In this document: positions 1 to 48,574 of the stretch, piece after piece
Numbering within the stretch: position 1 is the first letter of the stretch
Layout: every line of letters begins with the position of its first letter
Source of the DNA: an uncultured Clostridia bacterium
GTDB taxonomy: Bacteria > Bacillota > Clostridia > Christensenellales > Aristaeellaceae
NCBI GenBank assembly: GCA_947167215.1
Contig: CAMVHE010000016.1
Location: forward strand, 1-48,574
Direction: 5' to 3'
DNA length: 48,574 bases
Notes under the pieces: generated by a model
What the model saw: only the letters and a program-made list of their open reading frames with translations
What the model was told of the DNA's origin: nothing
Databases searched by the model: none
Position numbers and translations under genes: made by a program

Positions 1-55
1 CAGCCTTCTGGCAAAGTGCATGGAGACGGACCCTGATGACCGGCCTCATGATTTT
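1..55 (+). repeat. 55-nt exact repeat, copy 1 (kinase-domain end)
   Basis: Bases 1-55 are identical to 3538-3592. Both encode the end of a kinase domain (…LLAKCMETDPDDRPHDF) and are followed by a diverged TPR-like segment. The window begins exactly at this repeat, which suggests that an upstream identical kinase module broke the assembly. Confidence 0.9.
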
Positions 56-3000
56 CAGATCATTGAACAAAGCCTGCAATCCATTTACCTCGATACACTT
101 GGATGCCCATATCCACGTGAAAAAAACAATGCCGCTGTGGATACATCAGATTCACTCAATAACCGTGCGCTTACCTTTCTCGACCTGGATATGCCCGAAA
201 AAGCGGAAGAGTACTGGCGTCTTGCTTTGGAAAAGGATCCGGAGCATCCCGCATCAGTCTACAACCAGGGATTATTTCAATGGCGAAACGGCAGAATTCG
301 ATATGATGAGTTGATCCGCCGTCTCAGTGCTCTTGCAGCTTTTGACGATAAAGAACGTCTGCAGTCACAGATTGATACGGAAAAACAGGATACTGCCCCA
401 TGTGCATCATTTCGATGCAATCACCGGGAGATCCGGAATTTCTCATCTGTCATGAAATACCCCCAGGTAAAATTCAGTCCGGATGGCCGGACCCTATATT
501 CAGTCTTCGATGCTATTTCTGCCTACGACTTTGAATCTCTTGCCAAAAAATACTGCAATTTGTCTGAAATCGGGGATACTATAGCAGATATGCTGGATGT
601 AACCCCGGACAACAGATATCTGCTTTTTCACAAAATGCTTTCCTTCCATACCTCGCCTGTTCCCCGCGCTAAAAGTATCTGCGTCAATCCAGGTGAGAAC
701 ACAAAACTTTGGGTTGCTGATGCTGACACCGGTAAAATCCTGCACTGCATTTCCTGTCATGAAAAGGGGCTGACAGCCCTTTGCGCACTGCCAGACGGCA
801 CTCACTGTGTCACTGCAGGTGAAGACCATACCATATATCAGTGGGACCTGACATCCGGCGAAAGAGTAAATACTTATGAAACACTTCCCGAATTCAAACG
901 CCACAGTCCGATTCAGTGCCTTTGCGTCAACGGGGAAAAGAAGCTGCTTTGCGGTGTGTTTTCTCCCTACATCCTCCTGTGGGATGCCGTAACCTGCCGC
1001 CTGCTTCAAACGGCAAAAGCAGATATTCGTATCCGGGATGCCTGTTTTTCTCCGGATGGAACCGTCATCTACACCTGCGGCGATTCCGGCATCGCTGTGT
1101 GGGATGTGGAAACAATGAAGTGCACTGTCCATCCCACTGACGCCAGGCTGGAAAAAATCAAGGCTGATTCCAGTGGAAAGTTTCTGGTAACAGGCGACAC
1201 GGATGGCATGATCGTCCTGTGGGACACCAGTTCCTTCCGCTGCCTGCGATCTTTTCATGGGCATGTAAAACAAATCCAGTGTCTGGATATTCTCCCGGGC
1301 ATGGGCCGGATTATATCGACAGACCGGGCTGAAAATGCTCTGATCTGGAACACGGTTTCTTCTGTGCGACGCGCCTCATGGGAATTAAGCAGGATCAGGG
1401 AATATGCGGCAGTGATCGACCTCCAAAGAGCCAAAGAGCATCTGCGGGAAAAGATAAAATCTGCCTTGCGGGACAATGACATCCCTATGGCGCTCTCTCT
1501 CCTTCAGCAAGCTGAAAAAGAATATGAACAGCATGATTTCTTTGATCTGCGCAGGCAGATTGCCCGCTTCTGCATCCGTGGGAATCCCACAGGACAATAT
1601 GAATTTATTTCCTATCAGGCATCTGCCTGGATGGTAAACCGTTTCCCGGATGACAAAGGGACGGCCGTCTTTCATCCTCTGAACCATACCCTGGCTATTC
1701 GTTATCAGGATTCCCCGCTGATTGAACTGCGTGAAGATACAGGCAGTCCTGTCGGAAGCATACCGATGCCTGATAAAGACGAATTTGATTACTGTAATAT
1801 TCTGTCCAGCCTGTGCTATTCCCGTTCCGGAGAACTTCTTGCAATTGGCGGATATCAGGCTGTTCTTCTGGTTAATCCTGACAGCAAGGCCATCATCAGA
1901 AAACTGGAAGGAGATGCATATTTTTCCAAATTGCTTTTCAGTCCGGATGACCGGATGCTGGCTGGCTGCGGAAGCGATGGGGAGATTTACATATGGGAGA
2001 TTGAAACCGGAAGAACAATTCTGAGCAAGAGAGATCCCAGCATATTTATCTGCGGTGCATTATTCCTGCAAGATGGACAGCTTCTGGCTCTGCTTACGCC
2101 TGAAACCATTTTCTTCTATGCCATTCCCAGCGGAAGAAAGATTAAATCCATAGCACTTGATGCCGAATGCCGGCGATGGGCCCTGAGCCGCGATGGAAAG
2201 CTGCTTTTTCTGATCACGGATTCTACAGAGCGGAAGCTGCTTTCTTTAAGCACGGAAAACTGGAAAACTGTGGATCAGATGTTGCTGGATCCAGATGCAG
2301 AGGATTATTCTGATTTCTCATTTTGCATCAGCCCGGATGACAGTCTTCTGGTCATTGCAGAAAAGAAATTGCTCACTGTATGGTCTTTACCGAATCGCAG
2401 GTTGCATCTGTCATTTCCTATGCTGACAGATATCGATCAGGTTGCCTTTTCTCCGGACGGCAGCATTCTGCTTGCGGTCTGTGGGGATAAGGTACATTGC
2501 TGGGTATTGCAGCGTGAGCTTTCTTTCCCTGGCTGGCAGAATGAAGGGGATCAGACAATGCCTCTTGTCAGGCAGTTCATGGCCGTTTACCCTCATCCAG
2601 ATAAGAATCAGCAGCAGATGCTGCTTCAAGAGCTGGAAAACAAAGGCTTTGGATATATCCGTCAGCAAAACATCCTCGCCCTGCTGAACGGAAGTAAACA
2701 AGAGGACAGCGATCGAACCATACTGGCACAGCCGGAAAAATTCTTGCCTGAAACGGCAGTAAATGATTCTTCCGGGCCCTTTGAAAAGGGCGCTTTACTT
2801 CTGGACATTTACCAGATTGAGAGTGACGCCATTCATGGCGGCATGGGCAGTGTCTGGCGGGTGCATCATACCGGGTGGAATGTGGATCTGGCAATGAAGC
2901 GCCCCCAGCCTCAGCTGTTTGCAGATGAAACTGCCAAGCAGAATTTCATCAATGAATGTCAGAGCTGGATCAACCTCGGCCTGCATCCCAATATCGTGTC

Positions 3001-6000
3001 CTGCTATTACGTTCGTGAAATTGACGGCGTGCCTACTATTTTTTCCGAGTGGATGGAAAACGGCAGCCTGGAAAGTCATATTCAGAAAGGCACTCTTTAT
3101 GCAGGCAGTGAAAAGGAACAGCAGGCACGCCTGCTGGATATCGCCATTCAGTATGCCCGCGGCCTGCACTATGCCCACGAAAGCGGTCTGATCCATCAGG
3201 ATGTCAAGCCGGATAACCTGCTTCTGACCAGAGACTGGCAGGCAAAAGCCGCTGACTTCGGTCTGGCCCGGGCGCGCGGACAGCTCACTGTACTAGAGCA
3301 GCCCAAGACCCCCGGTGCCACCCAGATGGCTGCCTCCGGCGGCTATACCCCTGCCTACTGCTCCATGGAACAGATGGATGGGAAGCTGCTGACCCGACGC
3401 ACCGATATATACAGTTGGGCTGTCTCCGTCATGGAAATGTACCTGGGGTCCCGGCCCTGGCAGAATGGCGTGGTGGCAGGCATGAGCTGCCGCGATTACT
3501 TTGATGAATGCCGGGTGACCATGCCGGAAGCCCTGCGCAGCCTTCTGGCAAAGTGCATGGAGACGGACCCTGATGACCGGCCTCATGATTTTGCTTCCAT
3601 CGAAAAAGAACTTATACAAATCTACCAGAACACTTTAGGTGAAAGCTATACCCGACCAGAGCCTGAAGCTGCTGCCGACACTGCCGACAGTCTCAGTAAC
3701 CGTGCTTTAAGCTACCTGGACCTTGGAATGCCAAAGAATGCAGAAGCATGTTGGGAAAAAGCACTTTCTGCCAACCCTGATGCCGTCAGTGCAGTCTATA
3801 ATCAGAAGCTTTACCGAATCCTTTCTGACCCGAAGAACTGCAAAGATGGCTACACGCTGAGCAATAAGCTGCAGAATATGTACAGTGATATTCTCCAGAT
3901 GAACAACGGCAAGCCAACAGCACAGTCGGGTGAAGTGCTGGCAAACCTGTATGTATCAGATTATCACGGTCCCTTCGCAGAGCAATACATCCAGCAGGCG
4001 GCTGCCCGGTCCCCTGCAGAGTCCGCAGAGCATGCGGCATATGTCAAAAGGACAAAGCAATTAACAGAAGCATGGATGCCATTGCCTATAGACACAGATA
4101 GCTGTGGTTTTCTTGCCTTTGATGTAATGGACGATCGTTGCGCTGTAGCATGGCAGCAGGAAGAATCGGGAGAAAAACAATCCTGCCTTGCAGTTTTCGA
4201 TATTCCCCTGCGTCATGAACTGAATCGTCTGAAGGTGGAGCCTGACCTGTTCGCCGAAAACAGGCTTAAGCGCGTTATCCTGTGCCAGGAAGCTATCTAT
4301 CTTTGCGGACCTGACGGCTATTCCTTTGCCGCTTTTGACCCTGATACACTTGAAAGGCTGCCTACCTATGACCGGTGCGATTTTACCAGACGCAGTGATT
4401 TTAGAGAATGGCCCTATGTCAGATCATGCGACAATCTGCGGGAAATTCGGCGTGACGCCAATACGGAATGGGCAGAGCAGCATGGGCGAACAGTTGCCTG
4501 GGATGCCATAGCTTCACTCTGGCGGTCCCGAAAAACGAACAATACCCGTAACGGTGGTGTCAATCTTAAACCTTCGGGCAGTGCCAGACGAAACCGTATG
4601 GAAGCCTCTCTGCCTGCCACGGGATTGTCCGAGGATACTTACGCTATATCATTAAACAGCAGCCACCGTTGGCTCCTGGTATATAAGGAACCATACTACA
4701 AAACAGATAAGCGGTATTTTGCCATCTATGATCTGAGCGTTTTCGGACGGGTTCCGGATTATCTGATCTGCCGGGCATTCTCTTATGCAGAGACATTTGG
4801 CAGGCAGAATGAAATAAAACATCTGCTAAATGATGCAGAGGCATGTTTACAGAAAAATCAGGTCGCAGAAACCCTGGCCCTGTTGGATCAGGCCTACGCT
4901 TTGGAACCCAATCATCCCAGTCCAGAATGGTCGCGCATTAACAACGCTGTCGGCCGCCATCAGTCATGCTGCCGCAAAGCACTGCGCGGTGCCCGCTACG
5001 CCAACACGCTCAACGCCTCTCAGCTTCCTGCTTTTCCGCGCGATGTCGGAGGATATGACCTTTCGGGCATGCTTCCGGGCGGTTCCATGATGCTCATGAT
5101 GTCCCTTGCCTCTGATGCCCTACCGTATGGGTTCTTCACAATAGACCGCTGCCGGGATCATCTGTTTTTTTCTCAAAATGCAGACGTCTGGACAGGGCAC
5201 CTGCAGGGAGGAGAAGCTGCCGTGCATATTCCTGGAAACATGCTGTCTTCCGGGGCGATAGGCATACGGGATATCCGGCGTGGTTTGCACGGCGAAGAAA
5301 AGCATCTGGTTTATGCCTGTGCTTCCGGTATTTTTTCCGTCTGGGATGCCAGCACTTATCCGGCAGTCTTCCGCAGCGCTGTTCGTTTCGGTCAGGCAGT
5401 GCCTGCAGATGCAGAAAATGACCCTGCATATCTTAACAGGCTTCCGCCGCTGAACCCGACAGATCCGGACATCCAATGGGCACTTGAGCCCTACCTCATT
5501 TCCCTGAATCGTCCCTGCAACGCTACCATAGCTCTCGTGCAAAGCCGTGTGCTGAACCGGCTGGGACCTGACAGGATTGATGGCCTTTGCGCCGTGTCGG
5601 TCATTGACCTCAGGTCCATGCAGCTGCTGCATACAATGTTCGTACACCACAAACGGCGACTTGACAGTTATGGATGCAGCCATCCCATCGGTATGGACAT
5701 GCTGATGGACATTTCTCCCGAAGGCGATTTGTTCCTGTGGCATACCCCCTCCCACATTCCTTTCCTGTGGTTGATTTCCGAGGCTGGAGAATTCCATGAA
5801 ATTGAACTGGGCAGTGGCGGTGCGGATCGTTTGCGGAAAGATGGAACAGCCTATATCGGCCTTTCCTCTTTCGGTCCGGAGGGTGAAAAGTACAAACAAA
5901 TAACGCTTGACTGGAAGTATGGGCTTCGAACTGACAAGACAATGTTCTTCCCTGACAGGACCGGTATGAGCGAATCCGAATATCAGGCATGCCTCCATGA

Positions 6001-6184
6001 TGAGTCCAAACCCGGTGTCCGGTCAGATCCCCTTGCTGATCTGCTTGCTTCCATCGAACAGCAGGCAAGGAGCAGATTACAGGAAAGGCCTCCCGAAAAA
6101 GCGAAGCCCATAGATCCCATGGCAGAAATGATGGCTGAAATGGAGCGCAGGGCAAGAGAGCGTCTTAAAAACAAAAAGAAATAA
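2..6184 (+). CDS. Giant Ser/Thr protein kinase with TPR and WD40-like propeller modules (5' partial)
   Basis: The frame is open from base 2, so the true start lies outside the window; numbering here counts from the Met at base 20. The first ~25 residues are the tail of one kinase domain. They are followed by a TPR-like pair (about 44-80), a WD40-type propeller (about 140-440) with repeated W-D strand ends and D-G turns, a helical linker, and a second propeller (about 540-850). A complete second kinase domain spans about 930-1190: glycine loop GGMGSVW at 940, Lys960, an HQD (not HRD) catalytic loop with Asp1061, and an intact DFG Asp1079. It is followed by another TPR-like pair and further propeller-like sequence. 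The C-terminus (about 2000-2054) is charged and helical with an internal duplication. I see no membrane helix or signal peptide, so it should be cytosolic. It leads the accessory operon and probably phosphorylates a product of it; that is inference. Confidence 0.9.
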   Translation, partial: SLLAKCMETDPDDRPHDFQIIEQSLQSIYLDTLGCPYPREKNNAAVDTSDSLNNRALTFLDLDMPEKAEEYWRLALEKDPEHPASVYNQGLFQWRNGRIRYDELIRRLSALAAFDDKERLQSQIDTEKQDTAPCASFRCNHREIRNFSSVMKYPQVKFSPDGRTLYSVFDAISAYDFESLAKKYCNLSEIGDTIADMLDVTPDNRYLLFHKMLSFHTSPVPRAKSICVNPGENTKLWVADADTGKILHCISCHEKGLTALCALPDGTHCVTAGEDHTIYQWDLTSGERVNTYETLPEFKRHSPIQCLCVNGEKKLLCGVFSPYILLWDAVTCRLLQTAKADIRIRDACFSPDGTVIYTCGDSGIAVWDVETMKCTVHPTDARLEKIKADSSGKFLVTGDTDGMIVLWDTSSFRCLRSFHGHVKQIQCLDILPGMGRIISTDRAENALIWNTVSSVRRASWELSRIREYAAVIDLQRAKEHLREKIKSALRDNDIPMALSLLQQAEKEYEQHDFFDLRRQIARFCIRGNPTGQYEFISYQASAWMVNRFPDDKGTAVFHPLNHTLAIRYQDSPLIELREDTGSPVGSIPMPDKDEFDYCNILSSLCYSRSGELLAIGGYQAVLLVNPDSKAIIRKLEGDAYFSKLLFSPDDRMLAGCGSDGEIYIWEIETGRTILSKRDPSIFICGALFLQDGQLLALLTPETIFFYAIPSGRKIKSIALDAECRRWALSRDGKLLFLITDSTERKLLSLSTENWKTVDQMLLDPDAEDYSDFSFCISPDDSLLVIAEKKLLTVWSLPNRRLHLSFPMLTDIDQVAFSPDGSILLAVCGDKVHCWVLQRELSFPGWQNEGDQTMPLVRQFMAVYPHPDKNQQQMLLQELENKGFGYIRQQNILALLNGSKQEDSDRTILAQPEKFLPETAVNDSSGPFEKGALLLDIYQIESDAIHGGMGSVWRVHHTGWNVDLAMKRPQPQLFADETAKQNFINECQSWINLGLHPNIVSCYYVREIDGVPTIFSEWMENGSLESHIQKGTLYAGSEKEQQARLLDIAIQYARGLHYAHESGLIHQDVKPDNLLLTRDWQAKAADFGLARARGQLTVLEQPKTPGATQMAASGGYTPAYCSMEQMDGKLLTRRTDIYSWAVSVMEMYLGSRPWQNGVVAGMSCRDYFDECRVTMPEALRSLLAKCMETDPDDRPHDFASIEKELIQIYQNTLGESYTRPEPEAAADTADSLSNRALSYLDLGMPKNAEACWEKALSANPDAVSAVYNQKLYRILSDPKNCKDGYTLSNKLQNMYSDILQMNNGKPTAQSGEVLANLYVSDYHGPFAEQYIQQAAARSPAESAEHAAYVKRTKQLTEAWMPLPIDTDSCGFLAFDVMDDRCAVAWQQEESGEKQSCLAVFDIPLRHELNRLKVEPDLFAENRLKRVILCQEAIYLCGPDGYSFAAFDPDTLERLPTYDRCDFTRRSDFREWPYVRSCDNLREIRRDANTEWAEQHGRTVAWDAIASLWRSRKTNNTRNGGVNLKPSGSARRNRMEASLPATGLSEDTYAISLNSSHRWLLVYKEPYYKTDKRYFAIYDLSVFGRVPDYLICRAFSYAETFGRQNEIKHLLNDAEACLQKNQVAETLALLDQAYALEPNHPSPEWSRINNAVGRHQSCCRKALRGARYANTLNASQLPAFPRDVGGYDLSGMLPGGSMMLMMSLASDALPYGFFTIDRCRDHLFFSQNADVWTGHLQGGEAAVHIPGNMLSSGAIGIRDIRRGLHGEEKHLVYACASGIFSVWDASTYPAVFRSAVRFGQAVPADAENDPAYLNRLPPLNPTDPDIQWALEPYLISLNRPCNATIALVQSRVLNRLGPDRIDGLCAVSVIDLRSMQLLHTMFVHHKRRLDSYGCSHPIGMDMLMDISPEGDLFLWHTPSHIPFLWLISEAGEFHEIELGSGGADRLRKDGTAYIGLSSFGPEGEKYKQITLDWKYGLRTDKTMFFPDRTGMSESEYQACLHDESKPGVRSDPLADLLASIEQQARSRLQERPPEKAKPIDPMAEMMAEMERRARERLKNKKK
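3538..3592 (+). repeat. 55-nt exact repeat, copy 2 (kinase-domain end)
   Basis: This is the second copy of the sequence at 1-55, at the C-terminal end of the intact kinase domain of the same gene. The match stops within DNA coding for RPHDF, after which the two copies differ at both base and protein level. Confidence 0.9.
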
Positions 6185-6197
6185 GAGGAACAAGAAA

Positions 6198-6635
6198 ATG
6201 AAATCAGCAAAAACTGCCATATTAATTATTCTGGGTGTACTGTTGATTGCGTTTATCATTGGCTGTTTCATTCTTATGTTCACAATTCCACTGAAAGCAG
6301 CATATGAAGTGACCGAACAAACCCAGAAAATGAAAGCAGCATGGTCAGCTGGCAATGTATGCCAGGGTACCGCCGTGAAAGTCAGCGATCAGACCAGCGC
6401 ATTCGATCGTATCTTCTTCAAAACAACAATCTACGGCGTGGAATGGCACTATACTGTCGATGGTCAGGAATATACCTCTCCTTCTTATCGTTTCAGCGGA
6501 AAATTGTTTGATGATCTCGATGAGGATGGGGATGGAACATGTGAGGTAGATGTCCATTATGATCCGAATGACCCGCAGACTTCAATTGTACGCGGAGTTC
6601 TTACGGGGAACCGGAAAATGCTAGTTGATGAATGA
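6198..6635 (+). CDS. DUF3592-like single-pass membrane protein
   Basis: This 145-residue protein has one N-terminal hydrophobic helix (about residues 7-32), then a soluble beta-rich domain. The late motif VHYDPNDPQTS resembles the Y-[DN]-P-x-x-P signature of DUF3592 proteins. A ribosome site (AGAGGAA) lies just upstream and the gap to the kinase gene is 13 bases, so the two should be co-transcribed. It is the only obvious membrane component of the operon and could anchor or sense for the soluble kinase and protease. The family has no established biochemical role. Confidence 0.75.
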   Translation: MKSAKTAILIILGVLLIAFIIGCFILMFTIPLKAAYEVTEQTQKMKAAWSAGNVCQGTAVKVSDQTSAFDRIFFKTTIYGVEWHYTVDGQEYTSPSYRFSGKLFDDLDEDGDGTCEVDVHYDPNDPQTSIVRGVLTGNRKMLVDE

Positions 6636-6651
6636 AAGGAGACACAGCAAG

Positions 6652-6909
6652 ATGTTTTGAAAAAAAGAATGCAGACTCAGCAAGATTCTTTCAAAAAGTG
6701 AGCAGGGCATTGTAAGGACCTGCCTGCTGACCGGCATAGTCCAGGGCTCCACAAAAGAAATCCAGGAAGTCTGTGCAGAAATGCTGGATGTGGTCAAAGA
6801 GGATGACATCATCATGCTGGCAGCCGTTCAGGGGTTGATTAATCTGTGCTCAGCAGTAGACAGTGAAGGAACCCGTACAATCTGCAAAAAACTTCAAAAA
6901 TATGTATAA
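6652..6909 (+). pseudogene. Fourth MGLF-family small protein with in-frame TGA at codon 3
   Basis: A good ribosome site (AAAGGAG) is followed ten bases later by ATG TTT TGA. The same frame then stays open for 82 more codons to TAA at 6907-6909. The encoded protein (MF-stop-KKECRLSKILSKSEQ…) aligns with the three downstream small proteins. The TGA sits where they have Gly or Ser (LFGK, LFSF), and the helix MLDVVKEDDIIMLAAVQGL matches their G-x-M-x-K-x-[DE][IL]-x-x-[AS]-I-x-C segment. A GGA-to-TGA change would explain it. It may be a recent null allele, a base-call error or a readthrough case. No alternative in-frame start keeps the conserved N-terminus. Confidence 0.65.
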
Positions 6910-6934
6910 ATCTATCATGAAAGGATAAAGCGTC

Positions 6935-9900
6935 ATGGAAATCTCCTATTCCCTGAAATATGTGATGATGCGGGCACAAGCTGAAGCTCAGAATATTGGT
7001 GCAAATGAGCCCGGGATAGAGTATCTCTTTCTTGGCCTGCTCAAGCTCGCTGAAATCCGTGCCAAAGATGCTTTCAACCTACCGGATAAGGATATGAAGG
7101 CAGTCGATGAGGATATTACTGCCATTAAATCCACTTTTGAAAAAGAAGGTGTTGACACCGACCGCATACGTCCTCTGCTTCGTCACGAACTGAAACGGGG
7201 GGCAAAAAGTGATGCGGGCAAACTGTCGGAGTATCTCACCAGCGCAGATGAGCATGCCCGAAAGCGTGATGAAAAAGAAATCTGGGGGCTTGATCTGCTG
7301 TACGCAATCCTCAAAAAGCCGACTGACACTATTTTGCAGGTATGCAAGCTGAAAGGTGTAATCAGCGGTGAAGAAGCAAAAAAGCAACAGCAGCAGGAAG
7401 AAGAAGCAGCTGCTGCACTTGCGCAGGAAATGACACCGGAATTTCTTTCCCAACTGACTGAGAGGATCCGCGAAATGCGGGCACAGCTGCTTGGTATTGT
7501 TCAGGGGCAGGATCCCGTGGTACATGCATTTGCCGAAGGCATTTTTGCTGCCGAAGTGCTATCCGCCAGCGATGAAAAGCGAAAGCGCCCCCGTGCTATC
7601 TTTGTTTTTGCCGGTCCTCCAGGTGTGGGTAAAACCTTTCTCGCAGAACAGGCTGCTGAAGCATTGGGACTGCCTTTCAAGCGCTTTGATATGTCTACTT
7701 ATGCCGATCATCAATCCTATATGGGGCTTGTTGGATTTGAAAAGAGCTATCAGGGTGCTAAGGAAGGCCTGCTGACCGGATTCGTAAAGAAGAATCCTCA
7801 CTCCTTTCTGCTGTTCGATGAAGTTGAAAAAGCCCATCTCAACACTGTGCAGCTCTTTTTGCAGATTCTCGACGCCGGCCGTTTATCTGACCGTTACTTA
7901 AGCGAAGATATTTCCTTCAAGGATACTATCATCATTTTTACCACAAATGCCGGGAAATCCCTTTATGAAGGTGATAACCGTCAGAATGCCGCAGCCGTAC
8001 CGCGTCAGACACTGATCAGTGCTCTGAAAGGCGAAACCGATCCTCGCACTGGCCAGCCTTTCTTCCCCGCTGCCATCACCAGCCGTCTCTCAACTGGATG
8101 GCCGCTGCTTTTTAACCATTTGCAGGCCCACGATCTGGAGAAGATCAGCCGCCGGGAGCTGGATCGTTTCGGGAAGCTGTTTGAGAAACAGTATGGCGTG
8201 CATGTCACCTTTGATTCGCTTGTACCTGCAGCTCTCATGTTCCAGGAAGGTGCTGCAGACGCGCGTACCGTTCGTGCACAAACTGAATTGTTCTTTAAGA
8301 ATGAGATCTTTAAGCTGTGCCGTCTGTGGGATCAGGAACATTTTCTGGATGCTCTTAAGCACTTAACCGAAATCCGTTTTTCCACCGAAACCGTTCAGCT
8401 TCCTGCGGATATCCGTCCCCTTTTCTATTGCGACGAAAAGCCGGAAATCCTGATCTATGGCGATAAGGAATTTGCCTCACGCTGCCGTGACCAGCTTGCT
8501 GGATATACGATCTATGACTCTCAGAACATCGATCAGGCGCTTGCTCTGGCCGGAGAAAAAGACCTCCGTCTGGTTCTGCTGGACGTCACCGAAAAAAGCG
8601 TTACACCCGAGCAGTGGATGGCCACCATGATGGAAGGTATGAACAGCGGCGTATTCCACTCCACCGGCGGTTTCAATTATGCCCCTATGGCAGCTCGGGC
8701 ACTTCGGGATGGCAGCCAGCTGCTGCGAACTCTCCAGGAACGTCTGCCGGAATTGCCTATTTACCTGCTGGAAATGCCGGATTTCGCTCTGGACGAGGAA
8801 CTCTCCATGAGTTTCATCCGTTCTGGCGCCCGTGGCAAAATCACCGCACCCGGTAATGATTTTTCCGTTTTTGAAGATACTCTCTCCGATATCTGCCGCC
8901 AGCTGTATTTGCAGAGTGCTGCATCCCGTCTCGCTTCGGAGCGCAAGGTGCTGTTCTTTGATACAGCTCCCATGCTGTCCCCGGATCAGCGGTGTGTCAC
9001 TGTGCGTCTGCGGAATTTTGCCCTCAAGCGCGCTGCATCCGCTGAAGATGCCGGTCAGGTACTGGATGATGTTGAAAAGCCTGATATTCATTTTGACGAT
9101 GTAGTCGGTGCCGCAGATGCCAAACAGGAGCTGAAATTCTTCACCGAATATCTGAAAAACCCGAAAAAGTTCTGCGCACAAGGCCTGAAACCGCCTAAGG
9201 GCATCCTGCTTTACGGTCCTCCAGGCACAGGCAAGACGATGCTCGCAAAAGCATTGGCCGGAGAATCGGATGTTGCTTTCCTTCCTACTGTAGCCAGCTC
9301 GTTTGTGACTAAATATCAGGGAAGCGGACCGGAATCCATTCGAAAGCTGTTTACTCGCGCCCGCCGCTATGCTCCGGCAATCATCTTCATTGATGAGATC
9401 GATGCCATTGGCCGTAAGCGAGGGGAAAGCAACAGCGCTCATGGCGAAGAGATGGCCCTCAATGCCCTGCTCACGGAAATGGACGGTTTTTCCGTGGACC
9501 CACGTCGCCCGGTATTTGTCATTGCCGCTACCAACTTTGATGTGGAGGAAGGAAAGGGCGGTCTTGGCGTTATAGATCCTGCACTGGCACGGCGTTTCGA
9601 TCGCCGGATTCTGGTTGACCTGCCCAATGAGGAAGAACGTGAAAAGCTTTTGCGCATTCTGCTTAAAAAGCAGCCCGGCAACACTGTCAGTGACGAAATG
9701 ATCCGGCGCACAGCAGGGCGAACCATGGGCATGAGTCCTGCTGCACTGACCGGTATGGTAGAATCCGCCAGCCGCATGGCTGTGAAAGCAGGAAAGCCAC
9801 TGGACGACGCCATGCTGGATGAAGCACATGAACTCATGCGTTATGGCGCAAAGAAAGACTGGGGCTATGAATACCTGGAGCGTGTTGCGCGTCATGAAAG

Positions 9901-10393
9901 CGGTCATGCCTTCCTGTGTTACTTGGGCGGCAACACTCCGTCTTATCTGACCATCGTTGCCCGTGGCGATCATGGTGGATACATGGAGCATTCAAACAAG
10001 GATATGGGACCTCTTTCCACCCGGGAAGAGCTGATCGCCCGTATTCGCACAAGCCTGGGCGGCAGGGCTGCCGAGATCGCTTATTACGGCACCGAAGAGG
10101 GAATAAGCACTGGCGCATCAGGCGATTTGGAGCAGGCGACCCGCACCGCTGCTGCCATGTTATGTGCTTATGGCATGGACAGTGACTTCGGCCTGGCAGC
10201 AATGGACCTTCGTGATGCATTGAAAGATCATGACACAAGAGAAAAGATCAATGAGATTCTGCGCCGGGAAATGAAAAATACTGTGGAAATCATCCGTCAG
10301 AATAAGCACCGTATTGACCGCATGGTCAATGCGCTGATGAAGAAGAACAAACTTACGGGAACGGAAATAGAAGAACTGCTGAAGGAGAGCTGA
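6935..10393 (+). CDS. Clp-N / AAA+ / receiver-like / FtsH-type AAA+ and M41 zinc protease hybrid
   Basis: This 1152-residue protein has several modules in order. Residues 1-145 resemble a Clp N-domain. Residues ~180-480 form a ClpX/ClpB-type AAA+ module with Walker A GPPGVGKT (227-234) and Walker B Asp295-Glu296. Residues ~500-660 are an alpha/beta region resembling a receiver fold. Residues ~715-960 form an FtsH-type AAA+ with Walker A GPPGTGKT (761-768), Walker B Asp820-Glu821 and a second region of homology ending ARRFDRR. The rest is an M41 protease with HESGH (987-991) and third zinc ligand Asp1064 in GASGDLEQAT. The two N-terminal helices of true FtsH are absent, so it should be soluble. 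All catalytic residues are present. It probably unfolds and degrades targets chosen by the kinase system or by the small MGLF proteins; that is inference. Confidence 0.88.
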   Translation: MEISYSLKYVMMRAQAEAQNIGANEPGIEYLFLGLLKLAEIRAKDAFNLPDKDMKAVDEDITAIKSTFEKEGVDTDRIRPLLRHELKRGAKSDAGKLSEYLTSADEHARKRDEKEIWGLDLLYAILKKPTDTILQVCKLKGVISGEEAKKQQQQEEEAAAALAQEMTPEFLSQLTERIREMRAQLLGIVQGQDPVVHAFAEGIFAAEVLSASDEKRKRPRAIFVFAGPPGVGKTFLAEQAAEALGLPFKRFDMSTYADHQSYMGLVGFEKSYQGAKEGLLTGFVKKNPHSFLLFDEVEKAHLNTVQLFLQILDAGRLSDRYLSEDISFKDTIIIFTTNAGKSLYEGDNRQNAAAVPRQTLISALKGETDPRTGQPFFPAAITSRLSTGWPLLFNHLQAHDLEKISRRELDRFGKLFEKQYGVHVTFDSLVPAALMFQEGAADARTVRAQTELFFKNEIFKLCRLWDQEHFLDALKHLTEIRFSTETVQLPADIRPLFYCDEKPEILIYGDKEFASRCRDQLAGYTIYDSQNIDQALALAGEKDLRLVLLDVTEKSVTPEQWMATMMEGMNSGVFHSTGGFNYAPMAARALRDGSQLLRTLQERLPELPIYLLEMPDFALDEELSMSFIRSGARGKITAPGNDFSVFEDTLSDICRQLYLQSAASRLASERKVLFFDTAPMLSPDQRCVTVRLRNFALKRAASAEDAGQVLDDVEKPDIHFDDVVGAADAKQELKFFTEYLKNPKKFCAQGLKPPKGILLYGPPGTGKTMLAKALAGESDVAFLPTVASSFVTKYQGSGPESIRKLFTRARRYAPAIIFIDEIDAIGRKRGESNSAHGEEMALNALLTEMDGFSVDPRRPVFVIAATNFDVEEGKGGLGVIDPALARRFDRRILVDLPNEEEREKLLRILLKKQPGNTVSDEMIRRTAGRTMGMSPAALTGMVESASRMAVKAGKPLDDAMLDEAHELMRYGAKKDWGYEYLERVARHESGHAFLCYLGGNTPSYLTIVARGDHGGYMEHSNKDMGPLSTREELIARIRTSLGGRAAEIAYYGTEEGISTGASGDLEQATRTAAAMLCAYGMDSDFGLAAMDLRDALKDHDTREKINEILRREMKNTVEIIRQNKHRIDRMVNALMKKNKLTGTEIEELLKES

Positions 10394-10401
10394 TTCATAA
10401 A

Positions 10402-10737
10402 ATGGGACTTTTTGGAAAAACATATGATTTGGGCGTGCTCAATCAGAATGAGCATGCATACCTCAGTACTGTGATGGGACATGTCGCCACAGGATTCTAC
10501 CAGCCCTACAATTTCAGCGGCAAAGCCGATGTCATGGCAATGGCCGGCAAAGCCCGTACAGCAATTGAGCATATGCGCAAGAATAAAATGCACAAACAGG
10601 ATATTGAAACTGCCATTTTCTGTCTTGAAGCCGCTAAACGCATTCAGATTGAGAACAACATGACAAATACAGAACATGATCAGTCCTTTATTGCATGTCT
10701 GGACTCAGCCGCAGACAAACTGAAAGCATCAATTTGA
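10402..10737 (+). CDS. MGLF-family small protein 1
   Basis: This 111-residue soluble, mainly helical protein begins MGLFGK. It starts 8 bases after the protease gene stops, with its ribosome site (GGAGAG) inside the end of that gene, so the two are tightly coupled. The segment K-M-H-K-Q-D-I-E-T-A-I-F-C-L-E-A matches the other family members. I recognise no named domain. Repeated tandem copies beside an unfoldase-protease suggest adaptors, substrates or inhibitors. Confidence 0.8.
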   Translation: MGLFGKTYDLGVLNQNEHAYLSTVMGHVATGFYQPYNFSGKADVMAMAGKARTAIEHMRKNKMHKQDIETAIFCLEAAKRIQIENNMTNTEHDQSFIACLDSAADKLKASI

Positions 10738-10775
10738 TCCACTGTCACAGAAACATAGAGAGAAGGTAATTTTCC

Positions 10776-11105
10776 ATGGGACTATTTGGAAAAAGGAATT
10801 ATAAGCTCACAGCTCTCTCTCCGGACGAACAGTCAGAAATGCGCTCCGTTCTTTATGATTTTGCCTTCACCATTCCCTTCGCCAGATCAGCCCCTTGGGG
10901 GATCAGCCGTGAAGAGGCACAACTGGCGCTTGACCATGCTAATGCCGGTGAAATGACAAAGAACGACATCAAAATGGCTATAAACTGTATGAACGGATAC
11001 CTGATATGGATGGAGCAGAAAAACATTTTTTCTCCAGACAGGAAAAAAGAGCTGCAGACGGTACTGCCTGACATCCGAAAAAAGCTGGAAGCCATAATGA
11101 AATGA
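10776..11105 (+). CDS. MGLF-family small protein 2
   Basis: This 109-residue paralogue begins MGLFGKRNYKL and has the family pattern Y-K-L-x-x-L-x-x-x-E near the N-terminus and G-E-M-T-K-N-D-I-K-M-A-I-N-C in the middle. A ribosome site (AGAGAAGG) precedes the ATG. It has no signal peptide or membrane helix. Apart from the shared anchors it has diverged strongly from paralogue 1, more than a recent duplication would show. Confidence 0.8.
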   Translation: MGLFGKRNYKLTALSPDEQSEMRSVLYDFAFTIPFARSAPWGISREEAQLALDHANAGEMTKNDIKMAINCMNGYLIWMEQKNIFSPDRKKELQTVLPDIRKKLEAIMK

Positions 11106-11401
11106 TTCTGTTGGCATTCATATCAGGCATATGACGTATGCACTGGTTTTGCATAATTTGAATTGCATTTTTGACTCCGGAAAACCATCATACTGCATTA
11201 TGGCTTGAGGAAAACATGGCTCGAGGAAAACACAGAAAAATGCACCACTATTATCAATGCTCAAACCATCAGACATGAACGAGGGGAGCATTGTTCCAGT
11301 ACGATAGTCATATCCTTCAAGCCACTGAACTGCAGTAATTGGTCCGTCGGTACAAAATTCAATTAATGCGCATATGCGTATAAAACAAAGGAGGAATCGC
11401 A
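11106..11401. other. 296-bp gap between MGLF genes 2 and 3; unexplained minus-strand frame
   Basis: There is no plus-strand gene here. A minus-strand frame (11118-11417) stays open for 99 codons and contains a protein-like stretch around TDGPITAVQWLEGYDYR, but it runs against the operon and I see no clear ribosome site. It may be a decayed insert. Just before MGLF gene 3 lies the perfect palindrome CGCATATGCG (11369-11378) touching a -10-like TATAAA, which suggests a separate regulated promoter for that gene. Confidence 0.35.
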
Positions 11402-11722
11402 ATGGGACTGTTTTCATTTAGGCCGTACAAGCTTGACTCACTCAACTTTGCAGAAAAATCAGCCCTCAAAGCAGCATTGGAGGTGGCCCAGATGCTTGAT
11501 ACCCAGGGCCAGCTCAAAAAATCGCTCAACTCCGCATTAAAGGGCCTCGAAAAGGGCAAAATGTCCAAGTCGGAACTGACAACCTCTATTGCCTGTCTGG
11601 CGGCTTCCCTCACCGCCCTTTCCAAAACCGAAGATCCTGATCGTTCCTCGCTGCTCGCCAAGAAGAAAGTCGCCACTGTTGCCATGGCCCTCGCACTTGA
11701 CAAACTCAAAAACCTGCTGTAA
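11402..11722 (+). CDS. MGLF-family small protein 3
   Basis: This 106-residue paralogue begins MGLFSFRPYKL, with a strong ribosome site (AAAGGAGG) 6 bases before the ATG. It keeps the family segment G-K-M-S-K-S-E-L-T-T-S-I-A-C-L and is rich in Leu, Ala and Lys, so it is probably all-helical. Its own upstream palindrome and -10-like sequence may let it be expressed apart from the rest. A strong hairpin follows about 80 bases downstream. Confidence 0.8.
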   Translation: MGLFSFRPYKLDSLNFAEKSALKAALEVAQMLDTQGQLKKSLNSALKGLEKGKMSKSELTTSIACLAASLTALSKTEDPDRSSLLAKKKVATVAMALALDKLKNLL

Positions 11723-11800
11723 TCAGGAAAATGAAGCTGGAATACGTTCATACTTTCTCAGTTTAAAAGCCCGATCAAGGAAACAATCACATCTATATCC

Positions 11801-11823
11801 GGCCGCTTCTGAAGCGGCCTTTA
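11801..11823 (+). terminator. Hairpin ending the accessory operon
   Basis: A perfect 9-bp stem (GGCCGCTTC / GAAGCGGCC) is followed by TTTACTATT. The T-run is imperfect, but the position after the last operon gene supports a terminator. Confidence 0.65.
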
Positions 11824-11904
11824 CTATTGTCCATCTTCTTTCTCGCATGCATACCAATAGCTGCTGATTCCGGCTGCGCTCCCATAAGCAGTTTCTACGT
11901 GTTT

Positions 11905-12339
11905 TCATAGGTAATGTTTCCAGCTTTTCGTGTTTCCTTGTTCTCTCCTTTCCGGCTTCTTCCTGCCAGGTCCGTTCGTTTCATTCGTCGAAATCCTTTG
12001 TAATGTGCTCCCCTCCTGTTTGACATTCTTTGCTACATTGATACCGCGGCCATGCTTCGCTCCGCATCCGGAACATACCCATTCCCGTACGGCTGGGTTC
12101 TTTACTTCCGGATTATTATAGCCGCATGCTGTGCACAGCTGGGAAGACGGGTAATAGGATCTCACTTTCTGGAACTTCCTTCCATACCATTCGCTTTTAT
12201 ACTCCAGCATGGTTATCAGTTCACTCCACCCGCTGTCCATGATCCTCCTTGCCCGAAGGGTGATGTACTTCTGCTGCGCGGCTGTCCTGCCTGTATAAGG
12301 ATCATGCAGCGGGCAAGGCAAGTAAAGACCGGTTTGCAA
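11905..12339 (-). pseudogene. tnpB: TnpB (IS200/IS605 OrfB) C-terminal remnant
   Basis: The 144-codon frame matches only the last third of a TnpB RNA-guided nuclease. It has a helix ending GWSELITMLEYK, the Zn ribbon (CTACGY … CSGCGA) and the RuvC-III region. The usual D-R-D-x-N-A-A is read here as G-R-G-I-N-V-A, so the catalytic Asp is gone. The N-terminal domain and the first RuvC motifs are missing and no TnpA lies nearby. It is a dead fragment beside a second mobile-element fragment at the island edge. Confidence 0.8.
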
Positions 12340-12340
12340 G

Positions 12341-12655
12341 GATGAGCAGCAGATTTTGAAAGCGGATGTGGAACAGTGACAGTAGGATATTGAAGCACAG
12401 GAATAAAAGAATCATGAATTGGAACTTTCTATCCAGAAAGTGAAGAAAAGTGCGGATTTAAAGGAACAGGCGTCATACGCCTTGCAATATCTGATCAAGT
12501 TGAACCACATTGGAGTGTCTGACAAGAGCGGCTGTAAGCGCCATCAGGAAATCCGCATTGAGTATGACAGCGTGGAATTTATCCCTCTGGATAGACTGAT
12601 GAAACCAGAAAATGGCATGATCCTAAGATCATGCCATACCTGCAATACTTTATGA
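12341..12655 (+). pseudogene. Large serine recombinase C-terminal remnant (DUF4368-type tail)
   Basis: Read in one frame from 12341, this gives a coiled-coil stretch (DEQQILKADVEQ…) interrupted by TGA, TAG and TAA stops. It then continues with SIQKVKKSADLKEQ and the tail QEIRIEYDSVEFIPLDRLMK. This matches the C-terminus of transposon and conjugative-element serine recombinases. The resolvase and zinc-ribbon domains are absent. The stops and truncation make it a clear pseudogene. Confidence 0.72.
12612..12637 (-). terminator. Inverted repeat, likely terminator of the minus-strand lipoprotein operon
   Basis: An 11-bp perfect inverted repeat (ATGGCATGATC, 4-base loop) is followed by TTTTC when read on the minus strand. 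It lies about 60 bases past the lipoprotein stop, inside the recombinase remnant. Confidence 0.5.
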
Positions 12656-12694
12656 ATCTGTCTTATGAGCATGCCCATCTGTTGCCGCCCTTTT

Positions 12695-13084
12695 TCAGAT
12701 ATCGTCGGAACGCACGCCTTCCCCGTAACGGGTCAGTTCATATTGTCCTTCCGCATTCTTCTTATAGTCAAAGCCGTAGTTTCCCTGGACCCCATTCTTA
12801 TCATAGGTAATAATCACTATTACATGATCACTGGCACCATTCTTGGACACCACCGCCGTCTCAAGAATGGTTGCATCCGTTGCCTTGGTAAACATTTCCG
12901 TGGCCATTTCCCGCACAATCGGCACAAAACTCCAATCGATTTCTCCCCCGTTGTTATTGGGAGTATCCAACGCTTCCCTGGAATAGGAGGACCCCACAGC
13001 CTGCAATCCCTGTTTCACGGTCTGGCAACCGCTGAGCGAAACAATCATTGCAAGCAGAAATAACACTATTATTCCTTTTTTCAC
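12695..13084 (-). CDS. Small lipoprotein of unknown function
   Basis: This 129-residue protein has a type II signal peptide with lipobox LSGC, so it should be lipid-anchored outside the membrane at Cys20. The mature part is short, acidic to neutral and shows no family that I recognise. It starts 4 bases after the MocR-like gene ends, which suggests co-transcription with that regulator. Confidence 0.75.
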   Translation of the reverse strand: MKKGIIVLFLLAMIVSLSGCQTVKQGLQAVGSSYSREALDTPNNNGGEIDWSFVPIVREMATEMFTKATDATILETAVVSKNGASDHVIVIITYDKNGVQGNYGFDYKKNAEGQYELTRYGEGVRSDDI

Positions 13085-13088
13085 TTTT

Positions 13089-14438
13089 TCACACTTTCCA
13101 GGCTTCTTTCAGCAATCGCAAGCCTTCCCGAATTTCCTTTTCTTCCATGCTGGAAAAGCTGAGGAGAACAATGCGCTCATTGTAACCCTCACTGTTGACC
13201 AGACAGAAATCAACCATCCTGGATACCTGAACACCTTTTTGCTGTGCACACGAAACCAACTGGTCCGCCTGTACTGTTCCTGACGCCAATACAGAAAGAA
13301 ACAGCCCGTTATTTGCTTCTTGAATTTCCCCCAGTCCAAGCTCTGTGATGCCTTTTTCCATAGCACTGCGTCGGTTGCGATAAAGCGTTCTCATTGCATG
13401 AATATGGCGTTCAAAGTGGCCTCCTGCAATAAACTTGCAGAGGGTTTCCTGTTCAAATCCTGTAACAGGGCTGGCACTGCCCAGACTTTCATACTGGGCT
13501 GCCAGCGTCTCCGGCAATACCATAAAGCTGATACGTAATCCGGGTGCCAGCGTTCTCGTAAAAGTGTTCATATAAATTACCCGGCTGTCCTGTTCCTCTG
13601 CATACAGCGGAACCTCTCCGTCACCGGTGAACTCACATTCATAGTCATCTTCAAGAATCCATGCCCGGGTTTCTTTTGCCCATGCCCGGAGCGCTGCCCG
13701 CTGCTCCGGAAGCATCCGGCTGCCCGTCGGAAACTGATGTGTCGGAGTCACATAAGCAGCTCCAGCACCGGATGTATAAAGCATCCTGATATCTATCGCT
13801 CCGTCTCTCAGCGGCAATGGAGCCAGTCTTGCCCCATGAATCGACAGACCACGGCGTACCCGCGCATACCCGGGGTCTTCTACTGCAAAAGGCCGGTCCC
13901 GCCCGATAAGCCCCAGAACCGCTCCCACCAGCTGATCTGTACCGGAACCGATAACCACATGCTCCGGATTAACTACCATTCCCCGCTCCCGGTAAAGAAG
14001 CTTCGCAATTTCCTGCCGCAGGGCAAGAAGTCCTTTCGGACCGCAGGAGAGTAAAAGGGACGCTTTCTGTTCGCTGAGAACCGTGCGCATCAGTTTCGCC
14101 CAGGTGTGATACGGAAAGCGGGCAGCATCAACAGCACCGGTGCGAAAGTCGTACCGTATTTCCGGAGCAGTCTGTGGAAAGTGCTTCTTCTGTGTTCCGT
14201 CCCAGATGCTGTAGATGCCGGATTTGGGTCTGCTCTCACAATATCCTTCCTCTATCAGCCTGTTATACGCCGAGCTTACGGTCTGAGGGCTGACAGAGAG
14301 ATGTTCTGATAATTCTCTGCGTGAAGGCAATTTTTCCCCTTTGGCAATTTTCCCGTCACAAATGCTCTCTGCAATGGCTTCAAACAGCTGATCATACAGC
14401 GTCGTCCGGCTGTTCGGATTCAGTTTGTACGTGAACAT
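13089..14438 (-). CDS. MocR/PdxR-type GntR-aminotransferase regulator lacking the PLP lysine
   Basis: This 449-residue protein has an N-terminal GntR winged helix (YDQLFEAIAESICDGKIAKG … LPSRRELSEHL … TVSSAYNRL) and a fold-type I aminotransferase domain with the PLP-site pieces EDDYECEF and GSGTDQL. In the family the Schiff-base lysine sits in [ST]-F-S-K-x-L-x-P; here the sequence is TFTRTLAPGLR with Arg295 (codon AGA). It may have lost PLP chemistry. The start overlaps the end of trmD by 47 bases in another frame, with a GGAAG ribosome site inside trmD. Confidence 0.88.
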   Translation of the reverse strand: MFTYKLNPNSRTTLYDQLFEAIAESICDGKIAKGEKLPSRRELSEHLSVSPQTVSSAYNRLIEEGYCESRPKSGIYSIWDGTQKKHFPQTAPEIRYDFRTGAVDAARFPYHTWAKLMRTVLSEQKASLLLSCGPKGLLALRQEIAKLLYRERGMVVNPEHVVIGSGTDQLVGAVLGLIGRDRPFAVEDPGYARVRRGLSIHGARLAPLPLRDGAIDIRMLYTSGAGAAYVTPTHQFPTGSRMLPEQRAALRAWAKETRAWILEDDYECEFTGDGEVPLYAEEQDSRVIYMNTFTRTLAPGLRISFMVLPETLAAQYESLGSASPVTGFEQETLCKFIAGGHFERHIHAMRTLYRNRRSAMEKGITELGLGEIQEANNGLFLSVLASGTVQADQLVSCAQQKGVQVSRMVDFCLVNSEGYNERIVLLSFSSMEEKEIREGLRLLKEAWKV

Positions 14439-15198
14439 CTTCCTGCACCTTCTGTTCTTCCCTCACCCGTGCCAGTGTTGCATCTACAACCCGCTTCACG
14501 CTGCGCGAAAATTTCCGGCCGGAAAGGTAAGCTTTGGCCATTTCCGGGCGCCGCTTCAGCGTAATATACAGGGATTCTGAAAGTTGCCAAGCCGCGATCT
14601 CCCGGTGATTGCCATTCAGCAGTGCGGGAGGAACCGTCAACCCCTCAAATTCCCTCGGTCTCGTATACTGGGGGTATTCAAGAAGTCCGGATGTAAAACT
14701 TTCATCCTCTGAGGAATGCTCGGAACCAAGCACACCGGGAATCAGGCGTGCAACACAATCCGTCAGAACCATTGCGCCAAGTTCCCCACCGGTCAGAATA
14801 TAATCCCCAATGGATATTTCTTCATCTACACAGAGGTCTATCGCCCTCTGATCCACTCCTTCATAGTGTCCGCAGAGTAGAATAAGATCTGTTTTCCGGG
14901 CAAGTTCTTCCGCTTTCTTCTGTGTCAGCACCGTTCCCTTTGGAGAGAGATAGATCGTATGAATTTTCTTTTCCTTCTGCTGGTCCCGGATCGCATCCAC
15001 AATAGGCTGGGCAAGCATCACCATGCCCGCCCCTCCTCCAAAGGGAGAATCATCCGTATTGTGGTGCTTGTTGGTCGCATAGGAACGGATGTCCACCTCC
15101 CGAATATTCAGGATTCCTGCTTTCTCCGCCCTGCCTAAAATGCTGGTATGCAGCGGCGCAAACATCTCCGGAAATGTTGTCAGTATCGTAATGTTCAT
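14392..15198 (-). CDS. trmD: tRNA (guanine-N1-)-methyltransferase
   Basis: This 268-residue SPOUT enzyme makes m1G37 in tRNAs and so prevents +1 frameshifting. It carries the family's N-terminal FPEMF, the SAM-knot segment LLCGHYEGVDQRAID, and SIGDYILTGGELGA. The C-terminal tail after about residue 245 is charged and longer than usual. It overlaps the upstream 199-residue gene by 4 bases and the MocR-like gene downstream. The usual rimM, rpsP and rplS partners are not here. Confidence 0.97.
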   Translation of the reverse strand: MNITILTTFPEMFAPLHTSILGRAEKAGILNIREVDIRSYATNKHHNTDDSPFGGGAGMVMLAQPIVDAIRDQQKEKKIHTIYLSPKGTVLTQKKAEELARKTDLILLCGHYEGVDQRAIDLCVDEEISIGDYILTGGELGAMVLTDCVARLIPGVLGSEHSSEDESFTSGLLEYPQYTRPREFEGLTVPPALLNGNHREIAAWQLSESLYITLKRRPEMAKAYLSGRKFSRSVKRVVDATLARVREEQKVQEDVHVQTESEQPDDAV

Positions 15199-15794
15199 TC
15201 TTCCTCCGAAAGCAAATGCAATTGCGGCTGTTTTTCCATCTGTTCTTTTGCTTTTTCTTCCAGCATCAGATACATCCTCTCTTCTTCGGACCTCAGCTGG
15301 ATCGTCTGAATATCCCGCAGCAGAAAACTCTGTTCTCCTGCCGGGAATCCGTAGAAATCAAGGCATTTCATGGAGAGTATAAGATCGCTTACATCCTGTA
15401 TCCGCCCTGTGATCATGTTCTCTCTGTCAATTACCGTGATCAGTTCCTGTGTTTTCCTGCACATTTGAAGTACCTGGTTCTGCAGACTGTCCTCGGACTT
15501 ATCCATCAACAAAGGAGAAAGGCTGGTATTCTTGTACTGCATCAGATAGGACATGCGTATTTCATAATCATCGGAACAATACGTTTCCCTCAGATCCCGA
15601 TTGCGTTTTAATCGCCATCCGTCTTCCAGCCCCCAGGGATTCACTGCATGCAGCAGAAAATGGTTCCCGTCCATTTCTTCCACAACACCGGTCTCAAATT
15701 CCTCAGGATACTGGCTATCCGTGTAGACAGAAACAATTTTGCCGTTTTCGGCTGCCTGGTGCAGTTCATACAGATCATATGTGCCTTTTGTCAT
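15195..15794 (-). CDS. Conserved-looking hypothetical protein upstream of trmD
   Basis: This 199-residue soluble, acidic protein belongs to no family I recognise. The N-terminal half (about 1-75) looks beta-rich and includes the segments GKIVSVYTDSQ and AVNPWGLEDGWRL. The C-terminal half is helical and charged. Its stop overlaps the trmD start (ATGA), which shows translational coupling. It occupies the slot where rimM often precedes trmD, but I see no RimM motif. Confidence 0.75.
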   Translation of the reverse strand: MTKGTYDLYELHQAAENGKIVSVYTDSQYPEEFETGVVEEMDGNHFLLHAVNPWGLEDGWRLKRNRDLRETYCSDDYEIRMSYLMQYKNTSLSPLLMDKSEDSLQNQVLQMCRKTQELITVIDRENMITGRIQDVSDLILSMKCLDFYGFPAGEQSFLLRDIQTIQLRSEEERMYLMLEEKAKEQMEKQPQLHLLSEEE

Positions 15795-16301
15795 TGCGCT
15801 TCCTCATTCTTTAAAATATGCTTTTCAATCTCTGGCGAGACGCTTCTTCTTTGGAATCCCGGGAGTTTCCGCATTGAAAAGCTGGATCAGAATATCCATT
15901 TCTGCAAACCGGCTGCTTTTTCCGACGCGTCAGGGAAATATACCGGGCATTCTGCCGTCATTTTCTTCCAGTCCTCGTCTGTTCTCTGTCAGACAGAAAT
16001 TGTCTCCTTTTCTTCTGCAAAAGCTGCCGGAGTGACCATAAGAAAAAGAAAAGAAGGGCACAGCAGCCCTTCCCTCCTCAATTCGATCGAGGACGGTGCA
16101 ACCGCTCTGGAGCATAAGCTGATGCAGCTTTTTTTACAAACAGAGGACCTTCTGTTAATGAGGCAGTGTTTTCATATGAAAAATTCCGCCTCCCGTTGCC
16201 GTTTTTTCCTGGAAATCTTTTTGTTCTTTCCGGAAGAGGCTGGTATTCTGCAGTTCATTACGATTCGTTCTTCCAAAGCAACGACTTCGGTGCAGAAGAA
16301 A
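15795..16301. other. 507-bp region with decayed or very small minus-strand frames
   Basis: No sizeable gene is visible. On the minus strand a short frame ends EIEKHILKNEEAQ and its TGA overlaps the next ATG (stop at 15791-15793), as real coupled genes do, but its only ATG (15874) lacks a ribosome site and a stop lies shortly upstream. Another short frame starts near 16115 and contains TVLDRIEEGRAAV, which recalls the start of DUF3006 proteins, then loses likeness. A frameshifted small gene is the best guess. Confidence 0.3.
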
Positions 16302-17549
16302 CTACTCCAATGTGTGCCGATAAACGCGTCTTTTTCCAAAACAGTCCGTAACCAGCAGAGCAGGGATTCCTTCTGCCGCGGGCAGAAATACGGGTTTTCC
16401 ATCTCTCGCATCTTCCCCCAGCAGTGTTCGGTATCGATAAAAATTCTCTCCGCGCAGATAACCAACCGCGAAATGGTCCACCGCCCCGTTATCTTCAAGC
16501 CCTATTTCGACAGCCCTGGGTGGTCGGAAAGAAAGCAGTCTTATATTCCAACCGTCTGTTGCCGCAATGCACTCCGCTGAAATCCTAGTCTCGTCCTGGA
16601 TGCAGGGACTTTCCACCGAGTAAAGCGGAGGATTTCCCTGTATCGTGCAGGCCGCCAGTCGCCTGTCTGTCAATGCAATTGCCAGTTCGCTGCTGTCAGC
16701 AGTAAGAAACCTGCGTCCTTCTTTCGCAGCAACAACCGCCGTAGTACCGGAACCACAGAAAAAATCGGCCACCAGGTCACCTTCCTGCGTGGAACTGCGG
16801 ATAATGCGCTCCAGAAGTGCTTCCGGTTTTTGGGTAATAAACCCTGTCCTCTCCGGATCCTTCTGCTGTAAATGGGAAATATCGCTCCATACATCTCCCG
16901 GATATACCGGAGCATCGTCATAATAGCGATATTCCCTGCCTCCTGAAAAGATGGACCGGTATGTTCTTCCTGTTTCATCCGTCTGACGCTTCATATGATT
17001 CTGACGATCGCCTATCGTTCCGGAAGGTACAGCGGAAAGGTTAAAATAATAAGCTGACGTTTTACCGTAAAAGAGAATCGTATCATGCTTTCTCGAAAAA
17101 AAGCGCCTGCTCCTGCCTCCCGTCTGATATCCCCAGACGATTTCATTAAGAAAATGGGATCCGCCAAAGAGATCATCCAGCAAAAGACGAATATGGGCTG
17201 AAATTCTCGGATCAACATGTACGAAAATGGTTCCCCGGGTATTCAGCATCTCCCGGGTGCCGGAAAGAATCTCCCGCATCTTTGCAAGATACGCTTCCCT
17301 GCTGGGCCAGCGGTCATCATAGGTATCCAGCGAAATCGTCCGTTTACCGCTGCTGGTCGGCAGAACCACTTTCATGTCAAAAACCTGCCCTGTAAAAAAA
17401 GGCGGGTCCAGGTATGCCATCTGAAGCGTTCCTTTTTCCGTTTGGAGGATTTCCCGCAGAAGGGTCGTACTGTCTGCTAAAACCAGGCGTCCCTGCGGCT
17501 CCCCTGTCAGCGGTCTTTCCTGTTGACAGGATACAGCTTCATTTGTCAT
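16302..17549 (-). CDS. Site-specific DNA methyltransferase, beta-class N4/N6 type, orphan
   Basis: This 415-residue amino-methyltransferase has motif IV (LDPPF) near the N-terminus and the SAM motif DFFCGSGTT later, the order of beta-class enzymes. They transfer methyl from SAM to exocyclic N6-adenine or N4-cytosine. The region ITQKPEALLERII before the SAM motif is typical. The start at 17549 is chosen for the GGAG site six bases upstream. The C-terminal ~100 residues are not familiar. No restriction enzyme or specificity subunit is adjacent, so it is an orphan in a housekeeping run. Confidence 0.88.
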   Translation of the reverse strand: MTNEAVSCQQERPLTGEPQGRLVLADSTTLLREILQTEKGTLQMAYLDPPFFTGQVFDMKVVLPTSSGKRTISLDTYDDRWPSREAYLAKMREILSGTREMLNTRGTIFVHVDPRISAHIRLLLDDLFGGSHFLNEIVWGYQTGGRSRRFFSRKHDTILFYGKTSAYYFNLSAVPSGTIGDRQNHMKRQTDETGRTYRSIFSGGREYRYYDDAPVYPGDVWSDISHLQQKDPERTGFITQKPEALLERIIRSSTQEGDLVADFFCGSGTTAVVAAKEGRRFLTADSSELAIALTDRRLAACTIQGNPPLYSVESPCIQDETRISAECIAATDGWNIRLLSFRPPRAVEIGLEDNGAVDHFAVGYLRGENFYRYRTLLGEDARDGKPVFLPAAEGIPALLVTDCFGKRRVYRHTLE

Positions 17550-17575
17550 AATTAACTCCAAATCTTTTTTTGTTT

Positions 17576-17605
17576 ATTATACGATGAAATCTCATTCCGT
17601 TACAA
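17576..17605 (-). promoter_or_regulatory. Sigma-70 promoter for the methyltransferase operon
   Basis: On the minus strand TTGTAA and TATAAT are separated by 18 bases, ending about 27 bases before the methyltransferase ATG. Confidence 0.6.
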
Positions 17606-17624
17606 GCCTGCAAGGGAGGTTTCC

Positions 17625-18119
17625 ATGTCTTCTGAAACAAAGTGCATTCTGGATGCCAGGGCGATTCTTTCAAATCAGACGCCCCTCAAAACCGACTGCG
17701 GCAGCCTTTGCTGCTCTGCCTGCTGTCAGGGAGATGATACCACAGGCATGCTTCTCTTTCCCGGAGAAGAGGAACTGCTTGAATCCGTGTCCTTTGGCCG
17801 CATTCTGACGACCCATTATTCCATAGGTGACCATGCAGGCAAGCTCTTTGTATGCAGCGGAAACTGTGATCGTTCCCTGCGTCCGCTGTCCTGCCGGATC
17901 TTTCCACTGTTTCCCGCTCTGACTGCAGCAGGAACCATTTCCGTCCGCATGGACCCCCGGGCAAAGCCTTTGTGCCCCCTCGCCCGCATGCCTCTTCTCA
18001 GTCTGTCCCGGGATTTTATCGACAGTGTTGCAGCCTGTGGCAATATTCTCTGCAGTAATTCTGAAATTCATGCATTTCTTCACAGTCTCACCGCAGCGGT
18101 GTTTCCCTTTGATGCCTGA
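17625..18119 (+). CDS. YkgJ-like cysteine-cluster protein
   Basis: This 164-residue protein has many cysteines. They include C-G-S-L-C-C-S-A-C-C near the N-terminus, a later C-S-G-N-C and a C-R-I-F-P motif, as in the YkgJ/flagellin N-methylase-like family thought to bind Zn or Fe-S. A strong ribosome site (GGGAGG) sits 5 bases before the ATG. It is transcribed divergently from the methyltransferase, and its stop lies 3 bases from the convergent lipoprotein gene. Function is unknown. Confidence 0.75.
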   Translation: MSSETKCILDARAILSNQTPLKTDCGSLCCSACCQGDDTTGMLLFPGEEELLESVSFGRILTTHYSIGDHAGKLFVCSGNCDRSLRPLSCRIFPLFPALTAAGTISVRMDPRAKPLCPLARMPLLSLSRDFIDSVAACGNILCSNSEIHAFLHSLTAAVFPFDA

Positions 18120-18122
18120 ATG

Positions 18123-21065
18123 TCACCGCACGGAGGCTGTTCTGGTGTATCCCTGGAGGCCTCCCATATAGAGCGTGGCATTTGCAAAGGAAAGTGCCGA
18201 AGGAACATCCGCTGATACCTGGTAAAAATTCTGTCCGTTAATATCAAATGCATAAACTCCGGACGGCGTCACCTCGAAGATCCATTCTCCGCCGGCAGCA
18301 ATAAGGCCGGCGCCATCTTTGCGAATCGTTTCCGCACGGTTATTCCGAATGCGCACAATATCCCCATTGCAGCGTGCAACCAGGAAGTCTCCAAAGCATA
18401 GCACCTGGTCCGCCGTACCTCCGCAGACGGTCTGTTTTATCCCGGTCCTGACACCAAAGGACAGGATTCCGCTGTCCGTCGCCATCAGCAGTGTTTCTTC
18501 TGACACATCTGCTGTAAGGTCCCGGACTCCCTCAGCAACAATTACATGGGTTCCGGTCAGGGTGTATTCTTCTACTTTTCCGTCTGAACCGAGCAGGTAA
18601 ACCGCATCCCCAAGCATGACCATACGCAGAATACCGTTTTTTTTCAGAAAAACGGCACGTTCTTTTCCCTGAATATTCACATGGACAACGGCGCTTTCCG
18701 TTGCATACCATAGAACACCATCCCGCAGATGAAGAAAACGTGGCACATCCGTGGAAAGCGGCATGGAAATACCGGACGATTCTTCCTGCCTGGTAAGCTG
18801 TCCGCCTCTGGATGCCGAGGCATAATAGAGATTATTTCCTTCTGAAACAACAATACCTCCCCCGCTGATATTGGCCAGCAGTGCACCGCTGCCGGCCATT
18901 TCTGCGTTCTGCCGGGAGGTATTATTGGTTCGGATGGTGGAAAGCACTGCAGAAACCGGAGATGCAGACATTGCCGCAAGTGTCGATGCGCCTGCCACGC
19001 CGTCCGCCGTAAGATTGTTCCGGCTCTGAAATTCCTTGACCGCATTTTCGGTAAAAAGATCATAGTTTCCGGTAATGAAAGAAGCGGGCAGGTAATCCAT
19101 GTCCGCCAATTGTTTTTGCAGCGCAGTAACCTCGGAACCGGTCATTCCCGATTTGAGCAAGAGGGAGCTTTGCGCTCCCTCCTGACTGATTTTATCTCCT
19201 GCACGGACGCCGTTTGCATCCAGCGCATCATTGGAATAAATAAGCTTGAGACTCTGGGGGCCTGCCGCTCCGTCCACTTTCAGCCCGTTCATGGTCTGGA
19301 AAGCTTTTGTGGCCTCCACCGTCTGCTGATTAAAAGAACCCGTAACATAGCGGGAAGAAAGATAACCGAGCTCTGCCAGGCGTACCTGATAGTTCAGCAC
19401 ATCGGTTCCTTCGCTCTGCCACTGAATGACAACATCCGTATTGGGTTTGGGCGTACTGGTCACCTGAGGGGTGACGGCGGCGGAATTGCTGCTTCCCCCA
19501 AAGTACTGGCGATACGTTACCCCGGTTCCGCTGTAAAGAATGGACAGCGTTCCTCGGCCTGCAATCCCGTCCGCAGTAAGTCCGTTGGCTTCCTGGAAGA
19601 GCTTGACTGCCCGCTCCGTCCCGCTGCCAAACTGTCCGTCCGGCTCCGAGGAAAGATATCCGAGATCCTTCAGATACTGCTGAAGAACGCGTACCTGATC
19701 ATTGGAATCCCCTTTGCGCAGCGTGGAAAGCTGAGTGTTTTCCTTTTCCGTCACTGCAGTGGTTTCTGCAGATTTAGCTACTGCCCCTGCCGCAAGCCGG
19801 CTCTGGGTTCCACGTCCCGCAATACCGTCTGCCGTAAGACCGTTGGCTTCCTGGAAGGCCCGCACTGCCGTCGTGGTTTCCGAACCGAAGCGTCCGTCAA
19901 TTCGTCCCGTATAATAGCCAAGCTCAAAAAGCATGAGCTGAAGCTCATAAACAGGCTCACCGCTGTCTCCTTCCCTCAGCGTTCCCGCGGTCTGCTGAGT
20001 GGAAGTTACGTTTCCGGCCTTACTGCTGCTGTTAAGCTTTCGAAGGGTCGTTGCCCCCACTACACCATCTGCAGTCATGCCGCTGGCTTTCTGATATGCA
20101 ATAACGGCCTGCCGGGTTTCCTCACCGAAAACACCGTCCGGAACACCATTCAGATAGCGAAGCTCAATAAGGCGTTCCTGGAGGGCATATACATCATTGC
20201 CTGTCATCCCTACTGTCAGGGTGCGGCTGCTGTCAGGGTCTGCCGTAGTCACGGGATTGGTGGCATAAGCCGCATTTGCAGAATAGAGCCTGTTCTGGGT
20301 CTGGGTTCCGGCATGGCCATCCGGCGACAGTCCGTTTGCCCTCTGGAAGGCTTTCACTGCAGCCACCGTGGTGCTTCCGTAGATTCCATCCACTCCGCCG
20401 GCGTAATATCCAAGGTCTGCAAGGCGTGCCTGCAGCTTGCGGACTTCCAGGCCGGAGACGCCCTCCTTCAGCAGAAGATAGCCTTCATCGTTTGCCGCTG
20501 CACTCACAAGCTTCGGTACAGCCCGCGTAGAATAGACCAGATCCTGCGTGGAACGTCCCGCAATACCGTCTGCAGCCAGGCCGTTCTTCTCCTGAAATTC
20601 CCGGACTGCGGTCTGGGTTTCCGTCGAATACTTTCCGTCAATCTGTCCTTCATAGTAGCGAAGTTCCGCGAGACGGGTCTGCAGATCAAAGACGTCCTGA
20701 CCGGTAGATCCCAGTTTGAGAACCGGATAGCCTGCGTTGTAATCCTGTGTGCTGGTCTGATAGCTTTCGGCATCCGGCGCCACAGTACTCGCTACACGGG
20801 GCGTAACCGTCGGCAGGTTTCCCGACCAGTCCTCCCAGGTGCTCTGATCACTGTTCTGCCAGTTGTCCGGCGTTGCCGTCGCAGCGGGGGCACTGGGTGC
20901 CGGTGTCGGCGTCGGCAATGCCCTGGATGTGCCAAAGGGAACCGAAGGATCACTGATATCAATGGGTGTCAGTGTCGGGTCCGGTTTCACAAAGCAGCCG
21001 GTGAGTCCCCACAGCAATGCGGCAATGCAGCCCAGCAGTGCAATCTTCTTAATAATTTTCATCAT
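18123..21065 (-). CDS. Lipoprotein with seven peptidoglycan-binding repeats and a propeller-like C-terminus
   Basis: This ~980-residue protein has a signal peptide with lipobox LTGC, then a Pro/Thr-rich linker. Seven PG_binding_1 repeats of about 65 residues follow (about 110-720), each with a form of V-x-x-L-Q-x-x-L-x-x-L-x-Y, D-G-x-[FY]-G and F-Q-x-x-N-G-L-x-x-D-G-x-A-G. The last ~250 residues look like a beta-propeller. It should be membrane-anchored and bind the wall. I chose ATG 21065 over an upstream TTG because of AAGAAAG seven bases before it; it overlaps the mreB-like gene by 17 bases. Confidence 0.88.
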   Translation of the reverse strand: MMKIIKKIALLGCIAALLWGLTGCFVKPDPTLTPIDISDPSVPFGTSRALPTPTPAPSAPAATATPDNWQNSDQSTWEDWSGNLPTVTPRVASTVAPDAESYQTSTQDYNAGYPVLKLGSTGQDVFDLQTRLAELRYYEGQIDGKYSTETQTAVREFQEKNGLAADGIAGRSTQDLVYSTRAVPKLVSAAANDEGYLLLKEGVSGLEVRKLQARLADLGYYAGGVDGIYGSTTVAAVKAFQRANGLSPDGHAGTQTQNRLYSANAAYATNPVTTADPDSSRTLTVGMTGNDVYALQERLIELRYLNGVPDGVFGEETRQAVIAYQKASGMTADGVVGATTLRKLNSSSKAGNVTSTQQTAGTLREGDSGEPVYELQLMLFELGYYTGRIDGRFGSETTTAVRAFQEANGLTADGIAGRGTQSRLAAGAVAKSAETTAVTEKENTQLSTLRKGDSNDQVRVLQQYLKDLGYLSSEPDGQFGSGTERAVKLFQEANGLTADGIAGRGTLSILYSGTGVTYRQYFGGSSNSAAVTPQVTSTPKPNTDVVIQWQSEGTDVLNYQVRLAELGYLSSRYVTGSFNQQTVEATKAFQTMNGLKVDGAAGPQSLKLIYSNDALDANGVRAGDKISQEGAQSSLLLKSGMTGSEVTALQKQLADMDYLPASFITGNYDLFTENAVKEFQSRNNLTADGVAGASTLAAMSASPVSAVLSTIRTNNTSRQNAEMAGSGALLANISGGGIVVSEGNNLYYASASRGGQLTRQEESSGISMPLSTDVPRFLHLRDGVLWYATESAVVHVNIQGKERAVFLKKNGILRMVMLGDAVYLLGSDGKVEEYTLTGTHVIVAEGVRDLTADVSEETLLMATDSGILSFGVRTGIKQTVCGGTADQVLCFGDFLVARCNGDIVRIRNNRAETIRKDGAGLIAAGGEWIFEVTPSGVYAFDINGQNFYQVSADVPSALSFANATLYMGGLQGYTRTASVR

Positions 21066-22086
21066 AATCAATCTTTCTTGAAACCATCAGGTCAATCTGC
21101 TCATAACGCTCCGGGTGGGTAATCAGCTGTCCCAGTCCATTAATAACGCACAGTTCGGGATCATCAGCCAGTTCAGTCTTGATTCCCAGCTGCGTTGTCA
21201 TCATCTCTGCCATTCCTACCAGTTTGGCTCCGCCGCCGCAGAGCGTAATACCATAATCAAAAATATCGGAAGCAAGCTCCGGCGGTGTCCGTTCGATCAG
21301 CCGGTGCAGGGCAGAAATGAGTTCCCTCAGCGGAATGTCAAGCGCTTCGCAAACTTCTTCGGAAGAAACAGTCACTGCTCTCGGAAGACCGGTTACCAGA
21401 CTCCGCCCATATGTTTCTTCCGACAGTCCGATTCCTGACGGATCTGCTGCACCGATATTTATCTTCAGCATCTCCGCTGTCTTTTCGCCGATCATCAGGC
21501 TGTGCTTTTTTCTCAGATAATCCACAACTGCGGCATCAAACTGGTCGCCGCCTACAGAGATGGTATCCCAGACCACCTCATGTCCCACGGAAAAAACCGC
21601 TACGTTTGTCCTTCCGCCACCCACATCGACGATCATCCTCCCCGTAGGCTTGTCAATACGCAGGCCTGCACCGATTGCCGATGCTACGCTTTCATCCACC
21701 GGGATGACGTTGCGCACGCCTGCATCCACTGCGACATCGATCAGTGTCTGTCTCTCACTGGGAGTCATGCCTCCCGGCAGTGCCATAAGCAGTTCCGGCC
21801 GGAATGCAGCACGTCTCCCAACAATTCTCTGAAGAAAAAAACGGATCAGGCGATTGACCAGGTCAAAATTCCGTATGTGTCCTTCCCGGAAAGGCCTCTC
21901 CACCACAATGCCGGATGGAGTCCGTCCATACATTCTCGCCGCCTGCTCTCCCATTGCCACGACATTGTGGTTGTTCCGTTCATAGGCGATATAGGACGGC
22001 TCACTGAGAACAATGCCCTTGCCTTTCACGTACAGATGCAGTACGGAAGTTCCCAGGTCCATGCCTACCTCATCGACTCCGAACAT
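21049..22086 (-). CDS. mreB: MreB/Mbl-family actin-like cell-shape protein
   Basis: This 345-residue protein has the actin-fold signature: phosphate-1 DLGTS, connect-1 DESVASAIGAG, phosphate-2 VDVGGGRTNVAV and the adenosine motif LCGGGAKL. MreB filaments direct side-wall synthesis at the inner membrane. ATG 22086 has a GGAGG site 6 bases upstream; a preceding GTG is less likely. It is coupled to a peptidoglycan-binding lipoprotein, not to mreC/mreD. That fits a wall-related role, and it may be a secondary Mbl-type paralogue. Confidence 0.9.
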   Translation of the reverse strand: MFGVDEVGMDLGTSVLHLYVKGKGIVLSEPSYIAYERNNHNVVAMGEQAARMYGRTPSGIVVERPFREGHIRNFDLVNRLIRFFLQRIVGRRAAFRPELLMALPGGMTPSERQTLIDVAVDAGVRNVIPVDESVASAIGAGLRIDKPTGRMIVDVGGGRTNVAVFSVGHEVVWDTISVGGDQFDAAVVDYLRKKHSLMIGEKTAEMLKINIGAADPSGIGLSEETYGRSLVTGLPRAVTVSSEEVCEALDIPLRELISALHRLIERTPPELASDIFDYGITLCGGGAKLVGMAEMMTTQLGIKTELADDPELCVINGLGQLITHPERYEQIDLMVSRKIDYDENY

Positions 22087-22107
22087 CACTTTCCTCCTTC
22101 TGCGAAT

Positions 22108-22974
22108 CTACCGGGAACACTGCGATTCCCAGGAAGCATGCTCTGTAAAATAAGATTTCCCCAATGCCTCATCACCGGCATACAGCACGGCCTCGAGCAC
22201 CAGCCCTTTTGCCGGAGCCGTCTGCCCCAGGTCCAGACGATTGCCGCTGACAATGGCACGGGATATGGCTCCGGGCTCCCGTTTACCGGTACCTACTTCC
22301 TGCAGCGTACCTGCAAGAATACGCACCATATTATACAGAAAGCCGTTGCCCATGACCGTGATCCACACATGGGAACCATTCCGGCTTACCTCCCCTGCGT
22401 ACATCTCCCTTGTTGTATCCCTGACCACACTGCCGCTGGCAGCGAATGCCGCAAAGTCGTGTTTCCCCAGCAGGGAAGACAGTTCTTCCTGCATTATGCC
22501 GGTATCCATCGGCAGCGGAACCAAAGAGGCATACTGTCGTCCTATTGCACACATGGCATGACTGTTATAGAAATGATAGCGGTATACCTTTCCGCATGCA
22601 GAAAACCGCGCATGAAAAGTGCCGTCCGTGACAGAACACGCACGTACACGTACGTCTTCCGGAAGCACACTGTTCATTGCCAGCGGTATTTTTTCCGGAG
22701 CAATATGGCGTGCGGAATCAAAATGTGCCGTCAGCCCCCGGGCATGCACTCCGGCGTCGGTACGGCTGGAGCCCACAACTCCTACATGCTCATGCATCAG
22801 AGTCTGCCAGGCATTCTCCAGGGTCTCCTGGACGCTCATCCCGTTCTTCTGACGCTGCCATCCACAGTATTCGGTGCCATCATATTCAACGGTCAGACGA
22901 TATCTGCTGACGCCTTCCGGCAGTGTTTCGCTGCCGGTTGGACGGTGCCTCGTTGTCAGGAAAAACTCATCCAA
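22108..22974 (-). CDS. truA: tRNA pseudouridine(38-40) synthase
   Basis: TruA converts U38-U40 in the anticodon arm to pseudouridine. The sequence shows LTVEYDGTEYCGWQRQ and the catalytic-Asp loop SSRTDAGVHARG. The frame is open further upstream, but I chose TTG at 22974. It has GGAGG eight bases before it and overlaps the ecfT stop, whereas an ATG at 23013 lies inside ecfT with no ribosome site. The extra ~20 N-terminal residues are unusual. It follows ecfT, as in many Firmicutes. Confidence 0.93.
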   Translation of the reverse strand: MDEFFLTTRHRPTGSETLPEGVSRYRLTVEYDGTEYCGWQRQKNGMSVQETLENAWQTLMHEHVGVVGSSRTDAGVHARGLTAHFDSARHIAPEKIPLAMNSVLPEDVRVRACSVTDGTFHARFSACGKVYRYHFYNSHAMCAIGRQYASLVPLPMDTGIMQEELSSLLGKHDFAAFAASGSVVRDTTREMYAGEVSRNGSHVWITVMGNGFLYNMVRILAGTLQEVGTGKREPGAISRAIVSGNRLDLGQTAPAKGLVLEAVLYAGDEALGKSYFTEHASWESQCSR

Positions 22975-23773
22975 GAAGATGTCCCTCCAGAAGCATAACT
23001 GCAATAAATGCACAGGTCACCGCAGTCCCGATGAGGTCCACCCGTCCATATCGAAGCTCTTTAAGACGGGTGCGGTTTTCTCCACCGTGATAGCACCTTG
23101 CTTCCATGGCCATGGCGAGCTCATTTGCTCTGCGGAAAGCGCTCACAAACAGCGGAACCAGAAGCGGAACCATTGCCTTCGCCCTTGCAATCAGGTTTCC
23201 GCTTTCAAAGTCGGCACCGCGAGCCATCTGGGCTTTCTGGATTTTGTCGGTTTCATCCAGCAGCGTCGGAATGAAACGCAGGGCAATGGTCATCATCATT
23301 GCCAGCTCATGTGCCGGAAAATGAAAACGCGTAAGCGGCCGCAGCAGCCGCTCCAGACCATCCGTCAGCTGAACAGGACTTGTGGTCAGGGTGAGAATGG
23401 AAGTACCCATCACCAGAAATACCAGCCGCAGAGCAAAGAAAACAGCATTACGGAGTGCTTCCTGTGTCAGCGTCCATGGTCCCAGTGTGATAATGGGAGT
23501 TTTTCCCTCTGAAAAAATAAGGTTCAGCACAAAAGTGAACAGTACAATAAAGCGCAGAGGCTTTATTCCCTTGAGTACGTAAGAAAAGTGCAGACCGGAA
23601 ATGCGTACCACCATGAACAGGAAAAGAAGCGCCAGAACATATCCGATCAGATTGGGAACCATAAAAACGGCAACAATGTACGCAATGGTCAGCAGCAGCT
23701 TTGCCCGGGGATCCATTCTGTGGATAGGGGAATTGCCCGGAAAATACTGTCCCAGCGTAATATCTTTAATCAT
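22967..23773 (-). CDS. ecfT: ECF transporter transmembrane subunit EcfT
   Basis: This 268-residue polytopic protein has several hydrophobic helices and the coupling-helix motifs of EcfT (ARGADFESGN and RRANELAMAMEARCY). It links the two ATPases to exchangeable vitamin- or metal-binding S subunits, none of which is in the window. It overlaps ecfA2 by 4 bases. Confidence 0.95.
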   Translation of the reverse strand: MIKDITLGQYFPGNSPIHRMDPRAKLLLTIAYIVAVFMVPNLIGYVLALLFLFMVVRISGLHFSYVLKGIKPLRFIVLFTFVLNLIFSEGKTPIITLGPWTLTQEALRNAVFFALRLVFLVMGTSILTLTTSPVQLTDGLERLLRPLTRFHFPAHELAMMMTIALRFIPTLLDETDKIQKAQMARGADFESGNLIARAKAMVPLLVPLFVSAFRRANELAMAMEARCYHGGENRTRLKELRYGRVDLIGTAVTCAFIAVMLLEGHLLG

Positions 23774-24648
23774 GTCCGGTCTCCTTTCTGCTGCTTCCGC
23801 TGTTTGCAGAGCGAAATCAGCATATCCCGGACTTCTTTCATCTGGTAAAGTCCATCCGGTACAGAAATGCCCCGTGCACGCAGCTTCTCACAGAGTTCCA
23901 CCACCTGCGGCACATCCAGCCCCATGGCCTTCAGTTTCTCCCCCCGGGAGAAAACATCCCTCGGCTTGCCATCCATGGCGACCTGGCCATGATCGAATAC
24001 AATGACGCGCTCCGCGATGTTGGCCACATCATCCATGGAATGGCTGACCATGATGATCGTCGTTCCCTCCTGGCGATGCAGATCGCGAATCAGCTGAAGA
24101 ATGCCCTCCCGTCCCCGGGGATCCAGTCCCGCACAGGGTTCGTCCAGAACCAGTACCTTCGGCTTCATTGCCAGCACGCCGGCGATTGCCACCCGGCGCA
24201 TCTGACCGCCGGACAGTTCAAACACAGAACGCTGTGCCACCTCGTCATAGGAAAGTCCGACCTTGACCATGGCTTCACGGACACGAATGTCAATTTCTTC
24301 CTTCGACAATCCCAGATTTTTCGGACCAAAGGCAATATCTTTTTCCACCGTTTCTTCAAAAAGCTGATTTTCAGGATATTGGAATACCAGACCGACTTTG
24401 CATCGCAGCGCGCGCCGGTCCGCATTCTTGTCCGTTACATCCACGCCATCCACCAGTACACGGCCGGAAGTGGGTAAAAGCAATCCGTCCAAATGCTGGA
24501 CAAAGGTAGATTTGCCGCTGCCTGTATGCCCGATCAGCCCCACGAACTCCCCGTCTTCGATCGTCAGGGAAATATCCCGGAGAGCATGACTCTCATACGG
24601 GCCTCCTGCCATATATGTATAGGAAACATGTTCTACAACAAGCGACAT
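23770..24648 (-). CDS. ecfA2: ECF transporter ATP-binding subunit EcfA2
   Basis: This 292-residue ABC ATPase has Walker [10 protein letters not shown], the Q-loop FQYPENQLF, signature ELSGGQMRR and Walker [14 protein letters not shown]. It forms a heterodimer with EcfA1. The start overlaps the end of ecfA1 by 16 bases, so the two are translationally coupled. Confidence 0.96.
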
Positions 24649-25475
24649 AATTCCTCCACCATTTCATCCACTGTAAGAATATCCGCCGGCACCTGTACTC
24701 CGCCCTTACGCAACTGGTAGGCAAGATCTGTCATGGGAGGTACATCCAGCCCAAGGTTTCGCATGTATTGTACCTGACTGAAGATTTCCTTCGGCTTGCC
24801 TGTTGCCGCGATTTTCCCGTCATCCATCAGGATCACATAATCCGCTGTAGCAGCCTCGCTCATGTAATGAGTGATGATGATAACGCTGATTCCTTCCCGC
24901 TCATTGAGCCGATGGACGGTTTTCATGACCTCTGCCCGTCCGCTTGGGTCGAGCATTGCTGTCGATTCATCCAGGATGATGACATCCGGTTTCATCGCAA
25001 GTACTCCTGCAATGGCCACCCGCTGCTTCTGTCCGCCCGAAAGCATATGCGGTGCAGATTTGGCAAAGTCCGTCATTTTCACGGCAGCCAGTGCCTCATC
25101 GATGCGCACCCGCATCTCTCCAGGCGCAACCCCGTTGTTTTCCAGTCCGAAAGCCACGTCTTCCTCAACTACCGTAGCCACAATCTGATTGTCGGGATTT
25201 TGAAAAACCATTCCCGCATGCTGACGGATTTCGAAGACAAACTCATCTTCCCGGGTGTCCATGCCGCAGACTACAATGGTTCCGCTGGAAGGTACATAAA
25301 GTGCATTAAAAAGTTTTGCCAGCGTAGACTTACCGCTGCCGTTATGGCCCAGTATGGCAAGAAACTCTCCCCGCTTAACCCGCATCGACACATCCGTCAG
25401 TGCCTGCTTCTCTGCATCAGGATAGGAAAAGCAGATCTTTTCTGCCATTATCTTGTTTTCATTCTGATTTGCCAC
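24633..25475 (-). CDS. ecfA1: ECF transporter ATP-binding subunit EcfA1
   Basis: This 280-residue ABC ATPase has Walker [10 protein letters not shown], the Q-loop FQNPDNQIV, signature MLSGGQKQR and Walker [14 protein letters not shown] (Ser in place of the usual Pro after Glu, as often in EcfA1). Translation starts at GTG, with GGAGGAG six bases upstream. It opens the ecfA1-ecfA2-ecfT-truA-mreB string. Confidence 0.96.
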
Positions 25476-25498
25476 GGTGTACTCCTCCGGACTGAAAA

Positions 25499-25527
25499 TT
25501 GCGGCGCCGTATATCGCGGCGTCGCAA
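25499..25527 (-). terminator. Hairpin between the G3E GTPase gene and ecfA1
   Basis: On the minus strand TTGCGACGCCG pairs with CGGCGCCGCAA (one mismatch), followed by TTTTC. It ends or attenuates the GTPase transcript just before ecfA1. Confidence 0.65.
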
Positions 25528-25544
25528 CGCTTTTGTTTCTTTGC

Positions 25545-26489
25545 TTATCGCGTCAGATTGACGACTTCTTCCGCAGGCGGGCTGGCAGGTTCCATGGACT
25601 CTACATAGAACACCGGCCCCGGACCGCGATATTCGTCCCGCTCTTCCACGCGGATTTTGGCGGTCAGCATCTGCCAGGAGTTGGTCTTGGGAACCGGATG
25701 TCCATTTGCAGATGCCAGGAAGCCCACATAGCGGATATCATTGGCACAGCAAACCATTACCTTCCTGCCGATGACGAATTCACCATCTGCAAGTCCTTCC
25801 CGGCTGCGGATCTGTACCTTCAGACGCACCGTCTTCTGGTCATATGCATCCGGATTCTCATTGGCATCAATATAAAGAATGCCAAACCAGTCATCCTCAA
25901 TTTCAACCACGGGAGCATCCATGTCATAGGGAGGCGGCATGCCCGCTCCATAGTCCTCGGAGGTACCGTCGGCATTTTCAAAGTAGATGGATGCCTGCGG
26001 ATTCATCGCACGCACGTTCCGGTCCCGGATCAGCTGACGCGTTTCCTCCGTTGCACGATTGAAAACCACCATATCTGCATCTGTGATATGCATCAGCATC
26101 TGCGTACCCATATTCGCAGAATACAGTTCAAATGTCTCGCTGTTGACAATCGTTATGATCTGAAAGAGCTCCATCACCAGCGGCATCCGCTGGATAGCAG
26201 CATCCAGGTTCCACATTCCGTTCATTTCAATGATGACACGGTCCGGATGGTGACGGCGCAGGAAGGACTTGAGCGTCTCTTCTTCAAACTCATCCTCATC
26301 CTCAATCATCTCTATGACCGAATGGGTATTGCGAAGCATTGCGGGCTCAAACTCGTCAAGACCTTCTTCGCACTGGATAATAAGGGTCTTCTCATTCTGG
26401 GTAAACCCCGGATCCTGAAGTACGCTGGCGATAAAAGCCGTCTTTCCTGCTTCCAGGAAACCCGCGAAAAGATATACAGGAATTGCCAT
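25545..26489 (-). CDS. G3E (CobW-like) GTPase with YcgQ/DUF1980-like C-terminal domain
   Basis: This 314-residue protein starts with a CobW-type P-loop (FAGFLEAGKTA) and an otherwise reduced G domain. The family's C-x-C-C metal motif is missing. From about residue 205 it resembles the C-terminal domain of YcgQ/TIGR03943 proteins: G-R-K-V-M-V-C-C-A-N-D followed by a W and an ending with F-Y-V-E-S. YcgQ and its permease partner often sit beside CobW genes. It lies 11 bases after the His-rich CobW gene, so the two may handle the same metal. Confidence 0.8.
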   Translation of the reverse strand: MAIPVYLFAGFLEAGKTAFIASVLQDPGFTQNEKTLIIQCEEGLDEFEPAMLRNTHSVIEMIEDEDEFEEETLKSFLRRHHPDRVIIEMNGMWNLDAAIQRMPLVMELFQIITIVNSETFELYSANMGTQMLMHITDADMVVFNRATEETRQLIRDRNVRAMNPQASIYFENADGTSEDYGAGMPPPYDMDAPVVEIEDDWFGILYIDANENPDAYDQKTVRLKVQIRSREGLADGEFVIGRKVMVCCANDIRYVGFLASANGHPVPKTNSWQMLTAKIRVEERDEYRGPGPVFYVESMEPASPPAEEVVNLTR

Positions 26490-26500
26490 GAAAGTCCCCC

Positions 26501-27676
26501 TTACGCGACGTTAAAGAGTTCCTGCAGTGCGCTCTCTTTCAGCATGGAACCGATGACACACAGCCGGCCGGTATAATCTGCCGTGCCTTTACGTACATTC
26601 TGTTCACCCGGCGTATAATCGAAATGGATCCAGCCGCCGTCGACACAGGGCACAATGCCTTTTGCACGCAGAACCATACCATACTTTTCGCCATCCTCCA
26701 GGGAAGACAGCATTCCTGCAATTTCAGCTTCACTGAACTTGTGCACGGTTTCAATGCCCCAGGATTCAAAGATTTCGTCCGCATCATGCTCCCCGTCATG
26801 ATGATGGTGATGATGGTGATGATGATGCTCATGCTCATGATGATGGTGTTCTTCCTCCTCCTCATCGTCATGGTGATGGTGCTCATGCTCTTCCTCATCA
26901 TGGTGATGATGCTCATGCTCTTCCTCATCATGGTGATGATGCTCATGCTCTTCCTCATCATGGTGATGATGCTCATGCTCTTCCTCATCGTCATGATGGT
27001 GATGGTGCTCATGCTCTTCCTCATCGTCATCATCTGCATGATTCTTCTGCACCAGTGCCAGGATTTCATCAGCAAGGCTTGCAGATTCGGTCATGGCAGA
27101 CAGGATCTGTTCGCCGGTCAGCTCATCCCAGGGAGTCGTAATGATGCGTGCCTTCGTATGCTGACGAAGCAGTTCAACCACAGCCTCCAGCTTTTCCTCG
27201 GACATGTTCTGTGTGCGGGAAAGCAGGATTGTGCCGGCATATTCAATCTGGTTAAGGAAGAACTCACCGAAATTCTTGATATACATTCTGCACTTTACAG
27301 CATCTGCCACAGTAACAAAGCTGCCCATTTCGGCACCTTCAATATCCTTTTCCACACCCTCGACAGCACGGATAACATCGGACAGTTTGCCAACTCCGCT
27401 CGGCTCAATCAGGATGCGGTCCGGATGATACTGTGCAATTACCTTGCGCAGTGCTTCTCCGAAGTCGCCCACCAGAGAGCAGCAGATGCAACCCGAGTTC
27501 ATTTCGGTAACCTGAATTCCTGCTTCCTTCATGAATCCGCCGTCAATACCGATTTCGCCAAACTCGTTTTCAATCAGTACGATCTGCTCGTTCTGAAATG
27601 CTTCCTTCAGCAGCTTCTTAATCAGTGTTGTTTTTCCTGCTCCCAGAAAGCCGGAAAATATATCAATCTTGGTCAT
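26501..27676 (-). CDS. CobW/ZNG1-type GTPase metallochaperone with long His/Glu/Asp tract
   Basis: This 391-residue G3E GTPase has Walker A GFLGAGKTT, switch motif ENEFGE, the metal-binding C-I-C-C, and Walker B ILIEPSG. A tract of about 80 residues made almost only of His, Glu and Asp follows (about 215-300), then a CobW C-terminal domain. Such proteins move Zn (or Co/Ni) into client enzymes under low metal, and the tract would bind many metal ions. ATG 27676 is preferred over GTG 27685 because GGAG lies 8 bases upstream of it. Confidence 0.93.
   Translation of the reverse strand: MTKIDIFSGFLGAGKTTLIKKLLKEAFQNEQIVLIENEFGEIGIDGGFMKEAGIQVTEMNSGCICCSLVGDFGEALRKVIAQYHPDRILIEPSGVGKLSDVIRAVEGVEKDIEGAEMGSFVTVADAVKCRMYIKNFGEFFLNQIEYAGTILLSRTQNMSEEKLEAVVELLRQHTKARIITTPWDELTGEQILSAMTESASLADEILALVQKNHADDDDEEEHEHHHHHDDEEEHEHHHHDEEEHEHHHHDEEEHEHHHHDEEEHEHHHHDDEEEEEHHHHEHEHHHHHHHHHHDGEHDADEIFESWGIETVHKFSEAEIAGMLSSLEDGEKYGMVLRAKGIVPCVDGGWIHFDYTPGEQNVRKGTADYTGRLCVIGSMLKESALQELFNVA
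26881..27000. repeat. 30-bp tandem repeats coding for the His-rich tract
   Basis: Three perfect 30-bp units, each starting gctcatgctcttcctcatca and ending tggtgatgat, are followed by a fourth that diverges near its end. Each codes for ten residues of the HHHHDEEEHE type. Degenerate copies extend to about 26780 and 27020. The unit is a multiple of three, so copy number can change without a frameshift. Confidence 0.9.
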
Positions 27677-27807
27677 GTTAAACACTCCTTTTCACGTGTT
27701 GCCCGGTCTGCCGGGACATCTATGACACGCTCTTGCCCGGGAGGGCAATGCGATGTTTTCAAATCAGCTCAGTTTCAGTCCGGTATTTCCCTTCTCTGTG
27801 CGGGTAA

Positions 27808-28413
27808 TCAGTATTTCATCAGACGTATCTTCGTAAAAGGGAAGACCACGCAGCGCACATGTCCCTTGATCATTTTCCGGTCAAGAGCTCCCACCAGGGG
27901 GTTGCGGCTGTCCTTTGAGTTATTCCGGTTGTCACCCATCACAAAGTAATGCCCTGACGGCACATTGAACGGACCGTAATTGGTCGAATTCGCTGTCATC
28001 TCAAAATTCTGCTCTACATATTCGCCATTCACGTACAGATCCCCATTGCGAAGTTCAATGGTTTCTCCCGGCAGGCCAATGATCCTTTTTACTCTGTACA
28101 TGCCGTCTTCCGTATTGGGGTAGTTGCAGATAACAATGTCAAAGCGTTCCGGATCTCCAAGGATGTAGTCAAACTTTGTGGTGATCATGAATTCCTTGTC
28201 CTGCAGGGTATTCATCATGGACTCTCCATCCACGCGCACCGGCTCAAAAATCAGGCTGCGGATGACGAACGCCATGGCGCCAGCCACCACAAAGACCATA
28301 ATCCACTCAAATATTTCCCGTTTCATACTCTTCTTCGGCTTATCCTTTTTGGCTGCTTTTGAATCAGCTGTGTTCTTGGGTTCGTCCTGATTCATCTTTC
28401 TGTCTTTTTCCAT
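27808..28413 (-). CDS. lepB: Signal peptidase I
   Basis: This 201-residue protein has a Lys-rich cytosolic N-terminus, one membrane helix (about 34-54), catalytic Ser in GESMMNTL and catalytic Lys in YRVKRIIGLPGE, plus MGDNRNNSKDSR near the end. It cleaves Sec and Tat signal peptides outside the membrane. ATG 28413 follows a GGAG site. It is co-oriented with the DUF951 gene 15 bases upstream. Confidence 0.96.
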   Translation of the reverse strand: MEKDRKMNQDEPKNTADSKAAKKDKPKKSMKREIFEWIMVFVVAGAMAFVIRSLIFEPVRVDGESMMNTLQDKEFMITTKFDYILGDPERFDIVICNYPNTEDGMYRVKRIIGLPGETIELRNGDLYVNGEYVEQNFEMTANSTNYGPFNVPSGHYFVMGDNRNNSKDSRNPLVGALDRKMIKGHVRCVVFPFTKIRLMKY

Positions 28414-28428
28414 GCTGTATCTCCTTCG

Positions 28429-28653
28429 TTATTCCGTGACGTCCTCATTGGTTCCCCGAACAGGCACCTCGGAATGCGCCAATATTCTTTTGAGTCTTTT
28501 CATAAAGACCATACGATCAAGCATAACAATGCGGTTGCACCCCTGACAGCGGATCTTGATATCCGCACCGACGCGGATGACCGTCCACTTGTCTGAGCCG
28601 CACGGATGACTTTTGCGCATCTGAACGAGATCTCCCAGCTGCAGTTCCTCCAT
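28429..28653 (-). CDS. DUF951 family small protein
   Basis: This 74-residue protein matches the short Firmicute DUF951 family, with its opening D-L-V-Q-M-R-K-x-H-P-C-G, then W-x-V-x-R-x-G-A-D-I-x-I-R-C-x-G-C and the ending M-L-D-R. The cysteines suggest a metal or nucleic-acid-binding role, which is unproven. I start at ATG 28653 because GGAAGGAGG lies 7 bases upstream; a longer frame lacks a site. Confidence 0.88.
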   Translation of the reverse strand: MEELQLGDLVQMRKSHPCGSDKWTVIRVGADIKIRCQGCNRIVMLDRMVFMKRLKRILAHSEVPVRGTNEDVTE

Positions 28654-28692
28654 CCCGCATCCTCCTTCCAACCGCTGCCCAATTCGGATGGC

Positions 28693-28720
28693 ATTATAGC
28701 ACAAAAACTTTTCTGTTCAA
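28693..28720 (-). promoter_or_regulatory. Sigma-70 promoter for DUF951-lepB
   Basis: On the minus strand TTGAAC and TATAAT are separated by 16 bases, about 40 bases upstream of the DUF951 ATG. Confidence 0.65.
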
Positions 28721-28731
28721 GAGGAAAGTTA

Positions 28732-29421
28732 TCATCCTTCCTCATCAATCCGATGGATTCGTTCCCGCAGACGCATCATCTTCTCATCTGTCTGATGAAT
28801 GATATCCGCGCATTCCCGGAGTTCCTCCATGATCTTCTCGGAATCCTCCACCTGTTTCTTATACTGCATGTCATGATCCAGCGTTGCCCAGAAATCCATT
28901 GCAATGGTTCGAATCTGAATCTCACAGCGTACCGGCTGCACCGAATCCGAAAAGCTGACCGGGATTTCCACGATCATATGATAACTTCGGTATCCATTGT
29001 CTTTGGGGTTTTTAATATAGTCCTTCACCGTAATGATGGTCACGTCCCGCTGTCTTGCCAGCATGCGCGCAATCTCATAAATATCGTCAATATAAGCACA
29101 AAGCACCCGAATCCCTGCAATATCGGAAAGATTGGCCTGCATGCTCTCTACGGAAACCTCATAACCAAGGCGTTTCAGTTTTCGCGCTATGGATGAGGGC
29201 TTCTTCAGCCGGCTCTCAATGAACTCTATAGGGTTGCGACGGTAACGGATGGAGAGATCTCCTGAGAGCACTTCCAGCTTCGTCCGCATCTCCAGAATTG
29301 CGCAATAGTATCTCATCATGACTTCCTGATACAGTGCTTCCTTCTCGAAGACGTGTTCGCTGTCATTGGGTATTATTTCCGTATCAATGGCGGTGGGACC
29401 CCGCAATTCGTTGTTCCTCAT
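28732..29421 (-). CDS. Small alarmone synthetase (RelQ/YjbM-type GTP pyrophosphokinase)
   Basis: This 229-residue protein has only the RelA/SpoT synthetase domain: IESRLKKPSSIARKLKR, D-I-A-G-I-R-V-L-C, D-Y-I-x-x-P-K-D-N-G-Y-R-S-Y-H and E-I-Q-I-R-T-x-A-M-D-F-W-A. The hydrolase HD domain and the TGS/ACT parts are absent. It makes (p)ppGpp from ATP and GDP/GTP without the ribosome. The C-terminal helix fits the RelQ tetramer type. It has its own promoter. Confidence 0.93.
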   Translation of the reverse strand: MRNNELRGPTAIDTEIIPNDSEHVFEKEALYQEVMMRYYCAILEMRTKLEVLSGDLSIRYRRNPIEFIESRLKKPSSIARKLKRLGYEVSVESMQANLSDIAGIRVLCAYIDDIYEIARMLARQRDVTIITVKDYIKNPKDNGYRSYHMIVEIPVSFSDSVQPVRCEIQIRTIAMDFWATLDHDMQYKKQVEDSEKIMEELRECADIIHQTDEKMMRLRERIHRIDEEG

Positions 29422-29486
29422 ATCCTTTCCGCCCCTGTCTGTGTATTTTCGCTATCTGCCCTTCACTTCAAGGCATGCTATATTTC

Positions 29487-29515
29487 ATTGTAGCACATTT
29501 GCCCTTTATTGTCTA
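29487..29515 (-). promoter_or_regulatory. Sigma-70 promoter for the alarmone synthetase
   Basis: On the minus strand TAGACA and TACAAT are spaced by 17 bases, about 65 bases upstream of the start codon. Confidence 0.6.
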
Positions 29516-29858
29516 ATTTTTTCACTGACCCGCCTTTCCTTTTTCAGGCTTTTTTACGTGACGGCACACACATCTCCCCATCTCCGTACACCTCTCAGAC
29601 ATTGTATCACGTTCTTTGATTATGTCAAATATATTTGCTATTATAATATGTATATTTTACATATTTGGAAAATCTCTCTTTGCTGTCCTCGTCCCATTCC
29701 CGAAGGCATGCCCGGAGAAGGCCGAAAATCGGGTTTTTGGATGTTTCTGGCCTCCTATGGGTCCGTTTTTTGGTTACTTCTTCCTTTTCATTTTTAACAA
29801 AAATATGATAAAATAAAGAAAGTTCGTTTACACGCTGTGATAACCAAGGAGTATCAGA
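29516..29858 (+). promoter_or_regulatory. AT-rich leader of the CarD-like gene with a palindrome over a -10 box
   Basis: No gene is seen. A TATAAT (29642-29647) overlaps the perfect 8-bp inverted repeat AATATGTA / TACATATT (29645-29665), an operator-like layout. A small hairpin with a T-run (CCGAAAATCGG then TTTTT, about 29719-29735) and a second possible -10 (TAAAAT near 29811) lie closer to the gene. The distance to the ATG would give a leader of about 200 bases. Confidence 0.4.
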
Positions 29859-30791
29859 ATGGCATATATCCCGTATAATCAGCAAAGTCGTTCCGTCGTG
29901 CGCATGCCTTCCAAGATAGATGCGCAGAAGAAGGAACTCCCTGCCCTGCCGTCTTTCAATGTCGGAGATACCATCATGCACCCAACGGAAGGTATCTGTA
30001 TCGTGCAGGAAATCAAATCTCTGAAGTTCGGAGACCCCACGGAGAAGCTTTACTATATACTCCATCCCACCATGGAAAAAAGCAGTTCACGTATTTTCAT
30101 GCCGGTTGACCGCGGCAATACTACGCTTCGCAAACTGCTGGACCCCAACACCATCGAACAGGTCATTGCTGAAAGCCCGTCCTATTACGGGCTCTGGGTT
30201 TCTGACAACAAACAGCGTAAAGAAGTTTTTCTTAAAATTCTCGCCGAAGGCAATTATGCCAAGATCATCGAGATGATCGCTGAAATTCACGAGAACAACG
30301 AAGAACGTATGCTGCAGGGTAAGAAGCCGTGTTCCTCCGATGAAGCCGTTTTAGCTGAAGCGGAAAAACTGCTCCACCAGGAATTCTCCTATACCCTCAA
30401 AATGTCCCAGGAAGAAGTCGCTGCCTATCTTACGCAGCGGGTCGAAGAACGCAGAAATCTGATCCACAGCCTGAAAAGCCATACTTCCCTTCCTGTTCTT
30501 GAGGATGATGCTATCAGCGTCATTCCGGCAGATACTGCTGCTGCGTTCCTGGCAGATGCAAACATTCAGGACAGAAGAAAAAAAGCAAAGTCTGCTGCTG
30601 AGGAAGTAATTCTTCCGTCTACGTTTGAAGATGATCTGGATGAAGATGTAAGCTTCGTGGATCCTCTTGATTTCACGATTGAGGAGCCTGCCAAAAAGAA
30701 AAACAAGACCCTTTCCGCCAAGATAACGCAGACTGTAGTCGAGCTCTCCGAAGAAGAAAAGCCAAAGAAAACCCGTTCCAAATCCAAATAA
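29859..30791 (+). CDS. CarD/CdnL-family RNA-polymerase-binding regulator
   Basis: This 310-residue protein has an RNAP-interacting CarD/TRCF domain at about 30-95 (F-N-V-G-D-T-I-M-H-P-T-E-G-I-C-x-V … RIFMPVD), followed by a helical region. The family binds the RNAP beta subunit and stabilises open promoter complexes. It is far longer than the usual ~160 residues. The extra C-terminal ~110 residues are acidic then Lys-rich, and look disordered. AAGGAG lies 7 bases before the ATG. Confidence 0.88.
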   Translation: MAYIPYNQQSRSVVRMPSKIDAQKKELPALPSFNVGDTIMHPTEGICIVQEIKSLKFGDPTEKLYYILHPTMEKSSSRIFMPVDRGNTTLRKLLDPNTIEQVIAESPSYYGLWVSDNKQRKEVFLKILAEGNYAKIIEMIAEIHENNEERMLQGKKPCSSDEAVLAEAEKLLHQEFSYTLKMSQEEVAAYLTQRVEERRNLIHSLKSHTSLPVLEDDAISVIPADTAAAFLADANIQDRRKKAKSAAEEVILPSTFEDDLDEDVSFVDPLDFTIEEPAKKKNKTLSAKITQTVVELSEEEKPKKTRSKSK

Positions 30792-30804
30792 TAATTTCGT
30801 TTCT

Positions 30805-30824
30805 GAGCCTTCGGGCTCTTTTTT
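30805..30824 (+). terminator. Terminator of the CarD-like gene
   Basis: The stem GAGCC-TTC-GGGCTC is followed by eight T, 13 bases after the stop codon. Confidence 0.85.
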
Positions 30825-30992
30825 TATTTCCGGGTATGTCGAAAATCCAGTTCCCTCGCTGGTTTCCCGGTTCAGGGCAGTTCCCGCACTGCAGGTTCAT
30901 ACGCTCCGGCGCATCTTCCTCCACCGCCGGGGGAAACCTTTTTTCTCCCGATTATGCAGCGTTCCGCATCTTCTTCGCAGTTATTCCGCACA

Positions 30993-31024
30993 AAAAAGAA
31001 AAAGCAGGGGAGTATCTCCCCCGC
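30993..31024 (-). terminator. Terminator of the glyS-recA operon
   Basis: On the minus strand GCGGGGGAG pairs with CTCCCCTGC (3-base loop), followed by TTTTTCTTTTTT. It lies a few bases after the recA stop. The stretch between this and the CarD terminator (30825-30992) holds no gene that I can support. Confidence 0.8.
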
Positions 31025-31030
31025 CGTCTT

Positions 31031-32134
31031 TCAGTCAAGCATATCCGAAGAGCTGTTTCTCTCCTCCGTGTCTTCTGCCTGAAAGGTTTCCTCAGAAGAA
31101 TCGTTTTTATGCATCAGTGTTTCCCGGACGATCTTATCCAGTTCTTCCGTAAAAGCCGGATTTTCTTTCATATACTTCCGCAGGTTTTCCCTTCCCTGTG
31201 CAATGCGGGCGTCATTATAGGAAAACCAGGCGCCAGACTTATGGATGATGTCCAGTGCAATGGCATTGTCCATAATGCTGCCCTCTTTCGAAATGCCCTC
31301 GCCATAGAGAATGTCAAACTCTGCCACCCGGAAAGGCGGAGCCACCTTGTTTTTGACAACTTTCGCCTTTGTGCGGTTACCCACCACCTCCGTGCCATCC
31401 TTAAGCGGTTCACCGCGCCGGATATCCAGGCGTACGGAGGAATAGAACTTAAGTGCCTTTCCGCCGGGCGTCGTTTCGGGATTGCCGAACATAACCCCTA
31501 CTTTTTCCCTCAGCTGGTTTATAAAGATGCAGACACAGTTGGTCTTGCTGACAAGGCCGGTCAGCTTTCGCAGCGCCTGGCTCATCAGCCTTGCCTGAAG
31601 TCCTACAAAGGCATCCCCGATTTCTCCGTCTATTTCCGCCTTAGGCACCAGTGCCGCTACGGAGTCAATGACCACCACGTCAATGGCTCCGGAACGCACC
31701 AGCGCTTCACATATCTGAAGCGCCTGTTCCCCGGATTCCGGCTGAGAAACATAGAGTTCCTCCACATTGACCCCCAGCTTTGATGCATATACCGGATCAA
31801 GCGCGTGCTCTGCATCAATAAATGCTGCAATGCCGCCTGCCCTTTGTGCTTCAGCAACAGTATGGAGGGCCACCGTGGTTTTGCCGGAGGATTCAGGACC
31901 ATAGATCTCAATCACTCTTCCCCGGGGAAGACCGCCTACACCCAGTGCCATATCCAGGTCCAGGCATCCGGTGGAAATCACATCGATGCTCGGGATCGGC
32001 TGGTCACCCATGCGAATGACAGCCCCTTTTCCGAACTGTTTTTCAATTCCTGCCAGGGCGACATCCAGCGCCTTCCGCTTTTCTTCGCCGGACTCTGCCA
32101 CTGTTACGGGACCTTTTGTTTTCTTCTCAGCCAT
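31031..32134 (-). CDS. recA: Recombinase RecA
   Basis: This 367-residue strand-exchange ATPase has Walker [10 protein letters not shown], the Walker B segment [10 protein letters not shown], loop 2 ([19 protein letters not shown]) and [15 protein letters not shown]. It forms filaments on ssDNA for repair and triggers LexA self-cleavage. Its start overlaps the end of the CinA-like gene by 8 bases, so it is the last gene of the glyS operon. No intein is present. Confidence 0.98.
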
Positions 32135-32789
32135 TTGTTCTCCTCTTTGCCTCAGCGCCCGCCATTCTGTAAAGCATATACAGTGCCGTATCCGCCGCCT
32201 GTCTTCTCACCTGTCCCCGGTCTCCGGCATACTGCATCCTGCGGACTTCCGTTCTGTCAGCAGTACTGCAGGCAATGTATACCAACCCCACCGGCTTTTC
32301 CTTCGTGCCGCCATCAGGGCCTGCAATTCCCGTTGTAGCCACCGCAATGTCTGCGCCGCTGTTTCGTCTCACACCTTCCGCCATTTCCCTCGCAGTCTGG
32401 CGGCTTACTGCTCCATACTGTTTCAGCGTGGAGGAACGTACTGCACAGTAGCGCTCCTTGGCAGCATTTGCATAAGTCACATGTGCTTCGTCCAGCGAGG
32501 CAGAGATGCCCGGGAAGCTGACCAGCCTTGCTGCAATCAGACCACCGGTGCAGCTTTCTGCCGTGCTGACCTTCAGCCCCGCATCCACCAGTACCTTTCC
32601 GGCTGCAAATTCCAGCGGCGCTTCTACGTTTTCCGTAATTGCATAAAACGGAAAATCGCCTTCCGGAATCCTGTCCGCAGTGTAGATCATATACAGTCCA
32701 TCTTCCCTGGCAGATGCTTCCGGAAGCGCCGCAGCGATCTTTTCCTTGTCCTGCTCAGAAAGATCATATGCATGCAGAAACACGCTCAA
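32127..32789 (-). CDS. CinA C-terminal family protein (PncC-type NMN amidohydrolase)
   Basis: This 220-residue protein has an N-terminal part of about 65 residues that I do not recognise. A CinA/PncC domain follows, with the signature [15 protein letters not shown] and [11 protein letters not shown] … KPVGLVYIA. Family members deamidate NMN to NaMN in pyridine-nucleotide salvage. The MoCF-like N-domain of full CinA is missing. Its position just before recA matches many Firmicutes (cinA-recA). Confidence 0.9.
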
Positions 32790-33346
32790 GCCTCCTTCAA
32801 TACCGAACGATTGCGCAGAAGATATTCCACCATGGAATAGAGGGTCATGATGACTGCCGCAGCTTCAACCACCCGCGTCACCGTAAGATATGGTGCATAG
32901 GGAAGATTCAGCGTAAGGAGCATGATGAGGATCATCTGCAGAACCGTCTTGACTTTGCCGCTCATGCCGGCAGCAATCACTACCTGCTGTTCCACGGCTA
33001 CCAGCCTCAGGCCGCTGACCACAAACTCCCGTGCAATAAAAACAATACAGGATATCACGCTGATGCGTCCAAGCGCCAGCATCATGATAAATCCGGTATG
33101 GGTCAGGAGCTTATCCGCAATAGGGTCCATGAATTTTCCGAAGTTCGTCACCAGGTTGTATTTTCGTGCAATCTTCCCGTCCAGCAGATCCGTCAGGGAA
33201 GCAGCAGCAAAAACAATCAGGGCCGTAACAGCACCGCGCATGCTGTTCTGTGCAAACCAGAGGATCAGAAGGTAAACCGGCACCAGGGCAATACGCATCA
33301 GTGTCAGCCGATTGGGCAAATTCATGACGCTCTTCTTTTTATCCAT
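32786..33346 (-). CDS. pgsA: CDP-diacylglycerol–glycerol-3-phosphate 3-phosphatidyltransferase
   Basis: This 186-residue membrane enzyme makes phosphatidylglycerol-phosphate. The CDP-alcohol transferase motif D-x2-D-G-x2-A-R-x8-G-x3-D-x3-D is intact (DLLDGKIAR … GKFMDPIAD). Several hydrophobic helices are present. It overlaps rimO by 8 bases and the CinA-like gene by 4, which supports one operon. Confidence 0.95.
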   Translation of the reverse strand: MDKKKSVMNLPNRLTLMRIALVPVYLLILWFAQNSMRGAVTALIVFAAASLTDLLDGKIARKYNLVTNFGKFMDPIADKLLTHTGFIMMLALGRISVISCIVFIAREFVVSGLRLVAVEQQVVIAAGMSGKVKTVLQMILIMLLTLNLPYAPYLTVTRVVEAAAVIMTLYSMVEYLLRNRSVLKEA

Positions 33347-34667
33347 TTTCTGCCTCTCCCATCAGATCATATGCTCTTGCTCTCGTGATATGAACGGGGA
33401 CAAAATCCCCCACCGCAAGCGGCTCGGCAGAACTGAAGAAAATACTGCCGTCGATCTCCGGAGCCTCAAACTGAGACCTTCCCACGTAACGGCTGCCGCG
33501 TTTCTTTTCGACCAGCACCCGGCATATGCTGCCCACTCTGTCCTTATTATTTTCTTTTGATATTTCCTGCTGCAAGGTCATCAGTGCGTCATAGCGCTGT
33601 TCCTTGATCTCTTCGGGAACCTGATTCTCCATTTTCTCCGCAGCTGTACCTTCCTCCGGAGAAAACGTGAATGCTCCTAGGCGGTCAAAGCGCACCTCCC
33701 GGACAAAGTCGAGGAGCTCCTCAAAATCTTCATCCGTCTCCCCGGGGAAGCCCACCATCAGTGTCGTACGCAGCGCGATGCCGTTTTCTTTCAGCATGGT
33801 ACAGATTTCCCGGATGTGTTCCGAGGTTTCCGCACGATTCATGGCATCAAGGATATGCTGGCTGATATGCTGCATGGGCAGGTCAATATAGCGGCAGATG
33901 TTGTCGTGCCGCAGAATAACCTCCATCAGGCGCCTGTCTACCCTTTCCGGATAGCAGTACAGAACCCGCAGCCAGCGCACTCCGGGGATTTCTGCAATCT
34001 TTTCCATCAGCTCCGGAAGCCTGCTTTCCCCGCCATGATCTGTCCCGTACCGGGTTGTGTCCTGAGCAATGAGGGTAAATTCGCTTACTCCCTCGGAGAC
34101 CAGCCTTCTGATCTCCTCGATAATCTCGCTTTCCCCCCTGCTGCGATAACCGCCCCGGATAAGGGGAATGGCGCAGAACGAACACATATTATCGCATCCT
34201 TCGCCAATGCGGATATATGCACTGTATCCCGGAGTAGTCAGGATTCTGCCGTACTCAAAGAAATGCCCGTCATCGTCCGTGTACACGGGATGCATGCCCT
34301 GCATGGCTTCATCGATTGCCCTGATGAGTTTCTCATACTCATTGACGCCGAGGATGACATCCACCTCCGGCATTTCTTCCCGGATTGCATCCGGGTAGCG
34401 CTGGGCAAAACAGCCGGTAGCTACCAGCAGCCTGCAGCGTCCAGTTTCCTTGAAAGAAGCCATCTCATAGAGTGTCGAGATGGCTTCTTCTTTTGCGGAC
34501 TGGATAAAGCCGCAGGTATTTACGATAATGACATCCGCCCGACTTGGATCCGATACGATTCTGTACCCTTCCTCCCGGAGAAGTGCCAGCATCTGTTCTG
34601 AATCAATACGATTCTTGCTGCATCCCAGTGAGATAAGGCCAATAGCGGCTTTTGTCTTTTTTTCCAT
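33339..34667 (-). CDS. rimO: Ribosomal protein S12 methylthiotransferase
   Basis: This 442-residue radical-SAM enzyme has an N-terminal UPF0004 domain (LGCSKNRIDSE), the radical-SAM cluster CDNMCSFCAIP and a C-terminal TRAM domain. It adds a methylthio group to an Asp of ribosomal protein S12. The LGCSKN…DSE start separates RimO from MiaB. It sits 21 bases after glyS. Confidence 0.95.
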   Translation of the reverse strand: MEKKTKAAIGLISLGCSKNRIDSEQMLALLREEGYRIVSDPSRADVIIVNTCGFIQSAKEEAISTLYEMASFKETGRCRLLVATGCFAQRYPDAIREEMPEVDVILGVNEYEKLIRAIDEAMQGMHPVYTDDDGHFFEYGRILTTPGYSAYIRIGEGCDNMCSFCAIPLIRGGYRSRGESEIIEEIRRLVSEGVSEFTLIAQDTTRYGTDHGGESRLPELMEKIAEIPGVRWLRVLYCYPERVDRRLMEVILRHDNICRYIDLPMQHISQHILDAMNRAETSEHIREICTMLKENGIALRTTLMVGFPGETDEDFEELLDFVREVRFDRLGAFTFSPEEGTAAEKMENQVPEEIKEQRYDALMTLQQEISKENNKDRVGSICRVLVEKKRGSRYVGRSQFEAPEIDGSIFFSSAEPLAVGDFVPVHITRARAYDLMGEAENG

Positions 34668-34688
34668 AAGATGGATCCTCTTGGCGAA

Positions 34689-36089
34689 TTAATAAGCGAC
34701 TTTCTCGCCGATATATGCAACCAACTGATCAATAGGCAGCCGAATCTGCTCCATGCTGTCACGGTCACGGATGGTTACGCTGTTATCCTCGAGAGTATCA
34801 AAGTCTACCGTCACACACATCGGCGTGCCGATTTCATCCTGTCTGCGATAGCGTTTTCCAATGGAACCCGTCTCGTCATAGTCAACCATAAAGTGCTTGG
34901 AGAGCATCTCATATACTTCGGAAGCCTTCTCACCCAGCTTGTTTTTCTGCAGAGGCAGCACCGCGCATTTAAACGGAGCAAGCGCCGGATGGAAGTGCAT
35001 CACGACACGGCTGTCTCCGCCTTCAAGCTCCTGCTCTTCATAAGCTTCACACAGGAAAGCAAGCGCCGCACGGTCTGCACCGAGGGACGGCTCAATAACA
35101 TACGGAATAACCTTTTTCCCGGTTGCAGAATCCAGGTATTCCATGCTCTTGCCGCTGGTATTCTGATGTGCGGTCAAATCGTAGTCCGTCCTGTCTGCAA
35201 CGCCCCAGAGTTCACCCCAGCCGAACGGGAACAGATACTCAAAGTCCGTCGTTGCCTTGGAATAGAATGCCAGCTCTTCCGGACGATGATCCCGCAGACG
35301 CAGGTGCTCTTCCGACATGCCCAGTCCCAGCAGCCAGTCGCGGCAGTAGGCGCGCCAGTAGCTGAACCATTCCAGATCCGTGCCCGGCATGCAGAAGAAT
35401 TCCAGTTCCATCTGTTCAAACTCACGGGTACGGAAGGTGAAGTTGCCCGGTGTGATCTCATTGCGGAAGCTCTTGCCTACCTGGCAGATGCCGAAGGGAA
35501 GCTTCTTCCGGGTGGTTCTCGCCACATTCTGGAAGTTCACAAAGATTCCCTGCGCGGTCTCCGGCCTCAGGTAAATCTCATTGGCAGAGTCGTCGGTCAC
35601 TCCCTGATGGGTCTTAAACATCATGTTGAACTTCCGAATGCCGGTAAAATCATGTTTGCCGCAGGTAGGACAAACAATGTCGTGTTCATTGATGAACGTC
35701 TCGAGCTGTTCATTGCTCCATCCGTCCGCCTCAATCTCCTCGCCGTGCTCCTTGCCCCAGTCTTCAATGAGCTTGTCTGCCCTGAATCTGGCCTTGCAAG
35801 CCTTGCAGTCCATAAGCGGATCATTGAAGTTGCCCACGTGACCGCTGGCAACCCAGACCTGGGAATTCATCAGAATGGCGCAGTCCAGGCCTACATTGTA
35901 CTTGTTTTCCTGAACGAACTTCTTCCACCAGGCACGCTTTACATTATTCTTGAACTCCACACCCAGAGGGCCGTAGTCCCAGGCATTGGCAAGTCCGCCA
36001 TAGATTTCGGAACCCTGAAAGATAAATCCGCGTCCCTTGCACAGCGCAATAATCTTTTCCATCGTAGTTTCTTTTTGTTCCTTTGCCAT
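34689..36089 (-). CDS. glyS: Glycyl-tRNA synthetase, dimeric (eukaryote-like) type
   Basis: This 466-residue class II synthetase charges tRNA-Gly. It has [15 protein letters not shown] at the start, a zinc-ribbon-like insert (CKAC … CPTCGKHDF), motif 2 ([21 protein letters not shown]) and motif 3 ([13 protein letters not shown]). It is the single-chain alpha2 type, not the GlyQ/GlyS pair. Expression is controlled by the T-box leader just upstream. It is the first gene of the glyS-rimO-pgsA-cinA-recA operon. Confidence 0.97.
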
Positions 36090-36109
36090 GTTCTTATCCT
36101 CTCATTCTT

Positions 36110-36250
36110 TCCGGTTCAAACGGATGTTATGATGATGCTAAGGGACGAAAGTGCCGCTTCCGTGGTTCCACCCTTATTGACGCTTGCGCGCCCACTCATT
36201 CCAATCTTTCCGGGGCTCCGGGATGCCAACCCCTTCATTGCCTCAAAATC
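36110..36250 (-). promoter_or_regulatory. Glycine T-box riboswitch leader with an unusually short 5' part
   Basis: The T-box AGGGTGGAACCACGG is at 36160-36174 (minus), with the pairing CGTCCCTT just after it, forming the antiterminator. Upstream is a candidate specifier GGC followed by A, inside a hairpin closed by GGGG/CCCC, and a stem III-like GGGCGCGCAAGCGTC. From the predicted start site to the T-box is only ~77 bases, too short for a classical stem I. I see no competing terminator with a T-run before glyS, so control may be translational. Confidence 0.75.
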
Positions 36251-36256
36251 GCGGTA

Positions 36257-36285
36257 ATCATACTCAAAGAATCCCGATTTGTCAA
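36257..36285 (-). promoter_or_regulatory. Consensus sigma-70 promoter of the glyS T-box operon
   Basis: On the minus strand TTGACA and TATGAT are separated by exactly 17 bases, just after the stop of the upstream nuclease-like gene. Confidence 0.8.
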
Positions 36286-36291
36286 GATTCT

Positions 36292-36918
36292 TCACACTTT
36301 TCCCGCCTGTCTGCGGTGATGGGGGCGTCTGCCGCTCCTGCGCATCATTCGGGTCAGTGTTTTCCCGTCCCAGAGCAGGACTCCCGTGGCTTCTGCCAGC
36401 TCCCGGGCTCCGCTGGTAAAGGTTCCGGGACACAGAACCACTGCCACATCGCAGTCATAATACTGCATGCCCGCATATGCTTCCTGAACGGCGAAATTCC
36501 CTACTGCACCGGCATAATTCTTGCACTGGACCGCAAATCTCCGTCCGCCCCTGGTACAGAGAATATCAACGCCCTGGTCTCCGCTCCCTGCAGTCATTTC
36601 CACATGCCGGTATCCATTGCCGCGCAACACATCTGCCGCATAGTCCTCAAACTCCACGCCGGTCAGCCGGCTGCATTGTTCTGCCCGAAGATCCGAACCG
36701 GTCACCAGCCGGAAGATCGCCCGCGCCGGCCATGTCACGACAAGCACGATTCCCCGTAAAAGCAGGAACATGCCTTTTAAGGTCAGCAGCACCAGTCTGG
36801 TCAGCAGGCGAAGAAGGCCCACTCCGGCAGAGGCAATGCCGTCCAGCATGGCATCCATCGTCGAAAGCAGCCCGTCTGCAAGTCTTCCCGGCAGCGATCT
36901 TTTCTTCTTTTTTGCCAC
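36292..36918 (-). CDS. Membrane-anchored Mrr-like restriction endonuclease-fold protein
   Basis: This 208-residue protein has one or two hydrophobic helices (about 35-75) and then an Mrr_cat-type nuclease domain: FEDYAADVLRGNGY, G-S-G-D-Q-G-V-D-I and F-A-V-Q-C-K-N-Y, giving the D…QxK active site. Family members cleave DNA, some only modified DNA, but many membrane-anchored ones are uncharacterised. It starts 4 bases after ispDF, so it is co-transcribed with it. It could be a defence or a DNA-repair enzyme. Confidence 0.85.
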   Translation of the reverse strand: MAKKKKRSLPGRLADGLLSTMDAMLDGIASAGVGLLRLLTRLVLLTLKGMFLLLRGIVLVVTWPARAIFRLVTGSDLRAEQCSRLTGVEFEDYAADVLRGNGYRHVEMTAGSGDQGVDILCTRGGRRFAVQCKNYAGAVGNFAVQEAYAGMQYYDCDVAVVLCPGTFTSGARELAEATGVLLWDGKTLTRMMRRSGRRPHHRRQAGKV

Positions 36919-36922
36919 AGGC

Positions 36923-38089
36923 TCATCCCTTTGTCAGGAGTGCCACGGCATGGGTGGAAATTCCCAGGCCCTCGCCTTCGAATCCGAGATGTTCGGTGGT
37001 TGTTGCCTTGATGCTCACCTGCTCCATGCTGCAGCGGAGGTGAGAGGCCACGCAGGAGCGCATCTGCTCAATATAGGGCATCAGTTTCGGCTTCTGGCAG
37101 ATGATGGTAACGTCCACATTGCCGACGCTGAAGCCGGCCTCCTGCAGCATATCCACCACACGGTCAAGCAGCACCGTGGAATCTGCCCCTTCATAGGCAG
37201 GGTCCTTATCCGGAAAATGCCTGCCTATATCCCCCATGGCCGCAGCGCCAAGCATCGCATCCATCAGTGCATGAAGCGCCACATCGGCATCGCTATGCCC
37301 CAGCAGTCCTTTTTCATAGGGAATTTCCACTCCGCAGAGGATGAGCTTTCTGCCCTCCACCAGCCGGTGCACATCATACCCGTGTCCGATGCGCAATCCA
37401 TTTTCCATAGCATGTGCCTTCCTTTTCTTCAGAATATGCTCCGCCAGGATCAGATCTTCCGGCGTTGTTATCTTCAGGTTCTCATAATCCCCTTCCGTGA
37501 GATGCACCTGCATCCCCATCTCTTCCATCAGCATGGCATCATCTGTTGCGCCGCTGTTCCCGCTCTGATAGGCCGCCAGAATCTCCTTATACCGGAACGT
37601 CTGAGGGGTCTGCACCGCATAGTACTCGCTTCGCCGCGGAGTATCCAGCACATTCATCCGGCTGTCTGCATGCTTGATGGTATCCTTGACCGGCACAGCT
37701 GCGACGCCGGACCCGTGGACTGCCGCACTTTCAAGCGTCTTCCTTACCACGTCTGCCGTCACCATCGGCCTCGCCCCATCATGGATTGCTACGATGTCGG
37801 TGTCCCGGGGACAGGCTTTCAGGCCGCAAAGCACGCTGTCCTGCCGTTCTGCCCCTCCCGGAACGATCGCCGCAACAGGCAGATCATAACGGACAGCTAT
37901 CTCCTGCATCCGGTCCATTTCGTCCGGGTTGGCCACCAGCACAATGCCCCCGTCAAAGGCTCCGGTGTCTGCCAGTGCACGCACCGTATGAACAATGACA
38001 GGCATGCCGCACAGCGGCGTCAGAATCTTGTTAACCGCACTGTGCATGCGTTTTCCCCGTCCCGCCGCCACTACAACCGCAGCATTCAT
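36923..38089 (-). CDS. ispDF: Bifunctional IspD-IspF (MEP isoprenoid pathway)
   Basis: This 388-residue fusion begins with IspD (MEP cytidylyltransferase, about 1-225: [16 protein letters not shown]). IspF (MEcPP synthase, about 232-388) follows with metal-binding [26 protein letters not shown] and [15 protein letters not shown]. They catalyse steps 3 and 5 of the MEP pathway. It overlaps the upstream S4 gene by 4 bases. Confidence 0.97.
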
Positions 38090-38343
38090 TCCTCTTCCTC
38101 CCCGGAAATCAGTTCATACATCAGCCCTGCGTCATTCTTGCGAACGGTTTCCGCCACCTGCAGCACACGATAGGTTGCCACTTTTTCCCCGAATCGGATG
38201 GTCAGCACGTCACCCTCGCTGACATCCGTGGACGGCTTGGCCACTTTTCCGTTAACGGTTACCCGTCCGCCTTCTCCGGCTTCCTTTGCCACGGTTCTCC
38301 GTTTGATAATCCTTGATACCTTTAAAAACTTATCCAGTCTCAT
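38086..38343 (-). CDS. rqcP: S4-domain RNA-binding protein RqcP (YabO-type)
   Basis: This 85-residue protein is almost all S4 domain: [20 protein letters not shown], then [11 protein letters not shown] and GDVLTIRFG. It matches RqcP of Firmicutes, which works with RqcH in adding alanine tails on stalled 50S subunits. ATG 38343 has GGAGGAAT upstream and gives the normal length; the longer frame reaches into the preceding gene. Confidence 0.9.
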
Positions 38344-38345
38344 TC

Positions 38346-39896
38346 TTATTCCTCCATTCTTTTCTCCGGTTCCCTGCTGACGCAGGAAAGTACCGGCAGG
38401 CAGCAGACAAAGGGATAAATATATCGTCCTGTCATGCACGGGCCGAGGAGAAACGTCCCCCAGAGCAGCACCGGCAGCAGCGCAGTCAGGACACCTGTCC
38501 GGTTTCCCCTGTAAAGCGCCCGGGCACCATAGAAGAGCATGACGAAAGAGATCAGGCCCATATTGAAAAGCAATCCCACCACCGGAAACTGCATTGCTCC
38601 CTGGGCACCGAAGCGCCAGGTCAGGGAAATGCGCAGCCGGGGAAATATGCTCTCATCCCGGATCCACGGAAAATCACACCAGGACATGAAATCCTCTGTG
38701 ATTTCCGTCTGGAGATAATAGCCCGACACCCTGTAATTCTGATAAGGATAAAGGAAAGGATATGTCAGCTTAAGTACCGCATTCAGGGCCGTTTTCGGGA
38801 ATCTCCGGATCAGGGAAAACAGGACCCGGACACATTCTGCCTTATGGGTACTCAGGTATTTACTGTCCACCGCAAACTTGACGGGATCGGATATTGTCTG
38901 ATCATATTCAAGATACGCCTTTTCCGGCATAAGCCCGCCGACTACCGTCTTTTCCTCTTCTGTCAGTGCATCCTCATGAACATCACAGATTCTCGCTATT
39001 ATCTGAATAGGCCAGGAAAGCATTTCCACCACATCCCCGGAATGCGCATGCAGCATGCCTGCAAGCGAAGAGCTGATGAGCAGAAATACAGCCAGCGCCA
39101 ATGCACCAAGTCTGCACAGGGTTCGCCTCTGGGACCGGCAGAAAAGGATTGCTGCTGCCAGAAAAACCACAAATGCGTACTTCGCGTTGTTGCGCAGAAG
39201 CATGCTGAGAACAGCTGCGGCCACGAATTCCTTTTTCCGCCCCCTGCCCGAAAGGACTTCGGCAGTCAGTGCCACAAGCCAGGCGAAGGCCCCCGCAAAC
39301 AGCACATCCTTGGTGGCATTGACAGCCATGATCATATGGAACGGATACAGTGCATACCAGAGCATGCTGCGGCGGGCATTTCTGCCGCTGCTCTGTCGGG
39401 CAATGCTTGCAAGTGTCCGTGCAAAAAGCACCGCCATGCCTGCCATCTGCAGAATACTGTATAACGCCGCTCCAATATTAATGTTTCCAAACCTTTTTCC
39501 AAGGGAAAGGCATCCCCCGAGGAACAGGGTATGCACCAGGGGATGATGTGTCGAGAAGGTACCCGTAAAGAACTGTTTTGCCTGGAACGGCACATCATAG
39601 GCAAAGGACCCGGGGAAGAAAACCAGAAAAGCCGGAACATCGCAGAGAAACAGCAGCAGCGCTGCCTTTCCTGCCGAAAATGAAGATTTGCCGTCCCTTA
39701 TGGGCAGCCCGGTATAGGTAAAGAGCAGATACAGGAGACCCGTGAAGGGAACCAGGAGTGCCAGCGTCATCCGGCCCAGTTTCCGCAGGCTGAGTGCCCC
39801 AGTATGCTCTGCATTATAGCCCGCAGCAAACAGCAGCGAAAAAAGTGCCCCGCAAAGCAGCAGTATTGCTATCCTTTTTCCTCTTGTGTTTCTCAT
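38346..39896 (-). CDS. DUF6020-family polytopic membrane protein (copy 1)
   Basis: This ~516-residue protein has about ten or more hydrophobic helices and looks like the GT-C-like DUF6020 family. The extracellular motif F-P-G-S-F-A-Y-D after an early helix and T-H-H-P-L-V-H-T-L match copy 2 (FYPGIVAYD, SAHPVFHTL). A later A-T-K-D-V-L-F parallels STIKDSLF. It may transfer sugars from lipid carriers to the cell surface, which is unproven. I prefer ATG 39896 (AGAGG site) to ATG 39923, which touches the tRNA terminator. Confidence 0.8.
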   Translation of the reverse strand: MRNTRGKRIAILLLCGALFSLLFAAGYNAEHTGALSLRKLGRMTLALLVPFTGLLYLLFTYTGLPIRDGKSSFSAGKAALLLFLCDVPAFLVFFPGSFAYDVPFQAKQFFTGTFSTHHPLVHTLFLGGCLSLGKRFGNINIGAALYSILQMAGMAVLFARTLASIARQSSGRNARRSMLWYALYPFHMIMAVNATKDVLFAGAFAWLVALTAEVLSGRGRKKEFVAAAVLSMLLRNNAKYAFVVFLAAAILFCRSQRRTLCRLGALALAVFLLISSSLAGMLHAHSGDVVEMLSWPIQIIARICDVHEDALTEEEKTVVGGLMPEKAYLEYDQTISDPVKFAVDSKYLSTHKAECVRVLFSLIRRFPKTALNAVLKLTYPFLYPYQNYRVSGYYLQTEITEDFMSWCDFPWIRDESIFPRLRISLTWRFGAQGAMQFPVVGLLFNMGLISFVMLFYGARALYRGNRTGVLTALLPVLLWGTFLLGPCMTGRYIYPFVCCLPVLSCVSREPEKRMEE

Positions 39897-39931
39897 ATTG
39901 CCTCTCTTTTGTTTTTTCGCCATATATAGAA

Positions 39932-39959
39932 AAATCCAGCAACATGCATTGCTGGATTT
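39932..39959 (-). terminator. Terminator of tRNA-Val
   Basis: An 11-bp perfect stem (AAATCCAGCAA / TTGCTGGATTT) is followed by TTTTCTAT on the minus strand, right after the tRNA. Confidence 0.8.
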
Positions 39960-39962
39960 CTG

Positions 39963-40039
39963 TGGTGGGGTCGATAGGGCTCGAACCTACGACCTCCACG
40001 ATGTCAACGTGGCGCTCTAGCCAGCTGAGCTACGACCCC
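39963..40039 (-). tRNA. tRNA-Val (anticodon GAC), CCA encoded
   Basis: The cloverleaf is complete: acceptor GGGGTCG/CGACCCC, anticodon stem CCACG/CGTGG with loop TTGACAT, T-arm with GTTCGAGC, discriminator A and genomic CCA. Confidence 0.97.
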
Positions 40040-40050
40040 GAACGCAGATC

Positions 40051-40079
40051 AGTATACACCCCTCCGAAAGAAAATGCAA
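40051..40079 (-). promoter_or_regulatory. tRNA-Val promoter
   Basis: On the minus strand TTGCAT and TATACT are separated by 17 bases, 11 bases before the tRNA. Confidence 0.75.
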
Positions 40080-40143
40080 GCACAATTTTCAAATATTTTT
40101 TTAGGCGAAATGGCGAAACAGAGGCTTCCCCCCGCCCGCACCC

Positions 40144-40173
40144 TTGCAAACACACAGTAAAATAGGGTATAAT
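40144..40173 (+). promoter_or_regulatory. Promoter of the HPr-like gene
   Basis: TTGCAA and TATAAT are spaced by 18 bases and lie about 32 bases before the ATG at 40206. Confidence 0.7.
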
Positions 40174-40205
40174 TGGCCACGTTTCCGGAAAGGAGTACTA
40201 TATTT

Positions 40206-40454
40206 ATGAAAGATCTTACGATTCGGCTGACCATGATGACAGATGATGTAAAGCGTTTCGTCGCCATTGCCAATCGATACCCTTATGACATTGACCTCTG
40301 TTCAGGCCGCTATGTTGTCGACGCTAAATCTCTGCTCGGCATTTTCTCCATCGATCTCTCCAAGCCCATCAAGATGACCATCTACAGTGACGACTGTGAT
40401 GACCTGCTGAAAGAGATCCGTCCTTATATCATTGAGGAGAAAAAAGAAGGCTAA
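40206..40454 (+). CDS. HPr-family protein lacking the phosphorylatable His (Crh-like)
   Basis: This 82-residue protein has the HPr fold pattern (FVAIANRYPYDIDLCSG … VDAKSLLGIFSIDL). It keeps the Ser (Ser42) that matches regulatory Ser46 of HPr in K-S-x-x-G. The catalytic loop G-x-H-A-R-P is replaced by TDDVKRF, so it cannot carry phosphate from Enzyme I. It may act like Crh as a catabolite-control partner. ATG 40206 is chosen for the AAAGGAG site. Confidence 0.82.
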   Translation: MKDLTIRLTMMTDDVKRFVAIANRYPYDIDLCSGRYVVDAKSLLGIFSIDLSKPIKMTIYSDDCDDLLKEIRPYIIEEKKEG

Positions 40455-40520
40455 TTGTGTACCGCACAGATGTTTCGTGTTCATGCACGTAATCCTGTCC
40501 ATGCGAAAGGGGGCGATTGG

Positions 40521-41054
40521 ATGGTTGATTCCGGCAGGGCAGATCATCGTGACCGCCTGACGCTGCTTATTGCTCTCGAGCATCTTGGCAACTGCACAGA
40601 ACTCCAGCTTCTGCGCTTTATTCTCGAAAATACCAAAGTCAATCAATTTAACTTCTATCTTTCCCTGGCAGACCTCAAGGATGCAGGCTGCATAAGGGAA
40701 GTCACCCGTCTGGAAGGCACGCTGCTCGTCCTCACGCAAGCCGGGCGCGACAGCATCTCTCTTTTTGAGCCCGATGTGTACGGTTCCGTACGCGAGCGTA
40801 TCGCACTCGCCGCTCCCGCCTGGCGCAGACGCATTCAGGATGAACTTCAGATGCCTGCAGACTGGGAAGAGGTCGGCGGTTCCTATGTGGTTCATCTGCG
40901 TATTCTGGAAGCGGAAGAGGCACTTTTTTCCCTGGACATTGTAGCCGCTGACAAAGAACAGGCAAAACTCTATTGTTCCCAGTGGAAAGCCCGTGCCTCT
41001 CTTATCTATCGTACCATTATAGAACAGTTAGGCACCCCCGTCATAAAACCATGA
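40521..41054 (+). CDS. DUF4364 family protein (winged-helix-like)
   Basis: This 177-residue protein matches the Clostridia DUF4364 family. It has an N-terminal winged-helix-like domain (about 12-80, L-T-L-L-I-A-L-E-H … V-N-Q-F-N-F-Y-L-S-L-A-D-L) and a C-terminal beta-rich domain ending with a helix. It is probably a DNA-binding regulator or cell-cycle-linked protein; the role is unknown. ATG 40521 has AAAGGGGG upstream; the longer frame has no site. Confidence 0.85.
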   Translation: MVDSGRADHRDRLTLLIALEHLGNCTELQLLRFILENTKVNQFNFYLSLADLKDAGCIREVTRLEGTLLVLTQAGRDSISLFEPDVYGSVRERIALAAPAWRRRIQDELQMPADWEEVGGSYVVHLRILEAEEALFSLDIVAADKEQAKLYCSQWKARASLIYRTIIEQLGTPVIKP

Positions 41055-41080
41055 GCTCTGCATTTCAGGGCTCTTTTTTT
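41053..41080 (+). terminator. Terminator overlapping the DUF4364 stop codon
   Basis: The stem GAGCTCTG / CAGGGCTC is followed by eight T. Its 5' arm begins inside the stop codon. Confidence 0.85.
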
Positions 41081-41081
41081 C

Positions 41082-41110
41082 TTGCCAGTCCTCCTTTCGC
41101 TTTGTATAAT
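41082..41110 (+). promoter_or_regulatory. Promoter of the second DUF6020 gene
   Basis: TTGCCA and TATAAT are separated by 17 bases, 32 bases before the ATG. Confidence 0.7.
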
Positions 41111-41142
41111 GAAGTCATCATCTCCAAAAGGAGCCTTTATTC

Positions 41143-42891
41143 ATGAACTCTGCATTTTCCAGGCTGCAGAAGTATGCGGTTCCCCTGACCGTACTCATCA
41201 TTCTGCTCGCCTTTGCTGCTTCCCCATACCTGATTCCCGAAAATCCGGATTCCGTCGTCTTTCGTTCAGGGGTGCTTTCTTCCCTCCTGCTGGCTTCCGC
41301 CGCTTTCCCTGTCTTCCACGCCCTCTGCCGGCATTCAGAGAGATCCCTTAAATACGGTTTTCTCTTCGGTTTTATTCTCGCTGTCTGTCTGAGCATCGGC
41401 TGCGAGCTTTATGTCTATGACCGCTTTCTCCCCGGTATGGGAAGTATGCTTCGGCGCATTGCCGTTCCTTGCATGGCTTCTCCGCTGCTGGGTGCCCTCT
41501 CTTCCTATTTTTTCACGTTCTGCCCTTCCGAATATCAGGCATATGCTCTGCCTTTCCCTTATTTCTTCCTTCTCTTCCTTGGGTCCTATACGCTTTTTTT
41601 TCTTGCCTTTTATCCCGGTATTGTCGCCTATGATTTTGAGCACGAAATTGCTCAGTACACCTCCGGTGTCTACCAGTCCGCCCATCCGGTATTCCATACT
41701 CTCCTGATCGGCACCTGTTACCGCATCGGAGAGCTGCTGTTCGGCAGCATGACCGCCGGTGCAGCCACTTATACGTTCGTCCAGTATACCATCGTTGCCG
41801 CACTTTATGCCTGGGTATGCGCTCACGTTTCCCGGAATGTGCATCCCGTTTTTACGTTTCTTCTCGCCCTGTGCTTTGCATTTCTTCCTTTTCATGGCGT
41901 GCTGGCCATTTCCACCATCAAGGATTCTCTCTTTACGGCATTATGCACCGCCATGTGCACAGAACTCTGGAGCATCTCCGAAGATCCCGGACGCTTTACC
42001 GGTTCCCTCTTCCGTAAGATCCGGTTCGCCTTCTTCTGCCTTTGCATGGCACTGCTGCGGCACAATGCCATATTTGCATATCTTCCCGGATTGCTCTGTC
42101 TGCTTTTTACCTGCAAGCCTGCCAGAAAGGTACTCCCCCTGTGTTTTGTCACCCTGCTGCTCTGCACCGGCACCCCAAAGCTCCTCGACACTCTCACCCA
42201 TGCAGCCAGCATACCCGGTACAGAGCTGATGAGCATTCCCTGCCAGCAGCTGATGCGAACGGCTGCCCGGGGCGACCTTTCTCCCAATGAATACGAGGAT
42301 ATTGCCAAAAGATTCTCCTTTGCCATTCACCGATACCGGGAAAACTGTGCAGATCCCGCCAAAGGCGGCAACTTCAACCTTTCACTCTATCAGAAAGATC
42401 CCATTAATTTCTGGAGAACCTGGGCGCATTACGGCATCCATTATCCCAGAATCTATCTGGAAGCATTTCTCGAAAACTGCATTGGTATCTGGTACCCCGG
42501 AGACACCAGTCACGGCCATACCCTCAGCACGGAAGAAGCAACCATGGTTTACCTGAATACCGCTTATTACTATCAGGATTATGATATCCACCCGGTTTCC
42601 CTGCTTCCCGGGCTGCGGTCCTTCATCCGTCTCTTTACCCATGACGTCATTCATGAAAAGATCCCACTTATTTCTTTTCTCTTTATTCCATCCACTTATT
42701 CCTTCCTGCTGCTGCTGCTGAGTCTGCGGCTTCGCTTTCTGCGGCTTCCCCACCGTTACACGCTTCTCCCGCTCTGGGGAATTTTTCTAAGCATCCTCTT
42801 CTCCGCCGGCGTTTTTGTCCGTTACGCCTATCCGTTAATGGCCGCCACGCCTGTGTTCTTCTGTCTTGCCTTCAGCAAGAAAAAGGAATAG
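41143..42891 (+). CDS. DUF6020-family polytopic membrane protein (copy 2)
   Basis: This 582-residue protein with about 11-13 hydrophobic helices is paralogous to the gene at 38346-39896, sharing FYPGIVAYD, S-A-H-P-V-F-H-T-L and a conserved K-D-S-L-F. The layout (many helices, an early acidic loop residue, a late extracellular domain around 390-480) recalls GT-C lipid-linked sugar transferases, but no substrate can be named. AAAAGGAG lies upstream of ATG 41143, and it has its own promoter and terminator. Confidence 0.82.
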   Translation: MNSAFSRLQKYAVPLTVLIILLAFAASPYLIPENPDSVVFRSGVLSSLLLASAAFPVFHALCRHSERSLKYGFLFGFILAVCLSIGCELYVYDRFLPGMGSMLRRIAVPCMASPLLGALSSYFFTFCPSEYQAYALPFPYFFLLFLGSYTLFFLAFYPGIVAYDFEHEIAQYTSGVYQSAHPVFHTLLIGTCYRIGELLFGSMTAGAATYTFVQYTIVAALYAWVCAHVSRNVHPVFTFLLALCFAFLPFHGVLAISTIKDSLFTALCTAMCTELWSISEDPGRFTGSLFRKIRFAFFCLCMALLRHNAIFAYLPGLLCLLFTCKPARKVLPLCFVTLLLCTGTPKLLDTLTHAASIPGTELMSIPCQQLMRTAARGDLSPNEYEDIAKRFSFAIHRYRENCADPAKGGNFNLSLYQKDPINFWRTWAHYGIHYPRIYLEAFLENCIGIWYPGDTSHGHTLSTEEATMVYLNTAYYYQDYDIHPVSLLPGLRSFIRLFTHDVIHEKIPLISFLFIPSTYSFLLLLLSLRLRFLRLPHRYTLLPLWGIFLSILFSAGVFVRYAYPLMAATPVFFCLAFSKKKE

Positions 42892-42893
42892 TC

Positions 42894-42924
42894 AAATCCC
42901 GGCACCGCTGTGGTGCCGGGATTT
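42894..42924. terminator. Bidirectional terminator
   Basis: A nearly 13-bp perfect inverted repeat (AAATCCCGGCACC / GGTGCCGGGATTT, 5-base loop) lies between two convergent genes, serving both. Confidence 0.85.
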
Positions 42925-42926
42925 CT

Positions 42927-44339
42927 TTATGAATTTTTGGACCGGATATACTGATCGATCGCTGCAGCTGCTTTTTTTCCTGCGCCCATTGCCAGGATAA
43001 CCGTTGCCGCACCGGTAACTGCATCACCGCCGGCATAAATGCCTTCCCGGCTGGTGAGCCCTTCTTCTCCGTTTGTAACGATGCAGCCATGCCGGTTGCT
43101 TTCGAGTCCCGGCGTTGTCGAGCGAATCAGAGGATTCGGACTGGTACCGATCGCCATAATGACTGTGTCCACTTCCAGCTCGAAGTCACTGCCTTCCCGG
43201 ACTACAGGGCGCCTGCGTCCGGAAGCGTCCGGTTCGCCAAGTTCCATCTCCACGCAGCGCATGCCGCATACTTCGCCTTTGTCATTCCCCAGAATTTCCG
43301 TCGGATTGGTCAGCAGGCGGAAGATGATGCCCTCTTCTTTGGCATGCTCCACCTCCTCCGCTCTGGCGGGGAGTTCCTGGAGGCTTCTGCGGTAAACAAT
43401 GTACACCTGGCTGGCTCCAAGACGCAGGGCGGAGCGTGCCGCATCCATGGCCACATTGCCGCCGCCGACAACGGCTACCTTGGCGCTCTTTTTAATAGGT
43501 GTCTTGCTTCCTTTCTTGAATGCCTTCATCAGGTTGATGCGCGTCAGATACTCATTGGCCGAATAAACTCCATTCAGGCTTTCTCCCGGGATTCCCATAA
43601 ATCGCGGCAGGCCGGCACCAGAAGCAATATATACCGCCTCATAGCCGAATTCATTCAGGAGTTCATCTATCGTCAGCACCTTGCCAATTACCATATTGGT
43701 CTCGATTTCGACTCCCAGTTTCCTGAGCCCGTCGATTTCCTGCTGTACAATCGCCTTGGGCAGTCTGAATTCCGGAATGCCGTATACCAGCACGCCTCCC
43801 GCCACATGCAGTGCCTCAAAAACCGTAACCGCATAGCCAAGGCGGGCAAGATCTCCGGCTGCAGTGAGTCCGGAAGGACCGGAACCGATTACCGCAACCT
43901 TATGTCCATTGGGTTCCGGCTTTACCGGCTCGACGGATACATTTTGCCGGTGCCAGTCAGCAACAAACCTTTCCAGGCGGCCGATTCCCACAGGTTCTCC
44001 GTCTTTCATTCTGCCGCGGACGCACTGGCCTTCACACTGGCTCTCCTGCGGACATACACGGCCGCAGACCGCAGGCAGGGCAGAAGATGCCGCAAGAATC
44101 TGATAGGCACCCTCCATGTCTTCGTTGGCGACCTTCTCAATGAAATCCGGAATATGTATCATCACCGGGCAGGCACTGACACAGGGTTTGGTGGGACAGT
44201 GAAGGCAGCGTCTGGCTTCATTTACTGCCATTTCATAGGTATAGCCCAGAGCAACTTCCTCAAAATTATGATTTCGAACCATCGGGTCCTGCGAAGGCAT
44301 CGGGCACTTTTTCGGATCCATATTTCTTGTTGCTGCCAT
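42927..44339 (-). CDS. GltD-like flavoprotein, large subunit of an NfnAB/SudAB-type complex
   Basis: This 470-residue FAD/NAD(P) oxidoreductase has an N-terminal Fe-S domain (C-L-H-C-P-T-K-P-C … C-P … C-G-R-V-C-P-Q-E-x-Q-C-E) and two dinucleotide-binding motifs (VIGSGPSGLTAAGDLA and VVGGGNVAMDAAR). In Clostridia this plus the adjacent small subunit forms NADH-dependent ferredoxin:NADP oxidoreductase (NfnAB) or sulfide dehydrogenase. It is often labelled gltA, but no glutamate synthase large subunit is here. ATG 44339 has GGAGGG in the end of the upstream gene. Confidence 0.92.
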   Translation of the reverse strand: MAATRNMDPKKCPMPSQDPMVRNHNFEEVALGYTYEMAVNEARRCLHCPTKPCVSACPVMIHIPDFIEKVANEDMEGAYQILAASSALPAVCGRVCPQESQCEGQCVRGRMKDGEPVGIGRLERFVADWHRQNVSVEPVKPEPNGHKVAVIGSGPSGLTAAGDLARLGYAVTVFEALHVAGGVLVYGIPEFRLPKAIVQQEIDGLRKLGVEIETNMVIGKVLTIDELLNEFGYEAVYIASGAGLPRFMGIPGESLNGVYSANEYLTRINLMKAFKKGSKTPIKKSAKVAVVGGGNVAMDAARSALRLGASQVYIVYRRSLQELPARAEEVEHAKEEGIIFRLLTNPTEILGNDKGEVCGMRCVEMELGEPDASGRRRPVVREGSDFELEVDTVIMAIGTSPNPLIRSTTPGLESNRHGCIVTNGEEGLTSREGIYAGGDAVTGAATVILAMGAGKKAAAAIDQYIRSKNS

Positions 44340-44340
44340 C

Positions 44341-45183
44341 TTATTTTCCCTCCTTCGCCAGCAGATTGCATTCTGCTTCCCTTGCGTGGGCTTCAAAATC
44401 ACGGTACATGGAGCCGCGCTTCATTGCCTCATCAAAATCCACCAGATGCCCGTCAAAATCCGGACCGTCAACGCAGGCAAACTTTGTCTCACCGCCCACA
44501 GTCAGACGGCAGCCGCCGCACATGCCCGTACCGTCAATCATGATGGGGTTCATGGAAACCGTCGTTTTGATCCCGTACTTCTTTGTCGTAAGACAGACAA
44601 ACTTCATCATGATCAGTGGACCGATGGCAATTACTTCATCATATACATTGCCTTTCTGAATCAGTTCCTCCAGCGCTGCCGTCACAACACCTTTTGCACC
44701 GTAGCTGCCATCATCCGTCATGATGCAGAGTTCATCCGATACTTTTCTGAATTCCTCTTCCAGAATGACCAGGTCCCGATTGCGGAATCCGGTAATTGCA
44801 TGCACCACGCACCCCTGCTCATGCAGTTTTTTGGTAACGGGATAAGCTATTGCGCAGCCCACGCCGCCTCCGATTACACAGACCTTGTGACGGCCTTCCG
44901 TTTCTGTCGGCCTGCCAAGCGGCCCCACAAAGTCACACAGCGAATCGCCTTCATTGAGCCGATCCAGCTCCATGGTCGATGCTCCGACAATCTGATAGAC
45001 AATTGTCACGGTGCCATTATCCCGGTCTGTATCGGCAATGGTCAGCGGTACCCGTTCACTGTCAGGGAAAGCCCGATAAATGATAAACTGTCCCGGCTCC
45101 GCCTTTCTGGCTATCAGCGGTGCTTCAATCACCATTTTCCCAACGGTGGGATTCAGATGTTTTTTCTCTCTGATGGTAAACAT
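44341..45183 (-). CDS. FAD/NAD-binding small subunit with [2Fe-2S] (NfnA/SudB-like)
   Basis: This 280-residue ferredoxin-NADP reductase-like protein has an FAD domain (R-V-P-L-T-I-A-D), a nucleotide-binding domain (VIGGGVGCAIAYPV) and the C-terminal cluster motif M-C-G-G-C-R-x … F-A-C-V-D-G-P-D-F. It pairs with the large subunit encoded 1 base downstream. NfnAB bifurcates electrons between NADH, ferredoxin and NADP. I start at ATG 45183 because GGGGGAGG lies just upstream. Confidence 0.92.
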   Translation of the reverse strand: MFTIREKKHLNPTVGKMVIEAPLIARKAEPGQFIIYRAFPDSERVPLTIADTDRDNGTVTIVYQIVGASTMELDRLNEGDSLCDFVGPLGRPTETEGRHKVCVIGGGVGCAIAYPVTKKLHEQGCVVHAITGFRNRDLVILEEEFRKVSDELCIMTDDGSYGAKGVVTAALEELIQKGNVYDEVIAIGPLIMMKFVCLTTKKYGIKTTVSMNPIMIDGTGMCGGCRLTVGGETKFACVDGPDFDGHLVDFDEAMKRGSMYRDFEAHAREAECNLLAKEGK

Positions 45184-45252
45184 GTTTTTCCTCCCCCGGC
45201 CCGGAAGATTTCCCTGCACCTGGTGAATTCCTCCGAATTTCCGTTTTTTCTC

Positions 45253-45281
45253 TTGACGATATTCCGGCTATCTAATATAAT
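45253..45281 (+). promoter_or_regulatory. tRNA-Leu promoter
   Basis: TTGACG and TATAAT are separated by 17 bases, ending 10 bases before the tRNA. Confidence 0.8.
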
Positions 45282-45291
45282 ACTCATCGTT

Positions 45292-45377
45292 GCCGGTGTG
45301 ATGGAATGGCAGACGTGACGGACTCAAAATCCGTTGGGGTAAAACCCGTGTGGGTTCAAGTCCCACCACCGGCACCA
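45292..45377 (+). tRNA. tRNA-Leu (anticodon CAA), CCA encoded
   Basis: This is a class II tRNA with acceptor GCCGGTG/CACCGGC, anticodon stem ACGGA/TCCGT with loop CTCAAAA, a long variable arm, T-loop GTTCAAGTC, discriminator A and CCA. Confidence 0.97.
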
Positions 45378-45381
45378 TGCG

Positions 45382-45407
45382 GAGCCCTTGAAAAGGGTTC
45401 TTTTTTT
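45382..45407 (+). terminator. Terminator of tRNA-Leu
   Basis: The stem GAGCCCTT / AAGGGTTC is followed by seven T. Confidence 0.85.
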
Positions 45408-45994
45408 ATTTTTGTTCGTTTTACGTCATGCCGGCATATTATATTGCATCCGATTTAACTTTTCAAGCAACCCTTTCAGCCGGTGTGCCCCGTCATCCAT
45501 CAGCATGCCCAATCTATCCCTTTCAGTCCTCCCCGCATCAGCATCCCATGCTTCAATTTTTCTGCTTCCATGCCGGGATGCCCCCCCCCGCGGGACTATT
45601 CTTTCTGCCCTTATGACTGCCTCCTTTCTTCAAAGATGCCCACGGCATCTTTTTTTGTTCTCACTATTCGCCAGTTTTGAAGCTTTCTCAGCGCAGATTT
45701 CCCGATTTTCCACTTCAGGAAGAAGCAGAACCAGCCAGCATGCCTCTCTATTATTAGGTCTAATTCTATTTTTATTCGATCTAATTCTGTATTGATTACT
45801 TTTGTACTTGTCGCATATCTTTTGCAACATATTTTGTATATTCTGCCAGTTATCATTTGGATTTTTATTTCATATAATATATTCAGCTTGCAGAGATTTC
45901 GAAAAAGCGACAAATTGAATTCTGAAATTCGACCTAATTTTCAAAATTCTCTGCAAATATTAGACCTAATATTTATTGTGAAGGAGGAACTCCC
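45408..45994 (+). promoter_or_regulatory. AT-rich TRAP-operon control region with four CTAAT-type sites
   Basis: No gene is visible in these ~590 bases. Four copies of a G-[AG]-[CT]-CTAAT motif occur at 45757, 45778, 45931 and 45963. The first two are 21 bases apart and the last two 32 bases apart, whole helical turns. The first copy lies in ATTAGGTCTAAT (45753-45764) and its exact reverse complement is at 45959-45970, just before the dctP ribosome site. A TATAAT (45873-45878) with only a weak -35 sits between the pairs, which fits an activated or looped promoter. Confidence 0.55.
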
Positions 45995-46972
45995 ATGAAA
46001 AAGCTTCTTACCCTCGTCCTTGCTCTCGTATTTGCCCTTTCTCTCAGCGCAGCACTGGCAGACAAGACCTTTATGATTGACCTTGCCACCGCTTATGCTG
46101 CGGATGCTCCTGCCGGCGTAGCTCTCCAGAAATTCGTAGATGACGTCAGGGAAAAATCCGGCGGTTCCATTGATATCAGCCTCTTTACGGATGGCACGCT
46201 TGGAAACCCCAGCGACAACTATGCTTCCGTTGCCAGCGGCGACCTTGATATGACCATGGCAGGTCTGGAAGGTCTGGATCTTTATGCTCCGGAATACACC
46301 TTCCTGGATTCTCCGTTCCTTGTTCAGGACTGGGATCACATGACCGCTCTGCTTGAAAGCGGAATCGGCGACTCCCTCAAAGCCCGGTATGAAGAAAATG
46401 GTTTTGTTACCCTCGGCTGGCACAAGCGTGATACCCGTGTACTGGCTTCCAACAAGCCCGTCTCCGCACCGGCAGATGTTTCCGGTCTCAAGCTCCGTCT
46501 TCCCGGCATGACGGTTTATGTGGATACCTGGTCCGCCCTGAACGTAAGCCCGACCACCATTTCCATGAATGAACTGTACACCGGCCTCTCCACCCACATG
46601 GCAGAAGCCTGTGAAGGCGGATATGAGCAGATGAATACCCTGAAGCTTTATGAAGTACAGAAGTACATCATGGAAAGCGATCATGTTCTTGAGTTCGTCG
46701 GCCTTTTCATCAACAAGGATCTGTATGAGTCCATGAGTGAAGAGCAGCAGAAGGTTCTGCAGGAATGTGCCGCTGAAGACCTGGCATATGCCGATCAGCT
46801 GTCTGCTGACAAGCGTGCAGAATACAAGCAGGCCTGTCTGGATGCCGGCATGGAGCTGGTAGACATCGATCGTGCCGCTTTCCGCAGCGCTCTCACCGAC
46901 TTCTACAAGTCTCAGTTTGAGTCAAAGTGGACCGTGTCCAGCTATGATGAAGTCATGAGCTTCGCCAAATAA
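45995..46972 (+). CDS. dctP: TRAP transporter solute-binding protein DctP
   Basis: This 325-residue secreted protein has a Sec signal peptide (about 1-22, cleaved near ALA-DK), then the DctP fold: F-V-D-D-V-R-E-K-S-G-G, G-T-L-G-N-P-S-D and the ligand-binding Arg region G-L-K-L-R-L-P-G-M. It delivers a carboxylate-type substrate to the DctQM permease in Na+-driven uptake. AAGGAGG lies upstream. The ligand cannot be told from the sequence. Confidence 0.95.
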   Translation: MKKLLTLVLALVFALSLSAALADKTFMIDLATAYAADAPAGVALQKFVDDVREKSGGSIDISLFTDGTLGNPSDNYASVASGDLDMTMAGLEGLDLYAPEYTFLDSPFLVQDWDHMTALLESGIGDSLKARYEENGFVTLGWHKRDTRVLASNKPVSAPADVSGLKLRLPGMTVYVDTWSALNVSPTTISMNELYTGLSTHMAEACEGGYEQMNTLKLYEVQKYIMESDHVLEFVGLFINKDLYESMSEEQQKVLQECAAEDLAYADQLSADKRAEYKQACLDAGMELVDIDRAAFRSALTDFYKSQFESKWTVSSYDEVMSFAK

Positions 46973-46987
46973 GATTATCTTTTTCAT

Positions 46988-47023
46988 AGGGGACTGCACG
47001 AAGAACGGTGTCAGTCCCCTTTT
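46988..47023 (+). terminator. Attenuator hairpin between dctP and dctQ
   Basis: The 9-bp stem AGGGGACTG / CAGTCCCCT is followed by TTTT. Such partial terminators let the binding protein outnumber the membrane subunits. Confidence 0.65.
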
Positions 47024-47074
47024 CATCCGGGGGCAAAGCTGCCTGTTTCACATCCGCCCCACGAGGAGGACATC

Positions 47075-47515
47075 ATGTTCAAAAAAATTGCCAAAGTATA
47101 CCTCAAAATCGCAGAAGGCATCTGCGTTGCTCTGCTTGCCGTCATTATGGTCTGCATGGTTATCCAGATCGTATGCAGACTTTTTACCATCGGGCAGAAT
47201 TTTACGGAAGAGCTTTGCCGGCTCTGCTTCAGCCTGATGATATTCATCGGAGCCCCGCTCTGTCTTGCAGAGGGAGCCGATATCGTTGTTGACATGGTTG
47301 TGAACGCCCTTCCTGCACCGGTCAAGCGAATCACTGACGTTCTTGGCAATGTCATTATTGCCTTTTTCAGTGTTCTGGCAATTCGAAGCGAATGGAACGT
47401 CATTCAGACCAACGAAGGGGTTACTGCCGTTTCCATGACATGGATTCAGATGAACTGGCTCTATACCGCTTTCCTGGTTTCGTTTGTTTTTCTGTTCATA
47501 TCGTTGATCATCATT
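47075..47515 (+). CDS. dctQ: TRAP transporter small permease DctQ, cut at its 3' end by the suspected join
   Basis: About 147 residues of a DctQ protein are present: four hydrophobic helices, the E-E-L-C-R-L-C-F-S-L-M-I-F-I-G-A segment and a last helix ending SLIIISF. The frame stays open to 47602, but past about 47515 it becomes antisense to a different gene and reads LQLGRHGPWR, which is not DctQ-like. A normal dctM gene should follow but is missing. GAGGAGG precedes the ATG. Confidence 0.88.
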
Positions 47516-48574
47516 TCTTTTTTGCAGCTTGGGCGGCACGGGCCTTGGCGGTTTCCTTTATCTGGGCATCCGGTCCGTCATAGGAAGAGACTATGCTCTT
47601 GAATACGGCTTCCGCCTGCTCGTAGTCTTCCTGGTCATAGTAACTGTCTCCCAGGAGAAGGTATGTCCTGGCAAGCCATGTCCGGTCTATATTCTGTTCA
47701 GACAGAGCGAATACCATATTCTCCACTTTCTCGAACTTTCCTCTGTCGTATGTGTCCTTTACAAGCAGATAGGCAGCTTCGCCTCCAAATTTGTCGCTTG
47801 GATCCTCTGCGACTATCTTCAAAGGTTCAATGGCTTTGTCCGCATCTGAATTTGCCAGGAAAGATTTGGCAATGTAGTAGGCCATCTCCCTCTTGTGGGC
47901 TTTGTCTGCACTCTCCATGAATACAGACGAATTAGCCGTGATTTTGTTGTAATCCTTGGCAAGGAAAAGCATCTTGACTCCCTCCAAAGTATCCAGATGG
48001 AAGAAGGCCTCTGCCGCTCCGCTGTAATCCGCTGTCCTGGAGAGGCTTTCGGCCAGGTAATACCAGGATTTGGAAGGATTGTGGTCAGGATGCCCGGCGA
48101 TGAAAGACTTGAACGCTTCTGCCGCAGCTTCGAATTTTTCTGCCAGGAATATCTGTTCTGCCGCGTTGAACAGCAGTTTTGCATTATCATCGCCGGAAGG
48201 ATCGTTTCCGCCCCTTTGGGAAACCCACTTGAAGAACTCGTCCGGATTTCCTTCTTCGTTGCAGATGTTCTGGTAAGCATTCATAGCCGCCTGGATTTCT
48301 TCAGGCGAGAGGTTGCTTTCAGCCGCATTCCGGTAGCATTCCTTGGCTTTGGAGGTGTTTCCCTGATTGGAATACAGCATACCGAGTTCCATCAGGGCCC
48401 TTCCGAAATAAATGCTGTCTACAGGATTCTCCACCAGGCTTCTGAAAGCCTTTTCCGCTCCCTTGCTGTCTGAAGACTGAACCCTCGTCCTTCCGAGTTC
48501 GAACAAAAGCTCCGTGTATTGTGCCGCATCGGAATATTCGGCGGAAGCGTATTTTCCGAGAATCTCAAGTTTCT
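47511..48574 (-). CDS. TPR-repeat protein of Bacteroidales type (5' partial)
   Basis: The minus-strand frame is open to the window end, so the start is missing; 354 residues are seen. TPR-like helical pairs repeat through it (ALMELGMLYSNQGNTSKAKECY; YYLAESLSRTADYSGAAEAF; YLLLGDSYYDQEDYEQAEAVF). It ends with a Lys-rich tail. This resembles the C-terminal part of the ~1000-residue TPR proteins common in Bacteroidales, not a Clostridia protein. With the broken dctQ facing it, it probably came from another genome. Confidence 0.82.
   Translation of the reverse strand, partial: KLEILGKYASAEYSDAAQYTELLFELGRTRVQSSDSKGAEKAFRSLVENPVDSIYFGRALMELGMLYSNQGNTSKAKECYRNAAESNLSPEEIQAAMNAYQNICNEEGNPDEFFKWVSQRGGNDPSGDDNAKLLFNAAEQIFLAEKFEAAAEAFKSFIAGHPDHNPSKSWYYLAESLSRTADYSGAAEAFFHLDTLEGVKMLFLAKDYNKITANSSVFMESADKAHKREMAYYIAKSFLANSDADKAIEPLKIVAEDPSDKFGGEAAYLLVKDTYDRGKFEKVENMVFALSEQNIDRTWLARTYLLLGDSYYDQEDYEQAEAVFKSIVSSYDGPDAQIKETAKARAAQAAKKK

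Follow-up and report, generated by a model that had tools for sequence, protein, structure and literature searches.

A soluble Clp-FtsH hybrid protease encoded beside Ser/Thr kinases in an uncultured Clostridia bacterium, a candidate for phosphorylation-gated proteolysis

Bacterial AAA+ proteases are, besides Lon and others, either membrane FtsH, which has an N-terminal transmembrane anchor, or Clp rings served by a separate peptidase, with two Clp-type rings in ClpA, ClpB and ClpC. Clp/Hsp100 unfoldases work with ClpP or act as disaggregases. In the FtsH-containing MoxR-vWA ternary systems (eLife 2020, PMC7159879), both AAA+ domains are FtsH-type, the first is inactive, and MoxR and vWA define the system. 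The third gene of the DNA analyzed here (the window, i.e., the entire 48,574-nucleotide contig C16, CAMVHE010000016.1, from an uncultured member of the Aristaeellaceae) encodes a true hybrid, in which a ClpC-like N domain, a Clp-type AAA+ ring, a receiver-like domain, an FtsH AAA+ ring and an M41 peptidase follow one another. In the literature searched, for which journal coverage was partial, no published description of such a Clp-FtsH/kinase system was found. The window starts at C16 base 1, its left end cutting the giant kinase gene, and contains the following features:

2..6184, plus strand: giant Ser/Thr kinase, truncated at its 5' end by the contig edge (ORF list, Pfam)
6198..6635, plus strand: DUF3592 small membrane protein, hydrophobic segment at residues 1-38 (Pfam, hydropathy)
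6935..10393, plus strand: soluble hybrid AAA+ metalloprotease, 1152 aa (Pfam, alignment, hydropathy)
6935..7399, plus strand: ClpC-like N domain of the protease, residues 1-155 (profile search)
7445..8230, plus strand: first AAA+ ring of the protease, resembling Clp D2, with GPPGVGKT as Walker A and LLFDE as Walker B; residues ~171-432 (Pfam, NCBIfam, alignment)
8231..9082, plus strand: middle region (residues 433-716), which includes a degenerate receiver-like domain at ~503-668 (alignment, predicted fold)
9068..10393, plus strand: FtsH-type AAA+ ring followed by the M41 peptidase with HESGH, residues 712-1152 (Pfam, NCBIfam, alignment)
10402..10737, plus strand: MGLF small protein 1, 111 aa (ORF, family alignment)
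10776..11105, plus strand: MGLF small protein 2, 109 aa (ORF, family alignment)
11402..11722, plus strand: MGLF small protein 3, 106 aa, of the three copies the closest to the copies of relatives (family alignment)
11801..11819, plus strand: terminator-like hairpin, 8 pairs, 6 of them GC, T-rich tail (hairpin scan)
11905..12339, minus strand: remnant of a TnpB-type transposon protein, right edge (Cas12f1-like_TNB, 1.6e-19)

A previous reading of the letters and open reading frames (the sequence-only reading) had described six genes running in one direction with tiny gaps, ending at one hairpin and bordered on the right by mobile-element remnants. All six open reading frames, the first still open at the contig edge, do share one strand, and three gaps are small (13, 8 and 38 bases), but the other two measure 299 and 296 bases. 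Both the hairpin with its T-rich tail and the TnpB-type remnant were found, although the hairpin is weak evidence by itself because 11 terminator-like sites occur between 6000 and 13200, close to the 7.6 ± 2.6 of shuffled sequences. DUF3592 was identified in gene 2 at 31.4 bits against a cut-off of 25.3 (Pfam).

Pfam assigned AAA_2, AAA and Peptidase_M41 (1.1e-25) to the gene 3 product. No Clp N domain was matched by Pfam with the single window sequence; a profile of 14 N domains matched ClpC N domains (best E 8.8e-6, 6emw). In all 14 hybrids of the first alignment, each ring has intact Walker A and B motifs and the peptidase an intact HEXXH. A hydropathy scan of 24 hybrids revealed no membrane segment in 20, including the window protein, and a borderline hydrophobic segment inside the N domain at loci L043, L044 and L047 and, at a doubtful start, L108. 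The soluble double-AAA+ Clp-FtsH protease proposed from the letters was thus confirmed: both rings and the M41 peptidase are present, and the window protein lacks a membrane segment. The sequence-only reading had missed the receiver-like domain between the rings. Sequence searches with the middle region gave nothing significant (best E 0.11 in PDB and 0.13 in Pfam). Its AlphaFold2 model (pLDDT 79) matched receiver folds in Foldseek (best E 2.2e-6, probability 1.00), a fold search that settled the receiver-like identity. Receivers are recognized by an acidic pocket, a phospho-acceptor Asp, a Thr/Ser and a Lys; here, the strand-3 Asp is kept in 22 of 24 rows, and the other signature positions are not kept as such.

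With FtsH, the window protease shares an AAA+ ring and an M41 zinc peptidase with HEXXH (residues 712-1150; TIGR01241, E 1.3e-100). However, it reaches 337.9 bits against the TIGR01241 cut-off of 600, has no transmembrane segment, and additionally carries the ClpC-like N domain, the Clp-type ring and the receiver-like domain. The N domain is shared with Clp/Hsp100 proteins (the profile match at E 8.8e-6), but the protease has a single Clp-type ring, its second ring being FtsH-type. Because the peptidase is fused to the protease, this build would require no ClpP partner. A ClpC-like N domain (6emw) in a kinase context also recalls the phospho-arginine guided degradation by ClpC-McsB, as a functional analogy only: the kinases here are Ser/Thr-type, and there is only one Clp ring. 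The ternary systems of PMC7159879 share a tandem-AAA+ protein with an FtsH-type ring and a multi-gene setting, whereas the window protease has a Clp-type first ring whose Walker A and B motifs are intact. No MoxR or vWA genes were present among the window genes and the neighboring genes scanned, and on these two differences an FtsH-ternary system was ruled out.

Gene 1 matched Pkinase (1.1e-32), WD40 and TPR in Pfam and encodes, in order, the tail of a first kinase domain, WD40 propellers, a second kinase domain (residues ~932-1210, with HQDVKPDN and DFG motifs), TPR and a further C-terminal region. Where C16 begins, the gene product opens with residues that repeat the end of a kinase domain; the giant multi-module Ser/Thr kinase of the earlier description is therefore correct in its modules but is not a complete gene. 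Across 36 pairs of nine kinases, median pairwise identity was 63.5% for the protease, 63% for the kinase domain and 26% for the part after the kinase domain. Aligned end to end, this last part had a median of 27% compared with 24% for shuffled partners, and 19 of the 36 pairs exceeded the top shuffled value. L044 and L047 illustrate the divergence (protease 88%, kinase domain 82%, post-kinase part 27%), although the C-terminal part is not always swapped, being 85% identical between L043 and L047 and 53% between L038 and the window. The best reading of these alignments is that the C-terminal sensor modules are exchangeable between relatives that share a conserved protease and kinase domain.

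The hybrid protease is rare, with strong matches in 10 of 300 genomes of the family and in 0 of 28 other members of the genus. A class-level search returned 23 matches out of 391, all but G000 and G650 weak; these 21 (E 3e-5 to 1e-3), mostly open reading frames of ~230-260 aa, were read as ordinary response regulators. The protease family splits into two clades in a tree calculated without L110, L116 and L117 (partial or degenerate), and the window belongs to clade A. Twelve clade-A relatives were considered (the 14 loci of the first search minus L050 and L051, which had partial AAA+ matches only) together with nine clade-B loci (L058 and L105-L112). L116 and L117 were counted in neither set; the former is truncated on a 4.4 kb contig and has a clade-A-like N domain. 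L103 and L104 duplicate L038 and L040 (contigs 21745 and 89146, same matches), and each was counted once.

Kinase domains at least 60% identical to that of the window lie near the protease in 10 of the 12 clade-A relatives, upstream in nine (at 60-86% protease identity) and downstream in L039; in L042, the N domain of the protease is itself fused to the kinase front (E 5.7e-19). These comparisons support a real and recurrent kinase-protease association in clade A. FHA-kinase and PP2C genes are nearby in nine of the 12. Their upstream position in related operons had escaped the sequence-only reading because the contig break cuts the left flank of the window. When sought in the window's own assembly, they gave only matches of at most 34% identity elsewhere (a distinct kinase and PP2C on C1, weak matches on C8 and C151), and because they are absent from the assembly we only infer their presence. 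At E<=1e-40, the FHA-kinase profile matched two of the 300 family genomes, both with a clade-A hybrid, and left 298 unmatched, the window's own genome included; strong MGLF matches occurred in three of 300, exactly those with a clade-A protease (in both reciprocal tests, the queries included the positive genomes). The expected recurrence of kinase, DUF3592 and MGLF genes beside the protease thus held for the kinase, partly for MGLF (4 of 12 clade-A relatives) and not for DUF3592, which was found at one of 12 and is not a constant component. No kinases of these types were seen at the nine clade-B loci or L045 in the stretches covered, some of which span 12-15 kb and one of which (L110) starts inside the protease. 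The scattered protease homologues that would have refuted the sequence-only reading are thus found in part, these ten loci having no such kinase within the stretches covered. It would accordingly be unsafe to extend phospho-control to every member of the protease family, and the kinases are one partner set of the protease rather than an invariant one.

In alignment, the three MGLF proteins form a single family (identity to copy 3: 27% for copy 1, 26% for copy 2), which agrees with the several diverged copies of one small protein family originally noted. They matched no family in Pfam, NCBIfam or PADLOC. Copy 3 is predicted to be a four-helix protein (model pLDDT 72), for which the best structural relative in Foldseek had an E of 0.25. 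Small proteins of another kind, YbjN-like, are present at eight of the nine clade-B loci, and all 12 of them align as one family; among six tested against PF10722 (YbjN), two scored above the 22-bit cut-off, three fell below it at E<=0.006 and one was unmatched. Small proteins therefore adjoin the protease in both clades, yet the two kinds have no detectable kinship, and treating them as a single family was rejected (hhalign probability about 0.1%).

Taken together, the locus is probably a phosphorylation-gated system of regulated proteolysis in which sensors can be exchanged and small proteins serve as adaptors. Sensor kinases with swappable C-terminal modules (WD40 propellers, TPR, others) would respond to a physiological trigger and, with the FHA-kinase and the PP2C phosphatase, set and reset a phospho-signal. 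This signal would steer a soluble, presumably hexameric, tandem-ring protease onto target proteins, with the ClpC-like N domain and the receiver-like domain as likely docking sites and the MGLF proteins (YbjN-like proteins in the sister clade) as likely adaptors carrying or licensing substrates. Of the regulated proteolysis, phage defence or stress sensing first suggested, the kinase-protease association in 10 of 12 clade-A relatives speaks for the kinase-protease link itself.

A general stress or protein quality-control module, with a role akin to that of Ter-type stress operons, is possible if somewhat doubtful. Both Clp N domains and FtsH rings belong to the machinery of protein quality control, and at L045 the protease directly follows TerD-domain, PRTase_2-TRSP, StiP-PELOTA and HAD genes. 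However, Ter genes occur at this one of 12 clade-A relatives and were not found among the neighbors scanned at other loci (the left flank of the window being missing), the rarity of the protease and its changing sensor part poorly match a housekeeping role, and the genome has two other FtsH-like ORFs (40-41%) as well as Clp-like matches.

It is possible, though less likely than not, that the locus is an anti-phage or other conflict system whose kinases detect invasion and unleash the protease on the invader's proteins or on the host cell. Such a role would fit the rare and patchy protease, the fast-changing sensor part and two relatives from bins labeled Chloroflexota among Bacillota, which suggest transfer or mis-binning. 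It would also fit a gene for a CARF-PD-(D/E)XK nuclease that separates the protease from the small proteins at L058 (clade B; PADLOC 5.4e-36) and HipA-like and macro-domain genes adjoining L048. However, the CARF gene is found at one of nine clade-B loci, and of 10 neighbors scanned at five loci only the two at L048 were toxin- or defence-like, the other eight being acyltransferase, clostripain, S-layer, methyltransferase, transport or unassigned genes. PADLOC found no whole-protein match to any anti-phage system component for the window kinase or protease, but only kinase or AAA+ domain similarity. Some short PD-T4-6 models were nearly fully covered (positions 7-275 of 292), but this involves ~280 of 2060 residues of the kinase protein; the likeness to MADS is likewise confined to the kinase domain, with generic AAA+ similarity to mad8 (5.8e-8) in its other parts. 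Middle-region homologues were absent from 50,697 phage and 72,556 plasmid records (E<=1e-5), leaving phage or plasmid carriage unsupported. With the full profile, at least 80 loci in viral_contigs were matched, and among the matches listed none covered the whole hybrid, the best-segment identity being at most 39% and mostly in the first AAA+ ring.

The MGLF and YbjN-like proteins are unlikely to be substrates or toxins under the control of the protease instead of adaptors. Their multiple, diverged copies adjoining the protease would suit such a role, but the MGLF proteins belong to no toxin family in the three databases, and YbjN relatives are described as interaction proteins. Least probable are two independent modules, a multi-kinase signaling operon and a protease, that simply travel together: the lack of such kinases within the stretches covered for clade B and L045, the PfkB and PTS genes that separate a PP2C stub from the protease in L039 and the TnpB remnant at the locus edge fit this, but the kinase-upstream order retained in nine of 12 relatives, the Clp_N-kinase fusion and the absence of the FHA-kinase (E<=1e-40) from family genomes without a clade-A protease argue against it.

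Phosphorylation-gated proteolysis in clade A may, more tentatively, be one form of a signal-triggered platform, in which one conserved soluble tandem-ring protease accepts a different front end in each lineage. One lineage would use an FHA reader and a phosphatase together with sensor kinases whose sensor modules have been swapped, and the other YbjN adaptors that resemble T3SS chaperones, in one case accompanied by a cyclic-oligonucleotide-type CARF nuclease. The ClpC-like N domain, present on the protease and once on a kinase, would act as the plug. If true, this would be a prokaryotic counterpart to protein destruction induced by Ser/Thr phosphorylation, and a soluble Clp-FtsH fusion beside a phosphatase and Ser/Thr kinases whose sensor part changes would offer a compact and testable case of it. 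At L117, the protease has an altered Walker B in ring 1 and altered Walker A and B in ring 2, with HEAGH retained.

The assembly of the window's genome consists of 204 contigs, and the window starts at base 1 of its contig. The sequence-only reading had described six same-direction genes with tiny gaps, ended by a hairpin and bordered on the right by mobile-element remnants. Six rightward ORFs were indeed found between bases 2 and 11722, with a hairpin and a TnpB remnant beyond them. The intergenic gaps measure, in order, 13, 299, 8, 38 and 296 bases, so that the run is tight at three junctions only and loose at the two others.

From base 2 (open at the contig edge), + strand: ORF 1, giant kinase, 2060 aa
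Next, + strand: ORF 2, DUF3592 membrane protein
6935-10393, + strand: ORF 3, hybrid protease, 1152 aa
Next, + strand: ORFs 4-6, MGLF small proteins, 106-111 aa
11801: hairpin, downstream of the six-ORF run
11905-12339: TnpB remnant, right of the hairpin
12695-14438: small gene and GntR-aminotransferase (MocR-type) regulator, right of the locus

The giant kinase carries WD40 propellers, a complete kinase domain at residues ~932-1210 (HQDVKPDN, DFG) and then TPR, and its N-terminal start reads as the tail of another kinase domain. MGLF copies 1 and 2 share 27% and 26% identity with copy 3, and no MGLF protein matched Pfam, NCBIfam or PADLOC at E<=0.01. PADLOC matches of the window genes were to kinase or AAA+ domains.

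The Clp-FtsH hybrid protease of the sequence-only reading was recovered, together with a receiver-like domain that the sequence-only reading had missed. Residues 1-155 form a ClpC-like N domain, as ClpC N domains were the best matches (E 8.8e-6) of a profile built from 13 hybrids and one kinase-fused copy. This is followed by a Clp D2-type AAA+ ring (~171-432; ClpA model, 2.6e-46), the receiver-like domain (~503-668) and FtsH AAA+ with M41 (712-1150; 1.3e-100). The AlphaFold2 model of the receiver-like domain (pLDDT 79) matched many receivers in Foldseek with probability 1.00 and target TM-scores up to 0.81. Because the strand-3 Asp is retained in 22 of 24 rows while other receiver positions are variable, this domain is probably a degenerate receiver. 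HEXXH, both Walker A and both Walker B motifs are intact throughout the first alignment (14 hybrids). FtsH normally has a membrane segment, whereas a hydropathy scan found none in the window protease or in 19 of 23 other hybrids, which suggests a soluble version of FtsH. A shortened relative (L117:6573-9458) has altered Walker motifs and an intact HEAGH, and may represent a protease in which the ATPase has been lost.

The system is real and rare, and its protease is unusual. A genome-collection scan, whose reliance on short exact patterns confines it to near relatives, yielded 14 loci, of which 12 hold full-length relatives at 49-86% identity. With the middle region (residues 433-716) as marker, matches occurred in 13/300 family genomes (10 strong and three weak, the latter ORFs of 245-254 aa), in 23/391 genomes of the class sample (only two strong, the window's own and G650) and, at E<=1e-10, in 3/398 of the phylum sample (own genome, G851 and G1058). 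In a full-protease search of 28 other genus members, no best hit fell below 1e-67, where ordinary FtsH proteins score; the distant hybrid of genome G046 scores 1.2e-160. A literature search of limited scope found no description of the protease or operon, and the system is undescribed as far as searched.

In a 21-row protease tree, clade A (window and L038-L049) and clade B (L058, L105-L109, L111 and L112) separate at 100/100; locus L110 was assigned to clade B by its neighbours. The proposed kinase-protease link held: tblastn located, at 10/12 clade-A relatives (L038-L044, L047-L049), a kinase domain sharing 60% or more identity with that of the window. The gene set itself needed revision. An FHA-kinase, overlooked previously, occurs at nine of the 12 (L038, L040, L042-L044, L046-L049), as does an equally overlooked PP2C phosphatase, with a further stub at the L039 contig start (tblastn; Pfam at L047, FHA 1.4e-15 and PP2C 3.7e-12). 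Conversely, MGLF (4/12, L038-L041) and DUF3592 (1/12) had been over-read as general members. The L041 contig starts within its kinase gene. The kinases of L046 differ (L046:3439-9887): they carry fused BrxC/D-like ATPase and DUF5050 parts, and occupy the place of the WD40 kinase at other loci. At L045, no such kinase, FHA-kinase or PP2C was found in the stretch searched; TerD-domain, PRTase_2-TRSP, StiP-PELOTA and HAD genes lead up to the protease there (L045:1607-9843), preceded by several shorter ORFs resembling TerD by eye. Other neighbours include PfkB and PTS genes between PP2C stub and protease (L039:2183-8337), a protein that precedes the FHA-kinase and has several hydrophobic segments (L038:2339-3844; homologues in L040 and L048), and HipA-like and macro-domain genes immediately downstream of the protease (L048:14399-16341).

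Across all 36 pairs of nine clade-A kinases, median identity was 63.5% for the protease, 63% for the kinase domain and 26% for the part after it, where some alignments are short. Aligned end to end, this last part reached a median of 27% vs 24% for shuffled partners, and 19/36 pairs exceeded the highest shuffled value; thus a trace of likeness often remains. Clear likeness was seen for L043/L047 (85%), L038/window (53%), L038/L040 (37%) and L040/window (35%). Between L044 and L047, the protease (88%) and kinase domain (82%) are conserved but the part after the kinase is not (27%), and the sensor part looks exchanged with the engine retained. By Pfam, some of the kinases carry WD40; others (L040, L049, L042) have TPR but no WD40. 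At L042:5009-8770, the kinase begins with a fused copy of the protease's ClpC-like N domain (E 5.7e-19), a physical link that hints at docking of kinase and protease; the L040 homologue of the L038 protein with hydrophobic segments shows a weak trace of this domain (E 0.0035).

Among the 300 family genomes, the FHA-kinase profile matched two at E<=1e-40, each of which encodes a clade-A protease, and strong MGLF matches fell in exactly the three with that protease; a fourth (E 0.0065, with a stop) was read as chance. Queries were built partly from positive genomes, which inflates these scores and leaves absence elsewhere unaffected. No FHA-kinase or PP2C of the clade-A operon type was found in the window's own genome, for which the contig break is a simple, unproven reason.

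At clade-B loci, one to three YbjN-like proteins lie close to the protease at 8/9 loci, the exception being L107, and no kinase homologue was found at the nine, some over short stretches. Four clade-B genomes (G164, G210, G279, G295) belong to one genus, g55, so the eight loci do not count as eight independent cases. At L058:8708-10030, the YbjN-like pair is separated from the protease by a CARF-PD-(D/E)XK nuclease gene (PADLOC 5.4e-36), which hints at a connection with cyclic-oligonucleotide signalling.

Beyond domain content, we infer every step of the following mechanism. The kinases would sense a cue; the FHA-kinase would relay it or read phosphothreonine, as FHA domains do; and PP2C would reset the signal. 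A phosphorylated adaptor or substrate may dock on the ClpC-like N domain, and the two rings would feed it to the M41 chamber. The adaptors could be the MGLF or YbjN-like proteins; YbjN proteins are said to act through protein-protein interaction (PMC5398634). The nearest working analogy is ClpC with the McsB arginine kinase (PMC8370763). FtsH ternary systems, as outlined in PMC7159879, combine two FtsH-type rings, the first inactive, with MoxR and vWA; neither this build nor, among the genes scanned, these partners fit.

Of 29 genus genomes, 18 retain the small gene that flanks the locus on the right, and at least eight of 17 loci retrieved keep the following gene as well. Judged from this right flank, the left border lying outside the contig, the system therefore resembles an acquisition inserted next to a long-standing neighbour. 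By eye, the small gene has a lipoprotein-like start.
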